Shown here piece after piece: positions 1 through 64,000 of a DNA stretch of 64,000 nucleotides. Numbering within the stretch: the stretch's first letter is position 1; each line of letters begins with the position of its first letter. The position numbers and the translations under genes are program-made. This DNA is from Streptantibioticus rubrisoli. GTDB lineage: Bacteria > Actinomycetota > Actinomycetes > Streptomycetales > Streptomycetaceae. Under the pieces are notes generated by a model, which worked only from the letters and a program-made list of their open reading frames with translations, ran no database searches and was not told the origin of the DNA. Location: positions 558,001-622,000 of the forward strand of contig NZ_JANFNH010000001.1 in the NCBI RefSeq assembly GCF_024436055.1. The letters run 5' to 3'.

Positions 1-1
1 A

Positions 2-184
2 ACGGCCCCGCGGCGGGTGCACACCCGGACGCAGTTGATCAACGAGGTGTGGCGGCAACCGTCCGTCGGCGACACCCGCACCGTGGACGTCCACGTCGCC
101 AGACTCCGCCGCAAGCTGGGCCCGGCGCACCGCTCGCTCATCGCGACCGTACGCCAGGTCGGCTACACATACCGTCCGGCGTGA
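2..184 (+). CDS. Response regulator, C-terminal winged-helix domain (5' end outside window)
   Basis: The reading frame is open from the left edge to the TGA at 182-184. The 60 visible residues include the pattern [10 protein letters not shown], then [14 protein letters not shown], then TVRQVGYTY, which is the signature end of an OmpR/PhoB-type DNA-binding domain: recognition helix followed by the C-terminal beta-hairpin wing. The receiver domain and any partner sensor kinase lie outside the window, so the signal and targets cannot be read. The family assignment is firm; the specific function is unknown. Confidence 0.85.
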
Positions 185-186
185 TG

Positions 187-573
187 TCACGCGTGCGCGG
201 ACGCCGAACCGGGCGTTGCCGAAAGTGCCTTGAGCAGTTCCACGATCTCGGGATCGCGCAGGCGGTAGCGGACCACCCGGCCGTCCCGGTCGGCCCACAC
301 GGCGCCCGAGGTGCGCAACAGCCGCAGCGCCTGGGAGACCGCCGTGTCCCGCATACCGGTGGCGAGCGCCAGATCGGAGACCGCGGTGGGGCCCGCCCGG
401 TACAGCGCGAGCAGCAGCGAGAGGCGGCCTGGGTCGGCGAGCAAGGCGAAGCGCTCGGCCCAGGTGCGCACCCGCTGGGGGTCGCCGATCCCCTCGATGG
501 CATCGCACACCGTGTGCTCGTCGATGGCGCGCTGGTGCGCGCGCTGCGGGGGAACCAAGTGCATGGGTGGCAT
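187..573 (-). CDS. ArsR/SmtB-family metal-responsive repressor
   Basis: A 128-residue winged-helix protein. The core (roughly residues 35-115) reads ALLADPGRLSLLLAL, then a helix-turn-helix with DTAVSQALRLLR and the wing DRDGRVVRYRL, all typical of ArsR/SmtB repressors. Histidines in the N-terminal arm (HLVPPQRAHQ) and a Cys-containing segment (HTVCDAI) could bind metal, as in the nickel/cobalt sensors NmtR and KmtR, but the ligand set does not match one named sensor exactly. ATG at 573 was chosen over an upstream frame that would run through the intergenic control region; ATG at 564 is an alternative. It is divergent from the cobalt/nickel permease at 876, and a perfect palindrome lies 34 bases upstream of the start. 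Inference: it represses itself and possibly the permease. Confidence 0.8.
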   Translation of the reverse strand: MPPMHLVPPQRAHQRAIDEHTVCDAIEGIGDPQRVRTWAERFALLADPGRLSLLLALYRAGPTAVSDLALATGMRDTAVSQALRLLRTSGAVWADRDGRVVRYRLRDPEIVELLKALSATPGSASAHA

Positions 574-606
574 TCTCGCCCCACTCCGCGCTGTTGACCA
601 ACACAC

Positions 607-622
607 CTGCACACCTGTGCAG
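607..622. promoter_or_regulatory. Perfect palindrome, probable ArsR operator
   Basis: CTGCACACCTGTGCAG has two exact 7-base arms (CTGCACA and TGTGCAG) around CC. It sits 34 bases upstream of the divergent ArsR-type gene, in the only gap between that gene and the permease leader. Position and symmetry fit a dimeric ArsR operator. The specific binding protein is inferred. Confidence 0.55.
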
Positions 623-633
623 ACTTGAAGCCA

Positions 634-667
634 CCATGGCTGGACATCTACCGTTGTCCAGCCGTGG
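634..667 (+). promoter_or_regulatory. 13-bp hairpin overlapping the 5' strand of riboswitch stem P1
   Basis: Bases 634-646 (CCATGGCTGGACA) pair with 655-667 (TGTCCAGCCGTGG) with one T-G wobble and an 8-base loop. The right arm includes 661-667, which is also the 5' strand of the riboswitch P1 helix. The two structures cannot coexist in RNA. It could be a competing RNA fold or a second DNA operator; sequence alone does not decide. Confidence 0.5.
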
Positions 668-829
668 TGTTCGGGAAGACCGGTGCGAAGCCGGAGCGGC
701 CCTCGCCACTGTGATCGGGGAGTTGGCATACCTCCGCCACCACCAGGCGGTACGCCACTGGGGCCTTCGGGTGCCGGGAAGGTCGGGTACGTCGGCGTTC
801 GACCCGTCAGCCAGGAGACCGGCCACGGC
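661..829 (+). promoter_or_regulatory. Cobalamin (B12) riboswitch
   Basis: The leader of the permease gene carries the conserved B12 box: AGCCAGGAGACCGGCC at 809-824, preceded by CCGTC. P1 is formed by GCCGTGG (661-667) pairing exactly with CCACGGC (823-829). Inside are GACCGGTGCGAAGCCGG near 679-694, CGCCACTGGGG near 753-763 and GGGAAGG near 776-782, in the order seen in the cobalamin element. The aptamer ends 46 bases before the ATG at 876. Cobalamin riboswitches commonly repress cobalt uptake and B12 synthesis genes, so this points to cobalt as the permease substrate. Confidence 0.88.
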
Positions 830-875
830 ACCGCACGCGACCTACGTCCACGAGGTGCTGGAGAGGCTCCCTGAG

Positions 876-1994
876 ATGACCCTGTCTGAAAACTCCGCCT
901 CGGCCGTGGCCGTTCCGGCCACGCCGCTGATCCGCTGGGAACGCAAGGACTGGATACGCACCGGCGGGCTGCTGGCGGTGATAGCCGCCCTGCACGTCGT
1001 CGCCTTCGCCATCCTGGTGACGATGGTCGCCCCCCACCACTACACCGTCGGCAAGCAGGTCTTCGGCCTCGGTCTGGGCGTCACCGCGTACACCCTGGGC
1101 ATGCGCCACGCCTTCGACGCCGACCACATCGCCGCGATCGACAACACCACCCGCAAGCTGATGGCCGATGGCAAACGTCCCATCTCGGTGGGCTTCTGGT
1201 TCGCCCTCGGCCACTCCTCCATCGTGATCGTCCTCGCCGGGGGCATCGCGGCCGGTGCGCACTTCGCCACCACCTTGACCAACGACAACTCCAGCACCCG
1301 CCAGACCCTCGGCGTGGTCAGCACCAGCGTCTCCGGTGGCTTCCTCTATCTGATCGCCGCCCTCAACCTGCTCTCGCTGGCCGGGATCTACCGGGTCTTC
1401 AAGGCCATGCGGGCAGGCCAGTTCGACGAGCACGAACTGGAGAAGCACCTGGACTCCCGTGGCTTCCTCAACCGCGTCCTGGGACGGCTGACCAAGTCCA
1501 TCACCCGCCCCGGCCAGATGTACCCGGTGGGCCTGCTGTTCGGCATCGGCTTCGACACCGCCACCGAGGTCACGCTGATGGTGATGGCGGGCTCCGGCGC
1601 CGCCGCCGGACTGCCCTGGTACGCGATCCTTTGCCTGCCGCTGCTGTTCGCCGCCGGAATGAGCCTGTTCGACACGCTTGACGGCACCTTCATGAACTTC
1701 GCCTACCACTGGGCGTTTTCCAACCCGGTGCGCAAGGTCTACTACAACCTCACCATCACCGGCCTGTCCATCGCCGTCGCCTTCCTCATCGGCACCATCG
1801 AACTGGTCGGCGTCCTGCACGACCAACTCAGCCTCGACGACGCCGTCACCAACTGGATCTCCGGCATCGACCTCAACAACGTGGGCTTCGTCATCGTCGG
1901 TCTGTTCGTGGTGGTGTGGGTCTGCGCGTTGACCTACTGGCGGCTGGCCAAGGTCGAGCGCCGCTGGCCCGTGCCGACGGCCGAAGCCGACTGA
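876..1994 (+). CDS. NiCoT-family cobalt/nickel permease
   Basis: A 372-residue polytopic membrane protein. The family signature RHAFDADHI (residues 77-85, the HX4DH metal-selectivity motif of HoxN/NixA/NhlF) is intact. It is followed by FWFALGHSSIV and later by GLLFGIGFDTATEV and LFAAGMSLFDTLDG, the other conserved NiCoT segments. Eight or so hydrophobic helices are apparent. ATG 876 is preceded by GAGAGG. It lies behind a cobalamin riboswitch and opposite an ArsR-type repressor. Inference: it imports cobalt for B12 synthesis and is shut down when B12 is plentiful, with metal control possibly added by the ArsR protein. Nickel transport cannot be excluded. Confidence 0.9.
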   Translation: MTLSENSASAVAVPATPLIRWERKDWIRTGGLLAVIAALHVVAFAILVTMVAPHHYTVGKQVFGLGLGVTAYTLGMRHAFDADHIAAIDNTTRKLMADGKRPISVGFWFALGHSSIVIVLAGGIAAGAHFATTLTNDNSSTRQTLGVVSTSVSGGFLYLIAALNLLSLAGIYRVFKAMRAGQFDEHELEKHLDSRGFLNRVLGRLTKSITRPGQMYPVGLLFGIGFDTATEVTLMVMAGSGAAAGLPWYAILCLPLLFAAGMSLFDTLDGTFMNFAYHWAFSNPVRKVYYNLTITGLSIAVAFLIGTIELVGVLHDQLSLDDAVTNWISGIDLNNVGFVIVGLFVVVWVCALTYWRLAKVERRWPVPTAEAD

Positions 1995-2004
1995 ACCGCG
2001 CCGG

Positions 2005-2763
2005 TCAGCGCACCGCGACCAGCACGTATCCGGTGCCGAACTGCCAGACTGGGCAGATGTGTTGGAACCCCGCCCGGCGCAGCAACTCGACGTGATGCGA
2101 CAGGGGCAGGCCGTTGTCGGGGTTGTGGTGTGCGCTGGACGGCCTGGGCTGGTCGGTGAGCAACTGCGCCAGCTCGGGTTCGTCCGCCGCGGCCGCCCAC
2201 CACGACGTCCAGTCCTCCAGGTCGTGCGGCCGCCGCCGTTCGGCACGGCGGCGTCCCACCTCGACGGCGATCCGCGACGCCGGATCGCCGCCGGGCTCGA
2301 AGTGGTCGCTGTTGACCAGCACCCCGCCCGGCCGCACCAGTGCGGCGAACTGCCGGTAGGCGTCTGCCAGCACCTCCACGGGTAGGCAGTGCAGCGCGGT
2401 GGTGGAGACGACGGCGTCCAGCGGACGGTCGAGTGCCATGGCCCGTACCCAGCCGTCCGCCCCGATCGTCGCCTCCACGAACTGAGCCGCCGCCGCATGA
2501 TGGGTTCTGCCCAACTCCAGCAGCAACGGGTCCCGGTCGACGGCCACGATCTCCGCGTGCGGCAGCCGCCGCACCAGTCGCGCGGCCAGTGACCCGGGGC
2601 CACAACCGAGGTCCACGACCAGCGGGTTCGGCTCGTCGCGGACCACATGCTCAACGATGTCCGCGATCACCGTGAACCGCTCCTCACGATCCACGGCGTA
2701 GCGTTGCTGCTGGCGCTCCCAGCGCTCCACCCACAGCGCGGCCGTTGCCATGCTCAGTCCCAT
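2005..2763 (-). CDS. Class I SAM-dependent methyltransferase
   Basis: A 252-residue Rossmann-fold methyltransferase. Motif I is VVDLGCGPG (residues 49-57), with the acidic end of strand 2 in VAVDRDP and a motif IV-like region DAVVSTTALHCL. The substrate is not evident. ATG 2763 is favoured because GGAGGTGG precedes it at good spacing. The gene ends 11 bases past the convergent permease stop. A Zur-box-like palindrome (2823-2837) and a TAGTCT -10-like box (minus strand, 2817-2812) lie upstream, so it probably has its own zinc-controlled promoter instead of relying on read-through from the PLP-enzyme genes above it. Confidence 0.8.
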   Translation of the reverse strand: MGLSMATAALWVERWERQQQRYAVDREERFTVIADIVEHVVRDEPNPLVVDLGCGPGSLAARLVRRLPHAEIVAVDRDPLLLELGRTHHAAAAQFVEATIGADGWVRAMALDRPLDAVVSTTALHCLPVEVLADAYRQFAALVRPGGVLVNSDHFEPGGDPASRIAVEVGRRRAERRRPHDLEDWTSWWAAAADEPELAQLLTDQPRPSSAHHNPDNGLPLSHHVELLRRAGFQHICPVWQFGTGYVLVAVR

Positions 2764-2822
2764 CGGGTCGCGCCACCTCCAACGTCTCGTACCGTCCGCT
2801 CGGGCGGTACGAAGACTACAGG

Positions 2823-2837
2823 TGGAAACGATTTTCA
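2823..2837 (-). promoter_or_regulatory. Zur-box-like palindrome upstream of the methyltransferase gene
   Basis: TGGAAACGATTTTCA matches the streptomycete Zur-box pattern (TGAAAA-NNN-TTTTCA type) at all but one arm position. It lies 60 bases upstream of the methyltransferase start and about 5 bases from a TAGTCT -10-like hexamer, so a bound repressor would block the -35 region. Recognition is by pattern from memory of Zur sites. It is not a scored match. Confidence 0.6.
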
Positions 2838-2849
2838 ACTGAGTGTGCT

Positions 2850-4061
2850 TCACTCCAAGGTGGCCAATACCCGCAGAAGTCGGTCGATCTCTTCCGGGGC
2901 GTTGTATACGTGCAGACTCACCCGCACCGAGTTCTGCCTCTCGCCCGCGCTGCCCTGGCAGTGGCTGTCGCTGCGCACCATGAACCCCTCGCTGAACAGC
3001 ACGAACCCCAGATCGCCCGAGTCGATGCCACGGTGCCGGAAGGAGACGATGCCTCGCCGCTGCTGCACGTCGGACCCGGCCGCCAGACTGCGTTGGCAGC
3101 CCAGCACCTCGTACGGCGCGAGCTGACGCAGCCCCTCGGTCAGCCGGGCCGCCAGTGCGGTCGTCCAGCGCTCGATGCGGCCGGTGCCCGCGGCGTCCAG
3201 CCAGTCAAGTGCCGCCCGCAGACCGGCGATTCCGCTGGTGTTCGGGGTGCCGTCCCAGCCGCCCGGTGTGAACCGGGGGCCGCGTGCGTTGCGGGCCCAC
3301 ACCGCGCCGCTGCCCGGCAGGGCCAGCGCCTTGTGGCCGGAGAACACCGCGAAGTCAACGTCGAGTTCGGCCATGGAGACCGGCAGATGGCCCACGCTCT
3401 GCGCGGCGTCCAGGCAGATCGGTATGTGCGGCCCCACCGCCCGGCGGATCCGGTGCACGTTCATATCACCGCCGTAGACATGGTGGACATGGGTCACCGC
3501 CACGAACCGGGTGCGTTCGCCGACCACTTCGCGCAGCGCCCCCGGCTCGTAGTCATGGGAGTCCGGCTGGTACGGCATGGGGCGCACCGCTACCCGCACA
3601 CCCCGTCGGGCGAGCAGGTCACGTGCCTCAAGCCATGGTGCGATGTTGGCCTGGTGGTCGGCGAACGGGACGACGATCTCGTCCCCGTCGGAGAGGAAAC
3701 CGGTCAGCCAGTCCCGCGCCACGGTCCGCAGTCCTTCCGTGGCCCCGCTGGTGAAATGCACGTCGGAGCGTTCCGGCGCGGGATCGCGCAGGAACTCCTT
3801 GACGCGCCGCCGGGTGTCCCGTACCAGTTCCGTCGTCTGGTTGGCCCAGGTGTAACTGCCGCGCCCGGCATTGGCGTTGGTCGTGGTCAGATAGGTGTGT
3901 ACGGCGTCCAGTACCGCCCGCGGCTTCTGCGCGGTCGCCGCGCTGTCCAGGTACGCCAGCTCCGGATTGCCCGCGATGATGGGGAACTGGGCGCGCAGAG
4001 CGGTGTGCCATGCGCGTAGCTCCTCCAGTACGTCGGTGGCCTGGTCGCTCGTGGCGGTCAC
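2850..4061 (-). CDS. Class V aminotransferase, cysteine desulfurase (SufS/CsdA)-like
   Basis: A 403-residue PLP enzyme. The fold starts with LAYLDSAATAQKP (residues 36-47). It has the ADHQANIAPW segment near 134-143, the aspartate of CLDAAQSVGH near 218, and the PLP-binding lysine in FSGHKALALPG (K244). A cysteine in SDSHCQG (C368) sits where SufS-type desulfurases keep the persulfide-forming residue, so sulfur release from cysteine or a related amino acid is plausible. GTG 4061 was chosen: it lies 7 bases after the upstream gene's stop, with GGGAG overlapping that stop. Third gene of a coupled minus-strand unit of PLP enzymes. The physiological substrate is unknown, and it is not part of a suf operon. 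Confidence 0.8.
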   Translation of the reverse strand: MTATSDQATDVLEELRAWHTALRAQFPIIAGNPELAYLDSAATAQKPRAVLDAVHTYLTTTNANAGRGSYTWANQTTELVRDTRRRVKEFLRDPAPERSDVHFTSGATEGLRTVARDWLTGFLSDGDEIVVPFADHQANIAPWLEARDLLARRGVRVAVRPMPYQPDSHDYEPGALREVVGERTRFVAVTHVHHVYGGDMNVHRIRRAVGPHIPICLDAAQSVGHLPVSMAELDVDFAVFSGHKALALPGSGAVWARNARGPRFTPGGWDGTPNTSGIAGLRAALDWLDAAGTGRIERWTTALAARLTEGLRQLAPYEVLGCQRSLAAGSDVQQRRGIVSFRHRGIDSGDLGFVLFSEGFMVRSDSHCQGSAGERQNSVRVSLHVYNAPEEIDRLLRVLATLE

Positions 4062-4068
4062 CGCCGCC

Positions 4069-5388
4069 TCACTCCCGCACCAGCGGAGCGCCCGCGTCGC
4101 GCCAGGCGATGATGCCACCGGACAGGCTGCGCACATCGGGGTGGCCCATCCGCGACAGCAGTGCCGCGTACCGGGCGGACTGCTCACCGACCGGGCACGC
4201 CAGCAGCACCGGCTGGCTCTTGCTGAACGGCAGCCCACCGCGGACGAGTTCGCCGAACAACTCCTCCACGATGTTGACGGAACCCTCGATGTGCAGTGCG
4301 GCGTACGCGAAGGGGCTGCGCAGGTCGACGATGAGCGGCCGCTCCCTGGCTATCCACTTCAGGGCGTCCTCGGTGTCGATGACCGCGGCCGACAGCACCT
4401 CGGCGTCGGACAGCGTGGCGATGGAGTTCTTCCGCGGTGGACGCCCCAGCAACTCCGGCCGTCGCTCCCGGACGTAGCTGAGATAGCTCTCCATGCGGTC
4501 GCATACGATGAACACCGCCGACCTGCGCTCGGTCAACTCGGCGTCCACCGAGCGCAGTTGGCGGACGGCGCCGAAGTATGCCGCGCCGCCGGTGGGCCCG
4601 GCCAGCAGGCCGCAGCGGCGGGCCAGGGTCAGCATGCCGTCGATGGCCTCATCGGAGGTCACCGACTCCACCGCGTCATAGGTAGCCGGATCGAACAGAC
4701 CGACCGCCTGCACCTCGTCGATGGTGCGGATCCCCGGGATGAAGTCCGACTTGTGCGCCACCAGCCCGATGACCTTCACCCGTGGATCCCGCTCGCGCAG
4801 CACCCTGGCCACACCGGTGGACGAGCCCGCGGTGCCCACGCAGGCGATGAACCAGTCGGGCGCCTGCCCGTCCAGGTCCTTGACGATCTCCGGGCCGGTG
4901 CCCGCGGCATGCGCCTGCGTGTTACGGGCGTTGAAGTACTGGTCGGTATACAGGTAGGCGCTCTGCGGTTCGGCGAGTGACTGGTGAAAAAGCGTCAACG
5001 GATCGGTGGTGTTGGTGGGATCAAGGCACTCGGTCTGTCCCGGCAGTTCCTCGATCTCCGCGCCCAGCAACAGCAGCAGTTCCTTGATCTCCGGTACCCG
5101 CATCCGGTTGGTCACGCTCTTGAACGGCAGCCCGTGCATGCCCGCGATGACGGCCAGCGCCTTGGCTGTGTTGCCGCTGGACAGCTCTACGACCGTCTGA
5201 CCGCCCTCCACCGCCGCGTTGAGCCCGGGGCGCGCCATGTTCCAGGCGGCCCGGTCCTTGACCGAACCGAACGGATTGAACATCTCCAGCTTCGCGTACA
5301 GGTCGATGTTGCGCAGGCCGTGCACCGCGGGGTCGATGCGCACCAGCGGGGTGTTGCCGATGGCCTCGGTGATGTGGTCAAACCTCAT
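4069..5388 (-). CDS. Cysteine synthase-like PLP enzyme fused to a rhodanese domain
   Basis: A 439-residue two-domain protein. Residues 1 to about 325 are a fold-type II beta-substitution enzyme: GNTPLVRI at 11-18, PLP lysine in FGSVKDRA (K44), substrate loop SSGNTAKA (70-77) and phosphate loop GTAGSST (185-191). Residues about 340-439 form a rhodanese domain (IVDLRSPFAYAALHIEGS) with the active-site cysteine in LLACPVGEQS (C398). The fusion suggests that sulfur is passed from the partner desulfurase to this enzyme, or that a persulfide intermediate is handled. ATG 5388 overlaps the upstream decarboxylase stop by 11 bases, so translation is coupled. SbnA-like diaminopropionate chemistry is an alternative, but no SbnB partner is present. 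Confidence 0.82.
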   Translation of the reverse strand: MRFDHITEAIGNTPLVRIDPAVHGLRNIDLYAKLEMFNPFGSVKDRAAWNMARPGLNAAVEGGQTVVELSSGNTAKALAVIAGMHGLPFKSVTNRMRVPEIKELLLLLGAEIEELPGQTECLDPTNTTDPLTLFHQSLAEPQSAYLYTDQYFNARNTQAHAAGTGPEIVKDLDGQAPDWFIACVGTAGSSTGVARVLRERDPRVKVIGLVAHKSDFIPGIRTIDEVQAVGLFDPATYDAVESVTSDEAIDGMLTLARRCGLLAGPTGGAAYFGAVRQLRSVDAELTERRSAVFIVCDRMESYLSYVRERRPELLGRPPRKNSIATLSDAEVLSAAVIDTEDALKWIARERPLIVDLRSPFAYAALHIEGSVNIVEELFGELVRGGLPFSKSQPVLLACPVGEQSARYAALLSRMGHPDVRSLSGGIIAWRDAGAPLVRE

Positions 5389-6847
5389 GCACGCCCCCGT
5401 TATTCGTGATCGGCCAGTACTGCTCGTCAAGGCACCACCGCCAGGATCCCGCGTCCTGCCAGACGGCGACCTTGCGCGCCACGGGCTGCCGTTGCGCGTG
5501 GTCGGCGCTGAAGTCCATGCAGTAGCCCGCGGTGTTGGCGAAGGCCAACAGATCGCCGGGGACGGGCGGACGGGGCAGGAACACCATCCTGCGGGTGATC
5601 ATGTCCGCCTCCAGGCAGAGGTTCCCGGCGAGGTACGCCCCCAACGGCTCGGACGCCGCCGGGACGTGGCCCTCGCCGGGTGGGATGAGCAAGGGGTCCA
5701 TCAGCACCCCGTGCTCCTCCAGGCCGATGTCGTCCGCGTTGGCCGCCAGTCGAACCAGGTGCTCTCCGGCCTCCGTACGCCGCACCTCCAGCACCCGGGC
5801 CAGGGTGAGCCCGCACTGGTCGGTCAGCGCCCGACCGGGTTCCGTGTACAGGTCGTACAGGCTCTCCAGGAGCAGTGTGGCCAACCGGCCGCGCAGCGAG
5901 GGCGCTTGGCTGGACAGCAACGCCCCCAGGTAGCGCTCACCGGCGACGGGCCGGTACGCCGGATAGAGCCCGAGGGCGCCGCGCAGCGTTCCGGACTCGT
6001 TGCGCAGCCCGTAGCCGTGCTGGCGCCAGGTGAGCGGCGGGCGCCTGCCCAGCACCGCGTTGGTCAGCTCCGTGGTGTAGCGCTCCCATTGCCCGCCGTC
6101 GGCGAGGTAGTTGGCGCCGAAGCCGCCGCCGATGTCGATGACCCGCGGCTGGAGCCCGCGGGCGCGGCACAGGTCCATCGCCTGCAGACAGCCTTCTAGC
6201 GCCACCGCCTTCTCGGTGAGGCTGGTGGTGTCCAGGTGGTAGCCGACGCCGATCAACTCCACGGCGTCTCCGTGTCGTTCGACCCCCTTGAGCAGTCCGT
6301 CCAGTTCCATCACCGGTGAGCCGAACCTGCTCTGCCGGGTCAGCACCTTGACCCCGGGCGCGGTGAACCACGACAGCCGCAGCAGGATCCGGACCCGGGG
6401 GAGCCGGAACCGGTGCACCAGGGCGGCCAACTCCTCCAGTTCGGCGGGGGAGTCGACGTGCACAACGACTGCGGTGCGGGCGGCCAGCCATAAGAACTCG
6501 GGGTTCTTCGGGCCGGTGGCCATGATCCGGTCGGGAGTGAATCCCGCGCCCAGCGCGTGCTGGAGTTCGCCCAGCGAGGCGACCTCCACCGCACCGCCCA
6601 CGGCGGCGAGTTGCCGTATCAGGGCACTGGAACGGTTCGCCTTGTGCGCGAAGAAGACCTCACCGCCCAGCCGGTGCTCACGGTAGACGTTCCGGAAGCG
6701 CGCGAGGTTGTCGGTGATCTGCTCGGGGAGCACCAGGTTGAGCGGGGAGCCGAGTCCACCGACGAGCATGTGCAGCAACTGCCCGGACCGTACCAGGGAC
6801 GCCAGCCGGGGACTCAGCCTCGGCTCCAGGTACAAGGGGACGTCCAT
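5378..6847 (-). CDS. PLP-dependent decarboxylase, alanine-racemase fold (LysA/SbnH-like)
   Basis: A 489-residue fold-type III enzyme. The PLP lysine is in FFAHKAN (K69), the glycine-rich phosphate site is DIGGGFG (238-244), and EPGR (336-339) and a cysteine in AGNLCLEAD (C411) match the active-site set of diaminopimelate/ornithine decarboxylases. It is longer than LysA (about 420-460). Neighbours argue against a lysine role: it heads a coupled set with a cysteine synthase-rhodanese fusion and a desulfurase-like enzyme, as in specialised amino-acid or metallophore pathways where such enzymes decarboxylate an adduct. ATG 6847 has GGGAGG at good spacing. The divergent gap to the L33 gene carries a Zur-box-like site that could serve both directions. 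Confidence 0.82.
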   Translation of the reverse strand: MDVPLYLEPRLSPRLASLVRSGQLLHMLVGGLGSPLNLVLPEQITDNLARFRNVYREHRLGGEVFFAHKANRSSALIRQLAAVGGAVEVASLGELQHALGAGFTPDRIMATGPKNPEFLWLAARTAVVVHVDSPAELEELAALVHRFRLPRVRILLRLSWFTAPGVKVLTRQSRFGSPVMELDGLLKGVERHGDAVELIGVGYHLDTTSLTEKAVALEGCLQAMDLCRARGLQPRVIDIGGGFGANYLADGGQWERYTTELTNAVLGRRPPLTWRQHGYGLRNESGTLRGALGLYPAYRPVAGERYLGALLSSQAPSLRGRLATLLLESLYDLYTEPGRALTDQCGLTLARVLEVRRTEAGEHLVRLAANADDIGLEEHGVLMDPLLIPPGEGHVPAASEPLGAYLAGNLCLEADMITRRMVFLPRPPVPGDLLAFANTAGYCMDFSADHAQRQPVARKVAVWQDAGSWRWCLDEQYWPITNNGGVHEV

Positions 6848-7022
6848 CGAGGTTCCCTCCCCTGGTGTGGGCTGAGTCAGCGGCGACCCAGCGACCGTTT
6901 CGGTCTACCCATTTCCGCCCGCGAGGTGCTTTACGCCCCCCTTCGATGCGTCTGATGGCGGCGAGGTTGGCCGGAAAGCACACGTAGGCATGGGCGGCAT
7001 GTTCACTTCGCAGGGGTGAATA

Positions 7023-7037
7023 TGAAAATCAATGCCA
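7023..7037 (+). promoter_or_regulatory. Zur-box-like site in front of the zinc-free ribosomal protein operon
   Basis: TGAAAATCAATGCCA has one perfect half site (TGAAAATCA) and a degenerate second half ending in CA. It lies 16 bases upstream of the L33 start, where Zur sites are expected for these paralogue operons in Streptomyces. No clear Shine-Dalgarno sequence lies between it and the ATG. Confidence 0.5.
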
Positions 7038-7052
7038 TGTGGGCTGTCGTCC

Positions 7053-7256
7053 ATGGCTCGCGACGAACTACGCCCGACCATCAAGCTCAGGTCCACCGCC
7101 GGAACAGCTCCCCAAGTTCTCGACTCCGCTCGGACAGGGGAGACCCCATCCACCTACGTGACCCGAAAAAACCGCCGCAACAACCCGGATCGGCTGACCC
7201 TGCGCAAGTACGACCCGGTCGCCCGTCGCCACGTCGACTTCCGAGAGGAGCGCTGA
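7053..7256 (+). CDS. rpmG: 50S ribosomal protein L33, zinc-free (C-minus) paralogue, with an insertion
   Basis: The ends match L33 closely: [18 protein letters not shown] at the start and [21 protein letters not shown] then HVDFREER at the end. There is no cysteine, so it is the zinc-independent form that replaces the CxxC-containing protein under zinc limitation. Family members are about 54 residues. This one has 67 because roughly 13 extra residues ([13 protein letters not shown] region, about 19-31) interrupt the loop before TYVTRK. The reading frame stays open. It is the first gene of the L33-L31-CobW-S18 set, the same order as the Zur-controlled operon known in S. coelicolor. Whether the insertion is tolerated in the ribosome is unknown. 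Confidence 0.82.
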
Positions 7257-7261
7257 CCGCG

Positions 7262-7588
7262 ATGAAGTCCGGCATCCACCCCGAGTACCGGCACGTCGTC
7301 TTCCGCGACCGCTGCGCCGACTTCGCCTTCCTCACCCGCTCGACCATGACCAGCGAGCGCACCATCGAGTGGGAGGACGGCAACACCTATCCCGTGATCG
7401 ACGTGGAGCTCTCCTCCGCGAGCCACCCCTTCTACACCGGCACCCAGCGCGTGTTGGACACCGCGGGTCGCGCTGAGCTGTTCGAGCGGCGGTACGGGCG
7501 GGAGCACGATGAGCCTGCCCGAGCGTCGGTTGCCGGTGGCCATGGTCGGTGGTCTGCACGCGGATGCCCGCCGCGCGGCGATCGGTGA
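7262..7588 (+). CDS. rpmE2: 50S ribosomal protein L31 type B, with a C-terminal run-on
   Basis: Residues 1-83 are a clear type B L31: [16 protein letters not shown], then [10 protein letters not shown], then [20 protein letters not shown] and FERRYGR. It has no CxxC zinc site. The family normally stops just after RRYG. Here the frame continues for about 25 more residues of low-complexity sequence and overlaps the following CobW-like gene by 80 bases. A TGA sits at 7510-7512 in another frame, inside the ATGA of the next gene, so a one-base change near 7500 may have removed the native stop. Start ATG 7262 lies 5 bases after the L33 stop codon. Confidence 0.85.
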
Positions 7589-8015
7589 CATCCTGCACGC
7601 CGTGCCCGGTACGGTCGTCCTCCACCACGGCCTGTCCGCCGCGCCGGACGGCACGGTGTACCGCACCGTCCGCGACCTGAGCGGCCCGGTCAGCAGCGGC
7701 CACACCCTGTTGGTGAACGACTGAGCCTGCTGCGCCCTGCGCGAGGACCTGGTCCCCGAGCTGCTTCGGCTCGCCGAGGCCGGTACCTACCGGCTGGCCG
7801 TCGTCGAGTTGTGGGACTCCGTCGAACCGCAGGCCATGGCCGCCGTGATCGCCGCCGCGGGCGCCCCGCTGGAACTGACCGGCGTGGCCACCGCTGTGGA
7901 CCCGGCCCTCGTGCTGCCGTACCTGGCCAACGGCGACGACCTCGCCGAGGTCGGTCTGGCCGCCGCGCCCACCGACCAGCGCACCATCGCCGACACCTTC
8001 GCCCGGCAGATCGAG
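7509..8015 (+). pseudogene. CobW-like zinc metallochaperone gene, broken by in-frame TGA and 3' deletion
   Basis: The first 71 residues ([20 protein letters not shown] ...) end at a TGA at 7722-7724. In the same frame the sequence continues directly as ACCALREDLVPELLRL, then AVVELWDSVEP and [20 protein letters not shown], as in the CobW-like proteins of zinc-free ribosomal operons. The TGA occupies the first cysteine position of the CxCC metal-binding motif (TGC to TGA would explain it). Similarity ends near ARQIE at 8015; the C-terminal half normally present is missing and the S18 start follows 16 bases later. No P-loop is obvious at the N-terminus. I call it a decayed gene. Selenocysteine decoding is considered and disfavoured. 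Confidence 0.7.
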
Positions 8016-8031
8016 GGGAAAGGCTCCGGCC

Positions 8032-8250
8032 ATGTCCCGCCGTACCACCACCAAGGCCACCGACCGGCGCCGCAAGCGCGCCAACCCCCTTGACGCCGCA
8101 GGCATCACGTACATGGACTACAAGGACACCGACCTGCTGCGGAAGTTCATCTCCGACCGGGGCAAGATCCGCAGCCGCCGGGTCACCGGAGTGACCCTCC
8201 AGCAGCAGCGCGACCAGCCACGACGGAGCTGCAGACGATCGATGACATAG
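8032..8250 (+). CDS. rpsR: 30S ribosomal protein S18 paralogue, C-terminus replaced
   Basis: Residues 1-58 match S18: [21 protein letters not shown], here split as [10 protein letters not shown] and [20 protein letters not shown], then [14 protein letters not shown]. After QQQRD the usual final helix and tail (about 18-20 residues ending NAREMALLPY in the family) are absent. Unrelated residues [11 protein letters not shown] precede the stop. The total of 72 residues is close to normal length by accident. The start has GGGGAAAGG upstream. It is last in the L33-L31-CobW-S18 set. The altered C-terminus may make it non-functional. Confidence 0.72.
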
Positions 8251-8427
8251 CGCCGCGCTCCCGGCGGAGCTCTGAGTCCCTCCGTGCGCGGAGCGGCTCC
8301 CCGCCACCCCTATGATCATGCCTCGGATCGGCGACTCCCCTGCTGGGCGGGGGAGTTGGCGATCTCCGTACAATTCGGTCGTCCCAACTCGGTTGGGCGG
8401 CCCCACCGAGGGAAATGAGGAAGCGCC

Positions 8428-8589
8428 GTGCGTGAAGAGTTCTACGAGCGCGAAGAGATCATCGAGCGGGACGGGTTCTTCGGCGGGGAAGAGATCATCG
8501 AGCGTGAGACCGTGGTCGAGCGCGATGGCTTCTTGGGTCGCGAGGAGGTCATCGAGCGGGAGGAGATCGTCGAGCGCGACTTCTTCTGA
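8428..8589 (+). CDS. Small acidic repeat protein (53 residues, unknown function)
   Basis: Starting at GTG 8428 (GAGGAAG 4 bases upstream) the product is built from a repeating E-E-x-I-x-E-R-(D/E) unit, with GFF, GFL and FF spacers: [10 protein letters not shown], then [16 protein letters not shown], then [15 protein letters not shown]. Nearly half the residues are Glu or Arg in an alternating pattern suited to salt-bridged helices. The DNA repeats too (GAGATCATCGAGCG copies). It has no signal peptide or membrane segment. Upstream is a CCCAAC-TCG-GTTGGG inverted repeat (8383-8397). I do not recognise the family. It is too short for ordinary ORF cut-offs but has a good ribosome binding site and coding-like bias. 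Confidence 0.6.
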
Positions 8590-8654
8590 GCCCGACCGCC
8601 GCCGGGCCCCGGCCCGGCGGCCCGCAGGGCCGTTCGCTCCACGGCGGCCGTGGA

Positions 8655-8683
8655 GTGACGTTCCGCCGGACAGGCTCTACGCT
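8655..8683 (+). promoter_or_regulatory. Promoter for a leaderless transcript
   Basis: GTGACG (8655-8660) and TACGCT (8678-8683) are spaced by 17 bases, and TACGCT ends 6 bases before the ATG at 8690. There is no Shine-Dalgarno sequence. This fits the leaderless promoter pattern common in Streptomyces. Confidence 0.45.
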
Positions 8684-8689
8684 CGCGGT

Positions 8690-9610
8690 ATGCGGATCGT
8701 GTCGTTGCTGCCCGCGGCCACCGACATCGTCGCCGAGCTGGGCCTGATCGGCGATCTGGTCGGTCGCACGCACGAGTGCGACTGGCCGCCGCAGGCCGTG
8801 GCGTCCGTACCGGTGGTCACCGCCCCCGAGCTGCGGACGGACGGGATGAGCAGCCGGGAGATCTCCGACGCCGTGGGCGGGATGTCCCACCAGGGCTCGT
8901 CCCCGTACACGCTGGACACCCGCCGCCTGGCCGAACTCGCCCCGGACGTGGTGCTCACGCAGGACCTGTGTGAGGTGTGCGCGGTCTCCTACACCGATGT
9001 CTCGCAGGCGGTACGGGTCCTGGAGGCCGCACCGCGGGTGATCAGCCTGGAGCCCCGCACTCTCCCCGAGGTGCTGGGCTGCCTGGAGCGGGTCGGTGAG
9101 GCACTGGGCGTTCCGGAAACAGCGGCTCGTCGGGTCGCTGACCTCCGCGGCAGGCTGAACGCCGTCCACGACGCGGTGGCGGGCCTGCCGCGCCCGGCGG
9201 TGGCCGCCGTCGAATGGCTGGACCCGATCTGGCTCGCCGGGCACTGGGTACCCGAGCAGATCCGCTGCGCTGGGGGCGAACCGCTCCTGGCCCGCCCCGG
9301 CGAGCACAGCCGACCGGTGGAGTGGGATGCGGTACGGGCCGCCGGGCCCGAGGCGGTCGTGTTGATGCCGTGCGGTTTCACCCCCGAACGCACCGAAGCG
9401 GAAGGGCAGTTGCTCACCGGCCTTCCCGGCTGGCCGGACCTGCCCGCGGTACGCGACGACCAGGTCTGGGTGGTGGACGGCCCCGCGCACTTCAACCGCC
9501 CAGGCCCCCGCGTGGTACGCGGCGTGGAAGTCCTCGCCCACCTCCTGCACGACGTGCGGGTCGGCGCCCCGGTCAGCTACCCGGAAGCGCGTCGGATGAC
9601 GGACGCTTGA
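8690..9610 (+). CDS. BtuF/TroA-like substrate-binding fold protein without signal peptide
   Basis: A 306-residue protein of the class III periplasmic-binding fold (COG0614-like). It opens [19 protein letters not shown] and has [31 protein letters not shown] and a C-terminal [22 protein letters not shown]. The absence of a signal peptide and lipobox places it in the cytoplasm, unlike a true ABC transporter lipoprotein. Such stand-alone proteins are often annotated as cobalamin-binding; a CxxC-like DLCEVC and several histidines could also bind metal. No permease or ATPase gene adjoins it. It is preceded by a leaderless-type promoter. The ligand is unproven. Confidence 0.7.
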
Positions 9611-9685
9611 CCTGAACCGCACTTGAGGTTGCAGGCTGCTTGCCGATCACACGAGCACTGACCGCGAAGCAGTCCTGGAGTCCAG

Positions 9686-10378
9686 TTGAGCACCGAGAAA
9701 AGCCGCGTGACCTCCCATCGGCCGCCGTTTCCCGACCTGACCCGTACCGATGCCGGTACCACGTTGCTCAGCGAGTGGGTGGTCGGCGCACCCGAACGAC
9801 AGCGGGCCGCCGCCGAGGCGCTGCTGGGGGAGTGGCATGAGTTGTCCGCCAGGTTCCGGCCCGACGCCTTCTTGCGGCTCAGCTGTTTCGCGAGTGCGGA
9901 CGGCCGGGTGCTGCTCAGCCATGCCCAGTGGGCCAGCGACCAGGCGCACCTCGCCTTCGCGCGCGAGCACCGGCAGGACATGGTCAACCGCATCGACCAG
10001 GCCGTCCCCGGCATCGAGCGTCCCGGCCTGTCCCGCTACCGGCTGCTACACAGCGTCGTCCCGGACGGCGCCCCCGATCCCGCCGAGGCGATCACATTGC
10101 TGCACGTCACCACAGCGTCGGCGGACCAGGCCCGCCGCTGGGTGGACGCCACCGCCGCCGCCCTCCGCAGGACACCGCCCGCAGGCATCAGCGCCGCACA
10201 CTTGCTCGCGGGCACGGATGGCGATCGCGCCGTCCTCTACGCGGTGCACGGGCACGACACGGGCGCCTGGCCCCCGCCCCTGCCCACTGCCGCCGAAGGC
10301 GACGTACACGTACACCAACCGCGGCACTACCGCCTGCTGGGAAGCGTGCTGGGCCCGGGAGGCAACGCACACCGATAG
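9686..10378 (+). CDS. Antibiotic biosynthesis monooxygenase (ABM)-like domain protein
   Basis: A 230-residue soluble protein made of two ferredoxin-like halves. The first half contains LRLSCFASADGRVLLSHAQWASDQAHLAF, quoted here in parts as FASADGRVLLSHAQW, the typical ABM strand pattern with its central tryptophan. The second half (ITLLHVTTASADQARRWVDA) is a diverged copy. ABM proteins include small oxygenases and heme- or quinone-acting enzymes; no catalytic assignment is possible here. TTG 9686 is preceded by GGAG. A GTG at 9707 is an alternative start. It stands alone, 75 bases after the BtuF-like gene and 81 bases before the PHP gene. Confidence 0.6.
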   Translation: MSTEKSRVTSHRPPFPDLTRTDAGTTLLSEWVVGAPERQRAAAEALLGEWHELSARFRPDAFLRLSCFASADGRVLLSHAQWASDQAHLAFAREHRQDMVNRIDQAVPGIERPGLSRYRLLHSVVPDGAPDPAEAITLLHVTTASADQARRWVDATAAALRRTPPAGISAAHLLAGTDGDRAVLYAVHGHDTGAWPPPLPTAAEGDVHVHQPRHYRLLGSVLGPGGNAHR

Positions 10379-10459
10379 GGCGGGCGGTGCCTGCGCCAGA
10401 CGGGGGACGCCCCGGCCGGTCGGCGCGTCGATCACGCTCCGGGTGGCTATTCGTCGTTC

Positions 10460-11479
10460 ATGGACCCCGTCACCGCGCTGGACCGCATCGCGTTCCTGCT
10501 GGAGCGCCGCCACGAGGCCACCTACCGTGTCCGCGCCTTCCGCGCCGCCGCGCGGACGATCGCGGCGCTGCCGCCCGAGGAACTGCGCGCCCGAGCCGCG
10601 GCCGGGACACTGACCGCCCTGCCCGCCATCGGCCCCACCACATCACGGGTCGTCAGCGAGGCGGTCTCGGGGCGGCGGCCCGGCTACCTGGCCGAGTTGG
10701 AACGCGCCGCCGAGGAGGAACTCACCAGCGGCGGCCGACGACTGCGCGCCCAACTGGTCGGTGACTGTCACACGCACTCCGACTGGTCGGACGGCGGAAG
10801 CCCGATCGCCGAGATGGCGTACGCCGCCCGTGACTACATCGGCCACCGCTGGACCGTGCTGACCGACCACTCACCACGGCTGACGGTCGCCCGTGGCCTG
10901 TCGGCGGAGCGGCTGCGCGAGCAGTTGGACGTCGTCGCCGAACTCAACGCGCAGCTGACTCCGTTCCGGCTGCTCACCGGCATCGAGTGCGACATCCTCG
11001 ACGACGGCTCACTCGACCAGGACGAGGCACTGCTGGACGAACTCGATGTGGTCGTGGCCTCGGTGCACTCCAAGCTCCGGATGGATCCGGTGGCCATGAC
11101 CCGGCGGCTGGTCGCGGCGGTCCGCAACCCGTTGGTGGATGTGCTGGGGCACTGCACCGGTCGCATCGTGACCGGCCGCCAGCGGCCGCCTTCACTGTTC
11201 GACGCCGAGGCGGTGTTCGCCGCCTGCGCGGAGTCCGCAACCGCCGTGGAGATCAACAGTCGGCCTGAACGCCTGGATCCGCCACGTGACCTGCTGCGCC
11301 TGGCGGTTGAGTACGACACGCTGTTCGCCATCGACAGCGACGCACACGCTCCGGGCCAACTCGACTGGCAGATCTACGGCTGCGCCCGTGCCGAGGAGTG
11401 CGGGGTCCGTGCGGACCGGGTCATCACGACGTGGCCGGTCGAACGCCTGCTGGAGTGGACCAGCAGTCGTCGGGACTAG
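10460..11479 (+). CDS. PHP-domain phosphoesterase with helix-hairpin-helix (PolX-like, no polymerase domain)
   Basis: A 339-residue protein. Residues about 1-90 carry helix-hairpin-helix DNA-binding elements (LPAIGPTTSRVV near 54-65). A PHP metal-dependent phosphoesterase domain follows, with GDCHTHSDWSDGG (His104, His106), TDHSPRL, GIECDILDDG, ASVHSK, LGHCTGR and AIDSDAHAP, i.e. the metal-ligand set. In PolX enzymes this pair follows a polymerase domain, which is absent here. Inference: a DNA-repair 3'-5' exonuclease or AP-processing phosphoesterase acting without its own polymerase. ATG 10460. Actinobacterial stand-alone versions are known. Confidence 0.8.
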   Translation: MDPVTALDRIAFLLERRHEATYRVRAFRAAARTIAALPPEELRARAAAGTLTALPAIGPTTSRVVSEAVSGRRPGYLAELERAAEEELTSGGRRLRAQLVGDCHTHSDWSDGGSPIAEMAYAARDYIGHRWTVLTDHSPRLTVARGLSAERLREQLDVVAELNAQLTPFRLLTGIECDILDDGSLDQDEALLDELDVVVASVHSKLRMDPVAMTRRLVAAVRNPLVDVLGHCTGRIVTGRQRPPSLFDAEAVFAACAESATAVEINSRPERLDPPRDLLRLAVEYDTLFAIDSDAHAPGQLDWQIYGCARAEECGVRADRVITTWPVERLLEWTSSRRD

Positions 11480-11658
11480 CCGCCTCGCCCAGGTGCGCGA
11501 CGGAGCCGAACCCAGCCAAGCCGTGGATACCGGTCACCGTCACCAACCCACAACGGGGTTCAGAAGCAATCGCCCCATCAGGCGCGCCAACTCGCGGTAT
11601 TCTTTCGGCAGTTCCACACGTTCCTCCCCGCAGCTTCGCTGGCAGCCACGCCAGCGAG

Positions 11659-11677
11659 GGCCCCGTCCTTCGGGGCC
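11659..11677 (+). other. GC-rich hairpin in the leader of the small membrane protein gene
   Basis: GGCCCCG (11659-11665) and CGGGGCC (11671-11677) form a perfect 7-bp stem with loop TCCTT, ending 24 bases before the ATG at 11702. There is no T tract. It may be the terminator of the PHP gene or a leader structure. Confidence 0.4.
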
Positions 11678-11701
11678 TGTTCGGAGGAGCGAGGAGGAAC
11701 G

Positions 11702-11827
11702 ATGGACGATCACGACGTGGAGGAGACGGACGACCACTGGACCGCACCTCAAAGGTGGGATGTGGTGATCCGGATCCTCGGTCTTCTCGTGGCGATCGTC
11801 GCCTGTGTGGGGCAGTTCGCGCGGTAG
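11702..11827 (+). CDS. 41-residue single-pass membrane protein, unknown
   Basis: ATG 11702 follows a very strong ribosome binding site (GAGGAGGAAC). The first 19 residues are acidic (MDDHDVEETDDHW). Then comes one membrane helix, VIRILGLLVAIVACVGQF (about residues 23-40), and the chain ends right after it. The topology is probably N-in with the tail buried, or an integral small peptide that binds a larger membrane partner. It is too short for standard ORF lists. No partner is adjacent: the flanks are the PHP gene and a convergent carotenoid oxygenase gene. Confidence 0.62.
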   Translation: MDDHDVEETDDHWTAPQRWDVVIRILGLLVAIVACVGQFAR

Positions 11828-11923
11828 CGCGTACCGGCGCCACATCGGAGGTCCGGACACGGCTGGTGCTCGCCGCGGCGGCGGGTTCAGTCAACGGGAG
11901 AGTGTCCGGCCACTCCGTTCCGC

Positions 11924-13243
11924 TCACAGATCGGCCAGCCAGTTGCCATGGAAACCGGCGGGGACGCGCCGGGGGAGATGGACGGTGGCGACCGGGGGCG
12001 CGGTCAGTTCGTCCGCGTCGAGAACCACCAGGTCACTGCGGTCGGTCGCCGCATCGTACACATACGCCATCAGCCAGCCCGGCCCGCCAGGAGTGTCGTC
12101 GGCGGGGACGAAGGCGGCCTCCCCGGGCACGCGACCCGGCCCGAACCGGTGGCTGGCGACGGTGCCCTCGCGCAGGTCGTACCGGTGAATCGCACCGCCC
12201 CGGTTTCCACCGGCCGTGCTGGCGTAGCCGTAGCGGTGCGGCATACCGGTGAGGCGGTCGTCGATGCGCGGGAACTCGGCCCTGTGGTCGTCCAGTTGCT
12301 CCTCACGTACTGTGCCCGCCGCGAGGTCGAGCGTCCAACGCCACAGTGAAGTCAGCCCGTTGAACTCCACGCCGTCGCCGAGCCGGTCATGGCGGATGGC
12401 GTGCAGGACCAGCCGCTGCCCGCCGCCCTCCTCGTAGGCGCCCAAGGTGTGGAACACATAACAGGGTTCGATGGCGAACCACCGCACCTCGCCGTATGGA
12501 TCGTCGCGCCGCAGGACACCCAGCCGCGCGCCGTGGTCCGGCGCCCATACGTATGGCATACCGGTCCTGGCCCGTGACCGGTCGTACACGACGGGCAGGT
12601 CCATGAAGGCCACGTGCCCGGTGGTGAGTTGGAAGTCGTGCATCATCGTCGGCGCGGGTACCTCTACCGGTCGGCTGATGGTCAGTTCACCGCGGCTGTC
12701 GGCCCGGTGATAGGTGAGGTACGGGGCCGACGACCAGCCGTACCCGAAGAAGTGCAGTTCGCCGGTGGTGGGACAGGTCTTGGGGTGGGCGGTCATCGGC
12801 GTACGCAGCCGCCCGTCGAAGTCATGGACGCCGATGGTCTCCAGCTCATGGCCAACCCGGCAGTCAAGCTCGTACGGATAGGAGGACTCGACCAGCGCCA
12901 GGGTGCGGCCCGCATGGCGTACCACATGGGTGTTGGCGACATCAGCGGTCAGATCGACGTTGCCCCGCTCGTCCCGGAGCCCGGCGCCGCGAGTGAAGGC
13001 GCTCGTCCGCACCCAGCGGTTGCGGTACGAGACGGCCCGCCCGCGCTCCAACCGCACCCCGTGCACCATGCCGTCGCCCAGGAACCAGTGCGCCGAGGCG
13101 GCTTCGTGCGGGTTGGGGCCGTTGCGCAGGTACCAGCCGGTCAGCTCGGGCGGTATCGCGCCGGTGACGGACAGCTCGGTGACGGTGATCTCGTCGGGAA
13201 CCGGGGCGTAGTTGCCCAGCAGATGAGGGGCGGTGGCAGGCAC
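11924..13243 (-). CDS. Carotenoid cleavage oxygenase (RPE65 family)
   Basis: A 439-residue non-heme iron dioxygenase. The four iron-binding histidines of the beta-propeller family are all visible in order, in TAHPKTCP, MMHDFQLT, VFHTLGAYEE and the C-terminal GFHGNWL. GWYLRNGPNP and WFLGDGMVHGVRL near the N-terminus are family hallmarks. GTG 13243 is chosen because GAGGAG precedes it and residues upstream lose all similarity. It cleaves double bonds in carotenoids, apocarotenoids or stilbenes; the exact substrate is not predictable. It is the second gene of a two-gene unit, 29 bases after the membrane protein gene, and divergent from a PadR regulator. Confidence 0.85.
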   Translation of the reverse strand: MPATAPHLLGNYAPVPDEITVTELSVTGAIPPELTGWYLRNGPNPHEAASAHWFLGDGMVHGVRLERGRAVSYRNRWVRTSAFTRGAGLRDERGNVDLTADVANTHVVRHAGRTLALVESSYPYELDCRVGHELETIGVHDFDGRLRTPMTAHPKTCPTTGELHFFGYGWSSAPYLTYHRADSRGELTISRPVEVPAPTMMHDFQLTTGHVAFMDLPVVYDRSRARTGMPYVWAPDHGARLGVLRRDDPYGEVRWFAIEPCYVFHTLGAYEEGGGQRLVLHAIRHDRLGDGVEFNGLTSLWRWTLDLAAGTVREEQLDDHRAEFPRIDDRLTGMPHRYGYASTAGGNRGGAIHRYDLREGTVASHRFGPGRVPGEAAFVPADDTPGGPGWLMAYVYDAATDRSDLVVLDADELTAPPVATVHLPRRVPAGFHGNWLADL

Positions 13244-13272
13244 GGCGGGCTCCTCAGGCGGTTGAGGGGACT

Positions 13273-13827
13273 TCAGCGGGTCACGCCGAGGCGGGCTTGG
13301 ACGATCTTGGGGTAGCGGTTGGTGAAGACCGCGGGGACGACGAAGCCCACGACCTGGCAGCCGCTCGTGGCCAGCGCCCCGGTGTGCGCCGCTTCGCAGG
13401 CGGCGACGGCGGCGCCGGTCAGGGCGAAACTGGTGGCCCACGCGGTGGTGATCACGGTGTTGACGCGCAGGAACTGCGGGGTGTGCCAGAACTCCTGCGG
13501 GGTGCTGCGGCGGGCGATGCCCAGGGTGAAGGGACGGCGGACGGCCAGCGTGCCCCACGCGGTGACGGCGAGCCAGCCGAAGGACAGCGCACCGCCGTAC
13601 GCCTTGAGCGGCGAGTCGGGCACCGCGAACGCGAACGCGGTCAGGGCGGCGAAGTAGACGACGGTGCTGGTCTCCAGGATCAGCGCGTCGGCGGCCACCC
13701 CCGACCTACGGGAGTCGACCAGCAGCCATACGCCGATGACCAGCGCGGCCAGCGCTCCCCACTGCCAGCCGACAGCGGAGATAGCGGCGAAGGCGATCCA
13801 CGGGACGAAGCCGCGAAGGTAGTTCAT
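13273..13827 (-). CDS. Five- or six-helix integral membrane protein, unknown
   Basis: A 184-residue hydrophobic protein starting MNYLRGFVPWIAFAAIS. It has helix-forming runs such as LAALVIGVWLLV, VVYFAALTAFAFAV and VVGFVVPAVFTN, and a conserved-looking RRPFTLGIARRSTPQEFW loop. I recognise the type as a recurring streptomycete membrane protein family without known function. ATG 13827 has GGGGGGACC just upstream. It is transcribed first in a unit with the carotenoid oxygenase, so a role in handling a lipophilic substrate or product is possible but unproven. PadR control is likely from the operator-like palindrome in the divergent gap. Confidence 0.7.
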   Translation of the reverse strand: MNYLRGFVPWIAFAAISAVGWQWGALAALVIGVWLLVDSRRSGVAADALILETSTVVYFAALTAFAFAVPDSPLKAYGGALSFGWLAVTAWGTLAVRRPFTLGIARRSTPQEFWHTPQFLRVNTVITTAWATSFALTGAAVAACEAAHTGALATSGCQVVGFVVPAVFTNRYPKIVQARLGVTR

Positions 13828-13885
13828 GACAGGTCCCCCCTCGACAGCGGGCCCGGCCGTTCCGGACCTCCCTGACATTCCAATC

Positions 13886-13926
13886 TTGACATGTCGAACC
13901 TAGAACCTCCTAGGGCGACCTGTCAA
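13886..13926. promoter_or_regulatory. Inverted repeat between divergent PadR gene and carotenoid oxygenase unit
   Basis: TTGACATGTCG (13886-13896) and CGACCTGTCAA (13916-13926) are inverted copies matching at 10 of 11 positions. GACATGTC inside the left arm is itself palindromic, and CCTAG/CCTAGG repeats lie between the arms. PadR proteins often bind ATGT-type inverted repeats, so this is a good candidate operator for both directions. Confidence 0.55.
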
Positions 13927-13949
13927 CAGTGGAAGGTAGGATGGCTGGC

Positions 13950-14486
13950 ATGAGTCTTCGGCACGCGGTCCTCGGCCTGCTGGTGGAAAAGCCCGCCAGC
14001 GGTTACGACCTGATGAAGCTGTTCAACACCTCGCTGGCCAACGTCTGGCCCGCCACCCAGAGCCAGGTCTACGGCGAACTGGCCCGCCTCGCGGACGCCG
14101 GACTGGTCGACGTCGCCGCCGAGGGCCCGCGCGGCCGCAAGGAGTACACGCTCACCGAAGAGGGCCTGGCCGAACTGCGCGGCTGGTTGATGGACGCCCA
14201 GCCGGAGGTGCACCGCAGCGCCGCCTTGCTGCGCGTGTTCTTCCTCGGCGTTCTCACTCCCGAACAGGCCGTGGAGCACCTGACCCAACTGGCCGAGCAG
14301 GCCGCCGCCGACCTGGCCCGGCTGCGGGAACTGCAGAAGTCTCTGGACTGGGACAACAAGGGCATGCTGACCACCAACGGCAGACTCGCCCTCGAATTCG
14401 GCCTACGGCTGCACGAGATGCGGGAGCAGTGGGCCCGCTGGGCCACCCAGCAGATCACCGCTGACGGCGAGGACCTGGGGTCATAG
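13950..14486 (+). CDS. PadR-family transcriptional repressor
   Basis: A 178-residue protein. The N-terminal winged helix reads MSLRHAVLGLLVEKPASGYDL, given here as MSLRHAVLGLL and PASGYDLMK, then SQVYGELARLADAGLV and the wing PRGRKEYTLTEEG: canonical PadR. The C-terminal half (from about residue 95) is the longer PadR dimerisation domain (Vir-like group). ATG 13950 gives the usual PadR start; ATG 13941 in the same frame is possible. It is divergent from the membrane protein/carotenoid oxygenase unit with an inverted repeat between them, so it probably represses that unit. The effector is unknown, perhaps an apocarotenoid or a phenolic compound. Confidence 0.85.
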   Translation: MSLRHAVLGLLVEKPASGYDLMKLFNTSLANVWPATQSQVYGELARLADAGLVDVAAEGPRGRKEYTLTEEGLAELRGWLMDAQPEVHRSAALLRVFFLGVLTPEQAVEHLTQLAEQAAADLARLRELQKSLDWDNKGMLTTNGRLALEFGLRLHEMREQWARWATQQITADGEDLGS

Positions 14487-14618
14487 GCGTACGTGCGTCT
14501 TCCGACCGGTACGGTGTCGAACCGCCATGGGACTGGCGGCGGAAGCGCCGCGCGGGTGAGGATGATCGATGAGTCCGCGTCCCGCAGGTGGTGACGGGGA
14601 GAAGCCTGGGAGACGTCC

Positions 14619-15311
14619 ATGCTGAAGGCCTTTGCCGAGCTGTCCACGCCACTGGTGGCCGACGCCTGCCTGCGCTGCGGCGTGCCGCTGCGTGCCGCGC
14701 CGCCCGGGATTCGCGCGGTCGCGCCCGGGCAGCGAATCGCGGGACGGGCGCTGCCGGTTCGGCATTACGGGAGCGTGGATGTGTTTTTGGAGGCGTTCGG
14801 CCGAGCGGAACCGGGTGATGTGCTGGTCATCGACAACGACGGGCGGCTGGACGAGGCCTGCGTCGGTGACCTCGCGGCGCTGGAGGCCGCGGCGGCGGGT
14901 GTGGCGGGTCTGGTGGTGTGGGGGCTGCACCGCGACACACCGGAACTGGTGGAGATCGGCCTACCGGTGTTCAGCTACGGCAGCTACCCGCCCGGCCCCG
15001 TACGGCTCGATGAGCGCGAACCCGAGGCACTGACCAGTGCCCGGTTCGGACCGCATCTGGTGACCGCGCGGGACGTCGTCTTCGGCGACGACGACGGCGT
15101 GCTGTTCGTCGCCAACGACCACGCCGAGGAGGTACTGACGACGGCCCATCGCATCCGGCACACCGAACGCGAGCAGGCCGACAGGATCCGGGCGGGCAAG
15201 ACGCTGCGCCAACAGACCTCCTTCACCGACTACTTGGCCCGGCGCGCCACCGACCCCACCTACACCTTCCGCCAGCACCTGCGCCGGATCGGCGGGGCGA
15301 TCGAGGAGTAG
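14619..15311 (+). CDS. RraA-family protein (HMG/CHA aldolase-like)
   Basis: A 230-residue protein with the RraA fold: PLVADACLRCG near residue 12, then PGDVLVIDNDG, AALAA-type helices, GLVVWGLHRDTPEL, and VVFGDDDGVLFV, matching the divalent-metal and substrate loops of 4-hydroxy-4-methyl-2-oxoglutarate aldolases. In that family an arginine-aspartate pair after the VV-GG loop is catalytic. Here that loop reads VVWGLHRD, so activity is plausible. ATG 14619. The next gene (VOC family) starts 3 bases after its stop with an overlapping ribosome binding site, so they form an operon, possibly for aromatic or keto-acid breakdown. Confidence 0.75.
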   Translation: MLKAFAELSTPLVADACLRCGVPLRAAPPGIRAVAPGQRIAGRALPVRHYGSVDVFLEAFGRAEPGDVLVIDNDGRLDEACVGDLAALEAAAAGVAGLVVWGLHRDTPELVEIGLPVFSYGSYPPGPVRLDEREPEALTSARFGPHLVTARDVVFGDDDGVLFVANDHAEEVLTTAHRIRHTEREQADRIRAGKTLRQQTSFTDYLARRATDPTYTFRQHLRRIGGAIEE

Positions 15312-15313
15312 CC

Positions 15314-15766
15314 GTGCCCCACCTCGCACTGGTGACCATCGTCGTATCCGACTATGACGAAGCCATCGACTTCTACGTGCACACCCTCGGCTTCGAGCTG
15401 CTGGAGGACACCCCGCTCGACGACCACAAGCGCTGGGTGGTCGTCGCCCCACCAGGCGCGCGGGAGACTGCCGTGCTCCTGGCCAGGGCCGCCACCGACC
15501 AACAGCGCGCCAGGATCGGCGACCAGACCGGCGGCAGGGTCGGCTGGTTCCTCCACACAAACGCGTTCGACAGCGACTACCAGCGCCTGCGCGCCGCCGG
15601 AGTCACTTTCGAGGAGACGCCACGCCACGAGCCCTACGGCACGGTCGCCGTCTTCCGGGACGTGTACGGAAACCGCTGGGACCTGCTCCAGTTGCACCGC
15701 GCGGTCCCCCTAGCCGATGCGCTCCGTCGGTCCTCCGAACGGAATGAACACGGTTCGGCTGGCTAG
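15314..15766 (+). CDS. VOC superfamily (glyoxalase/dioxygenase-type) protein
   Basis: A 150-residue single vicinal-oxygen-chelate module pair: VSDYDEAIDFYVHTLGFEL near residues 12-30 (given here as SDYDEAIDFYVHTLGFEL), then RWVVVAPPGA, GWFLHTNAFDSDYQRLRAAG and VAVFRDVYGNRWDLLQ. Metal ligands would be His5-like near the start (PHLAL) and a glutamate-type position near the end; the latter is an aspartate here (NRWDLLQ). GTG 15314 follows the RraA stop by two bases, with GAGGAG upstream. The 3' end overlaps the convergent NTF2-like gene by 57 bases. The substrate is unknown. Confidence 0.75.
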   Translation: MPHLALVTIVVSDYDEAIDFYVHTLGFELLEDTPLDDHKRWVVVAPPGARETAVLLARAATDQQRARIGDQTGGRVGWFLHTNAFDSDYQRLRAAGVTFEETPRHEPYGTVAVFRDVYGNRWDLLQLHRAVPLADALRRSSERNEHGSAG

Positions 15767-16168
15767 TAGCCAACTACCGTCCACCTTGCGGAAGACGTCC
15801 TCGTAGTGCCCGACGTTCGCGGGCAGCCGGGGCGCCAGCATGCCTTCGGTGCGGCCGTCGACACGGTATGTCGCGAAGTACGTTGTGGCACTGGCCGTTG
15901 TCGGGGAAGCGACGGTGACCAGGACGTTGGTGCACATACGGCGAGAGAGCCGGTCGACGGGCCGAGCACTGAAGTACTCGCGGAGCGCGTCACGGCCCTG
16001 GATCCGCCGGTCACCCTCCGGCCTCTCCCAGACACCGTCGGTGGTGAACAACTCGGCAACCGTGCCCGGTTCACCCAGGTCCAGCCGCCGGACGAAGTCA
16101 AGGATCAGGCGCTCACAGGCCCGCTCGGCGATCAGACGTGCCATGGGATCAATGGCTTCGGTATCCAT
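15710..16168 (-). CDS. NTF2/SnoaL-like protein
   Basis: A 152-residue protein of the cystatin-like alpha+beta barrel. The opening helix ERACERLILDFVRRLDLGEP is followed by VAELFTTDGVWERP, IQGRDALREYF and the terminal strands GHYEDVFRKVDGSWLLASR. This is the SnoaL_4/bile-acid dehydratase-like pattern. Such proteins act as small isomerases, hydratases or ring-closing enzymes, or as ligand-binding proteins. ATG 16168 has GGTAGG about 8 bases upstream. It is convergent with and overlaps the VOC gene by 57 bases. No pathway context is visible. Confidence 0.7.
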   Translation of the reverse strand: MDTEAIDPMARLIAERACERLILDFVRRLDLGEPGTVAELFTTDGVWERPEGDRRIQGRDALREYFSARPVDRLSRRMCTNVLVTVASPTTASATTYFATYRVDGRTEGMLAPRLPANVGHYEDVFRKVDGSWLLASRTVFIPFGGPTERIG

Positions 16169-16210
16169 CTCCCACACCTACCAGGGCGGCGCAGGCGATC
16201 GCGAGCGATT

Positions 16211-16927
16211 TCAGTCCCACCCAGGGGCCGGTGGCAACGGCCACCGGGGTGGTTCCGGCAGTGGGCCGTCAGCGCTGAGCCCGGTTGCGCAGGCACGGCC
16301 GCTGAGCCAGCCGAGAAGTGCGTGACCGGAGCCGGTGACGGTGGGGCCGGTGGGGGACAGGTCCCAGGACCGGCCCAGATCGACGGCTTCGACACGGCAG
16401 ACGGGGAAGCCGCGTGCTGCCAGCGCGGTCAGGGTGTCGTCAAGGGCCCACGACGCATACGTGGCGGGCCAATCGGCCGAGGCGTACCCGACGTTCAGGT
16501 CGGCATGGTGGGTCTCCAGCTCACGCCAGCATCGGTGCAGGGTGTACCAGGCCGGATGGCGCCAGCCTGCCAGTGCCGCGACCAGAACGTCCCACCGCTC
16601 CGCGGGCATCGACGCGGCGTCCTCGGCCAGTTGACTGAGCCGACCGCGTACGTCAGCCGCCAACTCGTCGGCCCGACGCTCGGCGCCTTCCCGGACCGCG
16701 CGGGCGAGTGCCGCCGCATCCGTGCGCGGCCCGGGCTCAACCCCATTGCGGGCCAGGGCCAGCAGCCACAGATACGCGTCGATGCTGCGCGCCACATGGG
16801 TGATGACGTGACCGCGGCTCCAACCGGGCAGTGTTGAGGCCTCGCGGACCTCCGCGTCACTCAGTGCCTCAACGGCGGCGGTGAACCGCTCACCGGAGCG
16901 CAGGACTTCGGCCGTGATGTCATGCAC
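16211..16927 (-). CDS. Maleylpyruvate isomerase-like mycothiol-dependent family protein
   Basis: A 238-residue DinB/MDMPI-fold protein. The N-terminal four-helix bundle has the histidine pattern PGWSRGHVITHVARS and a later HRCWRELETHHADLNVGY, which together give the metal-binding triad of the family. A C-terminal domain follows (DLSPTGPTVTGSGHALLGWLSGRA, given here as TVTGSGHALLGWLSGRA). Known members use mycothiol as cofactor for isomerisation or detoxification. GTG 16927 is preferred because TAGAGT ends 7 bases before it, as for leaderless genes; GTG 16936 is in frame. It is followed on the minus strand by the NTF2-like gene 42 bases on. Confidence 0.7.
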   Translation of the reverse strand: MHDITAEVLRSGERFTAAVEALSDAEVREASTLPGWSRGHVITHVARSIDAYLWLLALARNGVEPGPRTDAAALARAVREGAERRADELAADVRGRLSQLAEDAASMPAERWDVLVAALAGWRHPAWYTLHRCWRELETHHADLNVGYASADWPATYASWALDDTLTALAARGFPVCRVEAVDLGRSWDLSPTGPTVTGSGHALLGWLSGRACATGLSADGPLPEPPRWPLPPAPGWD

Positions 16928-16950
16928 GGGGCCCACTCTAACCGCGCGTT

Positions 16951-17079
16951 GGCGCTGACAGTCGCGGCGGCGTACTCGACGCCATCGGCGGCGCCGTCCT
17001 ACGGGCCGCGGCCCGCCACGGCATCGCCACCCCGGTCACGGCACGCCTGGTGGCGGAGCTGGGCAGCGCGCAGAACTGA
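16951..17079 (+). pseudogene. C-terminal remnant of a ketopantoate reductase-like gene
   Basis: A short in-frame segment reads VLDAIGGAVLRAAARHGIAT and then PVTARLVAEL before the TGA at 17077-17079. This strongly resembles the last helices of PanE/ApbA-type 2-dehydropantoate reductases (a D-A-x-x-G-x-V ... H-G-x-x-T-P-V pattern). Nothing upstream belongs to the family; the neighbour there is the divergent maleylpyruvate isomerase-like gene. I read it as a deletion remnant. Confidence 0.5.
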
Positions 17080-17149
17080 ACCAGTCCGGGAGCGCCTAGA
17101 GTGCGCGGTAGCGGCGGGAAGGGTCCCGCCGGGGGAGGAACGTCTGGAC

Positions 17150-17860
17150 ATGAGCGGGCTGGGTGAGCGGGCGGTCACGGGTAGACCCATCAACGCGGAG
17201 GAAATGATCGCGGAAGCGCGGAAGGCGTTCTTCGTGATGTTCGGCTTCCTCGCCCTGGTATGGCTGCTGCAACTCGCCAACTGGGCGGACCACTACGGCC
17301 TGTCCCGGGCCTACGGAGTGGTGTCCGGCGATGTGGGCAGGCTGCCGGACATTCTCGTCGCACCCTTCCTGCACTGGAGTTGGGCGCACATCGAGGGCAA
17401 CTCCGGGCCGTTGTTCGTCTTCGGCTTCCTCGCCGCCTACCGCGGGGTGGCCCGCTTTGCGGGGTTGAGTCTGCTGGTCGCGGTGACCAGCGGACTGACG
17501 GTCTGGTTCCTCGAGCGTGGCGGCGTTGACACCGTTGGTGCCAGCGGGCTGATCTTCGGGTACTTCGGCTATGTGGTGGTCCGGGGCCTTTTCGACCGGC
17601 ACCTGATCGACACACTGATCGGCATCGTGATGGCCGCCTCCTTCGCCTACACCCTCACCCTCACCGTGCCGGGAACCCCAGGTGTGAGCTGGCTGGGACA
17701 CCTCGGCGGCCTGGTCGGCGGTCTGGTGGGGGCGTGGATCTTCCGCGACCGGCGCCCACGCGCGGCCACGGTGAGCGAGGCGAGCGCAGCCACGATGCCA
17801 GGTGCGCCCGGTCCCCGGGCTGACCTGCACAAGGAGTTGGGCGACCTCGGCCTGCTGTGA
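17150..17860 (+). CDS. Rhomboid-family intramembrane serine protease
   Basis: A 236-residue polytopic protein with six or so helices. The catalytic pair is visible: Ser132 in TVGASGLIFGYFG (GxSG motif) and His184 in SWLGHLGGLVGG. The HxxxN of the oxyanion region is HIEGN (80-84). These match GlpG-type rhomboids. ATG 17150 is chosen for GGGGGAGGA 9 bases upstream. The short polar C-terminal tail (about residues 205-236) is probably cytoplasmic. It is convergent with the XRE-TPR gene; no dedicated substrate is apparent nearby. Confidence 0.85.
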   Translation: MSGLGERAVTGRPINAEEMIAEARKAFFVMFGFLALVWLLQLANWADHYGLSRAYGVVSGDVGRLPDILVAPFLHWSWAHIEGNSGPLFVFGFLAAYRGVARFAGLSLLVAVTSGLTVWFLERGGVDTVGASGLIFGYFGYVVVRGLFDRHLIDTLIGIVMAASFAYTLTLTVPGTPGVSWLGHLGGLVGGLVGAWIFRDRRPRAATVSEASAATMPGAPGPRADLHKELGDLGLL

Positions 17861-17873
17861 TTCGGGGCAACGG

Positions 17874-19244
17874 TCACAGCGGCGGATCGGCCGGGGCGGG
17901 CCCCAACGTCGTCGTGCCAGGTGCGGCGCGGTGGCCAAGACCCGTGCGGTAGACGTCAAGTGCCGCTTCGACGCGGCCGGTGCGGCGCAGCAAATCGCCG
18001 AGGAGTCGGCACAGATCGGCGCTGTCACCCCTCGCACCGGCCCGCTCCAGCAGCGCGAGTGCCGCCCTGTAGTGTTCCTCGGCCTGCTCCGGGCGGTCCC
18101 GTTCCTCGGCGATGAGCCCGAGCAGCCGGTGCGCGGCGCCCGCGTGCACCGCGCCACGCCCACTGCCGAGTTCGCTCAGCAGGTCCGAGAGCAGTTGCTC
18201 GGCCTCGCCGTACTCGCCCTGTCTGCGCAGCACATCAGCGAGTTCCACATTCACCTGCACCGTGTACAACGTGGCCTGGCGCTCGGCCAGAATGGTCCGC
18301 GCGGTACGCAACTCGGCCTCGGCCCGCGTCAGATCGCCGTCCTGGGCGCGCAGGTAACCGCGCATCCAGTGGCAGTGCGCGAGTTCGGTACGGATCTGCA
18401 ACTGCTGGTACAGCTCCTGCGCCTTGGCAAGCGAAGCGTCCGCGTCGGCGGTACGTCCCTCGGCCAGCAGGGTACGCGCCACTCCGCGGTGCATACGCGC
18501 CACCAGCGCCGGGTCGCTGACCTGCGGCGCGAGCGCCAGGGCCAGTTCGGCGGCCCGTGCGGCGCGTGCCTGCGCTCCCATGTCCATGTACGGGGCGATC
18601 ACGGCCGAGTAGAGCAGCAGCAGGGCGTTGGGGTCATGCAGCCCCGCGCTGTTGAGCTCGTCGATGGCGTTCTCGAGCAGGTAGCACGAGTACCGCAGAT
18701 CACCGGCGAGCAGGTGGGCGACGGCGCGACCGCGTAGCGCCGGTACGCGCTGCGGCAGTGGGGCGTCGGCCAGCAACTCCTCGGCCGCTTGGAAGCGTTC
18801 GATGGCCTGGTCGAGATCCCCGGCCTCCAGGGCGCAGTCACCCAGCCCCACCAGCGCCGCGGCCTGCTCGGAGGGCAGACCGAGCCGGTGTGCCTCCCGT
18901 TCCACGAGTGTGTACCGCTGCGCAGCGTCCGGCAGTGAGCGCTCGCAGAAGGCCTGTCGGGCGTCGGCGAGCCGCATGCGCACTTCGGTGGCCAGATGAG
19001 CGGGCCGACCGGTGCACAACTCCTCGTAGCTGACGCCGAGTCGGTCCGCCAGGTAGCGCAGCGCGGTCTCCGAGGGGCGCACCTTGCCGGATTCGAGGGT
19101 GGAGATGTAGGCGGCGGTGTACTTCGGCTCCGCCAACGCGCGCTGGGTGAGGCGCCGTTCGGTGCGCAGCCGCAGAACGCGCTGGCCTATTCCGGCGGTG
19201 TCCTGCGGCCCCTGCCACTCCACGCTCGGTGTCGGCTTCGGCAC
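17874..19244 (-). CDS. XRE-family regulator with TPR repeats
   Basis: A 456-residue protein. Residues about 18-78 are a helix-turn-helix: GQRVLRLRTERRLTQRALAE, then YTAAYISTLESGKVRPSETAL. The rest is a chain of tetratricopeptide repeats (for example AAALVGLGDCALEAGDLDQA, RTLLAEGRTADADASL, and AEEHYRAALALLERAGARGD). This domain order is used by peptide- or signal-responsive regulators of the Rap/Rgg/PlcR type and many streptomycete orphans. GTG 19244 has GGGGGAG upstream. It is divergent from a secreted neprosin-like protein. GGTAA-6-TTACC and two GCTTAACC copies in the gap (about 19355-19396) may be its operator. Confidence 0.8.
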   Translation of the reverse strand: MPKPTPSVEWQGPQDTAGIGQRVLRLRTERRLTQRALAEPKYTAAYISTLESGKVRPSETALRYLADRLGVSYEELCTGRPAHLATEVRMRLADARQAFCERSLPDAAQRYTLVEREAHRLGLPSEQAAALVGLGDCALEAGDLDQAIERFQAAEELLADAPLPQRVPALRGRAVAHLLAGDLRYSCYLLENAIDELNSAGLHDPNALLLLYSAVIAPYMDMGAQARAARAAELALALAPQVSDPALVARMHRGVARTLLAEGRTADADASLAKAQELYQQLQIRTELAHCHWMRGYLRAQDGDLTRAEAELRTARTILAERQATLYTVQVNVELADVLRRQGEYGEAEQLLSDLLSELGSGRGAVHAGAAHRLLGLIAEERDRPEQAEEHYRAALALLERAGARGDSADLCRLLGDLLRRTGRVEAALDVYRTGLGHRAAPGTTTLGPAPADPPL

Positions 19245-19454
19245 GGTACTCCCCCTTCGTCACTGCCCTCGTGGATCTGCCCGGTGGCGCGGGTTCCCGA
19301 ACCCGGTGGGATGTCGGCCAACTCTGGCTATTGCGCGCCGAGTTGCGCCAACGCTAGCTTAACCTGCCGGGTAAGTGGATTTACCAGATGGCTTAACCGC
19401 CGTCCCTGACGCTCAACGCCTCCCAGCACATCCGTGACGTGATCGGAGCTGTCC

Positions 19455-20279
19455 ATGCGAATACGTCCAACGATCCGCAACAGTGTGACCACGCTCGTCG
19501 CGGCCGCACTGTGTCTGCTCGGCGCGGGCACATCGGCCCAGGCCGAAATCACTGAGCGGCAACCGGTCCTCGTGCCGTCCACGACCACGGGTTCCGGGCC
19601 GGTCTGCTGGTTCGGCGCGTGCTACGACTACGTCTCCGGCAGACAGTTCACCGACGCCTCGGGGGCCAGCGTTCGGATGCTCCAGGCGGCACCGCGGGTC
19701 AAAGCCGGTGACCAGCAGTCCCACTCCCTGCAGGAACTGGCCGTGCAGTCAACCGACCGCAAGTCCACCGTGGAGATCGGCTGGACCGTCGACCTGGGGC
19801 TCAACGGCGACATGCGCCCGCATCTGTTCGTCTACCACTGGGTGGACGGCGCCGAGAGCTGCTACAACGCCTGCGGCTTCGTCCAGGTATCGCACCGGAT
19901 CAAGGCGGGCATGGCCCTACGAGCCGGAGCGTCCGCCCGGTTCACCATCCGGAACCTGCGCGGCGACTGGTGGCTGTTCTACGACGAGCAGCCTGTCGGC
20001 TACTTCCCCGGCTCCCTGTGGCAGGGTGACTTCACCCGCGCTCAGGTCATCACCGCCTTCGGCGAGGTCGCCCACGCAGGCGGCTCGACATGCGAGCAGA
20101 TGGGAGACGGGCGCCCCGGCACCGCCCACGGCTCCTCCTGGATCCGCGGCTTCCACCTCATCGGCTCGAGCGACGCACCACGGCTGACCGTGACATCCAC
20201 CAGTCCGGCGCTGTACGACGCGGGCCACATCACCCGCACCGGCTTCCACCTGGGTGGCGAGGGCAGCGGCCGCTGCTGA
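19455..20279 (+). CDS. Secreted neprosin-like protein
   Basis: A 274-residue protein with an N-terminal signal peptide (about 1-30, ending GAGTSAQA). The mature part contains VEIGWTVDLGLNGDMRPHLF, VYHWVDGAESCYNACGFVQV and GDWWLFYDEQPVGYFPGSLW, the conserved segments of the neprosin domain (formerly DUF239), first known from plant prolyl endopeptidases and found in actinomycetes. Two glutamates act in catalysis in the plant enzyme; acidic residues are present, but I cannot assign them with certainty. Four or more cysteines suggest disulfides. It is divergent from the XRE-TPR regulator, which may control it. Confidence 0.75.
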   Translation: MRIRPTIRNSVTTLVAAALCLLGAGTSAQAEITERQPVLVPSTTTGSGPVCWFGACYDYVSGRQFTDASGASVRMLQAAPRVKAGDQQSHSLQELAVQSTDRKSTVEIGWTVDLGLNGDMRPHLFVYHWVDGAESCYNACGFVQVSHRIKAGMALRAGASARFTIRNLRGDWWLFYDEQPVGYFPGSLWQGDFTRAQVITAFGEVAHAGGSTCEQMGDGRPGTAHGSSWIRGFHLIGSSDAPRLTVTSTSPALYDAGHITRTGFHLGGEGSGRC

Positions 20280-20292
20280 CCGCCGAAGCTGT

Positions 20293-20661
20293 TCAGGGCC
20301 TTTGGGACGGTGACCGCACGCCGAACTCACGCACCGCCTCGTCCACGATCGCGGCCAGTCGCTCATGGTGAGCACCTTGCCAGTACGCCTGGCCGCAGTC
20401 AGTGCACTGCGCGAACGCGTCGTAGGTGCGCTGCGTTCCGACGCGCAACATCTCGTGCACCGATTCCTTCGGGGCCTCGCGCAACGTTCCGTTGCAGGTC
20501 GTGCACCGCGTCCAGGGGGCGAGCGGTGGCGCGAACCGGGACAGCACGTCCCTGAGTTGCTCCGCGGGACGGTGGCTGTAGACGTACGCGCCCGCCCAGA
20601 GCTCCCGCCGCCGCAGCAGTCCCCGGTATTTGCGGTGAAACGGCCGCGGCGGCGGCCCGAC
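20293..20661 (-). pseudogene. C-terminal remnant of a Mut7-C RNase-domain gene
   Basis: The open frame gives KYRGLLRRRELWAGAYVYSH, then RPAEQLRDVLSRF, PWTRCTTCNGTL and FAQCTDCGQAYWQGAHHERL: the C-terminal part of Mut7-C proteins with its two CxxC zinc pairs. An in-frame TGA (minus strand, at 20664-20662) precedes it, and the N-terminal half (catalytic aspartates of the PIN-like fold) is absent. GTG 20547 could restart an 84-residue protein containing only the zinc ribbon. Full-length members are about 240 residues. Confidence 0.6.
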
Positions 20662-20799
20662 TCACCGCGTGGTGACGCTCGTCGGTCATCCGCTCCTGGA
20701 AGAAGCCCGACGTGTCCAGCTCTGGAGCGCGCCGATGCCGCAGTCAACTCCCGTTTTCCCGCAGGGGAATTGACCGTTCAGCCGCACTACGGTGGGTGG

Positions 20800-21255
20800 A
20801 TGATGGAGACCTGGAACGCCACCGACGCCGGTGTCCTTCGGCTTCCCTCCGGGCGCCTGGTCCGGGGTCGTGGACTTCGCCGACCCCTTCCGGCCGGGCC
20901 GACGCCCGCCTTCGCCGTGTATCTGCTCGGCGAACAGCCTCCCGAAGTCCCCTGGGAGGTGCGATGGGTGCGCTGGCGGGACTTCCGGTTGCCCAGCAGT
21001 CAGACACAGGCCCAGGCCGTGCTCACCGAGGCATGGGCACGCGCCGCTACCGACCGCGTCGAGATCGCCTGCGGCGGTGGCCGGGGTCGGACCGGTACGG
21101 CCCTGGCCTGTCTGGCGGTCCTGGACGGCGTACCGGCGAGCCAGGCCGTGGACTTCGTGCGGCGGAACTATGACCGCCACGCCGTCGAAACCCCCTGGCA
21201 GAGGCGCTACGTCCGCCGTTTCAGGGTCGGCGCCGTCAACTCGCCCCGCCGGTAG
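20800..21255 (+). CDS. Dual-specificity/tyrosine phosphatase-like protein
   Basis: A 151-residue protein with the phosphatase P-loop IACGGGRGRTGTALACLA: Cys-x5-Arg (CGGGRGR) followed by T-G-T, the DSP/PTP signature. The remaining helices (ASQAVDFVRRNYDRHAVETP then RRYVRRF) also match the family. The upstream half has a WVRWRDFRLP strand but no obvious general-acid loop. ATG 20800 is preceded by TACGGT ending 6 bases earlier, so it may be leaderless. ATG 20803 is an alternative start. The target is unknown. Confidence 0.7.
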   Translation: MMETWNATDAGVLRLPSGRLVRGRGLRRPLPAGPTPAFAVYLLGEQPPEVPWEVRWVRWRDFRLPSSQTQAQAVLTEAWARAATDRVEIACGGGRGRTGTALACLAVLDGVPASQAVDFVRRNYDRHAVETPWQRRYVRRFRVGAVNSPRR

Positions 21256-21317
21256 GGGAGCCGGGTGATGGCGGTGCGTCCCGTGGTGCGCGAAGTGGCC
21301 AGCGCCTACGTGTTTGG

Positions 21318-21890
21318 TCAACGGCGCACGGCTCGGCGGGCGCGGAAGGCCGCCGCCTTGGTGCGGTTCTGGCATGCCGTCGAGCAGAACTGCCGGGCGG
21401 CGTTGCGCGATGTGTCGACGTAGACGCGGTCGCACCGCGTCGCCTGGCACACGCCGATGCGGCCCGCCAGACTGCTGCCGATCGCGATGGCCAGCCCCGT
21501 GGCGCAACCGGCGCTCCATCCCACCGCGAACGAGTCGTCCCTGCCATGGAAGTGGAGTTGCCAGGGCTCACCGTCGGCGCGGTCCAACTGCGGACGGGCG
21601 CCGCTCGACAGCAGCAGCGCGTTGAGTGCCTCGGCGGCCTCATCCGTCGATCCGGCACTCACTGCCTCGAAGACCTCGCGCATCTCCCGTGCGGTCCGCG
21701 CGAGATGGACGGCCTGCTCGTGCTCGATCGCGCGCCGGGCGCGGGGACGGGGCAGCGCGGCCTGCACCGCGGCGTCCAGTTCCGCACCGCGCGGTGCGGA
21801 GTACGGCTTACCGCGCGCGTGCCCGTCGGTCAGCGCGTTGACCAGCGCGACAGCTGCATTCAGCAGGACTGATACATGACTGTCGAACAT
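21318..21890 (-). CDS. CGNR zinc-finger transcriptional regulator
   Basis: A 190-residue protein of the ABATE-CGNR type. Helical residues 1-140 form the putative stress- or ligand-sensing ABATE region. The C-terminal treble-clef is CQATRCDRVYVDTSRNAARQ, with FCSTACQNRTKAAAFR following: four cysteines plus the conserved N-R pair. ATG 21890 is preferred over a TTG at 21944, which would place the coding start inside the operator-like repeat. It is divergent from an MFS transporter with an 8-bp inverted repeat between them, so it probably represses the pump and itself. Confidence 0.75.
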   Translation of the reverse strand: MFDSHVSVLLNAAVALVNALTDGHARGKPYSAPRGAELDAAVQAALPRPRARRAIEHEQAVHLARTAREMREVFEAVSAGSTDEAAEALNALLLSSGARPQLDRADGEPWQLHFHGRDDSFAVGWSAGCATGLAIAIGSSLAGRIGVCQATRCDRVYVDTSRNAARQFCSTACQNRTKAAAFRARRAVRR

Positions 21891-21925
21891 CACTTGACCA
21901 GTTATCCTCTCCAGGTTTAGCGTCG

Positions 21926-21957
21926 CGTCACTGACATCGCTCAAAACACCAGTGACG
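21926..21957. promoter_or_regulatory. Inverted repeat between CGNR regulator and MFS transporter genes
   Basis: CGTCACTG (21926-21933) and CAGTGACG (21950-21957) are exact inverted copies separated by 16 bases. The repeat ends 10 bases before the MFS start. Spacing of about two helical turns suits a dimeric repressor. The binding protein is inferred to be the divergent CGNR regulator. Confidence 0.5.
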
Positions 21958-21967
21958 AAAGGCGAGT

Positions 21968-23224
21968 GTGCAACTCTTCAGGCGCCAAAGCCAGTTACCA
22001 CGTACGGTATGGCTGCTGCTGGCCGCCCGAGTGATCAACCGGCTCGGTGCGTTCTCGCTCCCGTTCCTCACCGTCCTGATCACCACCGACTACGGAGTGA
22101 GCGCCGCGACCGCTGGATGCGTCTCAGCCGCCTTCGGGCTCGCGACCATTCCGTCCCGCCTCATCGGCGGACGGCTCGCCGACCGCCTGGGGCGCCGCCG
22201 TACGATCGTGTTCGGCTTGGCGGGCTGCGCCGCCGCGCAGTTGGGGATCGCCGCTGCGGACTCCATCGCAATGGTGACGGTTTGCGCGCTGCTGCTCGGA
22301 CTCGCCTTCGAGCTGTACGAACCGCCGAGCCAGGCGATGATCGCCGACGCTGTGGGACCCGCCGAACGCGTTCGCGCGTACAGCCTGCTGAGCGCCGCCC
22401 TGGCGGTGGGCGGCATGGGCGCCGGGCTGATCGCGGCCGGACTGGGCCGATGGGACCTGCGGTGGCTCTTCGTCGCCGACGCGGTGAGCTGCCTGGCCTG
22501 TGCGCTCATCGTGCGCGCTGTCCTGCCCGCCGACCGCCCCCGCACGCTCGACCACACCGACGAACGCCCCGCTGGCAGCCATCCATGGCGTGACCGCGTG
22601 CTGCTCGTCATGCTGGTGTTCGGCACCCTGTACGCGCTGGTGTACCTGCAGGTCATGATGGGGCTGCCGCTGTCCCTGGCACGCCGTGGAATGCGGCCCG
22701 CGGACGCGGGACTGCTGTTCACCGTCTCCGCGGTGACCGTCGTCGTCGCCCAGCCCGTACTGCGACTGAAGCGGCTGAGCGCGCTGACCGCGCCCGCGAC
22801 GCTCGCTCTTGGGTACGTCCTGCTGGCGGGTGGCCTGGCGGGCTTGGCGGTCGCGCACACCCTGCCGACCGCCATGGCGGCGATCGTCGTGTGGAGCTTG
22901 GGCGACCTGCTGATGCTGGGTCCGGCCTACGCCCTGGTCGCCGACCTCGCCCCAACTGGCGGCACGGGTAGCTACCTGGCGGTCTACGGCATCAGTTGGG
23001 GCATCGCCGGTGTCGCCGCGCCGATCCTCGGCACCCAACTCCTCGACCACGCGGGAGCCACGGTTCTGTGGGCCGCGATGTCCCTGCTGTGCTTGGTGCT
23101 TGCCGCCGGTCAGTATCTGATCACTCACTCACTCGCCGCCCGGAACGAGCGCCCAATCGAGAGCCACGGCTGCGCAACCCCCGTGGAGCGAGGCGGAGTT
23201 CTCCACCGTGGTGAGACAGGGTGA
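21968..23224 (+). CDS. MFS transporter, MdtH-like drug efflux type
   Basis: A 418-residue protein with 12 predicted membrane helices. The loop 2-3 motif is GGRLADRLGRRRTIVFGL (major facilitator motif A), and ELYEPPSQAMIAD follows. The region GDLLMLGPAYALVADLAP in the second half is typical of the MdtH/DHA1 group. GTG 21968 has GAAAGG upstream. It is divergent from the CGNR regulator. The last 30 residues are polar and poorly conserved. Substrate unknown; efflux of a small molecule is likely. Confidence 0.8.
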   Translation: MQLFRRQSQLPRTVWLLLAARVINRLGAFSLPFLTVLITTDYGVSAATAGCVSAAFGLATIPSRLIGGRLADRLGRRRTIVFGLAGCAAAQLGIAAADSIAMVTVCALLLGLAFELYEPPSQAMIADAVGPAERVRAYSLLSAALAVGGMGAGLIAAGLGRWDLRWLFVADAVSCLACALIVRAVLPADRPRTLDHTDERPAGSHPWRDRVLLVMLVFGTLYALVYLQVMMGLPLSLARRGMRPADAGLLFTVSAVTVVVAQPVLRLKRLSALTAPATLALGYVLLAGGLAGLAVAHTLPTAMAAIVVWSLGDLLMLGPAYALVADLAPTGGTGSYLAVYGISWGIAGVAAPILGTQLLDHAGATVLWAAMSLLCLVLAAGQYLITHSLAARNERPIESHGCATPVERGGVLHRGETG

Positions 23225-23234
23225 GCGGAGACTT

Positions 23235-24151
23235 TCAGCTCCTGGAGGCCGGTTTCGCGGGGCGGGGACCGACGAGGTGGTCCTGGGCACACTTGCGGAA
23301 GGCTGCCACCAAGCGGTGGTGATCGTCGGCACGGGTCGCCAGTACGACACGGCTCGGCTCGACGCCGTGCAGGGGGATGGCCGTGAGGTCGGGGCGCAGG
23401 CGGCTGGTTCCGCCAGCCGGGACGATCGCCACCGTCTCCCCGGCGGCGATGAGTTCGAGCTTGTCCTCGATCGCGTGGACGAGGGGTCCGTCGGGTGCGG
23501 GCCTTGCGTCGGGCCTCGGGTCGACACGCCAGAACGCGTTCGAGGCGGGGTCGGGCACCCGGGGCAGTGGTTCGTCGGCGATGTCGTCGAGCGTGACGGA
23601 TTCCCTGCCCGCCAGCCGGTGGTCAAGGGGGACGAGCAGCGCCCTCGGCTCGTCGTAGAGGGCCGTCACGTGCAACTGGTCGGTCGACAGGGGCAGTCGG
23701 GTCACCACCGCGTCCACACGGTGATCGAGCAGCGCCGCGCGTGCCTCGTTCCACACCAGGTGCAGGGCGTGCACGTCGGCGTCCGGGTGCTGGCGCCGCA
23801 GCTCGCGCACCGCGGGGGTGACGATGAGGTTCGTGGTGTAGCCGATGGTGATCCGGCTGGGCTGGGCGGCGGCCCGGGCGCGCGCCGCCGCCTGGCCCGC
23901 TGAGCGCAGCAGCGCCTTGGCGTGGGGCAGGAAGTCCGCTCCGGCTGCGGTGAGTTGGCTGCCGCGCGGTGTGCGGTCCAGCAGGCGGGCGCCCAGTTGC
24001 TGTTCGAGGCAGCGGATCTGTCGGCTCGGGACGGTTGGGCGACGCGCAGGGCCTCGGCGGCACGGCCGAAGTGCCGGTGTTCGGCGACGACCGTGAAGTA
24101 ACGCACCAACCGCAGATCGAGATCCGCCGAAGGCAGCGGCGAGTCGGGCAT
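23235..24151 (-). pseudogene. LysR-family regulator gene with a frameshift in the HTH
   Basis: From ATG 24151 the product begins LDLRLVRYFTVVAEHRHFGR then AAEALRVAQP, a normal LysR start. At about 24020-24035 the frame breaks. The next frame gives PSRQIRCLEQQLGARLLDRT and continues with a complete effector domain (ITIGYTTNLIVTPAV, VDAVVTRLPL, ETVAIVPAGG) to the stop at 23235. The break lies in the recognition helix, where relatives read Q-P-(T/S)-V-S-R-Q-I. A one-base deletion or sequencing error would explain it. It is divergent from an SDR remnant that is also damaged, so real decay is likely. Confidence 0.7.
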
Positions 24152-24325
24152 GGCCCCAGCGTAGCGCCACCGGTCGAGCCGAGTCACCGCAAGCCAACTG
24201 TGGTGATGCCTCAAACGCATCGCCCGTCGCGGGACGGGACTTGGACGCGCAGCCGCCCATGGCCGCACGGTGGAACCACCGGACCAGCACCCCGCGGTGC
24301 CGCATCGGGCCGGTTCTCGTTGTTG

Positions 24326-24661
24326 TGGCCCGCGGTGCACCGACTGGACGCCGCATGTCTGTTCCGGTTGGCCCTGGAAGCGGCACCCGCGGGCACACGG
24401 CTGCACGGGGTCGGCGAGGAGGCGGTACCGGTTCGTCAGATCGCCGAGGCGATTGGTCAACACCTGAAGCTGCCGGTGAACTCCGTTCCCCACGAGCGGA
24501 CAGCCGAACATTTCGGTTGGCTCGCACCCTTCCTCTCGCTCGACGCCCCGGCGTCGAGCGCGCTGACCCAGAAGCGACTGGGATGGCGCCCCGTGCGGCC
24601 TGGACTCATCGCCGACCTCGATGCCGGTCACTACTTCAACGGCCAGACCAGCGCGTACTGA
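24326..24661 (+). pseudogene. 3' remnant of an SDR/NAD-dependent epimerase-like gene
   Basis: The in-frame segment WPAVHRLDAACLFRLALE, AGTRLHGVGEEAVPVRQIAE, AEHFGWLAPFLSLDAPASS and LGWRPVRPGLIADLDAGHYF is the C-terminal third of an extended short-chain dehydrogenase. The nucleotide-binding half (GxxGxxG, YxxxK) is absent; sequence between 24152 and 24325 shows no similarity to it. Such SDRs are often divergent from LysR genes, and the adjoining LysR gene here is frameshifted, so the pair seems to have decayed together. Confidence 0.65.
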
Positions 24662-24685
24662 CGGATTTGAGGATGGGGGGGCGCC

Positions 24686-24721
24686 CTCGGTGCTCACCGC
24701 CAGCGGGCGGTGAGCACCGAG
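24686..24721. terminator. Perfect 16-bp hairpin terminator
   Basis: CTCGGTGCTCACCGCC (24686-24701) pairs exactly with 24706-24721 around the loop AGCG. It lies 25 bases past the stop of the SDR remnant. No T tract, as is common for actinomycete terminators. It insulates the following membrane protein gene. Confidence 0.75.
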
Positions 24722-24765
24722 AGGCAGTCGGTCAGGCGTGTCAGCTGTCAGACCCCTACGGCAAG

Positions 24766-26493
24766 ATGATCGGCATGAGTCGTACGTCCGTTGTCTCGCA
24801 CCCCGCCGTACCGAGTCGGCTCGGCAGGCTCTCCGCCACCGAACGCCGGGTCTGGCGCGCCTTCCCCACCGGCGAGTTGGTCGATCTGCGCACTGGTGAT
24901 CCCGAGGTGGACGATCCGGCGAAGGCCCATGACTGGCCCGCCGATCGGATGGTACGGGGCGAGGTGATCGCCGCTTTGCTGCTCGGCGCGTGTTCGGCGG
25001 AACCCGGCGCCGTGGCGGCCCTGCGGCTCGCCGGTGCGCGGATCAGCGGCGAACTCTTCGTGGACCACGGGCAGGTCGACTCCCTCCTCCTGCTGCGTGG
25101 TTGCCGGTTCGATGGCCCCGTCGACCTCGATGGCGCCGTCACCGAATCGATAGACCTGAGCGGGTCCCGGCTGACCACCATCAGCGCGTACGGAGCCCAT
25201 GTGCGCGGCACGTTGAACCTGGAAGACACCGTGGTCACCGGTGAGGGAGACAGAGCCGTACACGCGGACGGCATTCGTATCGACGGCAGCCTGTTGGCCA
25301 GCCGCGCCGCCGTACGCGGCCCGTTCACCCTGATCAACGCGCAGATCAGCGGCCAGGTGACGCTGGTGGGCGCCGAGTTGGGCGATGCCGAGACCGGTGG
25401 TGCATCACTCAACGCGGGTGGTATGCGCGTCGGCCGCAGTCTGATGGCCCAGTTGCTCAAGGCATCGGGCGAACTGCGACTGCCGGGCGCGCACATCGGC
25501 AGTGCGCTGCTGCTGGACGGCGCCACGCTGAACGGCATGGGCCGCCCGGCGCTGCACGGCGACTCGCTCACGGTGGCCAGCGAGGCCTCCTTCCGCCCGC
25601 GCCCGGTTGCGGGCGAAGAGCGGCCCTTTACGGCCCAGGGGACCGTGCGCCTGTCGGGGGCGAGGTTCGACGGCGGGCTCGATCTCGGCGGCGCGCGGCT
25701 CACCGCGATGGAGGGGCAGCCCGCGCTGCGCGGCGGCGGCATGGTGGTCGAGGGCTCCTTGCGCCTCAACGACCGCTTCCACACCGACGGCGAGATCCGG
25801 CTCACCGGCGTCCGTATCGCCGGACACCTGGACCTGCGCGGCATGGACAGCCCGGACGCGCTGCTCACGCTGTACGCGGCGAACGCGGTCGGCGGCATCC
25901 GCGACGACCTCGACGCATGGCCACAGCGGTTGAACCTGGACGGCTTCACCTACGGCGCGTTCAGCGACTACATCCCCGCGGTGGACAGGCTGCGGCTGAT
26001 AAGCCGTCAGGTACGGCGCGCCGACCGCAGCCAGACAGGCAGCTTCCGCGCCCAGCCGTATGAACAGTTGGCTTCCTACTACCGTTCACTCGGCAACGAC
26101 GGCGAGGCCAGGACGGTACTGCTGGCCAGGCAACGCGCACAACGCGCCAAGCTGCCCTGGTGGCAGCGCATACCCGGCCACCTGCTCGACCTGCTGGTCG
26201 GCTATGGCTACCGTCCGCTGCGCGCCATCGGCTGGGCGATCGCCCTACTGGCTGCGAGTAGCGCGTACTTCAGCACGGTGCGGCCCGATCACGTCAGCAC
26301 CGAGGACCGCTCGATCTTCAATCCCGTGTTGTACGCCGCCGACCACCTGATTCCGGTCATCCACTTCGGCCAGACGGATGTGTGGCAGTACCACGGGGTG
26401 GCCGCGGTGGTCACGGTGGTGCTGACGGTGCTCGGTTGGACCCTGGGCATCGCGATCGCGGCAGCGGCCACCCGCACACTCACCCGTAACTGA
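24766..26493 (+). CDS. Repeat-rich membrane-associated protein of the streptomycete 'membrane-associated oxidoreductase' type
   Basis: A 575-residue protein. Residues about 1-75 begin RLSATERRVWRAFPTGELVD. Residues 75-400 are a long run of 20-residue beta-helix-like units with the pattern A-x-I-x-G-x-L-x-L-x-G-A (examples: GARISGELFVDHGQVDSLLL, ARFDGGLDLGGARLTAMEG). A helical region follows (YEQLASYYRSLGNDGEARTV), then two C-terminal membrane helices (LRAIGWAIALLAASSAYF and VVTVVLTVLGWTLGIAIAAA). I know the type as a common streptomycete family with no tested function; the oxidoreductase label is not supported by any visible cofactor site. ATG 24766 and 24775 are both possible starts. Confidence 0.65.
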   Translation: MIGMSRTSVVSHPAVPSRLGRLSATERRVWRAFPTGELVDLRTGDPEVDDPAKAHDWPADRMVRGEVIAALLLGACSAEPGAVAALRLAGARISGELFVDHGQVDSLLLLRGCRFDGPVDLDGAVTESIDLSGSRLTTISAYGAHVRGTLNLEDTVVTGEGDRAVHADGIRIDGSLLASRAAVRGPFTLINAQISGQVTLVGAELGDAETGGASLNAGGMRVGRSLMAQLLKASGELRLPGAHIGSALLLDGATLNGMGRPALHGDSLTVASEASFRPRPVAGEERPFTAQGTVRLSGARFDGGLDLGGARLTAMEGQPALRGGGMVVEGSLRLNDRFHTDGEIRLTGVRIAGHLDLRGMDSPDALLTLYAANAVGGIRDDLDAWPQRLNLDGFTYGAFSDYIPAVDRLRLISRQVRRADRSQTGSFRAQPYEQLASYYRSLGNDGEARTVLLARQRAQRAKLPWWQRIPGHLLDLLVGYGYRPLRAIGWAIALLAASSAYFSTVRPDHVSTEDRSIFNPVLYAADHLIPVIHFGQTDVWQYHGVAAVVTVVLTVLGWTLGIAIAAAATRTLTRN

Positions 26494-26598
26494 ACCGCAC
26501 ACGGTTCCGCTACGGGGCCTTTCCACCCGGCGCGGGCACCGTTCCCGCCCGTGCGCACCGCGCCCAACACATGCCGTTCGCCGTGGACTGAACGGTGC

Positions 26599-26634
26599 GG
26601 GGCGCGCCGTGTCCCCGGTTCACGGCGCGGCCCC
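26599..26634. terminator. Bidirectional hairpin between convergent genes
   Basis: GGGGCGCGCCGTG (26599-26611) pairs with CACGGCGCGGCCCC (26621-26634) with one bulged G and a 9-base loop. It lies between the convergent stops at 26493 (plus) and 26651 (minus), so it can end both transcripts. Confidence 0.6.
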
Positions 26635-26650
26635 GGCGGCGTGTGCGCAC

Positions 26651-27469
26651 TCAGCTCTTGATGAACTCCAGCAGGTCGTTGTTGAGTTCCTCGGCATGGG
26701 TGATGTGGAGGCCATGACCGGCGGTCGCGTACTCCTTGTAGACGCTGTGCGGTACGAGCTTGGCGGTGCGTCGGCTGGAGACGTCGATCGGAACGGACTG
26801 GTCGGCGATCCCGTGGGCGATGAACGTCGGGATGGTGATCCGGGCCAGGTCGGCGCGGTGATCCGCGTTGAACAACTGCCGCTGTGTCTCGACGGTGACG
26901 TAGAAGGAGGGTGACAGACACTGCCGTAGCATGTGGTCGACCATCGCCTGGGACACGTTGTTGCCCAGATGGGTGGCGAAGTAGCCCTGGGCACGGTCGG
27001 CGAACCACTTGGCGCGGTCAGCCCGGAGTTGGGCCAGGTCAGCTTCGAGCGCCTCCTCCGGCACGCCCTCCGGGTTGTCGTCGGTCAGCTTGAGGAACGG
27101 CAACGTGGTGGACAGCAGCGCCACCCGCGCGATGCGGTCCTGGCCGTGCCGGGCGAGGTAGCGCACCGCCTCGCCACCGCCGCCCGACTGCCCGACGAGG
27201 GTGACCCCATCCAGGTCCAGGTGCTCGATCAGCGCGGCGACATCGTCGGCGCGGGTGTCCACGTCGTATCCGGTGGAAGGCCGGTCAGAGCGACCGTGGC
27301 CGCGCCGGTCCAGCATGACGCAGCGGTAGCCGTGCTCCAGGAAGAACGGAACCTGGTACTCCCACATGTCGGCCGACAGCACCCAACTGGCCAGGAACAC
27401 GATGGGCTCACCCTGGCCGTAGTCCTCGTAGGCAAGCCGCACTCCGTCGTTGGTCTTGAAAAACGGCAT
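26651..27469 (-). CDS. Alpha/beta hydrolase (haloperoxidase/esterase type)
   Basis: A 272-residue hydrolase. The nucleophile elbow is LVGQSGGGGEA (Ser near residue 95), the acid is in HGIADQSVPID and the histidine is in GHGLHITHAEE. DRRGHGRSDRPSTGYDVDTR before the elbow is the hallmark of the non-heme chloroperoxidase/arylesterase group. It has no signal peptide. ATG 27469 has GAGGAGAT upstream. It has no operon partners; the substrate is unknown. The active site looks complete. Confidence 0.82.
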   Translation of the reverse strand: MPFFKTNDGVRLAYEDYGQGEPIVFLASWVLSADMWEYQVPFFLEHGYRCVMLDRRGHGRSDRPSTGYDVDTRADDVAALIEHLDLDGVTLVGQSGGGGEAVRYLARHGQDRIARVALLSTTLPFLKLTDDNPEGVPEEALEADLAQLRADRAKWFADRAQGYFATHLGNNVSQAMVDHMLRQCLSPSFYVTVETQRQLFNADHRADLARITIPTFIAHGIADQSVPIDVSSRRTAKLVPHSVYKEYATAGHGLHITHAEELNNDLLEFIKS

Positions 27470-27852
27470 CTCGATCTCCTCGTCTCAGGGTTCGTCGCTC
27501 TTGCTGAACACGACGCTACGAAGGATCGCGACCGCGCGAATCAGTCACGCATAGGTAATCCCGGGAACCCACCGAGGAGTTCAGCGGTGTGACGGGGCGA
27601 AGGCCTTTTGGTACATCCGTGGGCATCGTGCCCACTGGTCGGCGCACGTGCAGATGCAGGTTGGCGGCGCTGCCCAGACCACAACGGTTGCCCACCTGGT
27701 CGACGGACGCCGTATGGAATGCGATCGCCCCGCACACCCACGCGCAGACAGCCGAACGCCGCGATACGCTGTGTCCCCTCGCCCGGCTCGGGAGCGGCAT
27801 GGACTTCGACTTCGGCTGGAACCGAACCATCACACCTGCCGACCGGGTGTCG
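27470..27852. other. Intergenic stretch without a convincing gene
   Basis: A 383-base gap between two minus-strand genes. One minus-strand frame (about 27610-27750) reads AFHTASVDQVGNRCGLGS and then HLHLHVRR, vaguely like the end of an M23 peptidase domain, but there is no start, no metal-site context and no flanking similarity. Base composition shifts toward lower GC from here rightward. I see no gene, RNA or terminator that I can support. Confidence 0.4.
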
Positions 27853-28851
27853 TCAAACGAGCGAGACCTCTTTGATCTCCTCCTCCAGCACCCTGCCACA
27901 GCGAACGCGGAAACGAACTCTGGGATTCTGCCCGTCGAGCTCCATCTTGATGGTGCGCTCTTCGGTCCACCCCTGCAACCGGAATTCCGCGCTTCCGATG
28001 TGAACAAGTCCAAACCGGGGCGCGCCGTCGATGATGAGCGTCAGCCGCTCATCGATGAGTTTGATGGCCCCGGAGATGCTTTGATCAGCTCGCGCCTCCG
28101 TTTCGTCCGACCAGTCGGGGAAGTTCGCTGGAACATCAACCTCGCATTGAAACCCGACTATCTCAGATCTTTGGATCGGAACCACGTCACGGGAAAGTAG
28201 GACATCGCTCCAGGGGAGCCGCCGCAGATAATCGGCGGGAAAAAGTTCGAGGAGCTCCACTGTCGCTCCACAGTCGATCACGATGTGTATCCGCCGCGCT
28301 GAGCCTCGGTTCCTGGCTACATGCGGACGGTCGAAGTCCGCATACCACAGTCGCCCGGCCTCCCAATGAAACGTCTCACCATCCACGACGAGCTCCGCGC
28401 CCGGCTGGGTCACCACGGGTATGTGGAGCCGGAGCACACCCCACGGAAAATTGGTCCGCCCATCGCGGTGCTCATGGGTGGACGCCCCCGGTCCGAGCGC
28501 CATGAGTCGTACGCTGTACAGGGGTGCGGGAATCCCGGAGAGGATCTCAGCGTGGTACGGACAGCGCTCCATGACCGGGGTGTCGAGAAAGTCTTCCAGG
28601 CCGGCACCGCCGGGATCAGTACGTCCGGATTCGCCGCCCGGGGAACGAAGTGAGATTATCTTCCAGTCGAACTCCTCCTCGGCACCGATGCCATATTGAC
28701 TGACCGGACGGTTTCCACCCCAGGTCAAATCCACCAGGTCCTGAACCTCCGCACCGAGGCGTTCGGCGTCGGCTTCCAGATCGAGCGGCACCGCAGGCGG
28801 CAATTGTAGCCATGCTCCGCGAACGCTCATGATGTCGGCGGTGTCAGACAT
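27853..28851 (-). CDS. Aspartyl/asparaginyl beta-hydroxylase-like Fe(II)/2-oxoglutarate oxygenase
   Basis: A 332-residue protein. The AspH-type core spans about residues 110-200: GPGASTHEHRDGRTNF (iron ligand His), LRLHIPVVTQPGAELVVDGE, HWEAGRLWYADFDRPHVARN (second His) and RRIHIVIDC. This matches enzymes that hydroxylate Asp/Asn residues or free and carrier-bound amino acids. The C-terminal 120 residues (from about SDETEARADQ) are an extra region I do not recognise. ATG 28851 follows the P450 stop by 4 bases, with AAAGGAT upstream, so the genes are coupled. It shares the low GC of the segment. Inference: it tailors the product of the pentapeptide/P450 pair, for instance by beta-hydroxylation. 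Confidence 0.75.
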   Translation of the reverse strand: MSDTADIMSVRGAWLQLPPAVPLDLEADAERLGAEVQDLVDLTWGGNRPVSQYGIGAEEEFDWKIISLRSPGGESGRTDPGGAGLEDFLDTPVMERCPYHAEILSGIPAPLYSVRLMALGPGASTHEHRDGRTNFPWGVLRLHIPVVTQPGAELVVDGETFHWEAGRLWYADFDRPHVARNRGSARRIHIVIDCGATVELLELFPADYLRRLPWSDVLLSRDVVPIQRSEIVGFQCEVDVPANFPDWSDETEARADQSISGAIKLIDERLTLIIDGAPRFGLVHIGSAEFRLQGWTEERTIKMELDGQNPRVRFRVRCGRVLEEEIKEVSLV

Positions 28852-28855
28852 GGGG

Positions 28856-30043
28856 TCATCCTTTCGAAGGGTGCGTGGCGAACGGCACATCGTAGGGTGC
28901 CGGCGGCATCCCGCCGCGCCTGACCGGAATCGCCGCAAACGCGCGGCTGGTGCTGATTCCCTTACGCCGGGGCAGATCTTCGAGAATCAGGTCGGGAACG
29001 TTCTCCAAAAGCGCACGCAGCGCCGTTTCCATCATCGACAGGGTGAGGTTGGCGCCGAGGCATACGTGAGCACCCCAACCGAGGGCGAAGTGCGGATTCG
29101 GCGCTCGGTAGAGATCCAAGGAATCGGGTTCCTCGAACTGTCGGCCATCCCGGTTGGCGGATCCGAGCAGAAGAATCAAATTATCGCCGACCGCTATGGT
29201 CTGGCTGCCCACAGTGGTCTGAGCAGCGCAGCGGCGCGCGGTCACCTGCACCGGGCCGTCGTAGCGCAGGAGCTCGTCACATGCAGTGTGCCATTGATCA
29301 GCGGGAATAGCGGACAGGCCCCTGAGACGCGAGGGTTGCTGCAGGAGGGCCACCACCGCATTCCCGAGTGCTGCCGTTCCCGTGCCGTACGTCGAGAATA
29401 TGATAAAACGCACGGTGTCATGGACGGACTCCATGTCGACCTGGATATTGTTCGCACCATTCAGGACATGGCCGAGGAGTCCGGGTTCGTGGTCTGCGAA
29501 CCAGACGCTGATCACCTTTGATATACGTGCCCGGGCTTCGACCGCAGGAGAGATCACCTCCGGGCGCAGTCCGCCATCCATTGCTCGTTGAAGAGCGGTC
29601 GCGTCGTGATCGAATTCGTTGAACTGCGGGGCAGGGACACCTATCAGATCGCACAGGACCGCCAATGCGAAAGGCCCTATGAATTCGCGCATAACGTCGA
29701 ATGATTCTTTACCTGAAAGGCCGAGGAGCAACTCGCGTGCCCGCTTCGCCATCAGGGATCGAAACTCGATCGTCTCGGCAGCGCGAAGCCCGGTGCGCAC
29801 CAGGCTCCTATAGGGGAGACTCACTGGAGGATCAAGGCTCTGGATGCCGGGGGCATCGGCGTCGGCAGCGAACCCTCGATAGTCCGTCAGAATTCTTCGA
29901 CAGTCATCGTATTGTGAGATGATCCAAGACTCCAAAGGCTCGAACCAGTGAACTGGTTCCACCTCCCTGAGCCTCCTGTACATCGAATACGGATCACTTT
30001 GGAACTCGCTTGAGAGTGGCTTGAATAGCTCGTCAGAAGTCAC
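28856..30043 (-). CDS. Cytochrome P450, candidate peptide-crosslinking enzyme of a minimal RiPP cluster
   Basis: A 395-residue P450. The heme loop is HFALGWGAHVCLGANL (thiolate Cys328), and the K-helix ExxR is in CDELLRYDGPVQ. The I-helix reads FSTYGTGTAAL: the usual acid-threonine pair (E/D-T) is not there, with G-T in its place, which is unusual for a monooxygenase and compatible with oxidative coupling chemistry. GTG 30043 is chosen because GGAG lies 9 bases upstream; an ATG at 30127 would place most of the hairpin inside the coding region. Directly upstream lies an 18-base gene for MAYKW, as in biarylitide clusters, where a P450 crosslinks aromatic side chains of a pentapeptide. Ferredoxin partners are not adjacent. 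Confidence 0.8.
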   Translation of the reverse strand: MTSDELFKPLSSEFQSDPYSMYRRLREVEPVHWFEPLESWIISQYDDCRRILTDYRGFAADADAPGIQSLDPPVSLPYRSLVRTGLRAAETIEFRSLMAKRARELLLGLSGKESFDVMREFIGPFALAVLCDLIGVPAPQFNEFDHDATALQRAMDGGLRPEVISPAVEARARISKVISVWFADHEPGLLGHVLNGANNIQVDMESVHDTVRFIIFSTYGTGTAALGNAVVALLQQPSRLRGLSAIPADQWHTACDELLRYDGPVQVTARRCAAQTTVGSQTIAVGDNLILLLGSANRDGRQFEEPDSLDLYRAPNPHFALGWGAHVCLGANLTLSMMETALRALLENVPDLILEDLPRRKGISTSRAFAAIPVRRGGMPPAPYDVPFATHPSKG

Positions 30044-30091
30044 GATTGACACTCCACGGCTGCGGGTCGAGCAGCGGATTCGACGGCCGGA

Positions 30092-30120
30092 GGGTGGCCT
30101 TGCCTGAGGCAAGGCCACCC
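30092..30120 (-). promoter_or_regulatory. Perfect 13-bp hairpin between pentapeptide gene and P450 gene
   Basis: GGGTGGCCTTGCC (30092-30104) pairs exactly with GGCAAGGCCACCC (30108-30120); the loop is three bases. It lies 13 bases after the pentapeptide stop and 48 bases before the P450 start. No T tract follows. It could act as a partial terminator or 3' stabiliser so that precursor is made in excess of enzyme. Confidence 0.65.
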
Positions 30121-30133
30121 AGCTCATTGGTAA

Positions 30134-30151
30134 TTACCACTTGTAAGCCAT
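30134..30151 (-). CDS. Pentapeptide RiPP precursor MAYKW (biarylitide-like)
   Basis: On the minus strand ATG-GCT-TAC-AAG-TGG-TAA encodes MAYKW. The start is preceded at 5 bases by GGAGGGGAGG (30166-30157), one of the strongest ribosome binding sites in the window, although no longer reading frame follows it. The next gene is a P450. In biarylitide clusters an 18-base gene encodes a pentapeptide such as MRYYH, and the P450 joins the side chains of residues 3 and 5. Here Tyr3 and Trp5 fill those positions. The peptide sequence, ribosome binding site and gene order are seen directly; crosslinking, N-terminal trimming to a tripeptide and product release are inferred. It is far below any ORF length cut-off. 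Confidence 0.72.
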   Translation of the reverse strand: MAYKW

Positions 30152-30261
30152 CTCGGCCTCCCCTCCATATACAACTTCCCTCTTTCCGTCTCGAGTCATC
30201 CATGCCTACGGCCACGGACACCCGAGAGGTCTCAATGGTTTCCGATGCGACTCACGCCGAG

Positions 30262-30444
30262 TCACACCGGGGTGAGGCGGCATCGATCCTCCGCACGCTT
30301 GAGCCAGGGTCTGTGATGTTCATGTTGGCGGCCGTCGGCCGGTGTATGCATCGCCAAGGTGGCTTCCGCGAGTGGCGATATAGAAAGCCGGAGCTTACTC
30401 AGGTCAGCCTGTGTAAAAGGCAGAGAGACTGTCAATTGGCTCAT
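30262..30444 (-). pseudogene. N-terminal remnant of a DUF5937/ArsR-type winged-helix regulator
   Basis: From ATG 30444 the frame gives MSQLTVSLPFTQADLSKLRL and then SISPLAEATLAMHT, close to the opening of the streptomycete regulators whose N-terminal domain reads L-x-F-x-x-x-D-L-x-x-x-R-x-x-x-S-P-L-x-E. The similarity runs on through HRPWLKRAE, and the frame stops at 30262 after 60 residues, with no DNA-binding domain. AAGGA abuts the start. I read it as a truncated gene upstream of the RiPP locus; a small active protein is less likely. Confidence 0.45.
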
Positions 30445-30950
30445 TCCTTGGATACGAGCCGCCCGACTCAGCCGACGTACTGGGAGGGCGAGAATGCCTT
30501 GTAGTAACCACCGTCGACCCACGTTCTATCTGGCCTCGGCGTTGCCGCGGCCCCGATCAGGCTGCCTCGGGTGGCCGTATGGAGTCTCGTTTCCCACAAG
30601 CCCCACACCCCGGTCGGCCCCTTCGCCTCACCGCGAATGTAGGGCCGGCGACGCATTGTGTGGAGTGTCTAGTTGCGCGGTGAAGCGTCCGGCCACCTCC
30701 CCTGGTTGCCTCAAGCGCGGAATCCCAAGGCATGCTCCGCACGCATTGCCCGCCCACTGGTCTTCGGCAGGCCCGCTACGGTGACGCTATGGATACGGGT
30801 CCGTCGGCCGTCCTAGATTCGTCCTAGTGCCAGGTCAGCCGGGGGATCGGCGCTGACCGTGAAGGCCAGGGGGGCACATGAGATTTGGCGTGCTGGTCCG
30901 ATTAACGTGATCTTTAACCTGCGCGTTTCACTTGGGGCTGTGTCCGGATC
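30445..30950. other. Intergenic region without a supported gene
   Basis: About 500 bases with mixed composition. At 30878 a GGGGGG-preceded ATG opens a 10-codon frame, MRFGVLVRLT, that looks like the very start of a SARP-type regulator (MRFGxLGPL) but ends at once. CCTAG repeats lie near 30814-30826. No complete gene, RNA or phage element was recognised; the MFS promoter presumably lies near 30900-30940. Confidence 0.4.
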
Positions 30951-32372
30951 ATGATCGAGAACGCGAAAGTGCCTTCCGCCCGTACGTCCCATCCGCCGCG
31001 CACCGCCATGCTGGCCCTGGTGGCCGTCTACGCCGCCGGTTCGCTGGCGGGATACCTCCTGCCGAGCGTTGTCGAACGCCTGACCATTTGTCTGCGGCTG
31101 ACGGCGACACAGGCTGGGGTCGTCGGCAGTGCGTTGTTGTTCGCCTCCGCCGGTACTGGTTTCGCCTTCGCCTCGCGGGTCGCCAGGATCGGCCCCAGGC
31201 GGCTGGCCAGAGCCGGGTTGTCGCTCGCCGCCGGTGGATTCGCCGTCGCCGCGTGCGCGGACTGCGCGCCGCTGGTGATGGTCGGAAGCATCGCCGGAGG
31301 ATTCGGTTCCGGTGCCGCCACGGCGGTGGCCTCCGTCGACATCGCCGGGCGACCGGACCCGCAGCGCGCCTTGGTGCTGGGGCTGCTGGCCACTTCGGCC
31401 GCCGCGGCCGGGTTGTATCTGCTGCTGCCACGGCGGGGCGGCGGCCACCAGTTGCCGTTCGTCGCGCTTGCCTGCGTCACGGCGGGTGTGCTGCCCGCGG
31501 TACGGCGGCTGCCGACGATGGCCCAGCGTGCGGAGCGCCGGACGGAGACCAGCACCGGTCGGGTGGCGGGCCTGGTCTTGGTGGCCGCCACGCTGGGCTG
31601 GTCCGCGGTACAGACGGCGCTGTGGAGCGTCAGCAGTCGCATCGGCCTGGAACGGGTGGGGCTGTCCGAGGCCGCGTTGGGCGTCGTCTTCGCCCTGGCG
31701 CTCGGCGGTGGTCTGGCCGAGGTGGTCGGTGCGGGGGCGCTCGGCTCCCGGCTGGGGCGGGCGGTGCCAGTCGGGTTGGGCACCGCGGTCATCGCGGCCT
31801 GTGTCGCGGCCAGTTCGGCGACCCGGACGGCATGGGCGTTCACTGTGGGAGAGGTGGTGTGGAACACCGTCTACCCCGTTGTGTTCTCCCATCTGATCGG
31901 CATGGCCGCCGCCATCGGCGCCCATGGCCGGTGGGTGGTCTTCGCTGGCTCCGCGTCCTCGCTGGGCGTCGCGGGCGGACCGCTCACCGGAACGCTGTTG
32001 TCCACTCGCGCCGGATACCCCGCGATGGGCGCGGTCCTCGGGGCCACGCTGCTGTTGGCCGCGGTCCCACTGACCGCGGTGGCGCTGCTCGCCGACGGCT
32101 GGGTGCCACGGCGACGCATGGGCGACGCGGTCGGTCGGTGTGCCGTCGCGTTGCCGGAGCCCGAACTCTCCGGAGCCCTCGTCGCCAACCCGGTTCCGGT
32201 TGTGGAGATAGCGGAAATGGTCTGTGATGCGGGCGAGTTGGGCTTGCCTCTGGTAACGGCCACCCGACGGCCGCTCCGGAAGCGGTGCCGGGTACGCCGT
32301 CCACGGGACTGGTCCGTGCCCGGCGCCAGTACCGGGACGGTCCGCGGAAACGCCGTTGAACAGCGCATGTAG
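30951..32372 (+). CDS. MFS transporter
   Basis: A 473-residue polytopic protein. Twelve hydrophobic helices can be traced, with AGSLAGYLLPSVVERL near the start, ASRVARIGPRRLARAGLSLA at the loop 2-3 position (a degenerate motif A) and FGSGAATAVASVDIAG after helix 4. The C-terminal 80 residues after the last helix (from about WVPRRRMGD) are hydrophilic and arginine-rich. ATG 30951 lacks a clear Shine-Dalgarno sequence. It lies about 800 bases from the pentapeptide gene and on the opposite strand, so a role in exporting that product is possible but only positional. Substrate unknown. Confidence 0.7.
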   Translation: MIENAKVPSARTSHPPRTAMLALVAVYAAGSLAGYLLPSVVERLTICLRLTATQAGVVGSALLFASAGTGFAFASRVARIGPRRLARAGLSLAAGGFAVAACADCAPLVMVGSIAGGFGSGAATAVASVDIAGRPDPQRALVLGLLATSAAAAGLYLLLPRRGGGHQLPFVALACVTAGVLPAVRRLPTMAQRAERRTETSTGRVAGLVLVAATLGWSAVQTALWSVSSRIGLERVGLSEAALGVVFALALGGGLAEVVGAGALGSRLGRAVPVGLGTAVIAACVAASSATRTAWAFTVGEVVWNTVYPVVFSHLIGMAAAIGAHGRWVVFAGSASSLGVAGGPLTGTLLSTRAGYPAMGAVLGATLLLAAVPLTAVALLADGWVPRRRMGDAVGRCAVALPEPELSGALVANPVPVVEIAEMVCDAGELGLPLVTATRRPLRKRCRVRRPRDWSVPGASTGTVRGNAVEQRM

Positions 32373-32604
32373 ACAGCCAGCGGCCGACGCCGCCAGCCCG
32401 TCGCGTGAGCCTGCTCGCAGAGCAACGATCCCGACGCAAAGGGCACTTGGCGGCGACGCCGGTGCCCGAAGCGCTTTGCCTGTACATGACTACATCTTCA
32501 ACTACCGGTCATCCGGGAGGACTTCACGAGTCATGACTCCCGTGCCTTACTAATGGGCGCTACGCGCGTTGCCCCCCTGCCGGACTACGTGAGGAGCCCC
32601 CCGG

Positions 32605-34608
32605 ATGAGCGTCACCCGCCGCCTGAGACATGCCGTGGTAGCAGGCGCCACAGCCGCGGCCACCGTGCTCGTGCCCACCATCGCCCACGCCGCCAGCGCC
32701 TACTCGCTGGTGATCCTGCCGGACCAGGGCGAAAGCGCGATCTACGACTTCGTCAACTCGGCCACGAAGTCGATCGACGTCACCATCTACGAGCTGCGTG
32801 ACACCACCCTGGTCAACGACCTGGTCAACAAGGAGAAGGCGGGCGTCCAGGTCCGCGTCATCCTGGACGCACAGCACACCTCCGTGAACGGCGCCGCCTA
32901 CAGCGCGCTGTCCGCGGGCGGCGTCGGAGTCACCTACTCGTCCTCGGCCTACGTCTACACCCATCAGAAGACGATCACCGTCGACGGGGCCAAGTCCTAC
33001 ATCAGCACCGGGAACTTCGACACCACGTACTACAGCACTTCGCGTGACTACGGTGTCTTCGACAGCGACAGCAACGACGTCGCCGCGATCGAGCAGGTCT
33101 TCAACGCCGACTACGCGAAGACCTCGATCACCCCCTCCGACGGCGACGACCTGGTGTGGTCACCCACCGACTCACAGAGCCGTCTGCTGTCGCTGATCAA
33201 CGGCGCGCAGCACAGTCTGGACGTCGAGGAGGAGGAGTTCGGCGACACCGCCCTGGTCAACGCCATTGTCGCCGACGCACAGCGCGGCGTGACCGTACGC
33301 GTGGTCGCGGAGAACCAGAACTCGAAGTACACCGGCGAGCTCAACCAGGTCACCGCCGCGGGTGGCAAGGTGACCACCTACACCAGCTCCACCGGGTTCT
33401 ACATCCACGCCAAGGCGATCGTCGCGGACTACGGCACGTCCACCGCGAAGGTGTTCGCGGGCTCGGAGAACTTCTCCGACAACTCCCTCAACCACAACCG
33501 CGAGTTGGGTCTGATCACCACCGACGCGGGCGTGCTCAGCGGCATCGAGTCGACGTTCAGCGCGGACTTCAACCAGACCAGTAGCAGCAGCGTGACCGTG
33601 ACCAACCCCGGTGACCAGACCAGCACGGTGGGCACCGCCGCCAGCCTGCAGATCGCGGCCACTGACACCGCGGGCGGCACACTCTCCTACGCGGCCACCG
33701 GTCTGCCCGCGGGTCTGTCGATCGACTCCTCGACCGGTGTGATCTCAGGTACGCCGACCACCGCGGGCACCTCGAACGTCACCGTCACGGCCACGGACTC
33801 CACGGGCCCGTCCGGTTCCACGTCCTTCACCTGGACCGTGAACCCGGCCGCAGGCAACACGGTCACGGTGACCAACCCGGGCAACCAGACCAGCACGGTG
33901 GGCACCGCCGCCAGCCTCCAGATCCAGGCGAGCGACTCGGCGTCCGGCCAGACCCTCAGCTACAGCGCCAGCGGCCTGCCCGCGGGTCTGTCGATCGACT
34001 CCGCGTCCGGCGCGATATCCGGTACGCCGACCACGGCGGGCACGTCCCAGGTCACCGTCACCGTCACCGATTCCACCCACGCCAGCGGCAGTGCCAGCTT
34101 CACCTGGACCGTCAACCCGTCGTCCAGCGGCTGCACGCCCGCGCAGTTGCTGGGCAACCCAGGATTCGAGACCGGCAGCGCGACACCTTGGACAGCGTCC
34201 TCCGGAGTGATCAACAACAGCAGCAGCGAGCCGCCGCACAGCGGCTCCTGGGACGCCTGGCTCGACGGTTACGGCACCACGCACACCGACACCCTTTCGC
34301 AGTCGGTCAGCATTCCCAGCGGTTGCTCCAGCTACCAGCTGAGCTTCTGGCTGCATGTCGACACGGCGGAGACCAGCACGACCACCGCCTATGACAAGCT
34401 CACCGTGCAGGTCCTGAACAGCTCGGGCACGGTGCTCGGCACGCTGGCCACCTTCTCGAACCTCGACCACAACACCGGCTACACCCAGCACACCATCGAC
34501 CTGTCGGCCTACGCGGGACAGCAGATCACCCTGAAGTTCACCGGCAGCGAGGACAACGAGCTGCAGACCTCGTTCGTCATCGACGACACCGCCGTCAACG
34601 TCAGCTGA
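32605..34608 (+). CDS. Secreted phospholipase D-like protein with tandem Ig-like repeats
   Basis: A 667-residue exported protein. The signal peptide is residues 1-30 (ends IAHAAS). Two HKD motifs define the PLD catalytic pair: HQKTITVD (H120, K122, D127) and HAKAIVAD (H268, K270, D275), each followed by a G-S/T-x-N segment. From about residue 332 come two nearly identical 90-residue putative-Ig modules (VTVTNPGDQTSTVGTAASLQ and its copy). A C-terminal domain (about 512-667) with DTLSQSV and FWLHVD is shared with the protein at 58496. ATG 32605 has GAGGAG upstream. Substrate could be phospholipid, nucleic acid or another phosphodiester. Confidence 0.82.
   Translation: MSVTRRLRHAVVAGATAAATVLVPTIAHAASAYSLVILPDQGESAIYDFVNSATKSIDVTIYELRDTTLVNDLVNKEKAGVQVRVILDAQHTSVNGAAYSALSAGGVGVTYSSSAYVYTHQKTITVDGAKSYISTGNFDTTYYSTSRDYGVFDSDSNDVAAIEQVFNADYAKTSITPSDGDDLVWSPTDSQSRLLSLINGAQHSLDVEEEEFGDTALVNAIVADAQRGVTVRVVAENQNSKYTGELNQVTAAGGKVTTYTSSTGFYIHAKAIVADYGTSTAKVFAGSENFSDNSLNHNRELGLITTDAGVLSGIESTFSADFNQTSSSSVTVTNPGDQTSTVGTAASLQIAATDTAGGTLSYAATGLPAGLSIDSSTGVISGTPTTAGTSNVTVTATDSTGPSGSTSFTWTVNPAAGNTVTVTNPGNQTSTVGTAASLQIQASDSASGQTLSYSASGLPAGLSIDSASGAISGTPTTAGTSQVTVTVTDSTHASGSASFTWTVNPSSSGCTPAQLLGNPGFETGSATPWTASSGVINNSSSEPPHSGSWDAWLDGYGTTHTDTLSQSVSIPSGCSSYQLSFWLHVDTAETSTTTAYDKLTVQVLNSSGTVLGTLATFSNLDHNTGYTQHTIDLSAYAGQQITLKFTGSEDNELQTSFVIDDTAVNVS
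33598..34119 (+). repeat. Tandem duplication encoding two Ig-like modules
   Basis: Two adjacent copies of about 260-270 bases (33598 to about 33860, and 33868 to about 34119) inside the phospholipase D-like gene. Long identical runs such as CCAGACCAGCACGGTGGGC indicate a recent duplication or ongoing gene conversion between copies. Confidence 0.75.
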
Positions 34609-34620
34609 GCAGCGCGAACC

Positions 34621-34654
34621 GTGGTGCCCGTCCCGATCACGGGACAGGCACCAC
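34621..34654. terminator. Hairpin terminator after the phospholipase D-like gene
   Basis: GTGGTGCCCGTCCCG (34621-34635) pairs with CGGGACAGGCACCAC (34640-34654) with one mismatch and loop ATCA, 13 bases past the stop. Confidence 0.7.
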
Positions 34655-34713
34655 GGCCGTGGACCGCTGATATTCACGCGACACCCGCCCACGGCGCTGT
34701 TAGCTTCACGCCC

Positions 34714-35214
34714 ATGGAACCACTCGGCGAGCACGACATACGCGCCTCGTTCGTCAACTGCTCGAAAGGCGAAACCCGCAGGATCAACCTACCGCGGGAC
34801 CTGGCCGAACTCCCCTGGGACGACCTTGACTTCCTGGGCTGGCGCGACCCGGGAGCGCCGGACCGCGGATACCTCGTCACCCAGTACGAGGGGAAGACCG
34901 TGGGTATCACGCTGCGGGTTCCGCAGAGCGGCCCGAGGAGTTTCACCAAGACCACACTGTGCTCCCTGTGCATGACCGGCCACCCCGGATCGGGCGTCTC
35001 GCTGCTGGCAGCGCGCAAGGTCGGCGCCTCAGGACGTGAGGGAAACACCGTGGGCGCCTACATATGCGCGGACCTTGCCTGCCCGTTGTACGTACGCGGC
35101 AGGAAGATGTCGGCCCTGGTGAGCCGCTACCGCGAATCCCTCACGGTGGAGGAGAGGCTCGCCCGAATGCGCGGCAACCTCGATGACTTCCTACGGAAGG
35201 TCTTCGCGGGATAG
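34714..35214 (+). CDS. FBP-domain (EF-G-binding, treble-clef) protein
   Basis: A 166-residue protein. The C-terminal half carries a four-cysteine zinc site, TLCSLCMTGHPGSG and YICADLACPLYVRGRK, as in the FBP C-terminal domain of FusB/FusC-type elongation factor G-binding proteins. EERLARMRGNLDDFLRKV ends the chain, also typical. The N-terminal part reads DIRASFVNCSKGETRRINLP. FusB proteins rescue ribosomes from fusidic acid; actinobacterial homologues are mostly untested. ATG 34714 follows TAGCTT by 7 bases, with GCGACA 17 bases further up, so the gene is probably leaderless. Confidence 0.75.
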   Translation: MEPLGEHDIRASFVNCSKGETRRINLPRDLAELPWDDLDFLGWRDPGAPDRGYLVTQYEGKTVGITLRVPQSGPRSFTKTTLCSLCMTGHPGSGVSLLAARKVGASGREGNTVGAYICADLACPLYVRGRKMSALVSRYRESLTVEERLARMRGNLDDFLRKVFAG

Positions 35215-35254
35215 CTCCCGGCGGCGCCTGTCAAATGCCCGACGCGGTACGGCG

Positions 35255-36709
35255 CTAGTGGACCATCCCATCGCCGATCACCGGCACCCCCTTGCGAAGA
35301 TTCGCCATGAACCGCCGCAGAGCCGGGCGCGACTGGTCCGCGTCCGCATCGCCCTCCGTGGTCTGCGTGGCCTTCGCGGGTGCCGCCGACTCGGACTCCG
35401 CCGCCGGTCGGGCGCTCCCCGTACCCGGCACCGGACCCGGCTGCGCGCGCATCCGGAACCTGACCGGGAACGACCGCATTCCGCGTACATAAGTCGACGA
35501 CCGCCACGGCAACTGGTCCACGGACACGTCGAGTTGCAGGTCGCAGCGCTCGAACAGGCGGCCCACCGCGGCGCTGACCATCATGTCCGCCAAGCCCCGG
35601 CCGGGGCACTGGTGTGGTCCGGCGCCCCAGGCGAGATGGGCGCGCGAACTCATCGTGGAGTCCTGGTTGACGGCGTCGGCGAACAGCGGATCGCCGTGCG
35701 CGGCGGCGATCGACGGCATGACCACATCGCCCGCGGCTACCCGGAAGCCACCGAGCGAGGTGTCGGCCACCGGGAAGCGGAAGGTGAGGTTGGACCACGG
35801 CGGCGACGCTATGTGCACCCGGTTGACCAGTTCACCGATCAACCCGGCCGCCAGGCTCGCCCGTGCCCCGCTGTTGCCGGTCAGCACCTCCAGTACGCCG
35901 TTGGTGATCGCATGGCTGGTGGTGTCGGCGATGGCGACCAGTATCGCGTACAGCTCCCGGCCGACCTGCTCCACCGTCAGCGAGGGCTCCGCGGCCAGGA
36001 GCCGACTGGTCAGGTCATCGCCGGGCTGGGACCGCTTGTGAGCGGCGAGTTCCGTCGTCGCGGTCACCAGCCGCTCGATGGCGTCCGCCGCGTCCGGACC
36101 GGAATCCATCATGCGCCAGGCGTCCATGAGGATCTCGTCGCCCTGCTCGACCTGGAAACCGAACAGCCTGTTGACCACCATCAACGGCAGTGGCCGGGCG
36201 AACTGGGCGCACAGGTCCACCCATCCGCTGCCACCGCCATCGGCGAAGACAGTGATCAACTCATCCACCTGCCGGGACACGGCGGACGCCAGCGCGCGGG
36301 CCTGCGGCTGCCGCGGATCCTGAAACGGCCTCAGCGCCGCGTCCACCGCGGCACGGGTCGTCGCCCGCCGTTGGTCGTCCTGGACCAGCAACTGGTCCAC
36401 ACCGTACGCGGGCAGCAGCGGCCAGTCGGACGGTATGCGGCCCTGTTGGAGCGCCCGCCAGTGCCGCACGTCCTTCTTCCACCGGCTCTCGTCGCGCAGC
36501 ACCTCCAGCACCTCACGGAAGCCGAGCACCAGCCACACCGGGACTCCGAACAACTCCACCGGCGCCACCGGACCGTACCGCTCCCGCAACCGCTGGTAGA
36601 CCAGTGCGGGACGAATGCCGAAGTCCCTGGTCATCAGCGGTTCGACGGGCAGAGACTCCAGCTGTGAGGAGGCCGCGGCGCTCGAAGCAGGAGGCACGTG
36701 CGATTCCAT
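35255..36709 (-). CDS. Cytochrome P450 with altered K-helix and long C-terminal tail
   Basis: A 484-residue P450. The heme loop is HLAWGAGPHQCPGRGLA (Cys368, Trp in place of the usual Phe), and the I-helix has VAIADTTSHAI with the normal D-T-T. The K-helix reads GELVNRVHIASPPWSNLTFR, i.e. E-x-x-x-R instead of ExxR, as in some P450s of streptomycete conservon operons where the motif is degenerate. After the fold ends (about residue 422) comes a 60-residue Ala/Pro/Glu-rich tail ending RKGVPVIGDGMVH. ATG 36709 lies 8 bases after TAGTCT, so it is probably leaderless. No conservon partners or redox genes are adjacent. Substrate unknown. Confidence 0.78.
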   Translation of the reverse strand: MESHVPPASSAAASSQLESLPVEPLMTRDFGIRPALVYQRLRERYGPVAPVELFGVPVWLVLGFREVLEVLRDESRWKKDVRHWRALQQGRIPSDWPLLPAYGVDQLLVQDDQRRATTRAAVDAALRPFQDPRQPQARALASAVSRQVDELITVFADGGGSGWVDLCAQFARPLPLMVVNRLFGFQVEQGDEILMDAWRMMDSGPDAADAIERLVTATTELAAHKRSQPGDDLTSRLLAAEPSLTVEQVGRELYAILVAIADTTSHAITNGVLEVLTGNSGARASLAAGLIGELVNRVHIASPPWSNLTFRFPVADTSLGGFRVAAGDVVMPSIAAAHGDPLFADAVNQDSTMSSRAHLAWGAGPHQCPGRGLADMMVSAAVGRLFERCDLQLDVSVDQLPWRSSTYVRGMRSFPVRFRMRAQPGPVPGTGSARPAAESESAAPAKATQTTEGDADADQSRPALRRFMANLRKGVPVIGDGMVH

Positions 36710-36920
36710 GGCCGGACAGACTAACCCTCGGTGACCGGAAGTGATAGACGCTCACCACAGGTTGGAGGCCCCTGGACCGGGTCCGATCGACGCACGTGGA
36801 GCGCCATGTGCCGTGATCCAGAACTTCACCGGTCCGTCACGATCACGGCCTTGTTGACGGGGACACGACCTCCCTAGGGTGTCAGGCACGCCGTCAATCC
36901 TGCCTGTCTGAAGGTCGTCC

Positions 36921-38297
36921 ATGGCATTGCTCGCCCCCACCGGAGTGCTCGGCCGCCCAAGGACCGTCGCACCCGAGTCCTGGAACCGCTGGCTCGTACC
37001 GCCCGCGGCGCTCTGCATCCATCTGGCCATCGGCCAGGCGTACGCCTGGAGCGTCTTCAAACCGCCGCTGGAATCCTCGCTGCACCTGGACGGCACCGAG
37101 AGCGCGTTGCCGTTCCAGTTCGCGATCGTGGTGCTCGGGTTGTCGGCCGCGTTCGGCGGCACGCTCGTCGAACGCAACGGGCCGCGTTGGGCGATGGCGG
37201 TCTCCACCGTGTGCTTCTCTGTTGGGTTCCTGCTCGCCGCGTTGGGTGCGGTCAGCAGTCAGTACTGGCTGGTGGTGGTCGGCTACGGGATCGTCGGCGG
37301 GATCGGTCTGGGCATCGGCTACATCTCGCCGGTCTCCACGCTGATCGCCTGGTTCCCGGACCGGCCGGGACTGGCCACCGGAATCGCCATCATGGGCTTC
37401 GGCGGCGGCGCGCTGATAGCGTCCCCGTGGTCGTCCTGGCTGCTCACCGAGTTGGGCACCAAGCCGGACGGTATCGGCGCCACGTTCTTGGTGATGGGTC
37501 TGGTCTACGCGGTGTTCATGACGCTGGGCGTACTGCTGGTCCGTGTACCGCCGCCCGGCTGGCGGCCGCCCGGCTTCGAGCCCGCGGCGGTGGCGCCGCG
37601 CCCGCTGGTGACCACCGGGCATGTCTCGGCGCGCAACGCCGTTCGTACACCGCAGTTCTGGATGCTGTGGGTGGTGCTCTGCCTCAACGTCACCGCGGGC
37701 ATCGGCATCCTGGAGAAGGCCGCTCCGATGGTGATGGACTTCTTCTCCGGCACCTCGGCACCGGTCAGCGCGGCCGCCGCCGCGGGCTTCGTCGCCCTGC
37801 TGTCGCTGGCGAACATGTTCGGACGCATCTTCTGGTCCGCGCTGTCCGACTTGGTGGGACGCAAGAACATCTACCGGTGCTACCTGGGCGCCGGGGCGCT
37901 GATGTACCTGCTGGTCGAACTGGTCGGCAACGGCTCCAAGCCGCTGTTCATCATCGCCGCGATGGTCGTGCTGTCCTGCTACGGCGGTGGATTCTCCACC
38001 GTACCGGCGTACTTGAAGGACCTGTTCGGCACGTACCAGATCGGCGCCATCCACGGACGGCTGCTGACCGCCTGGTCAGTGGCGGGTGTCGTCGGTCCGT
38101 TCATCGTCAACGCCATCGCCGACGCCGCGAAGCACTCCGGACACCACGGACCATCGCTCTACACCACCTCGTTGACCATCATGATCGCGCTCCTCGTGGT
38201 GGGCTTCGTCGCCAACGAGCTGATCCGCCCGGTCGACCCCCGCTTCCACGAGCCGCAGTCCACGCTGGAGCAAGCGACGAGGGGAGCCACCGCATGA
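36921..38297 (+). CDS. OFA-family MFS transporter (oxalate/formate antiporter-like)
   Basis: A 458-residue protein with 12 helices. GQAYAWSVFKPPLE near residue 38, RNGPRWAM, GGIGLGIGYISPVSTLIAWF and FPDRPGLATGIAIMGFGGGA are the OFA (OxlT-like) signatures; the second half has FGRIFWSALSDLVGRKN. It exchanges small carboxylates across the membrane; the exact ion is unknown. ATG 36921 has GAAGGTCG upstream. Its stop overlaps the start of a 35-residue membrane peptide gene (ATGA), so the pair is translationally coupled. Confidence 0.82.
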   Translation: MALLAPTGVLGRPRTVAPESWNRWLVPPAALCIHLAIGQAYAWSVFKPPLESSLHLDGTESALPFQFAIVVLGLSAAFGGTLVERNGPRWAMAVSTVCFSVGFLLAALGAVSSQYWLVVVGYGIVGGIGLGIGYISPVSTLIAWFPDRPGLATGIAIMGFGGGALIASPWSSWLLTELGTKPDGIGATFLVMGLVYAVFMTLGVLLVRVPPPGWRPPGFEPAAVAPRPLVTTGHVSARNAVRTPQFWMLWVVLCLNVTAGIGILEKAAPMVMDFFSGTSAPVSAAAAAGFVALLSLANMFGRIFWSALSDLVGRKNIYRCYLGAGALMYLLVELVGNGSKPLFIIAAMVVLSCYGGGFSTVPAYLKDLFGTYQIGAIHGRLLTAWSVAGVVGPFIVNAIADAAKHSGHHGPSLYTTSLTIMIALLVVGFVANELIRPVDPRFHEPQSTLEQATRGATA

Positions 38298-38401
38298 AAT
38301 CCCGTTCGACCGCGCTCATGGTCCTCAGCTGGACATGGGTGGGCCTGCCGTCCGCCTACGGCATCTACGAACTCGTACTGAAACTACGGCAACTCTTCTG
38401 A
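38294..38401 (+). CDS. MFS transporter small subunit (35 residues)
   Basis: ATG 38294 overlaps the TGA of the OFA transporter gene. The product is MKSRSTALMVLSWTWVGLPS, then AYGIYELVLKLRQLF: a single membrane helix with a W-x-W-V-G-x-P-x-A-Y-G core. I recall such short partners downstream of OFA transporters in many bacteria, where they are named MFS transporter small subunits. Coupling by overlap implies near equal synthesis. It was missed by length-based ORF calling. Confidence 0.72.
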   Translation: MKSRSTALMVLSWTWVGLPSAYGIYELVLKLRQLF

Positions 38402-38410
38402 AGCCGACCC

Positions 38411-38439
38411 CGGCCCACAGCGGTTCGCGCTGTGGGCCG
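38411..38439. terminator. Perfect 12-bp hairpin terminator
   Basis: CGGCCCACAGCG (38411-38422) pairs exactly with CGCTGTGGGCCG (38428-38439), loop GTTCG, 9 bases past the small subunit stop. Confidence 0.75.
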
Positions 38440-38591
38440 CGATCGTGCCGTGTCATGGTGCGCAAGGCTGAGTGCGCCGCAACGGGTTTGCCAAGATGGT
38501 TCGCAAGGACCGCCCACCTTCGCGACCACCGCAGTGGACCCGGGGGCCCGGCTGGTGACCGCGACAAGCTGGAAGACAGGGGAGAGCCCGA

Positions 38592-39710
38592 ATGCCCGGA
38601 CCGGCACCGTCATCCTCCGACACGTCCCGCAACGACAGAACGGCCCTGACGAACGTACGGGTCTTCGACGGCAGGGAACTACGCGGTCCCGCAACGGTCG
38701 TCATCGACGGTGACCGGATCGGCTCCGATCCCGCGGGCGCACGGGTGATCGACTGCGGCGGCGCCGTTCTGCTTCCTGGTCTGATCGACGCACACGTCCA
38801 CTTGACGGGTGCTCAGAATCTGCGGCGGCTGTGTGGATACGGTGTGACGACGGCCCTGGACATGGCTGCCTGGCCCCCGGCCCTGGTGGACTCCCTGCGC
38901 GACATGCCGGGGCTGACCGACATCCGCAGTGCGGGCACCCTCGCCATCAGTGCGGGTGGCATGCACGCCAAGCTGGGCGGGATCCCCGAGGAGAGCATCG
39001 TGACCGGGCCAGCCGACGCCGAGCGGTTCGTGGCCGCCCGGGTGGCCGAAGGCTCGGACTACATCAAGATCGTCGCTGAGCGCCCCGGCGTCGAGGGCCT
39101 TGACCAGCCCACCCTCACTGCCTTGGTGGCGGCCGCCCACGCCCACGGCAAGGCGGTTGTCGCTCACGCGGCTGCCTTCGACGCCTACGCGATGGCGCAG
39201 GAGGCGGACGCCGACATCATCACCCACGCGCCGCTGGACCGAGCACTCGACTCCGAGGCCGTGGCCCGCATGGTCGCCGACGAGCGCGTCGCCGTTCCCA
39301 CGCTCACCATGATGGAGACGATCGTCGAACGGGCGGGGGCCGCCGGCGTGGACTACGCCCCGGCACGCGCCAGCGTCACCGCCCTCTACCAGGCGGGCGT
39401 GCCCGTCCTCGCGGGCACCGACGCCAACACCACACCCGGCTCGCCCGCGAACGTCCCATACGGCACGAGCCTCCACCGCGAACTGGAACTCCTGGTGGAT
39501 GCCGGACTGACCACCGTGGACGCGCTGCGCGCCGCGACCGAACTGCCCGCACTGCACTTCGGACTTCCCGACCGGGGCGCCATCGAACCCGGCCTACGCG
39601 CCGACCTCGTGCTGATCGACGGAGACCCCCTCGCGGACATCCGCGCCACTCGACACATCAAGCGCATTTGGTGTGGCGGCGTCGAACACGCCCCCGTGGG
39701 GTGGCCATAA
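38592..39710 (+). CDS. Amidohydrolase-superfamily metal-dependent hydrolase
   Basis: A 372-residue protein of the imidazolonepropionase/Xaa-Pro dipeptidase-like amidohydrolase group. Metal ligands are visible in order: LIDAHVHLTG (HxH), the lysine in GSDYIKIVAE, histidines in GKAVVAHAA and DIITHAPLD, and the aspartate in VLAGTDANTTPG. Flanking beta-sandwich strands (ALTNVRVFDGRELRGPATVV and LRADLVLIDGDPLADI) complete the fold. ATG 38592 has GGGGAGAG upstream. Substrate unknown. The lysine suggests a binuclear, carbamylated-lysine site. Confidence 0.8.
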   Translation: MPGPAPSSSDTSRNDRTALTNVRVFDGRELRGPATVVIDGDRIGSDPAGARVIDCGGAVLLPGLIDAHVHLTGAQNLRRLCGYGVTTALDMAAWPPALVDSLRDMPGLTDIRSAGTLAISAGGMHAKLGGIPEESIVTGPADAERFVAARVAEGSDYIKIVAERPGVEGLDQPTLTALVAAAHAHGKAVVAHAAAFDAYAMAQEADADIITHAPLDRALDSEAVARMVADERVAVPTLTMMETIVERAGAAGVDYAPARASVTALYQAGVPVLAGTDANTTPGSPANVPYGTSLHRELELLVDAGLTTVDALRAATELPALHFGLPDRGAIEPGLRADLVLIDGDPLADIRATRHIKRIWCGGVEHAPVGWP

Positions 39711-39821
39711 CCGCGATGCCGCCGGTTGGAGTCCAGCGCTTGGCAGGCGGGGAACCAGATGCCGTTCGCCGCGACACCGGCTCGCAGAAACCGACAGGGC
39801 TGAGCACGGCATCATGGAACC

Positions 39822-40223
39822 ATGCGGACCCAACCTGTACTTGTCTACGACGGTGACTGCGGATTCTGTACGAGCTCTGTCACCTTCGCTGAGAGGCGGA
39901 TTCGTCCCTCCTGCGGCATAACGCCGTGGCAGTTCGCGGAGCTTGACGCCCTCGGGGTCACACAGAGCCGGGCCGAGCGCGAACTGCTGTGGATCACTCC
40001 TCACGGAACGGTGTACGGCGGTGCGCAGGCCGTCGCGAAACTCCTGCTCAGCGCGCGCGGTGGCTGGGCCGTTCTGGGGGCCGTGCTCAGGCTGCCTCCG
40101 ATTCGCTGGGTCGCGCACGGCGTCTACCGGATCATCGCCGACAACAGGGACCGGATGCCCGGCGGTACGGCAGCCTGCGCTCTGCCTGCCGACCAAAGAC
40201 CGGGAGCCGCTGGCCGAACCTGA
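39822..40223 (+). CDS. DCC-family (DUF393) thiol-disulfide oxidoreductase-like protein
   Basis: A 133-residue protein with the family signature VLVYDGDCGFCTSSV (residues 6-20, containing a CxxC-type pair in DCGFC) and a later ELLWITPHGTVYGGAQAVAKLL and PPIRWVAHGVYRIIADNRDR. DCC proteins are predicted thioredoxin-like oxidoreductases of unknown partner. ATG 39822 is preceded by an ATGGAACC stretch with no clear ribosome binding site. It is convergent with the amidase gene. The last 15 residues are atypical. Confidence 0.75.
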   Translation: MRTQPVLVYDGDCGFCTSSVTFAERRIRPSCGITPWQFAELDALGVTQSRAERELLWITPHGTVYGGAQAVAKLLLSARGGWAVLGAVLRLPPIRWVAHGVYRIIADNRDRMPGGTAACALPADQRPGAAGRT

Positions 40224-40262
40224 CCTCGGCCGGTCCAGCGCCAAGCCCCCGGCCTGTCGGCC

Positions 40263-42212
40263 TCAGCCTCCGGCGTGTTGGTGCCTCGGGAACCACGGGT
40301 CGTCCGCCGTGACGTCCGCGGCGTTCACCAGGGCCACGCGGTGGTTGTACTGGATCGTGTAGAACTGCTCGGAGCCGGTCACGACCGTGTCCGGCGGGTT
40401 CTTGGCGAAGAAGTCATCGGCGTTCGCTGGGGGAGCGGTGGCCACGTAGGCCTGTCCAGCGGGCAACGGGTAGGAGCTGAGCGGCTTTTCGGTCGACGGA
40501 TTGAGCCCCGGCGGGTATTCGGACGGCTGCGGGTAGCCTTCACCGTAGACGCCGACCGTGGACGCCGCACCGGCCGGAGTGATCACCGTGACGTCGCAGG
40601 CGCGAGTGGTGTTGCGCCCGTTGGGGTTGTAGAACCAGGCCTTCCGGCCGCTGAACCAGATCGCCGTCCAGGCACCGCGGCGTCCGGCGACGACGAACTG
40701 CTGGCCGGTGGAGACGGTGTCACCCCAGTCGTCGATCTCCGTGGTGCCGATGGAACCGGTGGTGGGATGGAGGTAGGGGTCGGTGACGAGCGGCGAGTCG
40801 GCGCTGGGTTGGGTGTGAACGTACAGGAAGTTCGACGCCTGGGTTTGATCGGTGCAGGTCGTGGTGGCGCCGGAGCCGTCATCGGCCGGGCAGACCGTTA
40901 CCGTCTGGATGTTGTGGTCGAAGCTGGGAGTGATCGTCACGACCGAACCCACCGGACCGACTCCGCGCGGTCCCCAGTCAACGGGCGAGCCGACCAGCCG
41001 CATGAAGTACGCCCAGTCCCAGTAGGGTCCCGGATCCCAGTGCATGCCCGCCACGTGACCGTCCACCGGGCCCGGCACGTTGTCATGGCCGATGATGTGC
41101 TGGCGGTCCAGCGGGATGTCGTACTTCGCGGCCAGATAGCGCACCAGGTCCGCTGTCGCCTGGTACTGCTCCGGCGTGTACCAGGTGGCGCCGTGTGCGG
41201 CGAAGCCCTCGTGCTCGATGCCCACCGAGTGCATGTTGAACCAGTAGTTGCCCGCGTGGAACGCCAGGTCCTTGGTGGGCACCATCTGGGTCACCGCACC
41301 GTCAAAGGCACGCATGACGTAGTTCGCCGCCGCACCGTTGGCGGGGTTCTGGAAGGCGTCGATGGCCTGCTGGTAGGTGGTCTCGGTGTCATGGATGACG
41401 ATGTACTGGACGCGCAGTCCGTCCGAGGTCCGGTTGGCGGGCTGGTAGTTCGTTGTCGCGGCCGGGATGAACTGGCAGTCCAGCTCGGCGGGGCAGTCGG
41501 TCGGCGGCGTGGCGGAAGCCCGCAGGTGCAGGCGCGCCAGCTGGCCGGTGGCCGGTTGCCCGGAGGTGGCGCGAAGCCGCATCTGCTGGCCGTCCGCCGT
41601 GGTGCGCTGGGCGCCGGTGCGGAGGGTCGCGTACACATCGTCGGCGAACCGCTTGGACGCGTTCGTGTCCGGTGAGTGGAGGTACCGTGCGACCGCCCCG
41701 TACCACTGGGCGGGGTCGGCCGGGGTGGCCCCGGTGAGCGCCTTCTCGTACGAGGCCAACAGGGCGGCGCCGCCACGGATGTTCTGGCGATCGTCGGTGC
41801 GCAACTGCGCTGCGGGTGCCTTGGTCAGTTCCGCGGCGGCCGTGAGGGTGTGCAGGGCCGGATCGTCGGCCAGCGTGGCGAGGTCGCCACGACCGGCGGC
41901 TCCCGACTGGCCGCTGGCCATCATGCTGGCTGTTACATCCGTGAGGTTCATCGGACCGTACCCACCCATGGTGCTGTACTGCCCGGCATGGCCCTCCCAC
42001 AGCGACTCCCGGTAGGAGACACCGAGCAGGACGGGCAACGGTACGTGGAATTCGGCAGCGGCGGCGGCGAAATCCCGCTGCCTGCCGGTTGCCGTGGCGC
42101 CGCTGCTCGGCTGGGCCGTCGCCTGTGGCGGGAGGCAGACCAGACCTGACAGTGGCAGCGCGGTGCAGATGGCGATCGCCGATGCCCATCGCCGTGATCT
42201 TCGCCCACTCAA
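40263..42212 (-). CDS. Secreted N-acetylmuramoyl-L-alanine amidase (Amidase_2)
   Basis: A 649-residue exported protein. Signal peptide about 1-34. Residues 45-210 are an SLT-like helical region (PLPVLLGVSYRESLWEGHAG, MGGYGPMNLTDVT). The amidase domain follows with VQYIVIHDTETTYQQAIDAF, SVGIEHEGF, and HIIGHDNVPGPVDGHVAGMH; the zinc ligands are the His in VIHD, one in the NYWFNMHSVG region and the His of the HWDPG region. The C-terminal third has SH3-like repeats (FLYVHTQPSADSPLV, AWTAIWFSGRKAWFYNP). TTG 42212 is chosen for GAAGGG 8 bases upstream. It acts on peptidoglycan outside the cell. Confidence 0.8.
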   Translation of the reverse strand: MSGRRSRRWASAIAICTALPLSGLVCLPPQATAQPSSGATATGRQRDFAAAAAEFHVPLPVLLGVSYRESLWEGHAGQYSTMGGYGPMNLTDVTASMMASGQSGAAGRGDLATLADDPALHTLTAAAELTKAPAAQLRTDDRQNIRGGAALLASYEKALTGATPADPAQWYGAVARYLHSPDTNASKRFADDVYATLRTGAQRTTADGQQMRLRATSGQPATGQLARLHLRASATPPTDCPAELDCQFIPAATTNYQPANRTSDGLRVQYIVIHDTETTYQQAIDAFQNPANGAAANYVMRAFDGAVTQMVPTKDLAFHAGNYWFNMHSVGIEHEGFAAHGATWYTPEQYQATADLVRYLAAKYDIPLDRQHIIGHDNVPGPVDGHVAGMHWDPGPYWDWAYFMRLVGSPVDWGPRGVGPVGSVVTITPSFDHNIQTVTVCPADDGSGATTTCTDQTQASNFLYVHTQPSADSPLVTDPYLHPTTGSIGTTEIDDWGDTVSTGQQFVVAGRRGAWTAIWFSGRKAWFYNPNGRNTTRACDVTVITPAGAASTVGVYGEGYPQPSEYPPGLNPSTEKPLSSYPLPAGQAYVATAPPANADDFFAKNPPDTVVTGSEQFYTIQYNHRVALVNAADVTADDPWFPRHQHAGG

Positions 42213-42432
42213 AGCGCGGCCCTTCGATGGAGTAGTGGTAATCGCGGCACGGCGCCGCGGGCGCCCGTCGGGTGACTGCTCACCTCCTCCTCACCGCCAC
42301 CGCCCGGGTGGCCGCCACCAGCTTGACGCCATGTCACCACTTCATCAATGCCACCAGGAGGGCCGCCTGGCAACCACCGCGACATCAAAAGGGCGTTGAG
42401 TACTGCTTTCGATGCGACCCGTCAGCGCTGTC

Positions 42433-42552
42433 TCACGAAACCGGCGCACACGTCGGAACCGTCGTGACGAGCTGTCCGGCCGCGAAGACGTGCTGGATCC
42501 GGCGCAGGGCGCCCAGCTCTTGCAGCGGGTTGCCGTTGACGACCGGGCGATG
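42433..42552 (-). pseudogene. C-terminal remnant of an amidohydrolase gene
   Basis: Between an in-frame TGA and the stop at 42433 the frame reads RPVVNGNPLQELGALRRIQH and VFAAGQLV, which is the standard end of amidohydrolase-superfamily enzymes (V-x-x-G-N-P-L-x-x-I/L-x-x-L-x-x-x-x-x-V). No upstream portion exists. The rest of 42213-42609 shows nothing recognisable. Confidence 0.4.
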
Positions 42553-42609
42553 TCAGCGGCGCGGTCGCGGTGAGAGGAGGAGCGCTTGCGGGTACGGCAG
42601 AGTGGTGGG

Positions 42610-43575
42610 CTACAACTGCCGTAGGGCAGGCAGCAGTTCCTTCTCCGCCCAGTCGAAGAAGGGCAGTTGACTGTCCCCGCCGATCTGGACCAGGGCGACC
42701 TCCGTGAATCCGGCGTCCACGTAGGGCCGTACCGCCTGCACGAACTCGTCCACGTCGGCTCCGCACGGGATGGCCGAGGCCACGTCTTCCGGTCGCACAT
42801 GGGCGTTGGCGGCGGCGAAGGCCGCGGGGCCCGGGAGTTCGGCGTTGACCTTCCAGCCACCGCCGAACCAGCGGAACTGGTCATGCGCGCGGTGTACGGC
42901 GGCTGGACGGTCCGGGTCGTAGCAGATCGGTAGTTGCCCGACCCGTGGTTTGCCGGTGCCGCCGTGCCCGTCGAAGGCGGTGAGCAGCTCTGCCTTCGGT
43001 TCGACGGCGATCACCAGGTCGGCGAGTTCTCCGGCGAGTTCGCAGGAGCGGGGGCCGGAGACCGCGATGCCGATCGGCGGCGGCTGTTCGGGCAGGTCCC
43101 ACAGCTTGGCGGACTCGACGTCGAAGTGTTCGCCGCGGTGGTTGACGTATCCGCCCGCGAAGAGGGCACGGATGATGTGTACGGCCTCGGCCAGCATGTC
43201 CTGTCGGACGGCGGCGGATGGCCAACCACCGCCGATGACATGCTCGTTGAGGTTCTCTCCCGAACCGAGGCCGAGCCGGAACCGGCCCTCGGACAGCAAC
43301 TGCACGGTCGCCGCCTTCTGCGCCACGACAGCGGGATGGTAGCGCAGCGTCGGGCAGGTCACATAGGTCATCAACGGGATCCGTTCGGTGGCCTGCGCAG
43401 CCGCGCCGAGCACACTCCAGGCGTAGGGGGCGTGGCCCTGGGAGTCCAGCCATGGGAAGTAGTGGTCTGAGATGACCGAGAAGTCAAAGCCCGCCTGCTC
43501 CGCCCGGACCACATGGTCCACCAGTTCCCGGGGACCCGCTTGCTCTGTCATCATCGTGTAACCGATCTGCACCAT
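42610..43575 (-). CDS. LLM-class F420-dependent oxidoreductase (TIGR03557-like)
   Basis: A 321-residue luciferase-like TIM barrel. It opens MVQIGYTMMTEQAGPRELVD and has FSVISDHYFPWLDSQGHAPY, MTYVTCPTLRYHPAVVAQKA, RFRLGLGSGENLNEHVIGGG and PIGIAVSGPRSCELAGELAD: the pattern of F420-dependent glucose-6-phosphate dehydrogenase relatives. Coenzyme F420 is the expected hydride carrier. The substrate is not predictable. ATG 43575 is preceded by GGGAAAG. No operon partners. Confidence 0.82.
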   Translation of the reverse strand: MVQIGYTMMTEQAGPRELVDHVVRAEQAGFDFSVISDHYFPWLDSQGHAPYAWSVLGAAAQATERIPLMTYVTCPTLRYHPAVVAQKAATVQLLSEGRFRLGLGSGENLNEHVIGGGWPSAAVRQDMLAEAVHIIRALFAGGYVNHRGEHFDVESAKLWDLPEQPPPIGIAVSGPRSCELAGELADLVIAVEPKAELLTAFDGHGGTGKPRVGQLPICYDPDRPAAVHRAHDQFRWFGGGWKVNAELPGPAAFAAANAHVRPEDVASAIPCGADVDEFVQAVRPYVDAGFTEVALVQIGGDSQLPFFDWAEKELLPALRQL

Positions 43576-43828
43576 ATGGCACGCTTTCCCGATCGATTCC
43601 GCGACTAACGTGTGTCCGATCGTTCGCCGGGGGGCGTGACACGATCAGCTCAGGAGCAGGCACCGGCCATCGTGACCGCCCGCCCCGCACGGAGCGCCAG
43701 CGAGCCGAACCGCCCCGGAAGGATCCCCGGAAGATTTTTTCGGGAAGCTGTCGATCCGGACCCCTCCCGTTCGACGCAAGGGTGAGAGGCGGGGAAGAAG
43801 TCACCGCCCTTCCGACTGAGGAGCCACC

Positions 43829-44185
43829 ATGCCGCGGTATCTGTCACTGATCCGTATCGACGAGCAGAACCACCCCATCAACAGCGCCACCCCCGAGTTC
43901 GGTGAGCGCATGGGCGCACTGCTGGAGGAGATCACCAAGGCCGGGGTGATGCTGGACACCGCCGGGCTCACCCCTACCTCCGAGGCCACCCGCCTGACCT
44001 GGTCCGGTGGCCGCATCAACAGCACTGACGGTCCCTTCACCGAGAGCAAGGAGGTCGTCGGCGGCTACGCCATCCTTCAGGTGAAGGACAAGGCCGAGGC
44101 CCTGGAGTGGACCAGGCGGTTCCTGGAGGCGCACGACGAGCAGATGACGGTCACCGCGGAGCTCCGCGAGATCGCCGAGCGCTGA
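43829..44185 (+). CDS. YciI/DGPF-domain protein
   Basis: A 118-residue ferredoxin-like-fold protein. The family signature is TDGPFTESKEVVGGYAILQV near residues 71-90 (DGPF), preceded by MGALLEEITKAGVMLDTAGL and followed by EALEWTRRFLEAH. Members are often encoded next to ECF sigma factors of the ECF40s groups, but none is adjacent here. ATG 43829 has GAGGAG 6 bases upstream. Function unknown. Confidence 0.8.
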   Translation: MPRYLSLIRIDEQNHPINSATPEFGERMGALLEEITKAGVMLDTAGLTPTSEATRLTWSGGRINSTDGPFTESKEVVGGYAILQVKDKAEALEWTRRFLEAHDEQMTVTAELREIAER

Positions 44186-44266
44186 CCCGCGGTGTTTGCC
44201 TTCGCCTCGACGGTGCCACCCGGCGTGGCGCCGTCGAGGCGGCTGATGTCATCCGCCGCGCTGGCC

Positions 44267-44881
44267 TCACCACCCCCGCTGGCGGTTGTCCTGGGCCGCC
44301 TTCTCAAGCCTGCTTACCCGACGTTGCCGCTCCGTCGCCAGTTCCTGCAGCGCGTCGTCCACCGCGTCGAGCACCGTGAGCACTGACTCGTCGGTGACAC
44401 CGGGGGAGTCCGCGCTGGCCTCGCCGTGGACTCCGATCGCCGCAGCGAGTGCGACGAGGACCGGCTCGTCCGACGCCCAGCGGTCATCCGCCCGGCGGCG
44501 GGCAGGCGAGTCGACCAGCGTCAGCCGGGTGGACTGGACGAGCAGCCAGCGGTGGCGCCGTTGCCGGGTGATCTGACCTTCCGCCTCGAAGTCAGCCAGA
44601 TAGGCCGAGGACAGATCGCGACCCCTGCGCCACAGCCAGTCACTGACCGACTCATACGGTGCGTCCCGTACCAGCGACGACGCTGCCTGTTCCAGCAGGC
44701 GATCGGTGAACGTCGGCTGGTAGAGCGGCACGATGCGGTCGCCGTCCAGGCTGACGGCCTGTGCCGCCAGCAGGTCGATCACTTCGGCCCCGGCGAGTGC
44801 GAGCGACAGATCGCCCCTTTCCACCGGGCGATCGGATGCGATGTCCATGGAAACGATGAACAGGTCCCGGGGTGTGGTCAT
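44267..44881 (-). CDS. GPP34 (GOLPH3/Vps74)-family protein
   Basis: A 204-residue helical protein. DLSLALAGAEVIDLLAAQAV near residue 22 and the later PVLVALAAAIGVH plus a C-terminal coiled-coil-like helix (VLTVLDAVDDALQELATERQ then RRVSRLEKAAQ) fit the bacterial GPP34 group, which shares its fold with the Golgi PI4P-binding protein GOLPH3. Streptomycete members have no established role. ATG 44881 has GGTGGAGA 6 bases upstream; longer upstream frames lack similarity. It is followed convergently by the YciI gene. Confidence 0.72.
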   Translation of the reverse strand: MTTPRDLFIVSMDIASDRPVERGDLSLALAGAEVIDLLAAQAVSLDGDRIVPLYQPTFTDRLLEQAASSLVRDAPYESVSDWLWRRGRDLSSAYLADFEAEGQITRQRRHRWLLVQSTRLTLVDSPARRRADDRWASDEPVLVALAAAIGVHGEASADSPGVTDESVLTVLDAVDDALQELATERQRRVSRLEKAAQDNRQRGW

Positions 44882-45015
44882 GAACGTCTCCACCTGACGG
44901 GCGCCGCGGGCGCCGGGAGAACCAGCAAGCCAGCCTGCCCGGCCATTGTCGCTCCAGGAGCCCTGGCCTGCCAGTGACGAGCGACTGCCCGCCAACCGGC
45001 AGGCCACCGGGTAGG

Positions 45016-45735
45016 TCAGGCCGCCGCCTGCCGTACGGCTGCCGATGCCAGGCCCCTGATGATGGGATGCGGGCGGGTGCCGTCGCCGTGCAGTTCCGGC
45101 TGGAACAAGGTGGCCAGGAAGAACGGGTGCTCGGGGAGTTCGGCGATCCGGACGTCGCCTGCCTCGTCGGTGCCGGTGAAGCGCAGGCCGTGACGGCGCA
45201 GCGTGTCCAAGTACCGCGGGTTGGGGCCGTAGTTGCAGTGGTAGCGTTCCAAGGTCCGTTCGGTGCCTATCAGTTGGCCTGCCTGCGAGCCGGGGGTGAC
45301 CAGGACCGCCGCCTCATGGCCGACCAGGGAGCAGGCGAGTGGGACGATCAGCGCCTCCTCGGTGCTGGACCGCGCCGTGTTCTCGGCGTGTACGACCTCG
45401 CCGAGACCGCAGACATCGCGGGCGTACTCAAGCAATGCGTGTTGGAAGCCACCACAGGTACCGAGGAAGGGGATGCCCTTCTTGCGTGCCGTACCGATGG
45501 CCGCGAGCACGCCCGCCTCGCTGCGGTACGGGCTGCCCGGCAGGACCCACACGGCGTCGAAGCCCTCGACTCCGCCGGACTCGGCCGTTTCGGCCTCCTC
45601 GGTCGGGATCCAGTAGGCGTCGAGGTCCAGGCCGTCGCGGTCGCGCAGGGCGTCCAGCAGTGCGGGGATACGGGCGTGGGAACGGACTTGGGGAGAGCGG
45701 TCGCCGACCAGGGCGATACGTGCGGTGTGCGTCAT
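45016..45735 (-). CDS. Class I glutamine amidotransferase-like protein (CTP synthase C-terminal-like)
   Basis: A 239-residue stand-alone GATase1. The nucleophile is in PFLGTCGGFQHALLEYARDV (Cys near residue 95), and the His/Glu pair is replaced or near FQPELHGDGTRPHP at the end. WVLPGSPYRSEAGVLAAI precedes the nucleophile. The closest type is the CTP synthase glutaminase half without its synthetase. Similar free-standing proteins are known in actinobacteria. ATG 45735. It is divergent from a LysR regulator with a palindrome between them, so it is probably that regulator's target. Confidence 0.75.
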   Translation of the reverse strand: MTHTARIALVGDRSPQVRSHARIPALLDALRDRDGLDLDAYWIPTEEAETAESGGVEGFDAVWVLPGSPYRSEAGVLAAIGTARKKGIPFLGTCGGFQHALLEYARDVCGLGEVVHAENTARSSTEEALIVPLACSLVGHEAAVLVTPGSQAGQLIGTERTLERYHCNYGPNPRYLDTLRRHGLRFTGTDEAGDVRIAELPEHPFFLATLFQPELHGDGTRPHPIIRGLASAAVRQAAA

Positions 45736-45774
45736 GGACCCATCGTCGGCGGCAACGGCCCATCACGTCCAACG

Positions 45775-45790
45775 ATGATTCATGCATCAT
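45775..45790. promoter_or_regulatory. Palindromic site between divergent LysR and amidotransferase genes
   Basis: ATGATTCATGCATCAT has inverted ATGAT/ATCAT ends, with the internal TGATTCATGCATCA resembling the T-N11-A type of LysR site. It lies 40 bases from the amidotransferase start and 16 bases before the preferred LysR start. Confidence 0.5.
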
Positions 45791-45805
45791 CCATTAGCGA
45801 TACTG

Positions 45806-46693
45806 ATGCCCGTGGACCCACATCTCCTCCGTACCTTCGTCGCGGTCATCGAGCACCGTTCGTTCTCCGCCGCGGCTCAGGGCCTCGGCTATACGCAGTC
45901 GGCCGTCTCGCAGCACATCGCGGCCCTCGAATCCGATCTCGGCACCCAACTCGTGGAACGGCGACCGGTCGGGCCGACGGTCGCGGGTGAGCGGCTGATG
46001 GAACACGCCCGGCCGTTGCTGCTGCGCCTGGACGCGGCCCGTGCGGACATCGCCCGACTCCAGCAGGTGCGGCCAGCACGGCTGACCGTCGCATGCGCTC
46101 CCGCCACGCTCACCCCCGCACTCACCAAGGCGCTGGCCCATGTGCGCGCGACCACTCCGGCGCTTGCGGTGGCCGTGCGGGTCCGTGGCCGGGACGATGC
46201 GGTGCGGGAGGTACTGACCGGCGCGGCCGACGTGGCCCTGGTGGATGGCGTCGCCGCTCCCAGCGATCCGCTGCCGCTGCCGGACGCGGGCCCGATGACC
46301 ACCCTCGCGGTTGCCGAGGAACCTCTCGCACTCCTGCTGCCCGCCGACCATCCACTGGCCCGGCGCCGTTCACTGCGCCTACCGGACCTCGCGGACGCGC
46401 ACTGGCTCGACGCTCCCGAGTTGGCCGTCCCTCTCGGCCAACTCCGTGCCGTCGCCCGCTCGGACGGCTTCGCTCCCCACGTCACCTACGACGGCACCGA
46501 CATACGAGGCCTCGCGGCACTGGTGGCAAGCGGCCACGGCCTCGCCGCCCTCCCCCTACCGTCAACCACCGGCCTCCCGGGCACGGCCGCGGTTCGCATC
46601 GGGGCACCGAGACTGGTGCACCGTACGGAAGTTGTCCACCCGCGAACTCCAACCTCCGCCGTCCGCGCTCTGGTTGCCGCTTTGAACGGCTGA
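45806..46693 (+). CDS. LysR-family transcriptional regulator
   Basis: A 295-residue regulator from ATG 45806. The helix-turn-helix is FSAAAQGLGYTQSAVSQHIA then ALESDLGTQLVERR. The effector-binding domain follows from about residue 85 (RLTVACAPATLTPALTKALA ... GADVALVDG ... LAALVASGHGLAALPL). An in-frame ATG at 45782 would start inside the palindrome and is less likely. It is divergent from the amidotransferase-like gene, which it probably controls. Ligand unknown. Confidence 0.82.
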   Translation: MPVDPHLLRTFVAVIEHRSFSAAAQGLGYTQSAVSQHIAALESDLGTQLVERRPVGPTVAGERLMEHARPLLLRLDAARADIARLQQVRPARLTVACAPATLTPALTKALAHVRATTPALAVAVRVRGRDDAVREVLTGAADVALVDGVAAPSDPLPLPDAGPMTTLAVAEEPLALLLPADHPLARRRSLRLPDLADAHWLDAPELAVPLGQLRAVARSDGFAPHVTYDGTDIRGLAALVASGHGLAALPLPSTTGLPGTAAVRIGAPRLVHRTEVVHPRTPTSAVRALVAALNG

Positions 46694-46734
46694 CCGCCCC
46701 AACACCAGCCCGGCGCCAGGTCCTCGGCACCGGG

Positions 46735-47217
46735 CTACGGCCGGACGCCCTGCGCGCTGCCCTGGCCGCCCGCCGCACCGCCGAAGACGAGGCCGCCGCG
46801 GCGTACGATCCCTTCGCCGACTGGGACGTGTTCGGTGACGGTGCCGTTTGCATCCACGAGGACTGCCTCGTGGATGCCTGCGGCGACCAGGCGGGCTGAG
46901 GAGATCGCGTTGTCGAACGACGGTGGTAGCCGATCGATGTACTGGCCCGGTGTCACGATCATCGACCTGCCGCGGAACGCGCAGTCGATGAACAACTCCA
47001 GGTGCATCTTGGTTCTGTTGACCACCGAGGTGGTCAATCCGGCGTGCCAGTCGTAGCTGTTGAGCGAGGCGACGGACTCGTTGGCGATGACCGTCTGCCC
47101 CACCGTTGGACCGGCCCCGTCGGGGCAGGGTGCGTTGTAGTTCGCGTGCTCGTAGAGGGCGTAGTAGCCCTCAGGACAGGTGTCCCGGCCAGCGGTCTGG
47201 ACGCACTGCACGGGCAT
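46735..47217 (-). CDS. Beta/gamma-crystallin-like protein (peptidase inhibitor I36 type), no signal peptide
   Basis: A 160-residue protein. DTCPEGYYALYEHANYNAP, ESVASLNSYDW and IDCAFRGRSMIVTPGQYIDR give the Greek-key crystallin repeat pattern used by the I36/SMPI group of Streptomyces inhibitors (Y-x-x-x-x-x-Y ... S-S-x-x-N). Those inhibitors are exported, but here the start ATG 47217 (AGGAGCT upstream) leads straight into the domain without a signal peptide. The C-terminal 35 residues are Gly-rich and overlap coding-like sequence on the other strand. It may be cytoplasmic or an altered copy. Calcium binding is possible. Confidence 0.6.
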   Translation of the reverse strand: MPVQCVQTAGRDTCPEGYYALYEHANYNAPCPDGAGPTVGQTVIANESVASLNSYDWHAGLTTSVVNRTKMHLELFIDCAFRGRSMIVTPGQYIDRLPPSFDNAISSARLVAAGIHEAVLVDANGTVTEHVPVGEGIVRRGGLVFGGAAGGQGSAQGVRP

Positions 47218-47364
47218 GGCGAGCTCCTGGGATGTTGGTGACTTCGCTGAAGCACTCACGAATGGCCGGGTGGCCCTTCCGCCCCGCTCCAACTCTCGCC
47301 GAGGAACTTCCCGGCGGCGAGGAACACTCGTCCAATCGGGGGATGCGTTCGGTGGCAGCCCCAC

Positions 47365-47394
47365 GACGGCCCCGCCGCACACGGCGGGGCCGTC
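47365..47394. terminator. Perfect 13-bp GC-rich hairpin in a divergent intergenic gap
   Basis: GACGGCCCCGCCG (47365-47377) pairs exactly with CGGCGGGGCCGTC (47382-47394), loop CACA. It lies between divergent genes, so no stop precedes it closely on either strand. It may insulate the S53 peptidase promoter or be part of a leader. Confidence 0.5.
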
Positions 47395-47526
47395 CCCGTT
47401 GCCGTTACTCCCTTGGAGTGTTTCTGGGGAGTAAAGATGACGGGATTTACCGTGCGTGGCAGGCGGCGTGTTGTGGTGCCATGGTGCGCGCTGAATCCGG
47501 GTGTTCTCACATGGGAGGGGACTGTC

Positions 47527-48849
47527 ATGAACCTGGCTTTCCGACGGCGTCGTAGGCTGCTCGCCTGTGCCGCCCTCTCCACAGCGCTGGCCTTCGCGCC
47601 TGCCCTGGGCACGTCGGCGACCGGGTCCACCGGCTCCGCGCGCGCCTTATCGACCTCGCGGACCGAGCCGCAGCGCGCACGGCAGGCGGACCCGGTGTTC
47701 GCCGCTCCGGTGAGTACCAGCGAGTGCCGAAAGCGGATCGGCCGCGGTTGCTACTCGCCATTGCAGTATCGCGCCGCGTACGACTTGGCGCCGCTCTTCG
47801 CCAGGGGAATCACCGGCGAGGGGCGCACCATCGTCATCGTTGACTCGTTCGGTTCGCCCACCTGCCAGCACGACCTGGATGTCTTCGACCGGCAGTGGGG
47901 ACTGCCGCACACCGCGGTGGACGTGGTCAAGTGGGGCAACGTACCGCCGTTCAACCCCAAGGACCCCGACCAGAACGGCTGGGCGGACGAGACGACGTTG
48001 GACATCGAGGCCGCCCACACCATCGCGCCCGGCGCGCGCATCGTGCTCGTGGAGACCGCCGTCGCGGAGACCGAAGGCCCCGTCGGAGTACCGGAGATGA
48101 TGAGCGCGATCAACCATCTCGTCAACGAAGGCAAGGGCGATGTGGTCTCGATGAGTTGGGCCACCAGCGAAGCGGAGTTCCCCGGCTTCGCCCAGGGCGA
48201 CTACACCAGTTTGACCACGCTGCGGTACGCCTTCGCCAACGCGGCCCGGCACGGCGTCACCCTCACCGCCAGCTCCGGCGACGGCGGCGGGCACGCCAAC
48301 CGGCTGGACGCCGCCTGGCCCGCGGGCGACCCGCTGGTCACCGCCATCGGTGGCACCGAACTCCACCTGGACGACGCAGGCAAACGCCTCGCGCCCGACA
48401 GTGCCTGGGCAGGCAGCGGCGGAGACCACTCAAAGGTCTTCGACCGGCCCTCCTACCAGAACCCCGTGCGCAAGGTCGTCGGCGCACACCGCGGCACTCC
48501 CGACATCAGCATGGCCGCATCCCCCAACGGCGCCCTGTGGCTGTACTCCAGCTATGACCCGGCCCGGGTCGGCTGGACCGCGGGCGGCAACGGCACGAGT
48601 GAGGCGTCGCCGCTGTTCGCTGGGATCGTGGCGTTGGCCGACCAGGCCGCCGGGCACCGCCTCGGTGTCATCGACGGGCTCCTGTACCGGCTCTACGGCC
48701 ACCGCGGGAGCGGCATCGTGGACGTGACCACCGGTCGCACCGGTACCAGCGGCTTCTCCGCCGGACCCGGATACGACCAGGCGACCGGTCTCGGCACGGT
48801 CGACGCCGACTTGCTGGTGGGCGCTTTGGCCCGACAGTCGGCACGTTGA
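47527..48849 (+). CDS. Secreted S53 (sedolisin/kumamolisin-type) serine-carboxyl peptidase
   Basis: A 440-residue exported peptidase. Signal peptide about 1-32. The catalytic triad of sedolisins is present: Glu155 and Asp159 in WADETTLDIEAAH and Ser358 in GGNGTSEASPLF. The oxyanion aspartate region is in ASSGDGGGHAN, and the C-terminal calcium loop ends GPGYDQATGLGTVD. The usual 150-200-residue pro-kumamolisin activation domain is missing: only about 45 residues separate the signal peptide from the catalytic domain. Such short forms exist in Streptomyces. ATG 47527 has GGGAGGGGA upstream. It would act at acidic pH outside the cell. Confidence 0.82.
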   Translation: MNLAFRRRRRLLACAALSTALAFAPALGTSATGSTGSARALSTSRTEPQRARQADPVFAAPVSTSECRKRIGRGCYSPLQYRAAYDLAPLFARGITGEGRTIVIVDSFGSPTCQHDLDVFDRQWGLPHTAVDVVKWGNVPPFNPKDPDQNGWADETTLDIEAAHTIAPGARIVLVETAVAETEGPVGVPEMMSAINHLVNEGKGDVVSMSWATSEAEFPGFAQGDYTSLTTLRYAFANAARHGVTLTASSGDGGGHANRLDAAWPAGDPLVTAIGGTELHLDDAGKRLAPDSAWAGSGGDHSKVFDRPSYQNPVRKVVGAHRGTPDISMAASPNGALWLYSSYDPARVGWTAGGNGTSEASPLFAGIVALADQAAGHRLGVIDGLLYRLYGHRGSGIVDVTTGRTGTSGFSAGPGYDQATGLGTVDADLLVGALARQSAR

Positions 48850-49478
48850 TCGCGCCGCTGCCGCTGCCTTCCTGGCCGACGCCCGCGAACCAGCACGTCA
48901 ACCAGAGGGTTGTCCCGTTCATCCCAGCAGAGGTCGCTGTTCCACAACGAACCGACAGCCTCGGGTGACAGCCGCGTGCGGTCGTCGTCCCCCGTACGAA
49001 CGGTGTGCGCAGGCCGGTCGCCTGGGCCTCGTCGAAGCCGTCCACATCCGCCGTGCGTTGGCGGATCCGGACGGCTACGTGGCATGACCTCGGCCATCAA
49101 CCTTGTGTTGATGCGTTCCAGCAGGCATGATGCGCGCACAGCCCGGCCGTTGCACTACGGCGCGGAACTGGGGCTGGAGCGTGGCCAGTTGCCGTCCGTG
49201 TGGTGTGGGCCACGCCCCACTCCGTTCCCGCGCCGAAGTCCCGTCCGGGAGTGGGACATTGCTGGCGGCGGTGAGGAACTTCGGGTGCGCGGCAGGCCGC
49301 TGTGTACGCGAAGTGTGGTAAACCGCCGTAAGGTGTCCGCCAGTGGGTGCGCGGTCGTGGCCCTGCCTGTGTGGACAAGGCGCCATGAACGAGTGCACGC
49401 GAAGGGGGGCACGGGTTCCCGCCGTGGACGGCGCGGACCCGCGTTGACAACCGCTACGAACGAATGAGGAACACAACG
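48850..49478. other. Gene-poor stretch, nothing supported
   Basis: About 630 bases. Several frames stay open in both strands because of high GC, but none has a ribosome binding site plus recognisable protein sequence. The composition is less biased than in the neighbouring genes. A GTTGACA element at 49442-49448 may belong to the promoter of the gene at 49479. Confidence 0.45.
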
Positions 49479-50126
49479 GTGGCAGCCACCTTCGACACAC
49501 ATGACGGTATTGAAACCACGATCTCGTTGCTGCAGGCCGAGCTTCCCCGGTTGCAGGAACAGCACCAGACGCTGGAGAAGCAACTGACGGCGGTCACCGA
49601 AAGGGAGACGGCGGTCCGCGAAGCGCTGCGCAGCCTCCAGACGTTGGCTTCCGCCGCACCGGTGCCTGAAGTGACCGCTGACTTGCAGAAGGCAGCCGTG
49701 GAGGCGCAGGTCACGGCAGTGGAGGAAGAGCCGCGAGAGGTCTCGGTGCCCGCGCCGCGGCAGGCCCAGGAGCAGACCGTCGAGGCCGCCGAACAAGCCC
49801 CGGCCAAGGCCAAGAAGGCCAGCGCTCCCACCAAGGCACGGCGGGCCGCCGGGCGGGCCCGGAAGAAGGCGGTGAAGGCGGTTAAAACCGCTCCGGCCGC
49901 CAAGAAGGCTCCGGCCAGCAAGCGCACCCGCGGATTGAGCGAGAGCATCGTGACCTGCCTGGGCGAGGCCGACGGTCCGCTGCGGGCCGGTGAGGTCAAC
50001 GAGGCCCTGGGCCGGGAGAACACCTCGGGCAGCGTCAACTCGGTGCGCACCGCGCTGGAGCGGCTGGCGGCCGCGTCCCGTGTGCAGCGCGCGGGCCGCG
50101 GGCTGTACCAGATCGCCAAGGGCTGA
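49479..50126 (+). CDS. Coiled-coil / basic linker / winged-helix DNA-binding protein
   Basis: A 215-residue protein. Residues about 8-60 are a coiled coil (TISLLQAELPRLQEQHQTLE then KQLTAVTERETAVREALRSL). Residues 90-150 are a histone H1-like Ala/Lys/Pro tail (AKAKKASAPTKARRAAGRAR, KKAVKAVKTAPAAKKAPASK). The last 65 residues form a winged helix (SESIVTCLGEADGPLRAGEV then SVNSVRTALERLAAASRVQR). This order suggests a nucleoid-associated or architectural DNA-binding protein. GTG 49479 has GAGGA at 8 bases; ATG 49464 is in frame. Exact role unknown. Confidence 0.7.
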   Translation: MAATFDTHDGIETTISLLQAELPRLQEQHQTLEKQLTAVTERETAVREALRSLQTLASAAPVPEVTADLQKAAVEAQVTAVEEEPREVSVPAPRQAQEQTVEAAEQAPAKAKKASAPTKARRAAGRARKKAVKAVKTAPAAKKAPASKRTRGLSESIVTCLGEADGPLRAGEVNEALGRENTSGSVNSVRTALERLAAASRVQRAGRGLYQIAKG

Positions 50127-50210
50127 CGACCTCCAGCGACACACGCCATCGCAGGGTGTGGCGCGAGGGCACTGGCCATCGCGGCCGGTGATGGCTTTGA
50201 GCCGGTGATG

Positions 50211-50252
50211 GACAGGGCGGCATGGTCGTGCCGTATCCCATGTCGCCCTGTC
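50211..50252. terminator. 14-bp hairpin terminator
   Basis: GACAGGGCGGCATG (50211-50224) pairs with CATGTCGCCCTGTC (50239-50252) with one G-T wobble and a 14-base loop, 84 bases past the stop of the winged-helix gene. Confidence 0.6.
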
Positions 50253-50411
50253 GGAACGAAGGCGGCCGAACTCCCACACCCGTCTGGCGACTTCGGACGC
50301 ACCACGACGTACCGGCAACGCCATGTCCGATCACCGCCAGCGCTGATCACCCCAACGCGGCAGGGTGGCCAGTGGTAGCAGTCAACACACCACTGGAAGC
50401 GAGCCCCACGC

Positions 50412-51113
50412 GTGAGCCCCGCCGTACCGCACCGCGAGATGGAACCGGCGATCTTGTACTTCGGAACGCCGGTCGTCCTCATCAGCACGCTCAACCCCGA
50501 CCGGACCCCCAATCTCGCCCCCATGTCCTCGGTGTTCTGGCTGGGCTGGCGCGCGATCCTGGGCATGGCGACGAGCTCGCAGACCGTACAGAACCTGCGG
50601 CGGACCGGTGAGTGCGTACTCAACCTGCCGTCCGTTGCCCAGGCCGTGGCCGTCGACCGCCTGGCGCGCACCACCGGCGCCGACCCGGTTTCCCCGGCCA
50701 AGCGACGTAGGGGCTACCGCCATGAGCGGGACAAGTTCGGCACCGCTGGACTGTCACCCGTGGCGTCCGCGACAGTCGGGCCACCGCGCGCCCTTGAGTG
50801 TCCCGTGCATCTGGAGGCGGTGCTGGAGGCCGTGCACCCGTTGGCGGCGGACGACGAGCGGCTGCACGGCCAGATCGTCACCATGGAGGTGCGGGTGCAG
50901 AAGGTCCATGTGCACCCGGACATAGCGATGGACGGTACAGCTGACCGCATCGACCCCGACAAGTGGCGGCCGCTCATCATGAGCTTCCAGAAGTTCTACG
51001 GCGTCGGCCCGCAGGTGCACCCGTCCACGCTCGCCCAGATCGACGAGGAGCTCTACCGCAGCCCCGACACCGAGCGCGCGCGTATGGCCCCGGTGAGGGG
51101 CGCCCTGCGTTAG
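50412..51113 (+). CDS. Flavin reductase-like (FMN split-barrel) protein
   Basis: A 233-residue protein. TPVVLISTLNPDRTPNLAPM then SSVFWLGWRAILGMATSSQT and VQNLRRTGECVLNLPS are the FMN-binding split-barrel segments of the flavin reductase family. The C-terminal half (ALECPVHLEAVLEAVHPLAA, GQIVTMEVRVQKVHVHPDI) matches too. It probably binds FMN and reduces a small substrate, or serves as an FMN reductase. GTG 50412; an ATG at 50439 is an alternative. It is convergent with the penicillin-binding protein gene, with a 10-base gap. Confidence 0.75.
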   Translation: MSPAVPHREMEPAILYFGTPVVLISTLNPDRTPNLAPMSSVFWLGWRAILGMATSSQTVQNLRRTGECVLNLPSVAQAVAVDRLARTTGADPVSPAKRRRGYRHERDKFGTAGLSPVASATVGPPRALECPVHLEAVLEAVHPLAADDERLHGQIVTMEVRVQKVHVHPDIAMDGTADRIDPDKWRPLIMSFQKFYGVGPQVHPSTLAQIDEELYRSPDTERARMAPVRGALR

Positions 51114-51123
51114 CCCGCGAGCC

Positions 51124-53181
51124 TCAACCGCCCTGCGGGAGTCGCACCAGCGAGAAGTGCCCGGCAGGGGCCCCGGCCAGTGCTCCTTCCATCGCGTCGC
51201 GCCAGATGGGACCCGCGAGGGTGCCGCCGAACGCCTGGTCGATGATGTCGCCGCCGATGCTCTGGCCGTCCAGGTCCTGGGTGTCGCTGGTGTCGCTGAC
51301 CACCGTCGCACCCGACAACTGCGGTGTGTAGCCGACGAACCAGACCTGCTTGCTGGCATCGGTGGTGCCGGTCTTGCCCGCGTCGTCGCGATCGGTGAGC
51401 CCGGCGGGTTTGCCGGTGCCGTCCTGGACCACGCCCTTGAGCATGGTGGTGATGGTGTCGGCGGTCTGTGCCGACATCACCCGCGTGCAGTTGGTCCCTG
51501 GCACCGCGAGATCGCGGTGGTCGGCCGTGGTCACCGAGGTGATGGCGACCGGTGAGCAGTAGACACCGTGGTTGGCGAACGTCGCGTAGACGTTCGCCAT
51601 CTCCAGCGGGGTGAGGTCGTTGCTGCCCAGGGTGAAAGAGGGCACGACCTGCAGCGCCGCGCCGTTGGCCTGGTGGGTGATGCCGAGTTTGCTGGCCATG
51701 CCGGCGACGTTGCACAGGCCGGTGTCGGCCTCGAGCTGGGCGAAGTAGGTGTTGACCGACTGCGCCATCGCGGCGGGCATGGCGAACGGACCGACCAGTG
51801 ATGTGCTGTCGTTGTGCACCTCGCCGCTTTGCGGATAGTCGTGTCCGGCACAGTCGGTCATGTCAGGCCAGGGCATGGAGTAGGGGGACGGATACCGCTG
51901 GGACGGCTGGAGACCGTCCTCCAACGCGGCTGCCGCGACGATCGGTTTGAACGTCGATCCGGTCGGGAAGCCAACGCCACCACCCATGTTGGCGCTGACG
52001 TTGAGGTTGATCTCCGTCTGGTTCGGGCCGACTCCATAGTCACGGCTCTGCCCCATGGCGACGATCGCGCCGGTGCCGGGCCGCACCAGGGTCATGGCGG
52101 TGGCGGCCTGGTCGGTGGGGTAGACGTGCGAGGTGACGGACTGCTCAAGTGCCTGCTGGGCCTTGGGATCCAGTGTGGTGTGGATCCGCAGTCCCCCGTG
52201 CTGCCAGAGCGCTTGGCGCTGGGCGGCGGACCTGCCGAACGCCGGGTCAGTCAGCACGATCCGGCGTACGTAGTCGCAGAAGAACCCCTCACCCTGTTGT
52301 GCGGTGATGCAACCCTGCCGGGGTGTACTGACCTTGAGCTGGATCGGGGTGCGGATCGCCCGCCGGGCCTGGGCGGAGGTGATGCTCCCGTACTGGGCCA
52401 TCTTGCGCAGCACGGTGTCGCGGCGCTGCTTGGCCAGTGCGGGGTGCACGGTCGGGTCGTAGGACGACGGTGACTGGACCAGCCCGGCGAGCAGTGCGGC
52501 CTGTGTCAGCGACAGGTCCTTGGCGTGGACGCTGAAGTACCGTTCGGCTGCCGCTTCGATCCCGTAGGCCTGTTCGCCGAAGTAGGTGATGTTGAGGTAG
52601 TTGGTGAGGATCTGGTCCTTGCTGAGGGTCTGCTCGACCTTGATGGCGTAGCGCAGCTCCTGGACCTTGCGGCCGAGGGTCTGCCGCTGCGCCCGCAGTA
52701 CGGCCCGCTTGTCGTCGCCCGCCTCGTCGACGAAGACGTTCTTGACGTACTGCTGGGTCAGGGTGGAGGCACCCTGCACGACACCACCACTGGCCGCGTT
52801 GGTGTTGAGCGCGCGCAGAACGCCCTTCACGTCGATGGCACCGTGCTGGTAGAAGCGGTGGTCCTCGATGTCGATCAGCGCCGTGCGCATGACGGGAGCG
52901 ATCTGGTTCTCCGGCACCACAATCCGGTCGCGGTCGTAGACCGTGGCGATCAGACCGCCGTCGGCGTCGTAGATCGACGTGGCCTGGGCGAGCGGCGGTG
53001 CTTTGAGCTCGTCGGGAAGGTCGTTGAAGTCCTCTGTCGCTGCCTTGGCGCTGACCCCGATGGCGCCGACCGCGGGTAGCGCGAGACCGGCCGCCAGTAC
53101 CCCGGCCAGAATGCACGTACCCATCAAGCGGCAGGCAAGGCGGACCTTGGACACGGCCCGACCCGAATCCATGAGTGGCAT
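51124..53181 (-). CDS. Class A penicillin-binding protein (bifunctional transglycosylase/transpeptidase)
   Basis: A 685-residue membrane-anchored cell-wall synthase. One N-terminal membrane helix (about 18-40). The GT51 domain has the catalytic EDHRFYQHGAIDVKGVLRAL and GASTLTQQYVKN motifs. The transpeptidase domain has the serine box GSTFKPI (SxxK), SVNTY (SxN) and KTGTT (KTG). It polymerises glycan strands and crosslinks peptides at the outer membrane face. ATG 53181 is preferred: TAACGT ends 7 bases before it, indicating a leaderless transcript. GTG 53190 is in frame. It lacks the long C-terminal extensions of PonA1-like proteins. Confidence 0.88.
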   Translation of the reverse strand: MPLMDSGRAVSKVRLACRLMGTCILAGVLAAGLALPAVGAIGVSAKAATEDFNDLPDELKAPPLAQATSIYDADGGLIATVYDRDRIVVPENQIAPVMRTALIDIEDHRFYQHGAIDVKGVLRALNTNAASGGVVQGASTLTQQYVKNVFVDEAGDDKRAVLRAQRQTLGRKVQELRYAIKVEQTLSKDQILTNYLNITYFGEQAYGIEAAAERYFSVHAKDLSLTQAALLAGLVQSPSSYDPTVHPALAKQRRDTVLRKMAQYGSITSAQARRAIRTPIQLKVSTPRQGCITAQQGEGFFCDYVRRIVLTDPAFGRSAAQRQALWQHGGLRIHTTLDPKAQQALEQSVTSHVYPTDQAATAMTLVRPGTGAIVAMGQSRDYGVGPNQTEINLNVSANMGGGVGFPTGSTFKPIVAAAALEDGLQPSQRYPSPYSMPWPDMTDCAGHDYPQSGEVHNDSTSLVGPFAMPAAMAQSVNTYFAQLEADTGLCNVAGMASKLGITHQANGAALQVVPSFTLGSNDLTPLEMANVYATFANHGVYCSPVAITSVTTADHRDLAVPGTNCTRVMSAQTADTITTMLKGVVQDGTGKPAGLTDRDDAGKTGTTDASKQVWFVGYTPQLSGATVVSDTSDTQDLDGQSIGGDIIDQAFGGTLAGPIWRDAMEGALAGAPAGHFSLVRLPQGG

Positions 53182-53294
53182 AGTCCGCACGTTACGTCGC
53201 CTGGCTGTGTAAGAAACCTGTTGCGCGCGGCGCGTTACGCAGCGACCCCCAGGGTGTCAGCTGGCGTTGACCCCCAGGTCACCCGGTCGATGGG

Positions 53295-53720
53295 TCACAC
53301 CGTCAGGAGCCGATCGCGTAGCTTGGCGATCAACTCCTCGGTCGCGCTGAGCCGTTCGGTGGCATAGCGGTGCACCGAGCCGTGGTGGACCGTGAGGTCG
53401 GCGAGGACAGCCGGATGACCTCCGCCAGGGCTCGTCCGAAACCCGGCCAGCGCAGCGTGCGCCGCGGATTGGCGGCACGCCAGTCGGCGATGAGCCGGTC
53501 CGTGGCCAGTTCGGTGAGCGCGAAGTCCTCATGCGCGCCACTCGACGAGCGCCCGCCAGGGAAGCGCCGGGCGCGGTCCTGGATCTCGACCGGCTCCTCG
53601 GCCCCGGTGCGGAGGGCGAACATGGGCTCGTCGAGCGCCGCCTTGACGATCCGGCAGCGGCCCTGGACGCAAACCAGTACCGGGTCGGCGCTTCACACGG
53701 CGCGGTCGAGCATGAACGCG
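53295..53720 (-). pseudogene. Decayed gene of unknown family
   Basis: Coding-like sequence on the minus strand is split. One frame reads VCVQGRCRIVKAALDEPMFA and FALTELATDRLIADWRAANP up to GRALAEVIR near 53410. A second frame carries on as AVLADLTVHHGSVHRYATER and LSATEELIAKLRDRLLTV to the stop at 53295. An in-frame TGA also lies near the likely start (after LDRAV). The fragments join naturally if one frameshift is corrected. I do not recognise the family. Confidence 0.4.
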
Positions 53721-53851
53721 CCCTCTGGCGCGCGAGTACGGAGCTCGCGTTCTCCCGCGCGAGAGGGCCTGCGACAAGATGGTCGGCGTACCGGTGACCG
53801 CGGCGCAGCCGCCATCGCAACAGCTCCCTACGGGTGAAAGGTCGTCATCCA

Positions 53852-54712
53852 GTGCAAGCGACACTCGGCCCTACCCAGCGCCTTTGGCCAGCAGCCTTGT
53901 TGGCAGTCGTGGCCTTGGCTGCGGCGACGCTCTCCGGGTGCGGCGCCGACCGTACGACCACCCCCGGACCGGCCAGGCCGGTCGAGTCAGCCAACGCCAC
54001 CAAGGTGAGACTGCCTCCCGTCCACGGTGGCTTCGACTACCAGATCGGCGGGTCCTACTCGCCGCCGCCGGGCGTGGCGATCGTCAGCCGCGACCACAGC
54101 GCCTCCCCGGCGACCGGGGTCTACAACATCTGCTACGTCAACGCGTTCCAGGCCCAGTCGGGTGAGCAGGGCCAGTGGCCCGCCGACCTGTTGCTGCACG
54201 ACAGGAACGGCCAGCTGGTCATCGACCGCGACTGGAACGAGGCGCTGCTGGACATCGGCACCCCCGGCAAACGCGCCCGCGTGGCGGCCAGGATCGACCG
54301 GTGGATCGACGAATGCGCGGCGAAGGGCTTCAACGCCGTCGAGCCCGACAACTACGACAGCTACAGCCGATCAGACGGCCTGCTCACCGCGAACGACGCC
54401 GTCGCGTTCGTCACCCTGCTCGCCGACCACGCACATGCGCGCGGTCTGGCCGTCGGCCAGAAGAACACGGCGGAGCTGGCGAGCAGTCGCTCCCGCACCC
54501 ACCTCGACTTCGCCGTCGCCGAAGAGTGTGCCGAGTACGACGAATGCGGCACGTACGCCGCTGCGTTCGCCGACCACGTCGTCGTGGTCGAGTACACCGA
54601 CCAGGGCTTGCGGAAGGCATGCTCGGCCTTCGGCAATCGGCTCAGCATCGTAAGGCGGGACCGGGAAGTCACCGCCCCGCACGACAACGGATACGTCCGC
54701 GGGACGTGTTAG
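53852..54712 (+). CDS. GH114-type endo-alpha-1,4-polygalactosaminidase lipoprotein
   Basis: A 286-residue exported lipoprotein. The signal peptide ends with the lipobox LSGC (Cys near residue 31), so the mature protein is anchored to the membrane. The TIM-barrel domain has VYNICYVNAFQAQSGEQGQW, RDWNEALLDIGTPGKRARVA, KGFNAVEPDNYDSYSRSDGL (acidic catalytic region) and HARGLAVGQKNTAELASS, as in the GH114 family. It may cut galactosaminogalactan-like polymers. GTG 53852 gives a normal signal peptide and has GAAAGG upstream; GTG 53834 is in frame. Confidence 0.78.
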   Translation: MQATLGPTQRLWPAALLAVVALAAATLSGCGADRTTTPGPARPVESANATKVRLPPVHGGFDYQIGGSYSPPPGVAIVSRDHSASPATGVYNICYVNAFQAQSGEQGQWPADLLLHDRNGQLVIDRDWNEALLDIGTPGKRARVAARIDRWIDECAAKGFNAVEPDNYDSYSRSDGLLTANDAVAFVTLLADHAHARGLAVGQKNTAELASSRSRTHLDFAVAEECAEYDECGTYAAAFADHVVVVEYTDQGLRKACSAFGNRLSIVRRDREVTAPHDNGYVRGTC

Positions 54713-54725
54713 GGGCGGCTCCTCG

Positions 54726-55370
54726 TCATGGCTGAAGTCGCTGGTGGGTCCAGACGCTGGTGGTGGCGTCGGCGCGGTCGTAGCGCAGTCGGCGGTGCAG
54801 CCGGTCGGGGCTGCCGTACCAGAACTCGACGGACCGCGGCACGAGCCGGTAGCCGGTCCACTCGGCCGGGCGCGCGATGTCGGTGCCGGACTCGACCAAC
54901 GCCTTTGCCCTGCCGCGCAGTTCCGCCTCGCTCTCCAGCGGACGGCTCTGTTGCGAGACCGCGGTCGTGGCTTGTGCGGCGAGCGGACGGCGCGCGAAAA
55001 GGGCGTCGGACTCCTGCTCGGTGAGCGTCTCGACCGGCCCCTGCACCGTGAGCTGCTGAAGCGTTTCACGCCAGTAGAAAGTCATCGACGCCCAGGGCGA
55101 GACCGCCAGCTCACGGCCCTTGCGGCTGCCGCGGAAGCTGGTGAACAGCAGCCCGCGCTCCTCCACCTCCTTCACGAGCACGACCCGGCTGGAGACCCGC
55201 CCTGCCGCGTCGGCCGTCGCGAGCACTGTCGCATGCGGTTCACGGACGCCGCGTTGTACGGCTGACTCCAGCCACTGGCGCAGCAGTTCCCGCGGTTCGC
55301 GTGGTGGAACGTCGAACTCCGGCAGTACCAGGCTGGTGTCGCCGGTGAGTGCTTGTGCCTGCGCTGTCAT
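54726..55370 (-). CDS. Pyridoxamine 5'-phosphate oxidase-like flavoenzyme (PdxH/PhzG type)
   Basis: A 214-residue FMN enzyme. ATVLATADAAGRVSSRVVLV then KEVEERGLLFTSFRGSRKGR and PWASMTFYWRETLQQLTVQG follow the PNPOx pattern, and the C-terminal dimerisation segment ends VPRSVEFWYGSPDRLHRRLR, as in PdxH. EPREL near the start and Q-S-R-P-L are also seen in PhzG-like relatives. ATG 55370 is chosen with GGGGG upstream; a longer form from 55430 lacks similarity. It makes PLP or acts in a specialised pathway. Confidence 0.78.
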   Translation of the reverse strand: MTAQAQALTGDTSLVLPEFDVPPREPRELLRQWLESAVQRGVREPHATVLATADAAGRVSSRVVLVKEVEERGLLFTSFRGSRKGRELAVSPWASMTFYWRETLQQLTVQGPVETLTEQESDALFARRPLAAQATTAVSQQSRPLESEAELRGRAKALVESGTDIARPAEWTGYRLVPRSVEFWYGSPDRLHRRLRYDRADATTSVWTHQRLQP

Positions 55371-55488
55371 GAGGGCCCCCACGTAACCGGCGTCCGCTTG
55401 AACCATGATCACAGCATGCCGATCTTCCACCGCTGGGTCTACCTCCCCGGCGCAAGGCTGTTCGGCCGCGGTCAGCCGACGGGCCGCG

Positions 55489-56412
55489 CTACGGGCGAGA
55501 GTCCTCTGTCATGCCGAGGCGTTCGAGCAGTAGTCCTTCACGGGTGGACCAGGGGCAGATCTCCACGTCCTCCACCCCGCACGCCTCCATGAGGCTCTCG
55601 GCCACCAGTGCCCCCGCCAGAGACTGCCCGGCGCGGTGTCGTGAGATGCCCGGCAGGCTGATGCGGTGGTCTGGGCCGGGGGAACCCAACAGCGTTATGC
55701 GCGAACGCAGTTGGTGCAGTGACAGCTTGTGGGAGTGCCGACGCGGGTTGGCGAACCGTGCGAGTTGTTCGAAGGTTTTGGAGCAGGCGAGGACGCGGTC
55801 GCCCCGCGCGGCACGCGGTACGCCCGGGGGCCTGTTCAGGCACTGGCGCAGGTACCGCCGTACCTCGGCCAGGCGTCGCCCGGACGGAAGTAAGCCGCCG
55901 GGCAGCCATTGCCGGGTGATCATGCGGGCTCCCAGCGGCAGCGAGCGTACGAAGCGCGGCTGGTCGCCTGTGCCTGAGGCCATCTCCACGGTGCCGCCGC
56001 CGATGTCCAGGACCACCATCGGTTCTGTCCTGCCGCCCGCCCACGTACGGGCGGCCACATAAGTCAGCCGCGCTTCCTCCTCACCGGGCAGCACCCGTAG
56101 CCACATGCCTGTCTTGCGGGCGATCCCGGCGATGACTTCGTCCCGGTTGGGGGCGTCCCGGATCACGGATGTGGCGAAGGCGAAGAGATCCGACGGGCGA
56201 GGACGCGGATCAGCGGTCACCGCCTCAACCACCGCCCGCTGCACACTCTCAACCCCCGCCTCGCCCAGGCGCCCCTTCTGGTCGAGTGCCTCGTGCAGCC
56301 GTAGCCGTACCTTGTGGGAGAAGACGGGGTCCAGTACCGAACCGGGGCGCCAGCGCACCACGGTGAGAAGAGCGCTGTGGCACCCGACGTCGAGTACCGC
56401 TGTTTGGCGCAT
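55489..56412 (-). CDS. Ppx/GppA-family phosphatase
   Basis: A 307-residue ASKHA-fold protein. The N-terminal phosphate loop is AVLDVGCHSALLTVVRW, the linker has VIRDAPNRDEVIAGIARKTG and VLPGEEEARLTYVAA, and the second loop is VLDIGGGTVEMASG. These match exopolyphosphatase/pppGpp phosphohydrolases of actinobacteria (short, no HD domain). It acts on polyphosphate or pppGpp. ATG 56412 has GGGGAGGTGG upstream. Confidence 0.85.
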   Translation of the reverse strand: MRQTAVLDVGCHSALLTVVRWRPGSVLDPVFSHKVRLRLHEALDQKGRLGEAGVESVQRAVVEAVTADPRPRPSDLFAFATSVIRDAPNRDEVIAGIARKTGMWLRVLPGEEEARLTYVAARTWAGGRTEPMVVLDIGGGTVEMASGTGDQPRFVRSLPLGARMITRQWLPGGLLPSGRRLAEVRRYLRQCLNRPPGVPRAARGDRVLACSKTFEQLARFANPRRHSHKLSLHQLRSRITLLGSPGPDHRISLPGISRHRAGQSLAGALVAESLMEACGVEDVEICPWSTREGLLLERLGMTEDSRP

Positions 56413-56630
56413 GCAGCCACCTCCCCGACCCGGCATGCGTTCCGTAACCATGGTGTCACACTTCGTGGTTGCGGTGTTGAAGTCATCGCGCGGCGTCGAT
56501 CGATCCCGCGTGGTGGCCTGGGGTGTGATGCGTATCACCTGCGGCGGCGTCACGGTTTCGGGCTGCGTGGTGTCTCCATGGTTGATCAAGTTCGGGGCCA
56601 GAGGAGGGCGATGGACATGCGGGGTGCGCG

Positions 56631-57530
56631 TTGAGCGGGGAGCAGGACTTCGCTGAGTGCCGGTCGCTGTTGTTCACGATCGCCTACGAGATTCTTGGTA
56701 GCGCGGCCGACGCCGAGGATGTGGTGCAGGAAAGCTACATCCGGTGGCACCGTGCCAGTCGGGAGCACATCGAGCATCCGCGCGCCTACCTGGTGCGTAC
56801 CGTCACCCGGCAGGCGCTGAACCATCTGCGCGCGGCGCGGCGGCGGCGGGAGGAGTACGTCGGGCCCTGGCTTCCCGAACCGATCCGCACCGGGCCGGAT
56901 GTGAGCGAGGACGCCGTGCTCGCGGAGTCGGTGTCCATCGCGATGCTGCTGGTCCTGGAGACACTGAGCCCGGATGAACGCGCGGTGTTCGTGCTGCGCG
57001 AGGTGTTCGGCTACTTGCACCATGAAGTCGCGGAGGTGGTCGGTAAGCCGGAGGCCACGGTGCGTCAGATCGCCCACCGAGCCCGCGAACACGTGCGGTC
57101 ACGGCGCAGGCGCTTCCAGCACGACCCGCGGACGGCGGAGGAGATCGTCGGCCGGTTCCTGCAGGCGGCCAACACCGGCGATGTCACAGCGTTGATGGGC
57201 CTGCTGGCGCCGGGTGTGGTCCACATCTCCGACGGCGGGGGCCGGGTCACCGCGGCCCGCCGCCCGGTCAGGGGACGCGAGCAGGTCGCCCGGTTCGTCG
57301 CCGGGGTCGCCAGGACAAGTGAGCCGGGAGCCAGGTTCGAGCTCGCGAGCTACAACGCCTTGCCCGCGGTGCTGTGCCGCTCGGGCGACCAGCTCGACTA
57401 CGTGCTCATCTTCGAGATCGCCGACACCCGCATCCATGGCATGTATGCCGTACGCAACCCCGACAAGTTGGGCGCCGCCGTCATCGCGCGCCCCCTGGCC
57501 AGGAGAAGGAACGAGACATGGAAACCGTGA
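56631..57530 (+). CDS. ECF sigma factor of the ECF41/SigJ type with SnoaL-like C-terminal domain
   Basis: A 299-residue sigma factor. Region 2 is ILGSAADAEDVVQESYIRWH then HPRAYLVRTVTRQALNHLRA. The ECF41 hallmark WLPEP is at residues 80-84, and region 4 is FVLREVFGYLHHEVAEVVGK then PEATVRQIAHRAREH. Residues about 175-299 are a SnoaL-like domain with VRNPDKL near the end, the segment that tunes activity in this group. TTG 56631 is the best start seen. Its stop lies 13 bases inside the following SRPBCC gene, so the two are coupled and that gene may be a target or partner. No anti-sigma gene is adjacent. Confidence 0.85.
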   Translation: MSGEQDFAECRSLLFTIAYEILGSAADAEDVVQESYIRWHRASREHIEHPRAYLVRTVTRQALNHLRAARRRREEYVGPWLPEPIRTGPDVSEDAVLAESVSIAMLLVLETLSPDERAVFVLREVFGYLHHEVAEVVGKPEATVRQIAHRAREHVRSRRRRFQHDPRTAEEIVGRFLQAANTGDVTALMGLLAPGVVHISDGGGRVTAARRPVRGREQVARFVAGVARTSEPGARFELASYNALPAVLCRSGDQLDYVLIFEIADTRIHGMYAVRNPDKLGAAVIARPLARRRNETWKP

Positions 57531-58009
57531 CAGTGCGACGTGTCATCGCGGCACCGATCACCGATGTGTTCGACTGGTGCGCCACGACCACCAACTACAC
57601 CCGCTCCCCGTTCGTCCTGAAGGCGCGACTGGCCCGACCGGGCCTTGGCGCGCCCTACGGAGTCGGTGCGGTGCGTTTGCACACATGGCTGATCGGCTGG
57701 TTCCGCGAACGGATCACCGCCTACAACCCGCCGTACGACTTCGACTACGTCGTCGATCGGAGCTTTCCACCGGCCCGGCATGAGTTGGGCCGTATGACCT
57801 TCACCGAAGTCGCCGAGGGCACCGAGGTGGTCTGGACGACCACCTCCGAGGTCCGCCTTCCCTTCGGCGCGGCCATCACCCGCGTGCTCGTCAAACCACT
57901 CATCGCCCACGTCTTCGGAAAGATCCTCGACGCCGCTGACCAGGTGCTCACGAGTAACCCGGCCAGCCGCACCTCACCCGCTGGTGGCAGGGTGACCGAC
58001 CAGCCCTGA
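57518..58009 (+). CDS. SRPBCC (START/PYR) domain protein
   Basis: A 163-residue helix-grip protein. It starts METVTVRRVIAAPITDVFDW and continues CATTTNYTRSPFVLKARLAR, with YDFDYVVDRSFPPARHELGR and TEVAEGTEVVWTTTSEVRLP in the barrel and a long C-terminal helix (LVKPLIAHVFGKILDAADQV). Such proteins bind hydrophobic ligands such as lipids or polyketides. ATG 57518 overlaps the sigma factor stop, with AGGAGAAGGA upstream. Ligand unknown. Confidence 0.78.
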   Translation: METVTVRRVIAAPITDVFDWCATTTNYTRSPFVLKARLARPGLGAPYGVGAVRLHTWLIGWFRERITAYNPPYDFDYVVDRSFPPARHELGRMTFTEVAEGTEVVWTTTSEVRLPFGAAITRVLVKPLIAHVFGKILDAADQVLTSNPASRTSPAGGRVTDQP

Positions 58010-58495
58010 TCCCACCGGGAACTTCGCGGCGGGGCCTGGCCGCAGCACCGGTCACTGGTGTCGGTGGTGCCTTTGGTCAGGCCCCGGGTGCTGGACGGGG
58101 GTTCGGATGACGCCCCTGACGTCAGTCCGGCCTTTGTGCAAGCTTTACTTCGCGGGACGGCGCGACGCCACGTGACATGTGAAATTGTACCGCTGTCATG
58201 CTCTGGTCATGCACGCGGTCGCGCGTGCCCGCCCCTTCTCGGGAGCACCCACGTGAGTAGCGCCCAGCGAAACGGCAGCGTACGCAAGAGCTCTGACGGA
58301 GCATCACCTCCGCCTGTGACGTGAACCGGGCCTCGCTCACCAGCCCGTTGGAGCGCTCTCCGCGCATCGATGTGGTCCCTGCGGGCCCGTGCGACCGCAC
58401 CCGCGCCTGACGCCGGCACGCACGGCGTGACGCCCGCGTGCCCGCGCCAACTTCTCACGCTGCCCGTCCTCGTACCCACCCCGAAGGAGAGCCCC
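58010..58495. other. Intergenic region, probable promoter of the following secreted protein gene
   Basis: About 490 bases without a credible gene. There are AT-richer patches near 58136-58150 (TGTGCAAGCTTTACTTC) and 58178-58200 (GTGAAATTGTACCGCTGTC) in otherwise GC-rich DNA, suggesting promoter elements. AAGGAGAG precedes the next start. Confidence 0.45.
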
Positions 58496-60424
58496 ATGAC
58501 AGCACCGCCCTCGCGCCCTGGCCGCCTGCGTGCGTTGGGAAAGCTGACCGGCCCAGTCATCGCCTTCGCCCTGGCGCTGGCGGGAACCACCGTCGCCACC
58601 GGCACGAGCCATGCGGAGGACCAACATCCAGCCGCAGCGGGCTGGGTGCGCACCCACGGCAGTTGGGAGCAGGTCCAGCCCGCCCGCCCGCACACCGCCG
58701 CTGATGCCCTCACCACGATGAACGCGAGATCCACTGCCACCGCGACCCAGCACCCGGCCCACCCCGTGGGCCTGGTCAACAACGGCCAACCGGACCTGAC
58801 TTACCACGGCGGACAGGACTCGGTGGGTGTCACGTCCGGATCTCCCAAGGTCTACATCGTCTACTGGGGTTCCCAGTGGGGCACCGCGGGCAAGGACTCC
58901 GCCGGATACACCACGCTCTCCAACGACCCGGACAACGCGGCGCCCTATCAGCAGTCCTTCTTCAAGGGGCTCGGCACCAAGGACGACACCTGGAGTGGTG
59001 TCATGACCCAGTACTGCGAGAGCACCGCCAAAGGCTCCACGAAATGCGACGCCGACTCCCCGCACGTCGGCATACCGCACGGCAACGCACTCGCCGGGAT
59101 CTGGGTGGACAACTCCACCGCCGCGCCGCAGGCAGCCACCGAGCCGCAGATAGCCGCGGAGGCGGCGGCCGCCGCCAAGCACTTCGGCAACACCACACCG
59201 GCCAGCAACCGCAATGTGCAGTACGTGGTCACCACCGCCCAGGGCATGGACCCCGACCACTGGCACGAACTCAACACATGGTGTGCCTGGCACACCTTCG
59301 AACGTTCCAGCTACGGCACCGTGGCGTACACGCTCATGCCGTACCTCACCGACTACAAGTACTGCGGCACCAACTGGATCAACCCCGGGCCGCGCGGCCG
59401 CCTCGACGGCTGGGGCATCCTGGGCGGCCACGAGTACGCCGAGACCATCACGGACCAGAACGCCATCGGCGGCTGGATCGACGCGGCCGGGCAGGAGAAC
59501 GGCGACAAGTGCGCCTGGATCCAACAGGGAACGCCGGGCGGGCTGTTCAACCTGCAGCTCGCCACGGGTTCCTTCGCGGTCCAGACGACTTGGTCCAACG
59601 ACCAGCACACCTGCTCCGGTTCCCATCCGGTGATCGCCAACCGTCCGCTGGTGGTGAGCACGTTGTGCGACCGCACAGAGCCGGTCAACCGAGCGGTGTC
59701 GGTGCCGGTCATCGCCACGGACCGGCTGTCGAAGGCACTGCGCTACTCGGCCACCGGACTGCCCCGCGGTCTGTCCATCGACGCGCGCACCGGACTGATC
59801 CACGGCCGTAGCGACCAGCGCGGCACCCGCACGGTCACGGTGACGGTCCAGGACAAGGCGGGGAACCGGGCGGCGACCCACTTCCGCCTCGGGATACTCC
59901 ACAGCGCCGAGTACGGCTGCCAGGGCATCGAGCAGATCGTCGATCCCGGTTTCGAGGTTTCCACGGACGCCAAGGGCAACTATCCGGGCTGGTGGACCCA
60001 GTCCGCCCCCGGGATCATCACGCAGTCCACCACGCACGCCGCCCGCTCCGGCAAGGGGTACGCCTGGCTCGGCCACACCGCCACCCAGGACGACACGCTC
60101 TCCCAGTCCGTCGAGACGACCCCCGGCTACACGCGGGCCCGCTTCTCCTTCTGGTTGCACGTGGACTCCACGAACGCATCGGCGCAGCCGCAGGACACCC
60201 TCACCCTCGAACTCGACGACCAGTACTCCGGCAGGCGCATCGCGGTGCTGCACACCTGGTCCAACCACGATGCCACCTCCGGGTACGTCCCGGTCAGCGT
60301 CGACCTGACGCCTTACGTGGCAAGCGAGTTCGGCTCAACGGTGATCGTGAAGTTCACCGCGCACGAGACGGGGAACGCCGCCACCGCCTTCCTGCTGGAC
60401 GACACCTCGTTCCGACTCGCATGA
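58496..60424 (+). CDS. Large secreted protein with HEYAE motif, Ig-like and jelly-roll-type domains
   Basis: A 642-residue exported protein. Signal peptide about 1-40. Residues 85-380 form a domain with SPKVYIVYWGSQWGTAGKDS, PHGNALAGIWVDN and GWGILGGHEYAETITDQNAI. HEYAE resembles a zinc-protease HExxx motif, but HExxH is not complete. A putative-Ig module follows (LRYSATGLPRGLSIDARTGL, TRTVTVTVQDKAGN). The C-terminal domain (DDTLSQSVETTPGYTRARFS, FWLHVDSTNAS, FLLDDTSFRL) is shared with the phospholipase D-like protein at 32605. ATG 58496 has AAGGAGAG upstream. Enzymatic activity is uncertain. Confidence 0.7.
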   Translation: MTAPPSRPGRLRALGKLTGPVIAFALALAGTTVATGTSHAEDQHPAAAGWVRTHGSWEQVQPARPHTAADALTTMNARSTATATQHPAHPVGLVNNGQPDLTYHGGQDSVGVTSGSPKVYIVYWGSQWGTAGKDSAGYTTLSNDPDNAAPYQQSFFKGLGTKDDTWSGVMTQYCESTAKGSTKCDADSPHVGIPHGNALAGIWVDNSTAAPQAATEPQIAAEAAAAAKHFGNTTPASNRNVQYVVTTAQGMDPDHWHELNTWCAWHTFERSSYGTVAYTLMPYLTDYKYCGTNWINPGPRGRLDGWGILGGHEYAETITDQNAIGGWIDAAGQENGDKCAWIQQGTPGGLFNLQLATGSFAVQTTWSNDQHTCSGSHPVIANRPLVVSTLCDRTEPVNRAVSVPVIATDRLSKALRYSATGLPRGLSIDARTGLIHGRSDQRGTRTVTVTVQDKAGNRAATHFRLGILHSAEYGCQGIEQIVDPGFEVSTDAKGNYPGWWTQSAPGIITQSTTHAARSGKGYAWLGHTATQDDTLSQSVETTPGYTRARFSFWLHVDSTNASAQPQDTLTLELDDQYSGRRIAVLHTWSNHDATSGYVPVSVDLTPYVASEFGSTVIVKFTAHETGNAATAFLLDDTSFRLA

Positions 60425-60457
60425 CGCTTCGTCAGCTCTGAAGGTATGGGGCTGCCA

Positions 60458-60495
60458 GTCGGCGGCGTCGGCCACCTGGCGCCGACGCTGCCGAC
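60458..60495. terminator. 14-bp hairpin terminator, with a second hairpin downstream
   Basis: GTCGGCGGCGTCGG (60458-60471) pairs with CCGACGCTGCCGAC (60482-60495) with one G-T wobble and a 10-base loop, 34 bases past the stop. A second stem, GCGGGAG (60506-60512) with CTCCCGC (60523-60529), follows. The rest of the gap to 60865 shows nothing else. Confidence 0.7.
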
Positions 60496-60865
60496 CGCGT
60501 AGCAGGCGGGAGCCGTGTGGCTCTCCCGCGTCGGTTTCCGCCGGGCAGGCCCTGGACGTATGCGGCGATCAGTGCCGCCACTGCCTCCGGGGTCTCCAGC
60601 CCATGGGGCGGCTGGCGTAAATCTGGGTGACACGTTCGGTGACCGTCTGGCCGACGGGAAAAGGCAAGGGCTGCATAGGGGCTGCTTAGGGGTTCTGGCC
60701 ACCGCGCGCTGCGGCTAACGTCCGGCGGTACGCGAGGGAGGTTGGAATCCAGCCAGCGAGGGTGGCATTCCGGCCAACGTCGCGTTCCGTGGCCTGTGCG
60801 CGGCCACGTGGGTAGCCCCCGGTGGCGCGGCCCCGGAGGCGGATCAGTAGAAGGAACGTTGTGCG

Positions 60866-61192
60866 ATGAACGTCGACCAGTTCTTCGAAGCCCTGCCAGC
60901 TTGCTACAACCCGTCCGCCGCGGCGGGCCTGACCAAGACCATCCAGTGGCACATCACGGACGCTGACCCCGGAGTCTGGGCCTTCGAGATCGTCAACGGC
61001 GAGGGACGGCTGGTTCCTGGTGGTGTCGCGGAGCCAGACACCACCTTCACCACCGACGCCGAGACCTGGATCGCAATCGCGGAGGGCCGACAGGACGCGA
61101 TGCGGGCGTTCATGACCGGCCGGCTCAAGGTCGTGGGCGACACGATGCTCGCCATGAAGTCCTCCGAGCTCTTCGAACCGCAGACGGCCTAG
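60866..61192 (+). CDS. SCP2 sterol-binding domain protein
   Basis: A 108-residue single-domain protein: IQWHITDADPGVWAFEIVNG, then DTTFTTDAETWIAIAEGRQD, AFMTGRLKVVGDTMLAMKSS and ELF. These are the conserved strands and tunnel helix of SCP2-like lipid carriers. It probably holds a hydrophobic small molecule or acyl chain. ATG 60866 has GAAGGAAC upstream. The halogenase-like flavoprotein gene begins 64 bases on and the antiporter gene after that, so the three form a likely operon. Confidence 0.82.
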   Translation: MNVDQFFEALPACYNPSAAAGLTKTIQWHITDADPGVWAFEIVNGEGRLVPGGVAEPDTTFTTDAETWIAIAEGRQDAMRAFMTGRLKVVGDTMLAMKSSELFEPQTA

Positions 61193-61256
61193 TCCGGCCG
61201 CGAACTTCCATCCTCCGCTGCGCCCAACGCCCGGAATTTCAAAGGAGATCGGCACG

Positions 61257-62999
61257 ATGAAGGGAAGACCCATGCCGCAGGACGCCGTCGAGGCCGGTGG
61301 TCACGCGCGGCCGACCCCGTCGCAGCCCGAGCGGTATGACGTGGTCATCCTGGGTGGCGGTGCGGCTGGTCTGACGCTGGCCCTCCAGCTCAAGCAGGCA
61401 CGGCCGGACATCAGCATGCTGGTGGTCGAGCGCCAGCAGCATCCGGTTCCCGAAGCGGCCCACAAGGTGGGTGAGTCGACGGTCGAGATCGGTGGCCGCT
61501 ATCTGCGCGATGTCCTGGGCCTGACGGAACACCTGCGGGAGCAGCAGCTCGACAAGTTCGGCATCCGGATGTTCTTCAGCGCCGAGGGCAACGAGGACAT
61601 CACCCGCCGGGCGGAGGTCGGGCACGCGGTGCTGCCGCCGTACGACGTCAGCAGCTTCCAGCTCGACCGAGGACGGCTGGAGAACTACCTCGCCAGCGAC
61701 CTGGTCGAACGCGGCGTCCGCTTCGTGTACGGCAAGGTGGAGGATGTCGACCTTCGGTCCGACCAGCCGCACCGCGTCACGATAGTCGGTACGGACGGCG
61801 GCAGGCAGCAGGTCGAGACACGTTGGGCGCTGGACGCCACCGGACGGTACTCGCTGCTCAAGCGCAAGCTCGGGCTGACCAGGGATTCCGAACACCGGGC
61901 CGAGGCGGTCTGGTTCCGGATCGGCCACCCGATCGACATCAACGACTGGTCCGACGACCCGCAGTGGCAGGGCCGCATCCAGTCGGGCCGCCGCGAGCTG
62001 TCCACCAATCACCTGCTGGGCCGCGGCTACTGGGTCTGGCTGATTCGGCTGGCCTCCGACTCGATCAGCATCGGCATCGTCGCCGACCCCGATCTGCATC
62101 CGTTCGACACGATGAACCGCTTCGAGCGGGCGCTGGACTGGCTGCGCGAACACGAGCCGCAGTGCGCCCGTGTCGTCGAGGAGCACAAGGACAAGCTGCA
62201 GGACTTCAAGGTGCTGCGGAACTACCCCTACAGCGTCGAGCAGGTGTACTCCGCCGACCGCTGGGCGCTGACCGGAGAGGCGGGGCTGTTCCTCGACCCG
62301 TTCTACTCGCCCGGCTTCGACATGATCTCGATCAGCAACGGGCTCATCACCGACCTGGTCACTCGCGACCTGGACGGCGAGGACATCACCGAGCTGGCGG
62401 CGATCCACAACCAGATGTACCTCACCATCGGCGAGGGCTGGTTCAAGATCTACACCCACCAGTACCCGCTGATGGGCAACGCCCGGGTGATGCAGTCAAA
62501 GGTCATCTGGGACACGGCCGTCTACTGGGCCGTACCGGCGCTGCTGTACTTCCACGACAAGATCCGCCGCCTGGTCGACCATCCGCAACTGGTGTGGGGA
62601 CTGGCCCGCTTCCACGCCGCAATCAACCACGTCCAGCGGTTCTTCCGCGAGTGGGACGCCGTCGACCGGTCGCAGCTGAAGGACTCGTTCGCCAGCTTCT
62701 ACCACTTCGATTTCATGAAGCGGGTCCACATCGGCCTGGTGGCGGAGATGAACGACGAGGAGTTCGAGGCCCAGTTCGAGGAGAACGTGCGCCTGGTCGA
62801 GCGGATTTCCGGCCAGCTGATCAAGCGGATCCTCGACGAAGGCGATGCCGAGGAGGGCAACGAGCCGATGCGTGCCCAGGTCGAACGGTGGCGCGGCGAT
62901 GACGAGTTGATGCGCTTCGTCGAGGTCTACGAGAAGGACCGCGCCGCCGGCATCCTCGACGACGACTGGATCCCCGCCACCAAGACGGCTCAGAACTGA
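61257..62999 (+). CDS. FAD-dependent halogenase-like oxidoreductase
   Basis: A 580-residue flavoprotein. The FAD site is VVILGGGAAGLTLALQLKQA (GxGxxG near 33-38). A lysine in AAHKVGEST (K70) sits where flavin-dependent halogenases keep their catalytic lysine. Where the halogenase WxWxIP motif is expected, the sequence is GYWVWLIRLAS (259-264): W-x-W-x-I is kept but Pro is Arg. GEAGLFLDPFYSPGFDMISI is the second FAD loop. The C-terminal 170 residues are helical. ATG 61257 has AAAGGAGAT upstream. It may hydroxylate or reduce a hydrophobic substrate delivered by the SCP2 protein; halogenation is uncertain. Confidence 0.75.
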   Translation: MKGRPMPQDAVEAGGHARPTPSQPERYDVVILGGGAAGLTLALQLKQARPDISMLVVERQQHPVPEAAHKVGESTVEIGGRYLRDVLGLTEHLREQQLDKFGIRMFFSAEGNEDITRRAEVGHAVLPPYDVSSFQLDRGRLENYLASDLVERGVRFVYGKVEDVDLRSDQPHRVTIVGTDGGRQQVETRWALDATGRYSLLKRKLGLTRDSEHRAEAVWFRIGHPIDINDWSDDPQWQGRIQSGRRELSTNHLLGRGYWVWLIRLASDSISIGIVADPDLHPFDTMNRFERALDWLREHEPQCARVVEEHKDKLQDFKVLRNYPYSVEQVYSADRWALTGEAGLFLDPFYSPGFDMISISNGLITDLVTRDLDGEDITELAAIHNQMYLTIGEGWFKIYTHQYPLMGNARVMQSKVIWDTAVYWAVPALLYFHDKIRRLVDHPQLVWGLARFHAAINHVQRFFREWDAVDRSQLKDSFASFYHFDFMKRVHIGLVAEMNDEEFEAQFEENVRLVERISGQLIKRILDEGDAEEGNEPMRAQVERWRGDDELMRFVEVYEKDRAAGILDDDWIPATKTAQN

Positions 63000-63012
63000 C
63001 GAAGCGTCAGCA

Positions 63013-64000
63013 ATGAACACCGTTGACCCCAAGGTCTGGACGCTGCTCGCGCTCGGCGTCATCATGCTGGTCGTCTGGGCCGTCGGAAGGTTCGTCAGCC
63101 GGTTCGGCCAGCCGCCGGTCATCGGCGAGATCATCGCCGGGATCCTGCTCGGACCCAGCCTGTTGGGCTTGCTCGCGCCATCGGCCAGCAGGTACCTCTT
63201 CCCCGCCCCCGTGGTCACGGCCCTCGGCGTGCTGGCCCAGGTCGGCCTGGTGCTGTTCATGTTCATGATCGGGCTTGAGCTGGACTTCGGGCGGCTGCGC
63301 GGGCACGGTACCCGGCTCGCGTCCGTCGCCGCGGCGTCGATCGCGGTGCCGCTCGCACTGGCCGTCGGACTCGCCGTTGTGCTGTACCCCGGTTACGGGG
63401 GCGGGGTGAACGAGGTGGTCTTCTGCCTGTTCATCGGCGCCGCGATGGCGATCACCGCCTTTCCCGTCCTGGCCCGGCTGCTACAGGAGTCCGGGCTGGC
63501 CGACACCAGGGTCGGCACGCTGAGCCTGGTCTCGGCCGCGGTCAACGATGTGGTGGCCTGGTGCCTGCTGACGTTCGTCATCGCGCTCAGCCGGGCCACC
63601 GGCGCGGCCGACGGGTTGCGGACGTTGGTTCTGGCGGTCGTGTACGTGGGCGTCATGCTCGGTGTGGTCCGGCCGTTGCTCGCCCGGCTGGACCATGTGC
63701 CGGTCTGGCTGGCGCTGGTGATCGCGCTGCTCGCCGCCTGGTTCGCCGACCGGGCAGGCATCCATGTCATCTTCGGCGGGTTCATGGCCGGTGCCGTGAT
63801 GCCACGGCGGCCCAAGTGGCAGCGCGCGGTGCACGAGCGGCTCGACATGGTCGTGACCCAGCTCCTGCTGCCGGTGTTCTTCGTGCTCACCGGCCTGTCA
63901 ACTCATGTGGAGGGGCTGCGCACGGCCGGGGTCTGGGGTGTCGTCGTCCTGGTGATCGCGGTCGCCACCGCGGGGAAGCTGGGTGGCACCGCGCTGACCG
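63013..64000 (+). CDS. Cation:proton antiporter, CPA2/KefB type (3' end outside window)
   Basis: Open from ATG 63013 to the window edge (329 codons). Membrane helices include VWTLLALGVIMLVVWAVGRF, PPVIGEIIAGILLGPSLLGL (the G-E-I-x-A-G-I-x-L-G-P motif), GLVLFMFMIGLELDF and SLVSAAVNDVVAWCLL (the ND pair of the transport site), IHVIFGGFMAGAVMPR and LLLPVFFVLTGL. This is the Na+/H+ exchanger domain of CPA2 proteins. A CTGACG-AAG-CGTCAG hairpin (62996-63010) spans the stop of the flavoprotein gene just before the start. Probably last in the SCP2-flavoprotein operon as far as seen. Confidence 0.85.
   Translation, partial: MNTVDPKVWTLLALGVIMLVVWAVGRFVSRFGQPPVIGEIIAGILLGPSLLGLLAPSASRYLFPAPVVTALGVLAQVGLVLFMFMIGLELDFGRLRGHGTRLASVAAASIAVPLALAVGLAVVLYPGYGGGVNEVVFCLFIGAAMAITAFPVLARLLQESGLADTRVGTLSLVSAAVNDVVAWCLLTFVIALSRATGAADGLRTLVLAVVYVGVMLGVVRPLLARLDHVPVWLALVIALLAAWFADRAGIHVIFGGFMAGAVMPRRPKWQRAVHERLDMVVTQLLLPVFFVLTGLSTHVEGLRTAGVWGVVVLVIAVATAGKLGGTALT

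Follow-up and report, generated by a model that had tools for sequence, protein, structure and literature searches.

Four genes of the window (by which we mean the whole stretch of DNA analysed, 64,000 nucleotides from Streptantibioticus rubrisoli) raise the question of whether they form a small-molecule pathway under zinc control and, if so, what kind of compound they make. The genes are read on the minus strand from 6847 to 2005 in the order decarboxylase, CysM-like/rhodanese fusion, SufS-like enzyme and methyltransferase (n = 4 genes; Table 1). A sequence-only reading of this DNA had described an 11-base overlap followed by a 7-base gap, and the coordinates agree: the decarboxylase and fusion genes overlap by 11 bases, and 7 bases separate the fusion from the SufS-like gene. 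From an alignment of leaders, the start of the methyltransferase was placed at ATG 2763, with GTG 2853 as a possible alternative. An ArsR-family regulator gene and a NicT nickel permease gene adjoin the cluster at 187-1994; in a sister genome (L130:12375-13048) the ArsR gene is retained and the permease is reduced to remnants.

Table 1. Features of the cluster and of the adjoining divergent operon, in positions of the window.
Feature	Position	Strand	Evidence or remark
PLP fold-type III decarboxylase, 489 aa, first gene	5378..6847	-	Pfam Orn_Arg_deC_N 6.4e-26
CysM-like PALP + rhodanese fusion, 439 aa	4069..5388	-	Pfam PALP 3.6e-55, Rhodanese 3.2e-16
SufS-like class V PLP enzyme, 403 aa	2850..4061	-	Pfam Aminotran_5 7.2e-72
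Class I SAM-dependent methyltransferase, own promoter	2005..2763	-	Pfam Methyltransf_25 4e-14 (2005-2748)
Predicted Zur box, methyltransferase promoter	2823..2837	TGAAAATCGTTTCCA on minus strand	consensus and matrix
-10-like TAGTCT, 4 nt downstream of Zur box	2813..2818	-	
Conserved non-Zur block upstream of decarboxylase (GGCGTAAA ... GGAAATGGGTAGAC)	6900..6937	-	
Predicted Zur box, divergent bL33 operon	7023..7037		consensus match; position as in intact paralogous operon
Zinc-free bL33, degenerate, 13-residue net insertion	7053..7256	+	
Zinc-free (type B) bL31, stop codon lost, frame runs on	7262..7588	+	
MRF/COG0523-like gene remnant, truncated, in-frame TGA 7722-7724	7509..8045	+	
Zinc-free bS18, C-terminal part lost	8032..8250	+	

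A scan of public genomes with the decarboxylase gave 166 relatives, and the best 80 were analysed with up to 10 kb of flanking sequence; their hosts were Streptomyces, Kitasatospora and two Micromonospora. Among these best 80 of 166, the decarboxylase, fusion and SufS-like genes stand side by side in collinear order in 80/80; the methyltransferase comes directly after them in 69/80 and, at a distance of up to about 5 kb, in a further 7 (76/80). The co-occurrence of the four genes thus held on checking, with counts that are not independent since the 80 loci are related. The decarboxylase (E below 1e-150) was found in 89 of the 394 genomes of an even sample of Streptomycetaceae (about 23%); plasmid records contributed two hits without annotation. 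The decarboxylase and the SufS-like gene also travel along with a variant fusion of 45% identity. Variant clusters of SufS-like, decarboxylase and fusion genes (36-47% identity) occur at L102:6303-11761 and L103:2210-7627, the latter including a protein that ends in a heavy-metal-associated (HMA) domain. At L111:1959-11227, a close relative of the cluster, with a Fur-family gene and an MFS transporter in its vicinity, has a decarboxylase frame broken by a TAA. More distant relatives of the decarboxylase (31-34%) sit in clusters that also include SbnA-like, SbnB-like and arginine-hydroxylase-like genes, the content that would be expected of EDHA; a candidate EDHA-like cluster on contig C40 of the same genome turned out to be an ordinary lysA/threonine-type region.

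The neighbourhood repeatedly involves zinc. Within about 10 kb, 28 of the 80 loci carry znuABC, a probable zur, COG0523, zinc-free ribosomal genes or a His-rich protein. In sister genome G407 the cluster diverges from a Fur-family gene, a COG0523 fragment, a His-rich gene and the ribosomal operon, and in G416 it stands beside znuC and znuB genes; because the arrangements differ between loci, this neighbourhood is not one inherited accident. The proposal of a small-molecule pathway with a link to zinc is supported. Downstream of the SufS-like gene, certain Kitasatospora, Micromonospora and Streptomyces loci carry an ATP-grasp gene, and most of these loci also have an MFS transporter; dapdiamide A synthase is the nearest of the named equivalog families to this ATP-grasp gene, below the cut-off. 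The four-gene version of the cluster has neither exporter nor importer.

The Zur motif of Streptomyces is tGaNNatSatNNtCa (PMC5472717), and a 7-1-7 box of this type is present near a promoter of the cluster. The consensus TGAAAATSATTTTCA, searched across the 64 kb with up to 3 mismatches, matched at two positions and no others, 2823-2837 with 2 mismatches and 7023-7037 with 3, whereas 100 shuffles of the window gave a mean of 0.05 matches and never 2. A matrix trained solely on sites outside the cluster ranked the same two sites 1 and 2 in the window, with scores of 26.5 and 21.0 and a next best of 13.3, such that the two Zur-box-like palindromes of the earlier reading passed the weight-matrix check. 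Genome-wide (7.26 Mb), 18 consensus sites were found, compared with 2 for the reversed control. For the stricter pattern TGNNAANNNTTNNCA there are only 6 places in the whole genome: the 2823 site, two before one znuA, one before a second znuA, and two others. The box at 2823-2837 is identical, letter for letter, to a znuA box of the same genome (G000:C31:21646). The best consensus match of the genome (1 mismatch) lies about 276 nt left of the window (L132:14726; G000:C16:557725), upstream of a small gene, MerR/TOBE-like, for which no zinc role is known. A further strict Zur-like site (L124:4228; G000:C16:324227) lies within a ferrochelatase-like frame, just before a protoporphyrinogen-oxidase-like gene.

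At the methyltransferase promoter, the box is followed by CCTG-TAGTCT, that is, by 4 nt and the -10. A TANNNT hexamer starts exactly 4 nt past the box in 47 of the 50 loci with the main box form, and the sequence after it diverges among these 50. Because the 4-nt spacing to the -10 is fixed, the box spans the promoter spacer, such that Zur bound there should repress. The strict pattern lies within 250 bp before the methyltransferase in 51 of the 80 loci; outside the two upstream regions it occurs 14 times in 1.6 Mb, in many cases before other zinc-linked genes. With the matrix, 69/76 methyltransferase upstream regions scored above the 99th background percentile. Since the box is identical to that of znuA and stands 4 nt from the -10, as in 47/50 relatives, the methyltransferase is very likely repressed by Zur. 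As a separate matter, the leader before the methyltransferase folds well in the window (z -3.2), but its variable part does not align across relatives, and we make no claim of a structured leader.

The site at 7023-7037 tells a different story. The sequence-only reading had placed the four genes between two Zur boxes, with a zinc-free ribosomal operon diverging from them; the operon was found (bL33, type B bL31, bS18), though degenerate. The box lies 16 nt before the ATG of bL33, and an intact paralogous zinc-free ribosomal operon at G000:C60, which adjoins a Fur-family gene, COG0523, a His-rich protein and znuA, has a Zur box at the same distance. Because of this shared position, 7023-7037 is assigned as an operator that belongs to the divergent bL33 operon, which leaves the methyltransferase as the only gene of the window cluster with a Zur box to itself, and the bracketing of the pathway stands on its 2823-2837 side and falls on the other. 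In the same genome, L123:3-7340 is a compact zinc locus with a Fur-family gene, COG0523, a His-rich protein, znuA and an intact zinc-free ribosomal operon. Compared with the intact copy, the operon of the window (7010-8250) has a -10 of TGGGCT instead of TACCCT; since in addition bL33 has an insertion, bL31 has lost its stop, the MRF gene has a nonsense codon and a truncation, and bS18 has lost its end, we read it as a decaying duplicate of the G000:C60 operon. Selenocysteine at the MRF TGA (7722-7724) was considered and ruled out, because in the intact copy this position is a cysteine codon and, in addition, the copy in the window is truncated.

Upstream of the decarboxylase, at about 90-110 nt, there is instead a conserved block (GGCGTAAA...GGAAATGG) that differs from the Zur box; a simple pattern finds it in 38 of the 80 relatives, and it is possibly a site for another regulator or sigma factor. 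Only 11/80 decarboxylase upstream regions exceed the 99th background percentile of the Zur matrix. Kitasatospora and a few Streptomyces have a Zur-like box of their own before the decarboxylase, whereas most Streptomyces loci have none above the threshold. Either upstream region, that of the methyltransferase or that of the decarboxylase, is above the percentile in 74/80 loci; as the loci are related, such counts suggest more independence than there is, and true Zur sites form part of the background tail. A box placed to block RNA polymerase and conserved in relatives was found for the methyltransferase only. The proposed zinc control is supported from sequence for the methyltransferase, with its box and 69/76 upstream regions; in the window, the decarboxylase operon has its different block in place of such a box.

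Turning to the enzymes, the PLP lysine and the HLDT, EPGR and CLE motifs of the decarboxylase are conserved in the 80 relatives, and PLP Lys44 and rhodanese Cys398 of the fusion are invariant in about 80; the loop cysteine sits in a CPVG motif that relatives conserve. In the SufS-like protein, the PLP lysine and the catalytic cysteine of the RxxxHC motif that mark SufS desulfurases (here RxDxHC) align with those of SufS and are conserved in about 80 relatives. The key residues of the fusion and the SufS-like protein are also kept in the 38-47% identical variant. By these signs, all three PLP enzymes of the cluster would be active. The SufS-like protein scores below the cut-off of the SufS family model (254.8 vs 475.1; 1.3e-75), and the genome additionally encodes a canonical SUF operon with its own SufS. 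Against the SbnA NCBIfam model (2,3-diaminopropionate biosynthesis), the cluster protein reached 149.4 for a cut-off of 349.95. The nearest relative of the PALP domain by sequence is CysM. In predicted structure (mean pLDDT 84), the top full-length match of the fusion over both domains is aspergillomarasmine A synthase (8h4q/8h4h), with which it shares a PALP domain and a C-terminal rhodanese domain in one chain; the other top matches are mostly to the PALP domain alone or to two-domain cystathionine beta-synthases. Foldseek gave E 1.8e-22 over 472 columns, and VIA-align gave Z 29.5 over 422 residues at 24% identity with an rmsd of about 20 A, which shows that the domains are placed differently in the fusion model. 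The decarboxylase model (mean pLDDT 63) matches diaminopimelate and ornithine decarboxylases, with SbnH within the top 50, and does not discriminate between them.

We consider that the cluster has about an even chance of being a zinc-starvation pathway for a small zinc ligand. With zinc present, Zur would bind 2823-2837 across the methyltransferase promoter and repress, a step strongly supported from sequence; under zinc limitation, Zur would be released. The decarboxylase, fusion and SufS-like enzyme make up a single co-conserved unit. Because the closest two-domain structure is aspergillomarasmine A synthase, the analogy favours an aminopolycarboxylate zinc ligand built from O-phosphoserine as the first choice of product class; the EDHA-type company of the distant decarboxylase relatives and the additional ATP-grasp gene, nearest dapdiamide A synthase, point the same way. 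Aspergillomarasmine A synthase joins O-phosphoserine and L-Asp, and Fda4, a PLP enzyme with a rhodanese-like domain described for the fusadapamides, joins O-phosphoserine and L-Ala (PMC12751119). Likewise, the fusion may couple O-phosphoserine with an amino acid, possibly aspartate, through the latter's amine and so form an N-(2-amino-2-carboxyethyl) amino acid. Loss of a carboxylate through the decarboxylase would leave a unit of the ethylenediamine type, of the kind known from EDDS or staphyloferrin B chemistry; with aspartate, the adduct once decarboxylated would be the ethylenediamine monosuccinate unit of EDDS. The methyltransferase would then N-methylate the product, and the SufS-like enzyme might, as a guess, supply alanine or sulfur or act through its rhodanese partner. 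The product would bind zinc inside the cell or, in loci that also have an MFS exporter and an ATP-grasp ligase (Kitasatospora, Micromonospora), outside it. More tentatively, this could be a widespread, undescribed family of bacterial zinc ligands in which an aspergillomarasmine-synthase-like fusion has its own cysteine desulfurase, amine and sulfur donors meet on one scaffold, and Zur switches the final methylation. Counting against the preferred pathway, the conserved desulfurase and rhodanese cysteines seem hard to explain in a purely C-N route; the four-gene version is without a transporter, and most Streptomyces decarboxylases are without a Zur box; and the match to aspergillomarasmine A synthase is at 23-24% identity in a model with differently placed domains and a PALP domain nearest to CysM.

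A sulfur-centred alternative, in line with the sequence-only reading, is one that we judge unlikely: sulfur drawn from cysteine by the SufS-like enzyme goes to the rhodanese domain, a C-S bond is then made by the CysM-like domain, and decarboxylation and methylation yield a zinc-binding methylated aminothiol. The lysine and cysteine of the SufS-like protein and the CPVG cysteine are conserved in relatives and in the 45%-identical variant, CysM is the nearest sequence relative of the PALP domain, and mycobacteria have a rhodanese-fed CysM route to cysteine through MoeZR and CysO (PMC3227635). Nevertheless, a route that moves cysteine sulfur into a cysteine-like product runs in a circle, except where the acceptor is a different one, and the characterised PALP-rhodanese enzymes make C-N bonds (PMC12751119). 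The earlier description of the product as sulfur-containing thus does not follow from the genes, since the nearest two-domain structure makes C-N bonds; because the desulfurase and rhodanese cysteines are conserved, the sulfur route keeps its place among the candidates.

Sulfur could also enter as a matter of sparing zinc. Mec+ (of the CysO-CysM route) and SufU need zinc, and the cluster might be a zinc-independent stand-in for the JAMM protease Mec+ or for SufU when zinc is short. Zinc-free paralogues do occur in Zur regulons (PMC6103462), actinobacterial operons combine a ThiS/MoaD protein, a JAB peptidase and a cysteine synthase (PMC1779556), and the genome has its canonical SUF operon besides; yet the decarboxylase, the methyltransferase and the ATP-grasp/MFS additions are left unexplained, and the Zur box of most Streptomyces loci serves to control the methyltransferase and not the sulfur enzymes, which makes this reading very improbable. 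We regard as improbable, to a lesser degree, a zinc-regulated metabolite that does not bind zinc, such as a signal, an antibiotic or a storage compound: regulation by itself is no proof of function and the short version is without a transporter, but zinc uptake genes recur in the neighbourhood and the nearest relatives have chelator-type chemistry.

To our knowledge, very few zinc metallophore pathways are known from actinobacteria (coelibactin, EDDS), and the open papers that we searched held no description of a Zur-linked decarboxylase/cysteine synthase/desulfurase cluster. This one occurs in roughly a quarter of the sampled Streptomycetaceae genomes, contains no large NRPS or PKS genes of the sort by which cluster finders usually recognise a pathway, and is small enough, at four genes, for direct testing by knockout and heterologous expression. 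It points to chemistry close to the fungal metal chelator aspergillomarasmine A, which inhibits metallo-beta-lactamases.

Set beside known systems, the fusion has the domain order (PALP, then rhodanese) of the fungal aspergillomarasmine A synthase (PDB 8h4q, 8h4h) and of Fda4 from Fusarium poae; the whole-length structural match is to the former. Unlike the fungal enzymes, the fusion is bacterial and shares an operon with a decarboxylase and a SufS-like enzyme. EDHA-like loci share with the cluster a cysteine-synthase-like enzyme and a fold III decarboxylase, of about 30% identity, whereas the cluster is without their SbnB-like dehydrogenase and arginine hydroxylase. The enzyme classes of SbnA and SbnH are shared with staphyloferrin B; nonetheless, the SbnA score is 149 against a cut-off of 350, and a SufS-like enzyme and a methyltransferase stand in place of SbnB. 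In the mycobacterial CysM-CysO-MoeZR-Mec+ route a rhodanese domain likewise supplies a CysM-type enzyme, but here the two are fused and linked to a decarboxylase, in a unit with no CysO or JAB gene. The coelibactin cluster of Streptomyces coelicolor is also a Zur-repressed small-molecule cluster, with a biosynthetic logic that differs by its literature description. EDDS of Amycolatopsis japonicum has, by its description, Zur control in common with the cluster. The cluster is apparently undescribed, Zur-controlled and of metallophore type; it looks suited to making a small metal-binding molecule, probably akin to aspergillomarasmine and EDDS, which are zinc chelators.

What the first reader, a model, noticed from the sequence alone, without database searches (positions are those of the whole stretch)
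27853..30166. Minimal pentapeptide RiPP cluster: MAYKW gene, P450 and an AspH-type hydroxylase
Seen: an 18-base minus-strand gene (30134-30151) encoding MAYKW behind a GGAGGGGAGG ribosome binding site, then a P450 gene, then an aspartyl beta-hydroxylase-like gene 4 bases after it, all in a lower-GC island. Known: biarylitide clusters consist of an 18-base gene for a pentapeptide such as MRYYH and a P450 that crosslinks residues 3 and 5. Inference: Tyr3 and Trp5 of MAYKW are joined to give a cyclic YKW-type product. The Fe/2-oxoglutarate enzyme would be an added tailoring step not part of the two-gene minimal cluster.
Basis: partly seen in the sequence, partly recalled or inferred. Interest (0 to 1): 0.92.

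Follow-up and report, generated by a model that had tools for sequence, protein, structure and literature searches.

The report
Pentapeptide gene with P450 and hydroxylase
A bacterium carries one of the smallest kinds of gene known, 18 letters coding for five amino acids, next to two oxidising enzymes that probably staple the peptide into a tiny ring and then add an oxygen; it is a new variant of the recently described biarylitide natural products.

Summary
An 18-nt minus-strand gene (30151-30134, MAYKW) sits behind GGAGGGGAGG. Ninety bases further on, past a 13-bp hairpin, starts a P450 gene (best start GTG 30043), then an AspH-type Fe/2-oxoglutarate hydroxylase after a 4-base gap. The genes lie in a ~3.3-kb lower-GC insert (27675-30978) absent from the syntenic site of a sister species. 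The closest P450 relatives are biarylitide-type: 25 of 29 sampled loci have an M-x-Tyr-x-His/Tyr pentapeptide gene, usually with a hairpin. The P450 is divergent (at most 42% identity, altered I-helix triad Phe/Phe/Gly). AspH is not new for biarylitides (published savH; 10 further clusters here), nor is Trp5 (MKYLW, MKYIW published). New is the Y-K-W core and a link to another RiPP-like operon. The only close AspH relatives found (64-66%) sit in five Streptomyces operons with an unrelated P450, an MFS gene and a small ORF ending Y-K-Y. This suggests this AspH clade serves an aromatic-Lys-aromatic ring, most likely hydroxylating the Lys (inferred). Predicted product: Tyr3-Trp5 cross-linked YKW, hydroxylated, [M+H]+ about 510.23. 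Chemistry, target atom and bioactivity are untested. Verdict: new variant of a known kind.

The parts
30157..30166 (-). ribosome binding site GGAGGGGAGG
   Evidence: sequence read directly
30134..30151 (-). 18-nt precursor gene, MAYKW (leader MA, core YKW)
   Evidence: unique RBS-MxYKW-stop match among 363 genomes of the order
30092..30120 (-). 13-bp perfect hairpin GGGTGGCCTTGCC-TCA-GGCAAGGCCACCC between precursor and P450, likely mRNA 3' end or attenuator
   Evidence: fold; comparable hairpins 7-31 nt after the stop in most biarylitide-type loci
28856..30043 (-). biarylitide-type cytochrome P450, 395 aa from GTG 30043 (423 aa if ATG 30127), predicted Tyr3-Trp5 cross-linking enzyme
   Evidence: PF00067; best PDB matches P450Blt/RufO type; relatives next to pentapeptide genes
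27853..28851 (-). Aspartyl/asparaginyl beta-hydroxylase-like Fe/2OG enzyme (332 aa) with extra C-terminal region
   Evidence: PF05118 1e-16; HxD...H and Arg conserved in 29 of 31 relatives
27675..30978 (.). extent of the insert carrying the cluster (approximate ends)
   Evidence: DNA homology to sister species G001 stops at 27674 and resumes at 30979; neighbours adjacent there

Best explanation
A three-gene biarylitide-type RiPP cluster. The 18-nt gene makes MAYKW; an intergenic hairpin probably lets precursor mRNA outnumber enzyme mRNA. The P450 oxidises Tyr3 and joins it to Trp5 (loss of 2 H), closing a small Y-K-W ring. The AspH-type Fe(II)/2-oxoglutarate enzyme then adds OH, most likely to the side chain of the central Lys4. 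A house peptidase removes Met-Ala and a resident exporter may release the tripeptide. Shown: gene anatomy, homology, shared cis hairpin, insertion, AspH clade with Y-K-aromatic precursors. Inferred: the cross-link, order of steps, Lys as target, hydroxylation, proteolysis.
For: Pentapeptide gene, RBS and 90-bp spacer with hairpin; the same 90-bp bytAO spacer with a hairpin is noted for myxarylin (PMC8708641). P450 relatives sit beside MRYLH, MRYAY, MKYWH, MSYDH, MRYVH, MRYIY, MFYDH and other pentapeptide genes, while the next tier of P450s has none (L005-L009). Best PDB matches are P450Blt and RufO-type. W at position 5 is accepted by known biarylitide P450s and encoded in Actinomadura MKYLW/MKYIW (PMC13417212). 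AspH beside biarylitide-type P450 and pentapeptide in 10 other genomes and two annotated plasmids. The AspH clade (100/100) is the window plus five loci whose small ORF ends GFYKY or SYKY. Catalytic HxD/H/R present.
Against: P450 on a long branch; joining it to canonical P450s is not rejected (p-AU 0.28). Its I-helix triad is F/F/G, not A/H/E as in P450Blt. No second MxYKW cluster was found to show conservation of this exact precursor. Across all AspH-bearing pentapeptide clusters the shared residue is Tyr3, not Lys4. In the published sav cluster no hydroxylation was seen on expression. The AspH structure model was too poor to use.
Confidence: 0.72

Rival explanations
1. Same cluster, but AspH hydroxylates Tyr3 at C-beta (or another core residue), not Lys4.
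For: Tyr3 is the only core residue common to all AspH-bearing pentapeptide clusters seen (MAYKW, MRYLH, MRYIH, MRYAY, MSYDH, MTYDH). Biphenomycin clusters carry separate enzymes for two side-chain hydroxylations (PMC12257519).
Against: AspH subclades track the position-4 residue (K, D, L) in the tree, and the window's clade keeps Lys through two unrelated P450 types.
Confidence: 0.25
2. The P450 does not cross-link but modifies one residue, as RufO nitrates the Tyr of a pentapeptide.
For: RufO-type enzymes are among the best matches and evolved from biarylitide P450s by small active-site changes (PMC13417212); the window's I-helix triad is unusual.
Against: No NO synthase or NRPS in the insert; aromatic residues kept at both 3 and 5; P450Blt and myxarylin BytO accept Tyr-Trp substrates (PMC13417212, PMC12951456).
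Confidence: 0.08
3. The true precursor is the longer in-frame ORF MTRDGKREVVYGGEAEMAYKW from ATG 30199.
For: In-frame ATG 48 nt upstream; the closest AspH relatives work beside 26-33-aa precursors.
Against: No RBS before ATG 30199 but a strong one before ATG 30151; close P450 relatives use pentapeptides.
Confidence: 0.07
4. MAYKW is a chance ORF and the P450 and AspH make a small molecule unrelated to it.
For: The exact precursor is not conserved elsewhere; tree placement of the P450 is not firm.
Against: Pattern once in 363 genomes and exactly at the expected place with RBS and hairpin; P450 relatives carry such genes.
Confidence: 0.04

Closest known systems
Biarylitide clusters bytA-bytO (MRYYH, MRYLH; P450Blt of Micromonospora sp. 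MW-13)
   Same: 18-nt gene, two-residue leader, P450 close downstream after a hairpin (90-bp spacer in myxarylin), aromatic residues 3 and 5
   Different: Y-K-W core; P450 at most 42% identical to sampled relatives; F/F/G instead of A/H/E in the I-helix triad; added AspH
sav cluster of Saccharothrix variisporea (MRYVH, savB P450, savH AspH, savT amidinotransferase; PMC13417212)
   Same: biarylitide cluster with an AspH-type hydroxylase
   Different: no amidinotransferase here; His5 versus Trp5; savH sequence not compared; no hydroxylated product seen for sav
Actinomadura MKYLW / MKYIW biarylitide-type clusters (PMC13417212)
   Same: Trp at position 5
   Different: Leu/Ile rather than Lys at position 4; P450s not available for comparison here
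P450-MFS-AspH operons of five Streptomyces (L094-L098) with small ORFs ending GFYKY/SYKY
   Same: AspH 64-66% identical, aromatic-Lys-aromatic C-terminus
   Different: 26-33-aa precursor, unrelated P450 (nearest PDB 3dbg), own transporter and LuxR-type regulator; not described in papers searched here
Biphenomycin / pbs and bip clusters
   Same: biaryl-bridged aromatic-basic-aromatic tripeptide unit with a hydroxylated basic residue (if the prediction holds)
   Different: MNIO, arginase, B12 radical SAM and JmjC/cupin hydroxylase instead of P450 and AspH

Membership tests
Biarylitides | 18-nt gene for a pentapeptide with aromatic residues at 3 and 5 | tested here: met
   MAYKW
Biarylitides | P450 gene tightly coupled to the precursor gene | tested here: met
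   90 bp downstream, same strand
Biarylitides | P450 homologous to BytO/P450Blt | tested here: inconclusive
   best PDB matches and pentapeptide-linked relatives but long branch; alternative placement not rejected (p-AU 0.28)
Biarylitides | hairpin in the bytA-bytO spacer (noted for myxarylin) | tested here: met
   13-bp stem; similar stems in most relatives
Biarylitides | Tyr3-residue5 cross-linked tripeptide product | not testable with these tools
   needs expression and MS/NMR
Aspartyl/asparaginyl beta-hydroxylase family (PF05118) | domain match and HxD...H iron ligands plus 2OG-binding Arg | tested here: met
Aspartyl/asparaginyl beta-hydroxylase family (PF05118) | hydroxylation of a peptide residue | not testable with these tools
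   no assay
Biphenomycin-type clusters | MNIO, arginase, B12-radical SAM and FRF-type precursor | tested here: not met
   insert holds only MAYKW, P450, AspH and a short regulator-like fragment

The most novel reading that the evidence does not exclude
One AspH clade is a dedicated tailoring enzyme for aromatic-Lys-aromatic cyclic tripeptide units made by two unrelated P450 lineages (pentapeptide/biarylitide type and a longer-precursor type). It would install hydroxylysine in a Tyr-Trp or Tyr-Tyr bridged ring, giving ribosomal analogues of the biphenomycin antibiotics by a convergent route.
Probability: 0.35. Interest if true: 0.7.

Novelty: new variant of a known kind. Interest (0 to 1): 0.55.

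Why it matters
Biarylitides are the smallest RiPP precursors and their natural role is unknown; published ones show no activity (PMC13417212). A Lys-containing YKW ring with a hydroxylase would be a basic, hydroxylated member. The AspH clade gives a testable clue to what the co-encoded hydroxylases act on, a question left open for the sav cluster. It also exposes an apparently undescribed RiPP-like operon (precursor ending GFYKY, unrelated P450, MFS, AspH).

Tried and rejected
AlphaFold of AspH with six sequences gave mean pLDDT 41 and was not used. P450 tree plus AU test did not settle the window P450's exact place. Pattern searches for further MxYKW or MxYKY genes in 363 genomes found none but the window's. 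Searching papers for MAYKW, YKW/YKY and FYKY/SYKY found nothing relevant. The divergent MFS gene at 30951-32372 was considered as the cluster's exporter and set aside because it is a resident gene in the sister species (81%). The alpha/beta hydrolase at 26651-27469 was set aside as a cluster peptidase for the same reason. Supplementary tables listing all 277 published clusters could not be opened, so MAYKW may already be in that list.

Full report
Observation. The 18-nt gene, RBS, P450 and AspH genes are present as described. The P450 start needs correcting: ATG 30127 has no RBS and its frame runs through a perfect 13-bp hairpin. GTG 30043 has GGAG at a good distance and leaves a 90-nt spacer after the MAYKW stop. 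The myxarylin paper describes a 90-bp bytA-bytO spacer with a predicted secondary structure set beside a terminator hairpin (PMC8708641).

Chance. The pattern RBS-ATG-x-Tyr-Lys-Trp-stop was found once in 363 genomes of the order, and only here. The looser strict-RBS aromatic pentapeptide pattern occurs once in the window.

P450. In relatives of the order 25 of 29 loci held for matches at E<=1e-50 have an ATG-x-Tyr-x-His/Tyr-stop gene in the locus, nearly always close to the P450 and behind an RBS. Of the four others, one has MRYND. The next tier (L005-L009, E 1e-41 to 1e-45) has none. The top solved structures are the 8U2M group (P450Blt, 202 bits) and the RufO-type group (195-201); the next reach 170 and then 146 or less. 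P450Blt's specificity residues A231/H234/E238 (PMC10929621) align with Phe/Phe/Gly here. In relatives the triad tracks the precursor: AHE with most MxYxH, VQS with MxYDH, VLS with MRYAY. The tree puts the window P450 on a long branch on the MSYDH/MRYAY side (92/76), but placement with canonical P450s is not rejected.

Hairpin. In most pentapeptide loci a stem, typically of 11-16 bp, starts 7-31 nt after the precursor stop, with unrelated sequences; several MSYDH loci show only short stems by this simple test. The structure, not the sequence, recurs, as expected for an attenuator or mRNA end.

AspH. The protein matches PF05118 and keeps HxD...H and Arg. In 392 genomes 27 have a relative; besides the window, 10 of these sit beside a biarylitide-type P450 and pentapeptide gene. 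Two plasmid records show P450, a gene annotated as hypothetical, AspH and a further gene (annotated glycine amidinotransferase in one), with MSYDH or MTYDH; the corresponding middle protein in another locus has a PreAtp-grasp domain. The AspH tree implies repeated gain or loss of this association. A published cluster has an AspH too (savH).

The AspH clade. A scan of about 85,000 species genomes with the window clade profile returned only five loci, all Streptomyces. This scan uses short peptide patterns, so it is not exhaustive. Each has a P450, an MFS gene and AspH in a row; the P450 tested is unlike biarylitide P450s (nearest PDB 3dbg). A small ORF ahead of the P450 ends GFYKY in four and SYKY in one, where the leader is different. 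In the pair aligned, the ORF is far better conserved than its flanks. Window and these share aromatic-Lys-aromatic C-termini in spite of unrelated P450s and leaders. I therefore infer that the AspH recognises this unit and most likely hydroxylates Lys. Against this, Tyr3 is the residue common to all AspH-bearing clusters, so beta-hydroxylation of Tyr is the main rival. The biphenomycin ornithine hydroxylases are JmjC/cupin enzymes, not AspH, so any similarity would be convergent.

Origin. In the sister species G001 the alpha/beta hydrolase (84%) and MFS gene (81%) are direct neighbours. Window homology stops at 27674 and resumes at 30979, so the cluster lies in a ~3.3-kb insert of lower GC. 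The cluster is absent from both congeners. Acquisition is the simpler reading; loss in the others is not excluded.

Novelty. Trp at position 5, AspH in biarylitide clusters and the hairpin spacer are each already on record. The Y-K-W core, the divergent P450 with its changed triad, and the AspH link to a second RiPP-like operon were not found in the papers searched, but the published list of 277 clusters could not be opened. I therefore call it a new variant of a known kind.

Masses in the next steps are my own arithmetic from monoisotopic residue masses.

Noticed in passing
L066 8353-12200 (-); L067 5692-9573 (+); L094-L098: Apparently undescribed RiPP-like operon: small ORF MALLKT(V/A)SYAIARRTKMTA(V/L)AGFYKY, P450 of a non-biarylitide type, MFS transporter, AspH, divergent LuxR-type regulator; strong hairpin after the ORF in several (L094, L095, L098).
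   Followed up: partly
L017, about 206 nt upstream of the P450 match (2685, - strand): Pentapeptide gene MRYND with RBS and downstream hairpin before a biarylitide-type P450: position 5 is Asp, so finders that require aromatics at 3 and 5 would miss it.
   Followed up: partly
L105 4210-4227 (+): Bacillus arachidis plasmid: MNYNH pentapeptide gene with a strong RBS just downstream of a biarylitide-type P450, near an IS6 transposase and an ATP-grasp gene.
   Followed up: partly
L108 4214 (+): MRHIH (His3-His5) pentapeptide gene with RBS downstream of a P450 on Streptomyces albogriseolus plasmid pSALBX2.
   Followed up: no
L024 and L028: Biarylitide-like P450s with a V-N-G I-helix triad and no recognisable short aromatic peptide gene nearby.
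   Followed up: partly
30262-30522 (-): Short ORF with a fragment match to DUF5937 (below cut-off), probably a truncated regulator gene inside the insert.
   Followed up: no
35255-36709 (-): A second P450 gene (484 aa, PF00067) about 5 kb from the cluster, beyond the insert; no sign it belongs to it.
   Followed up: partly
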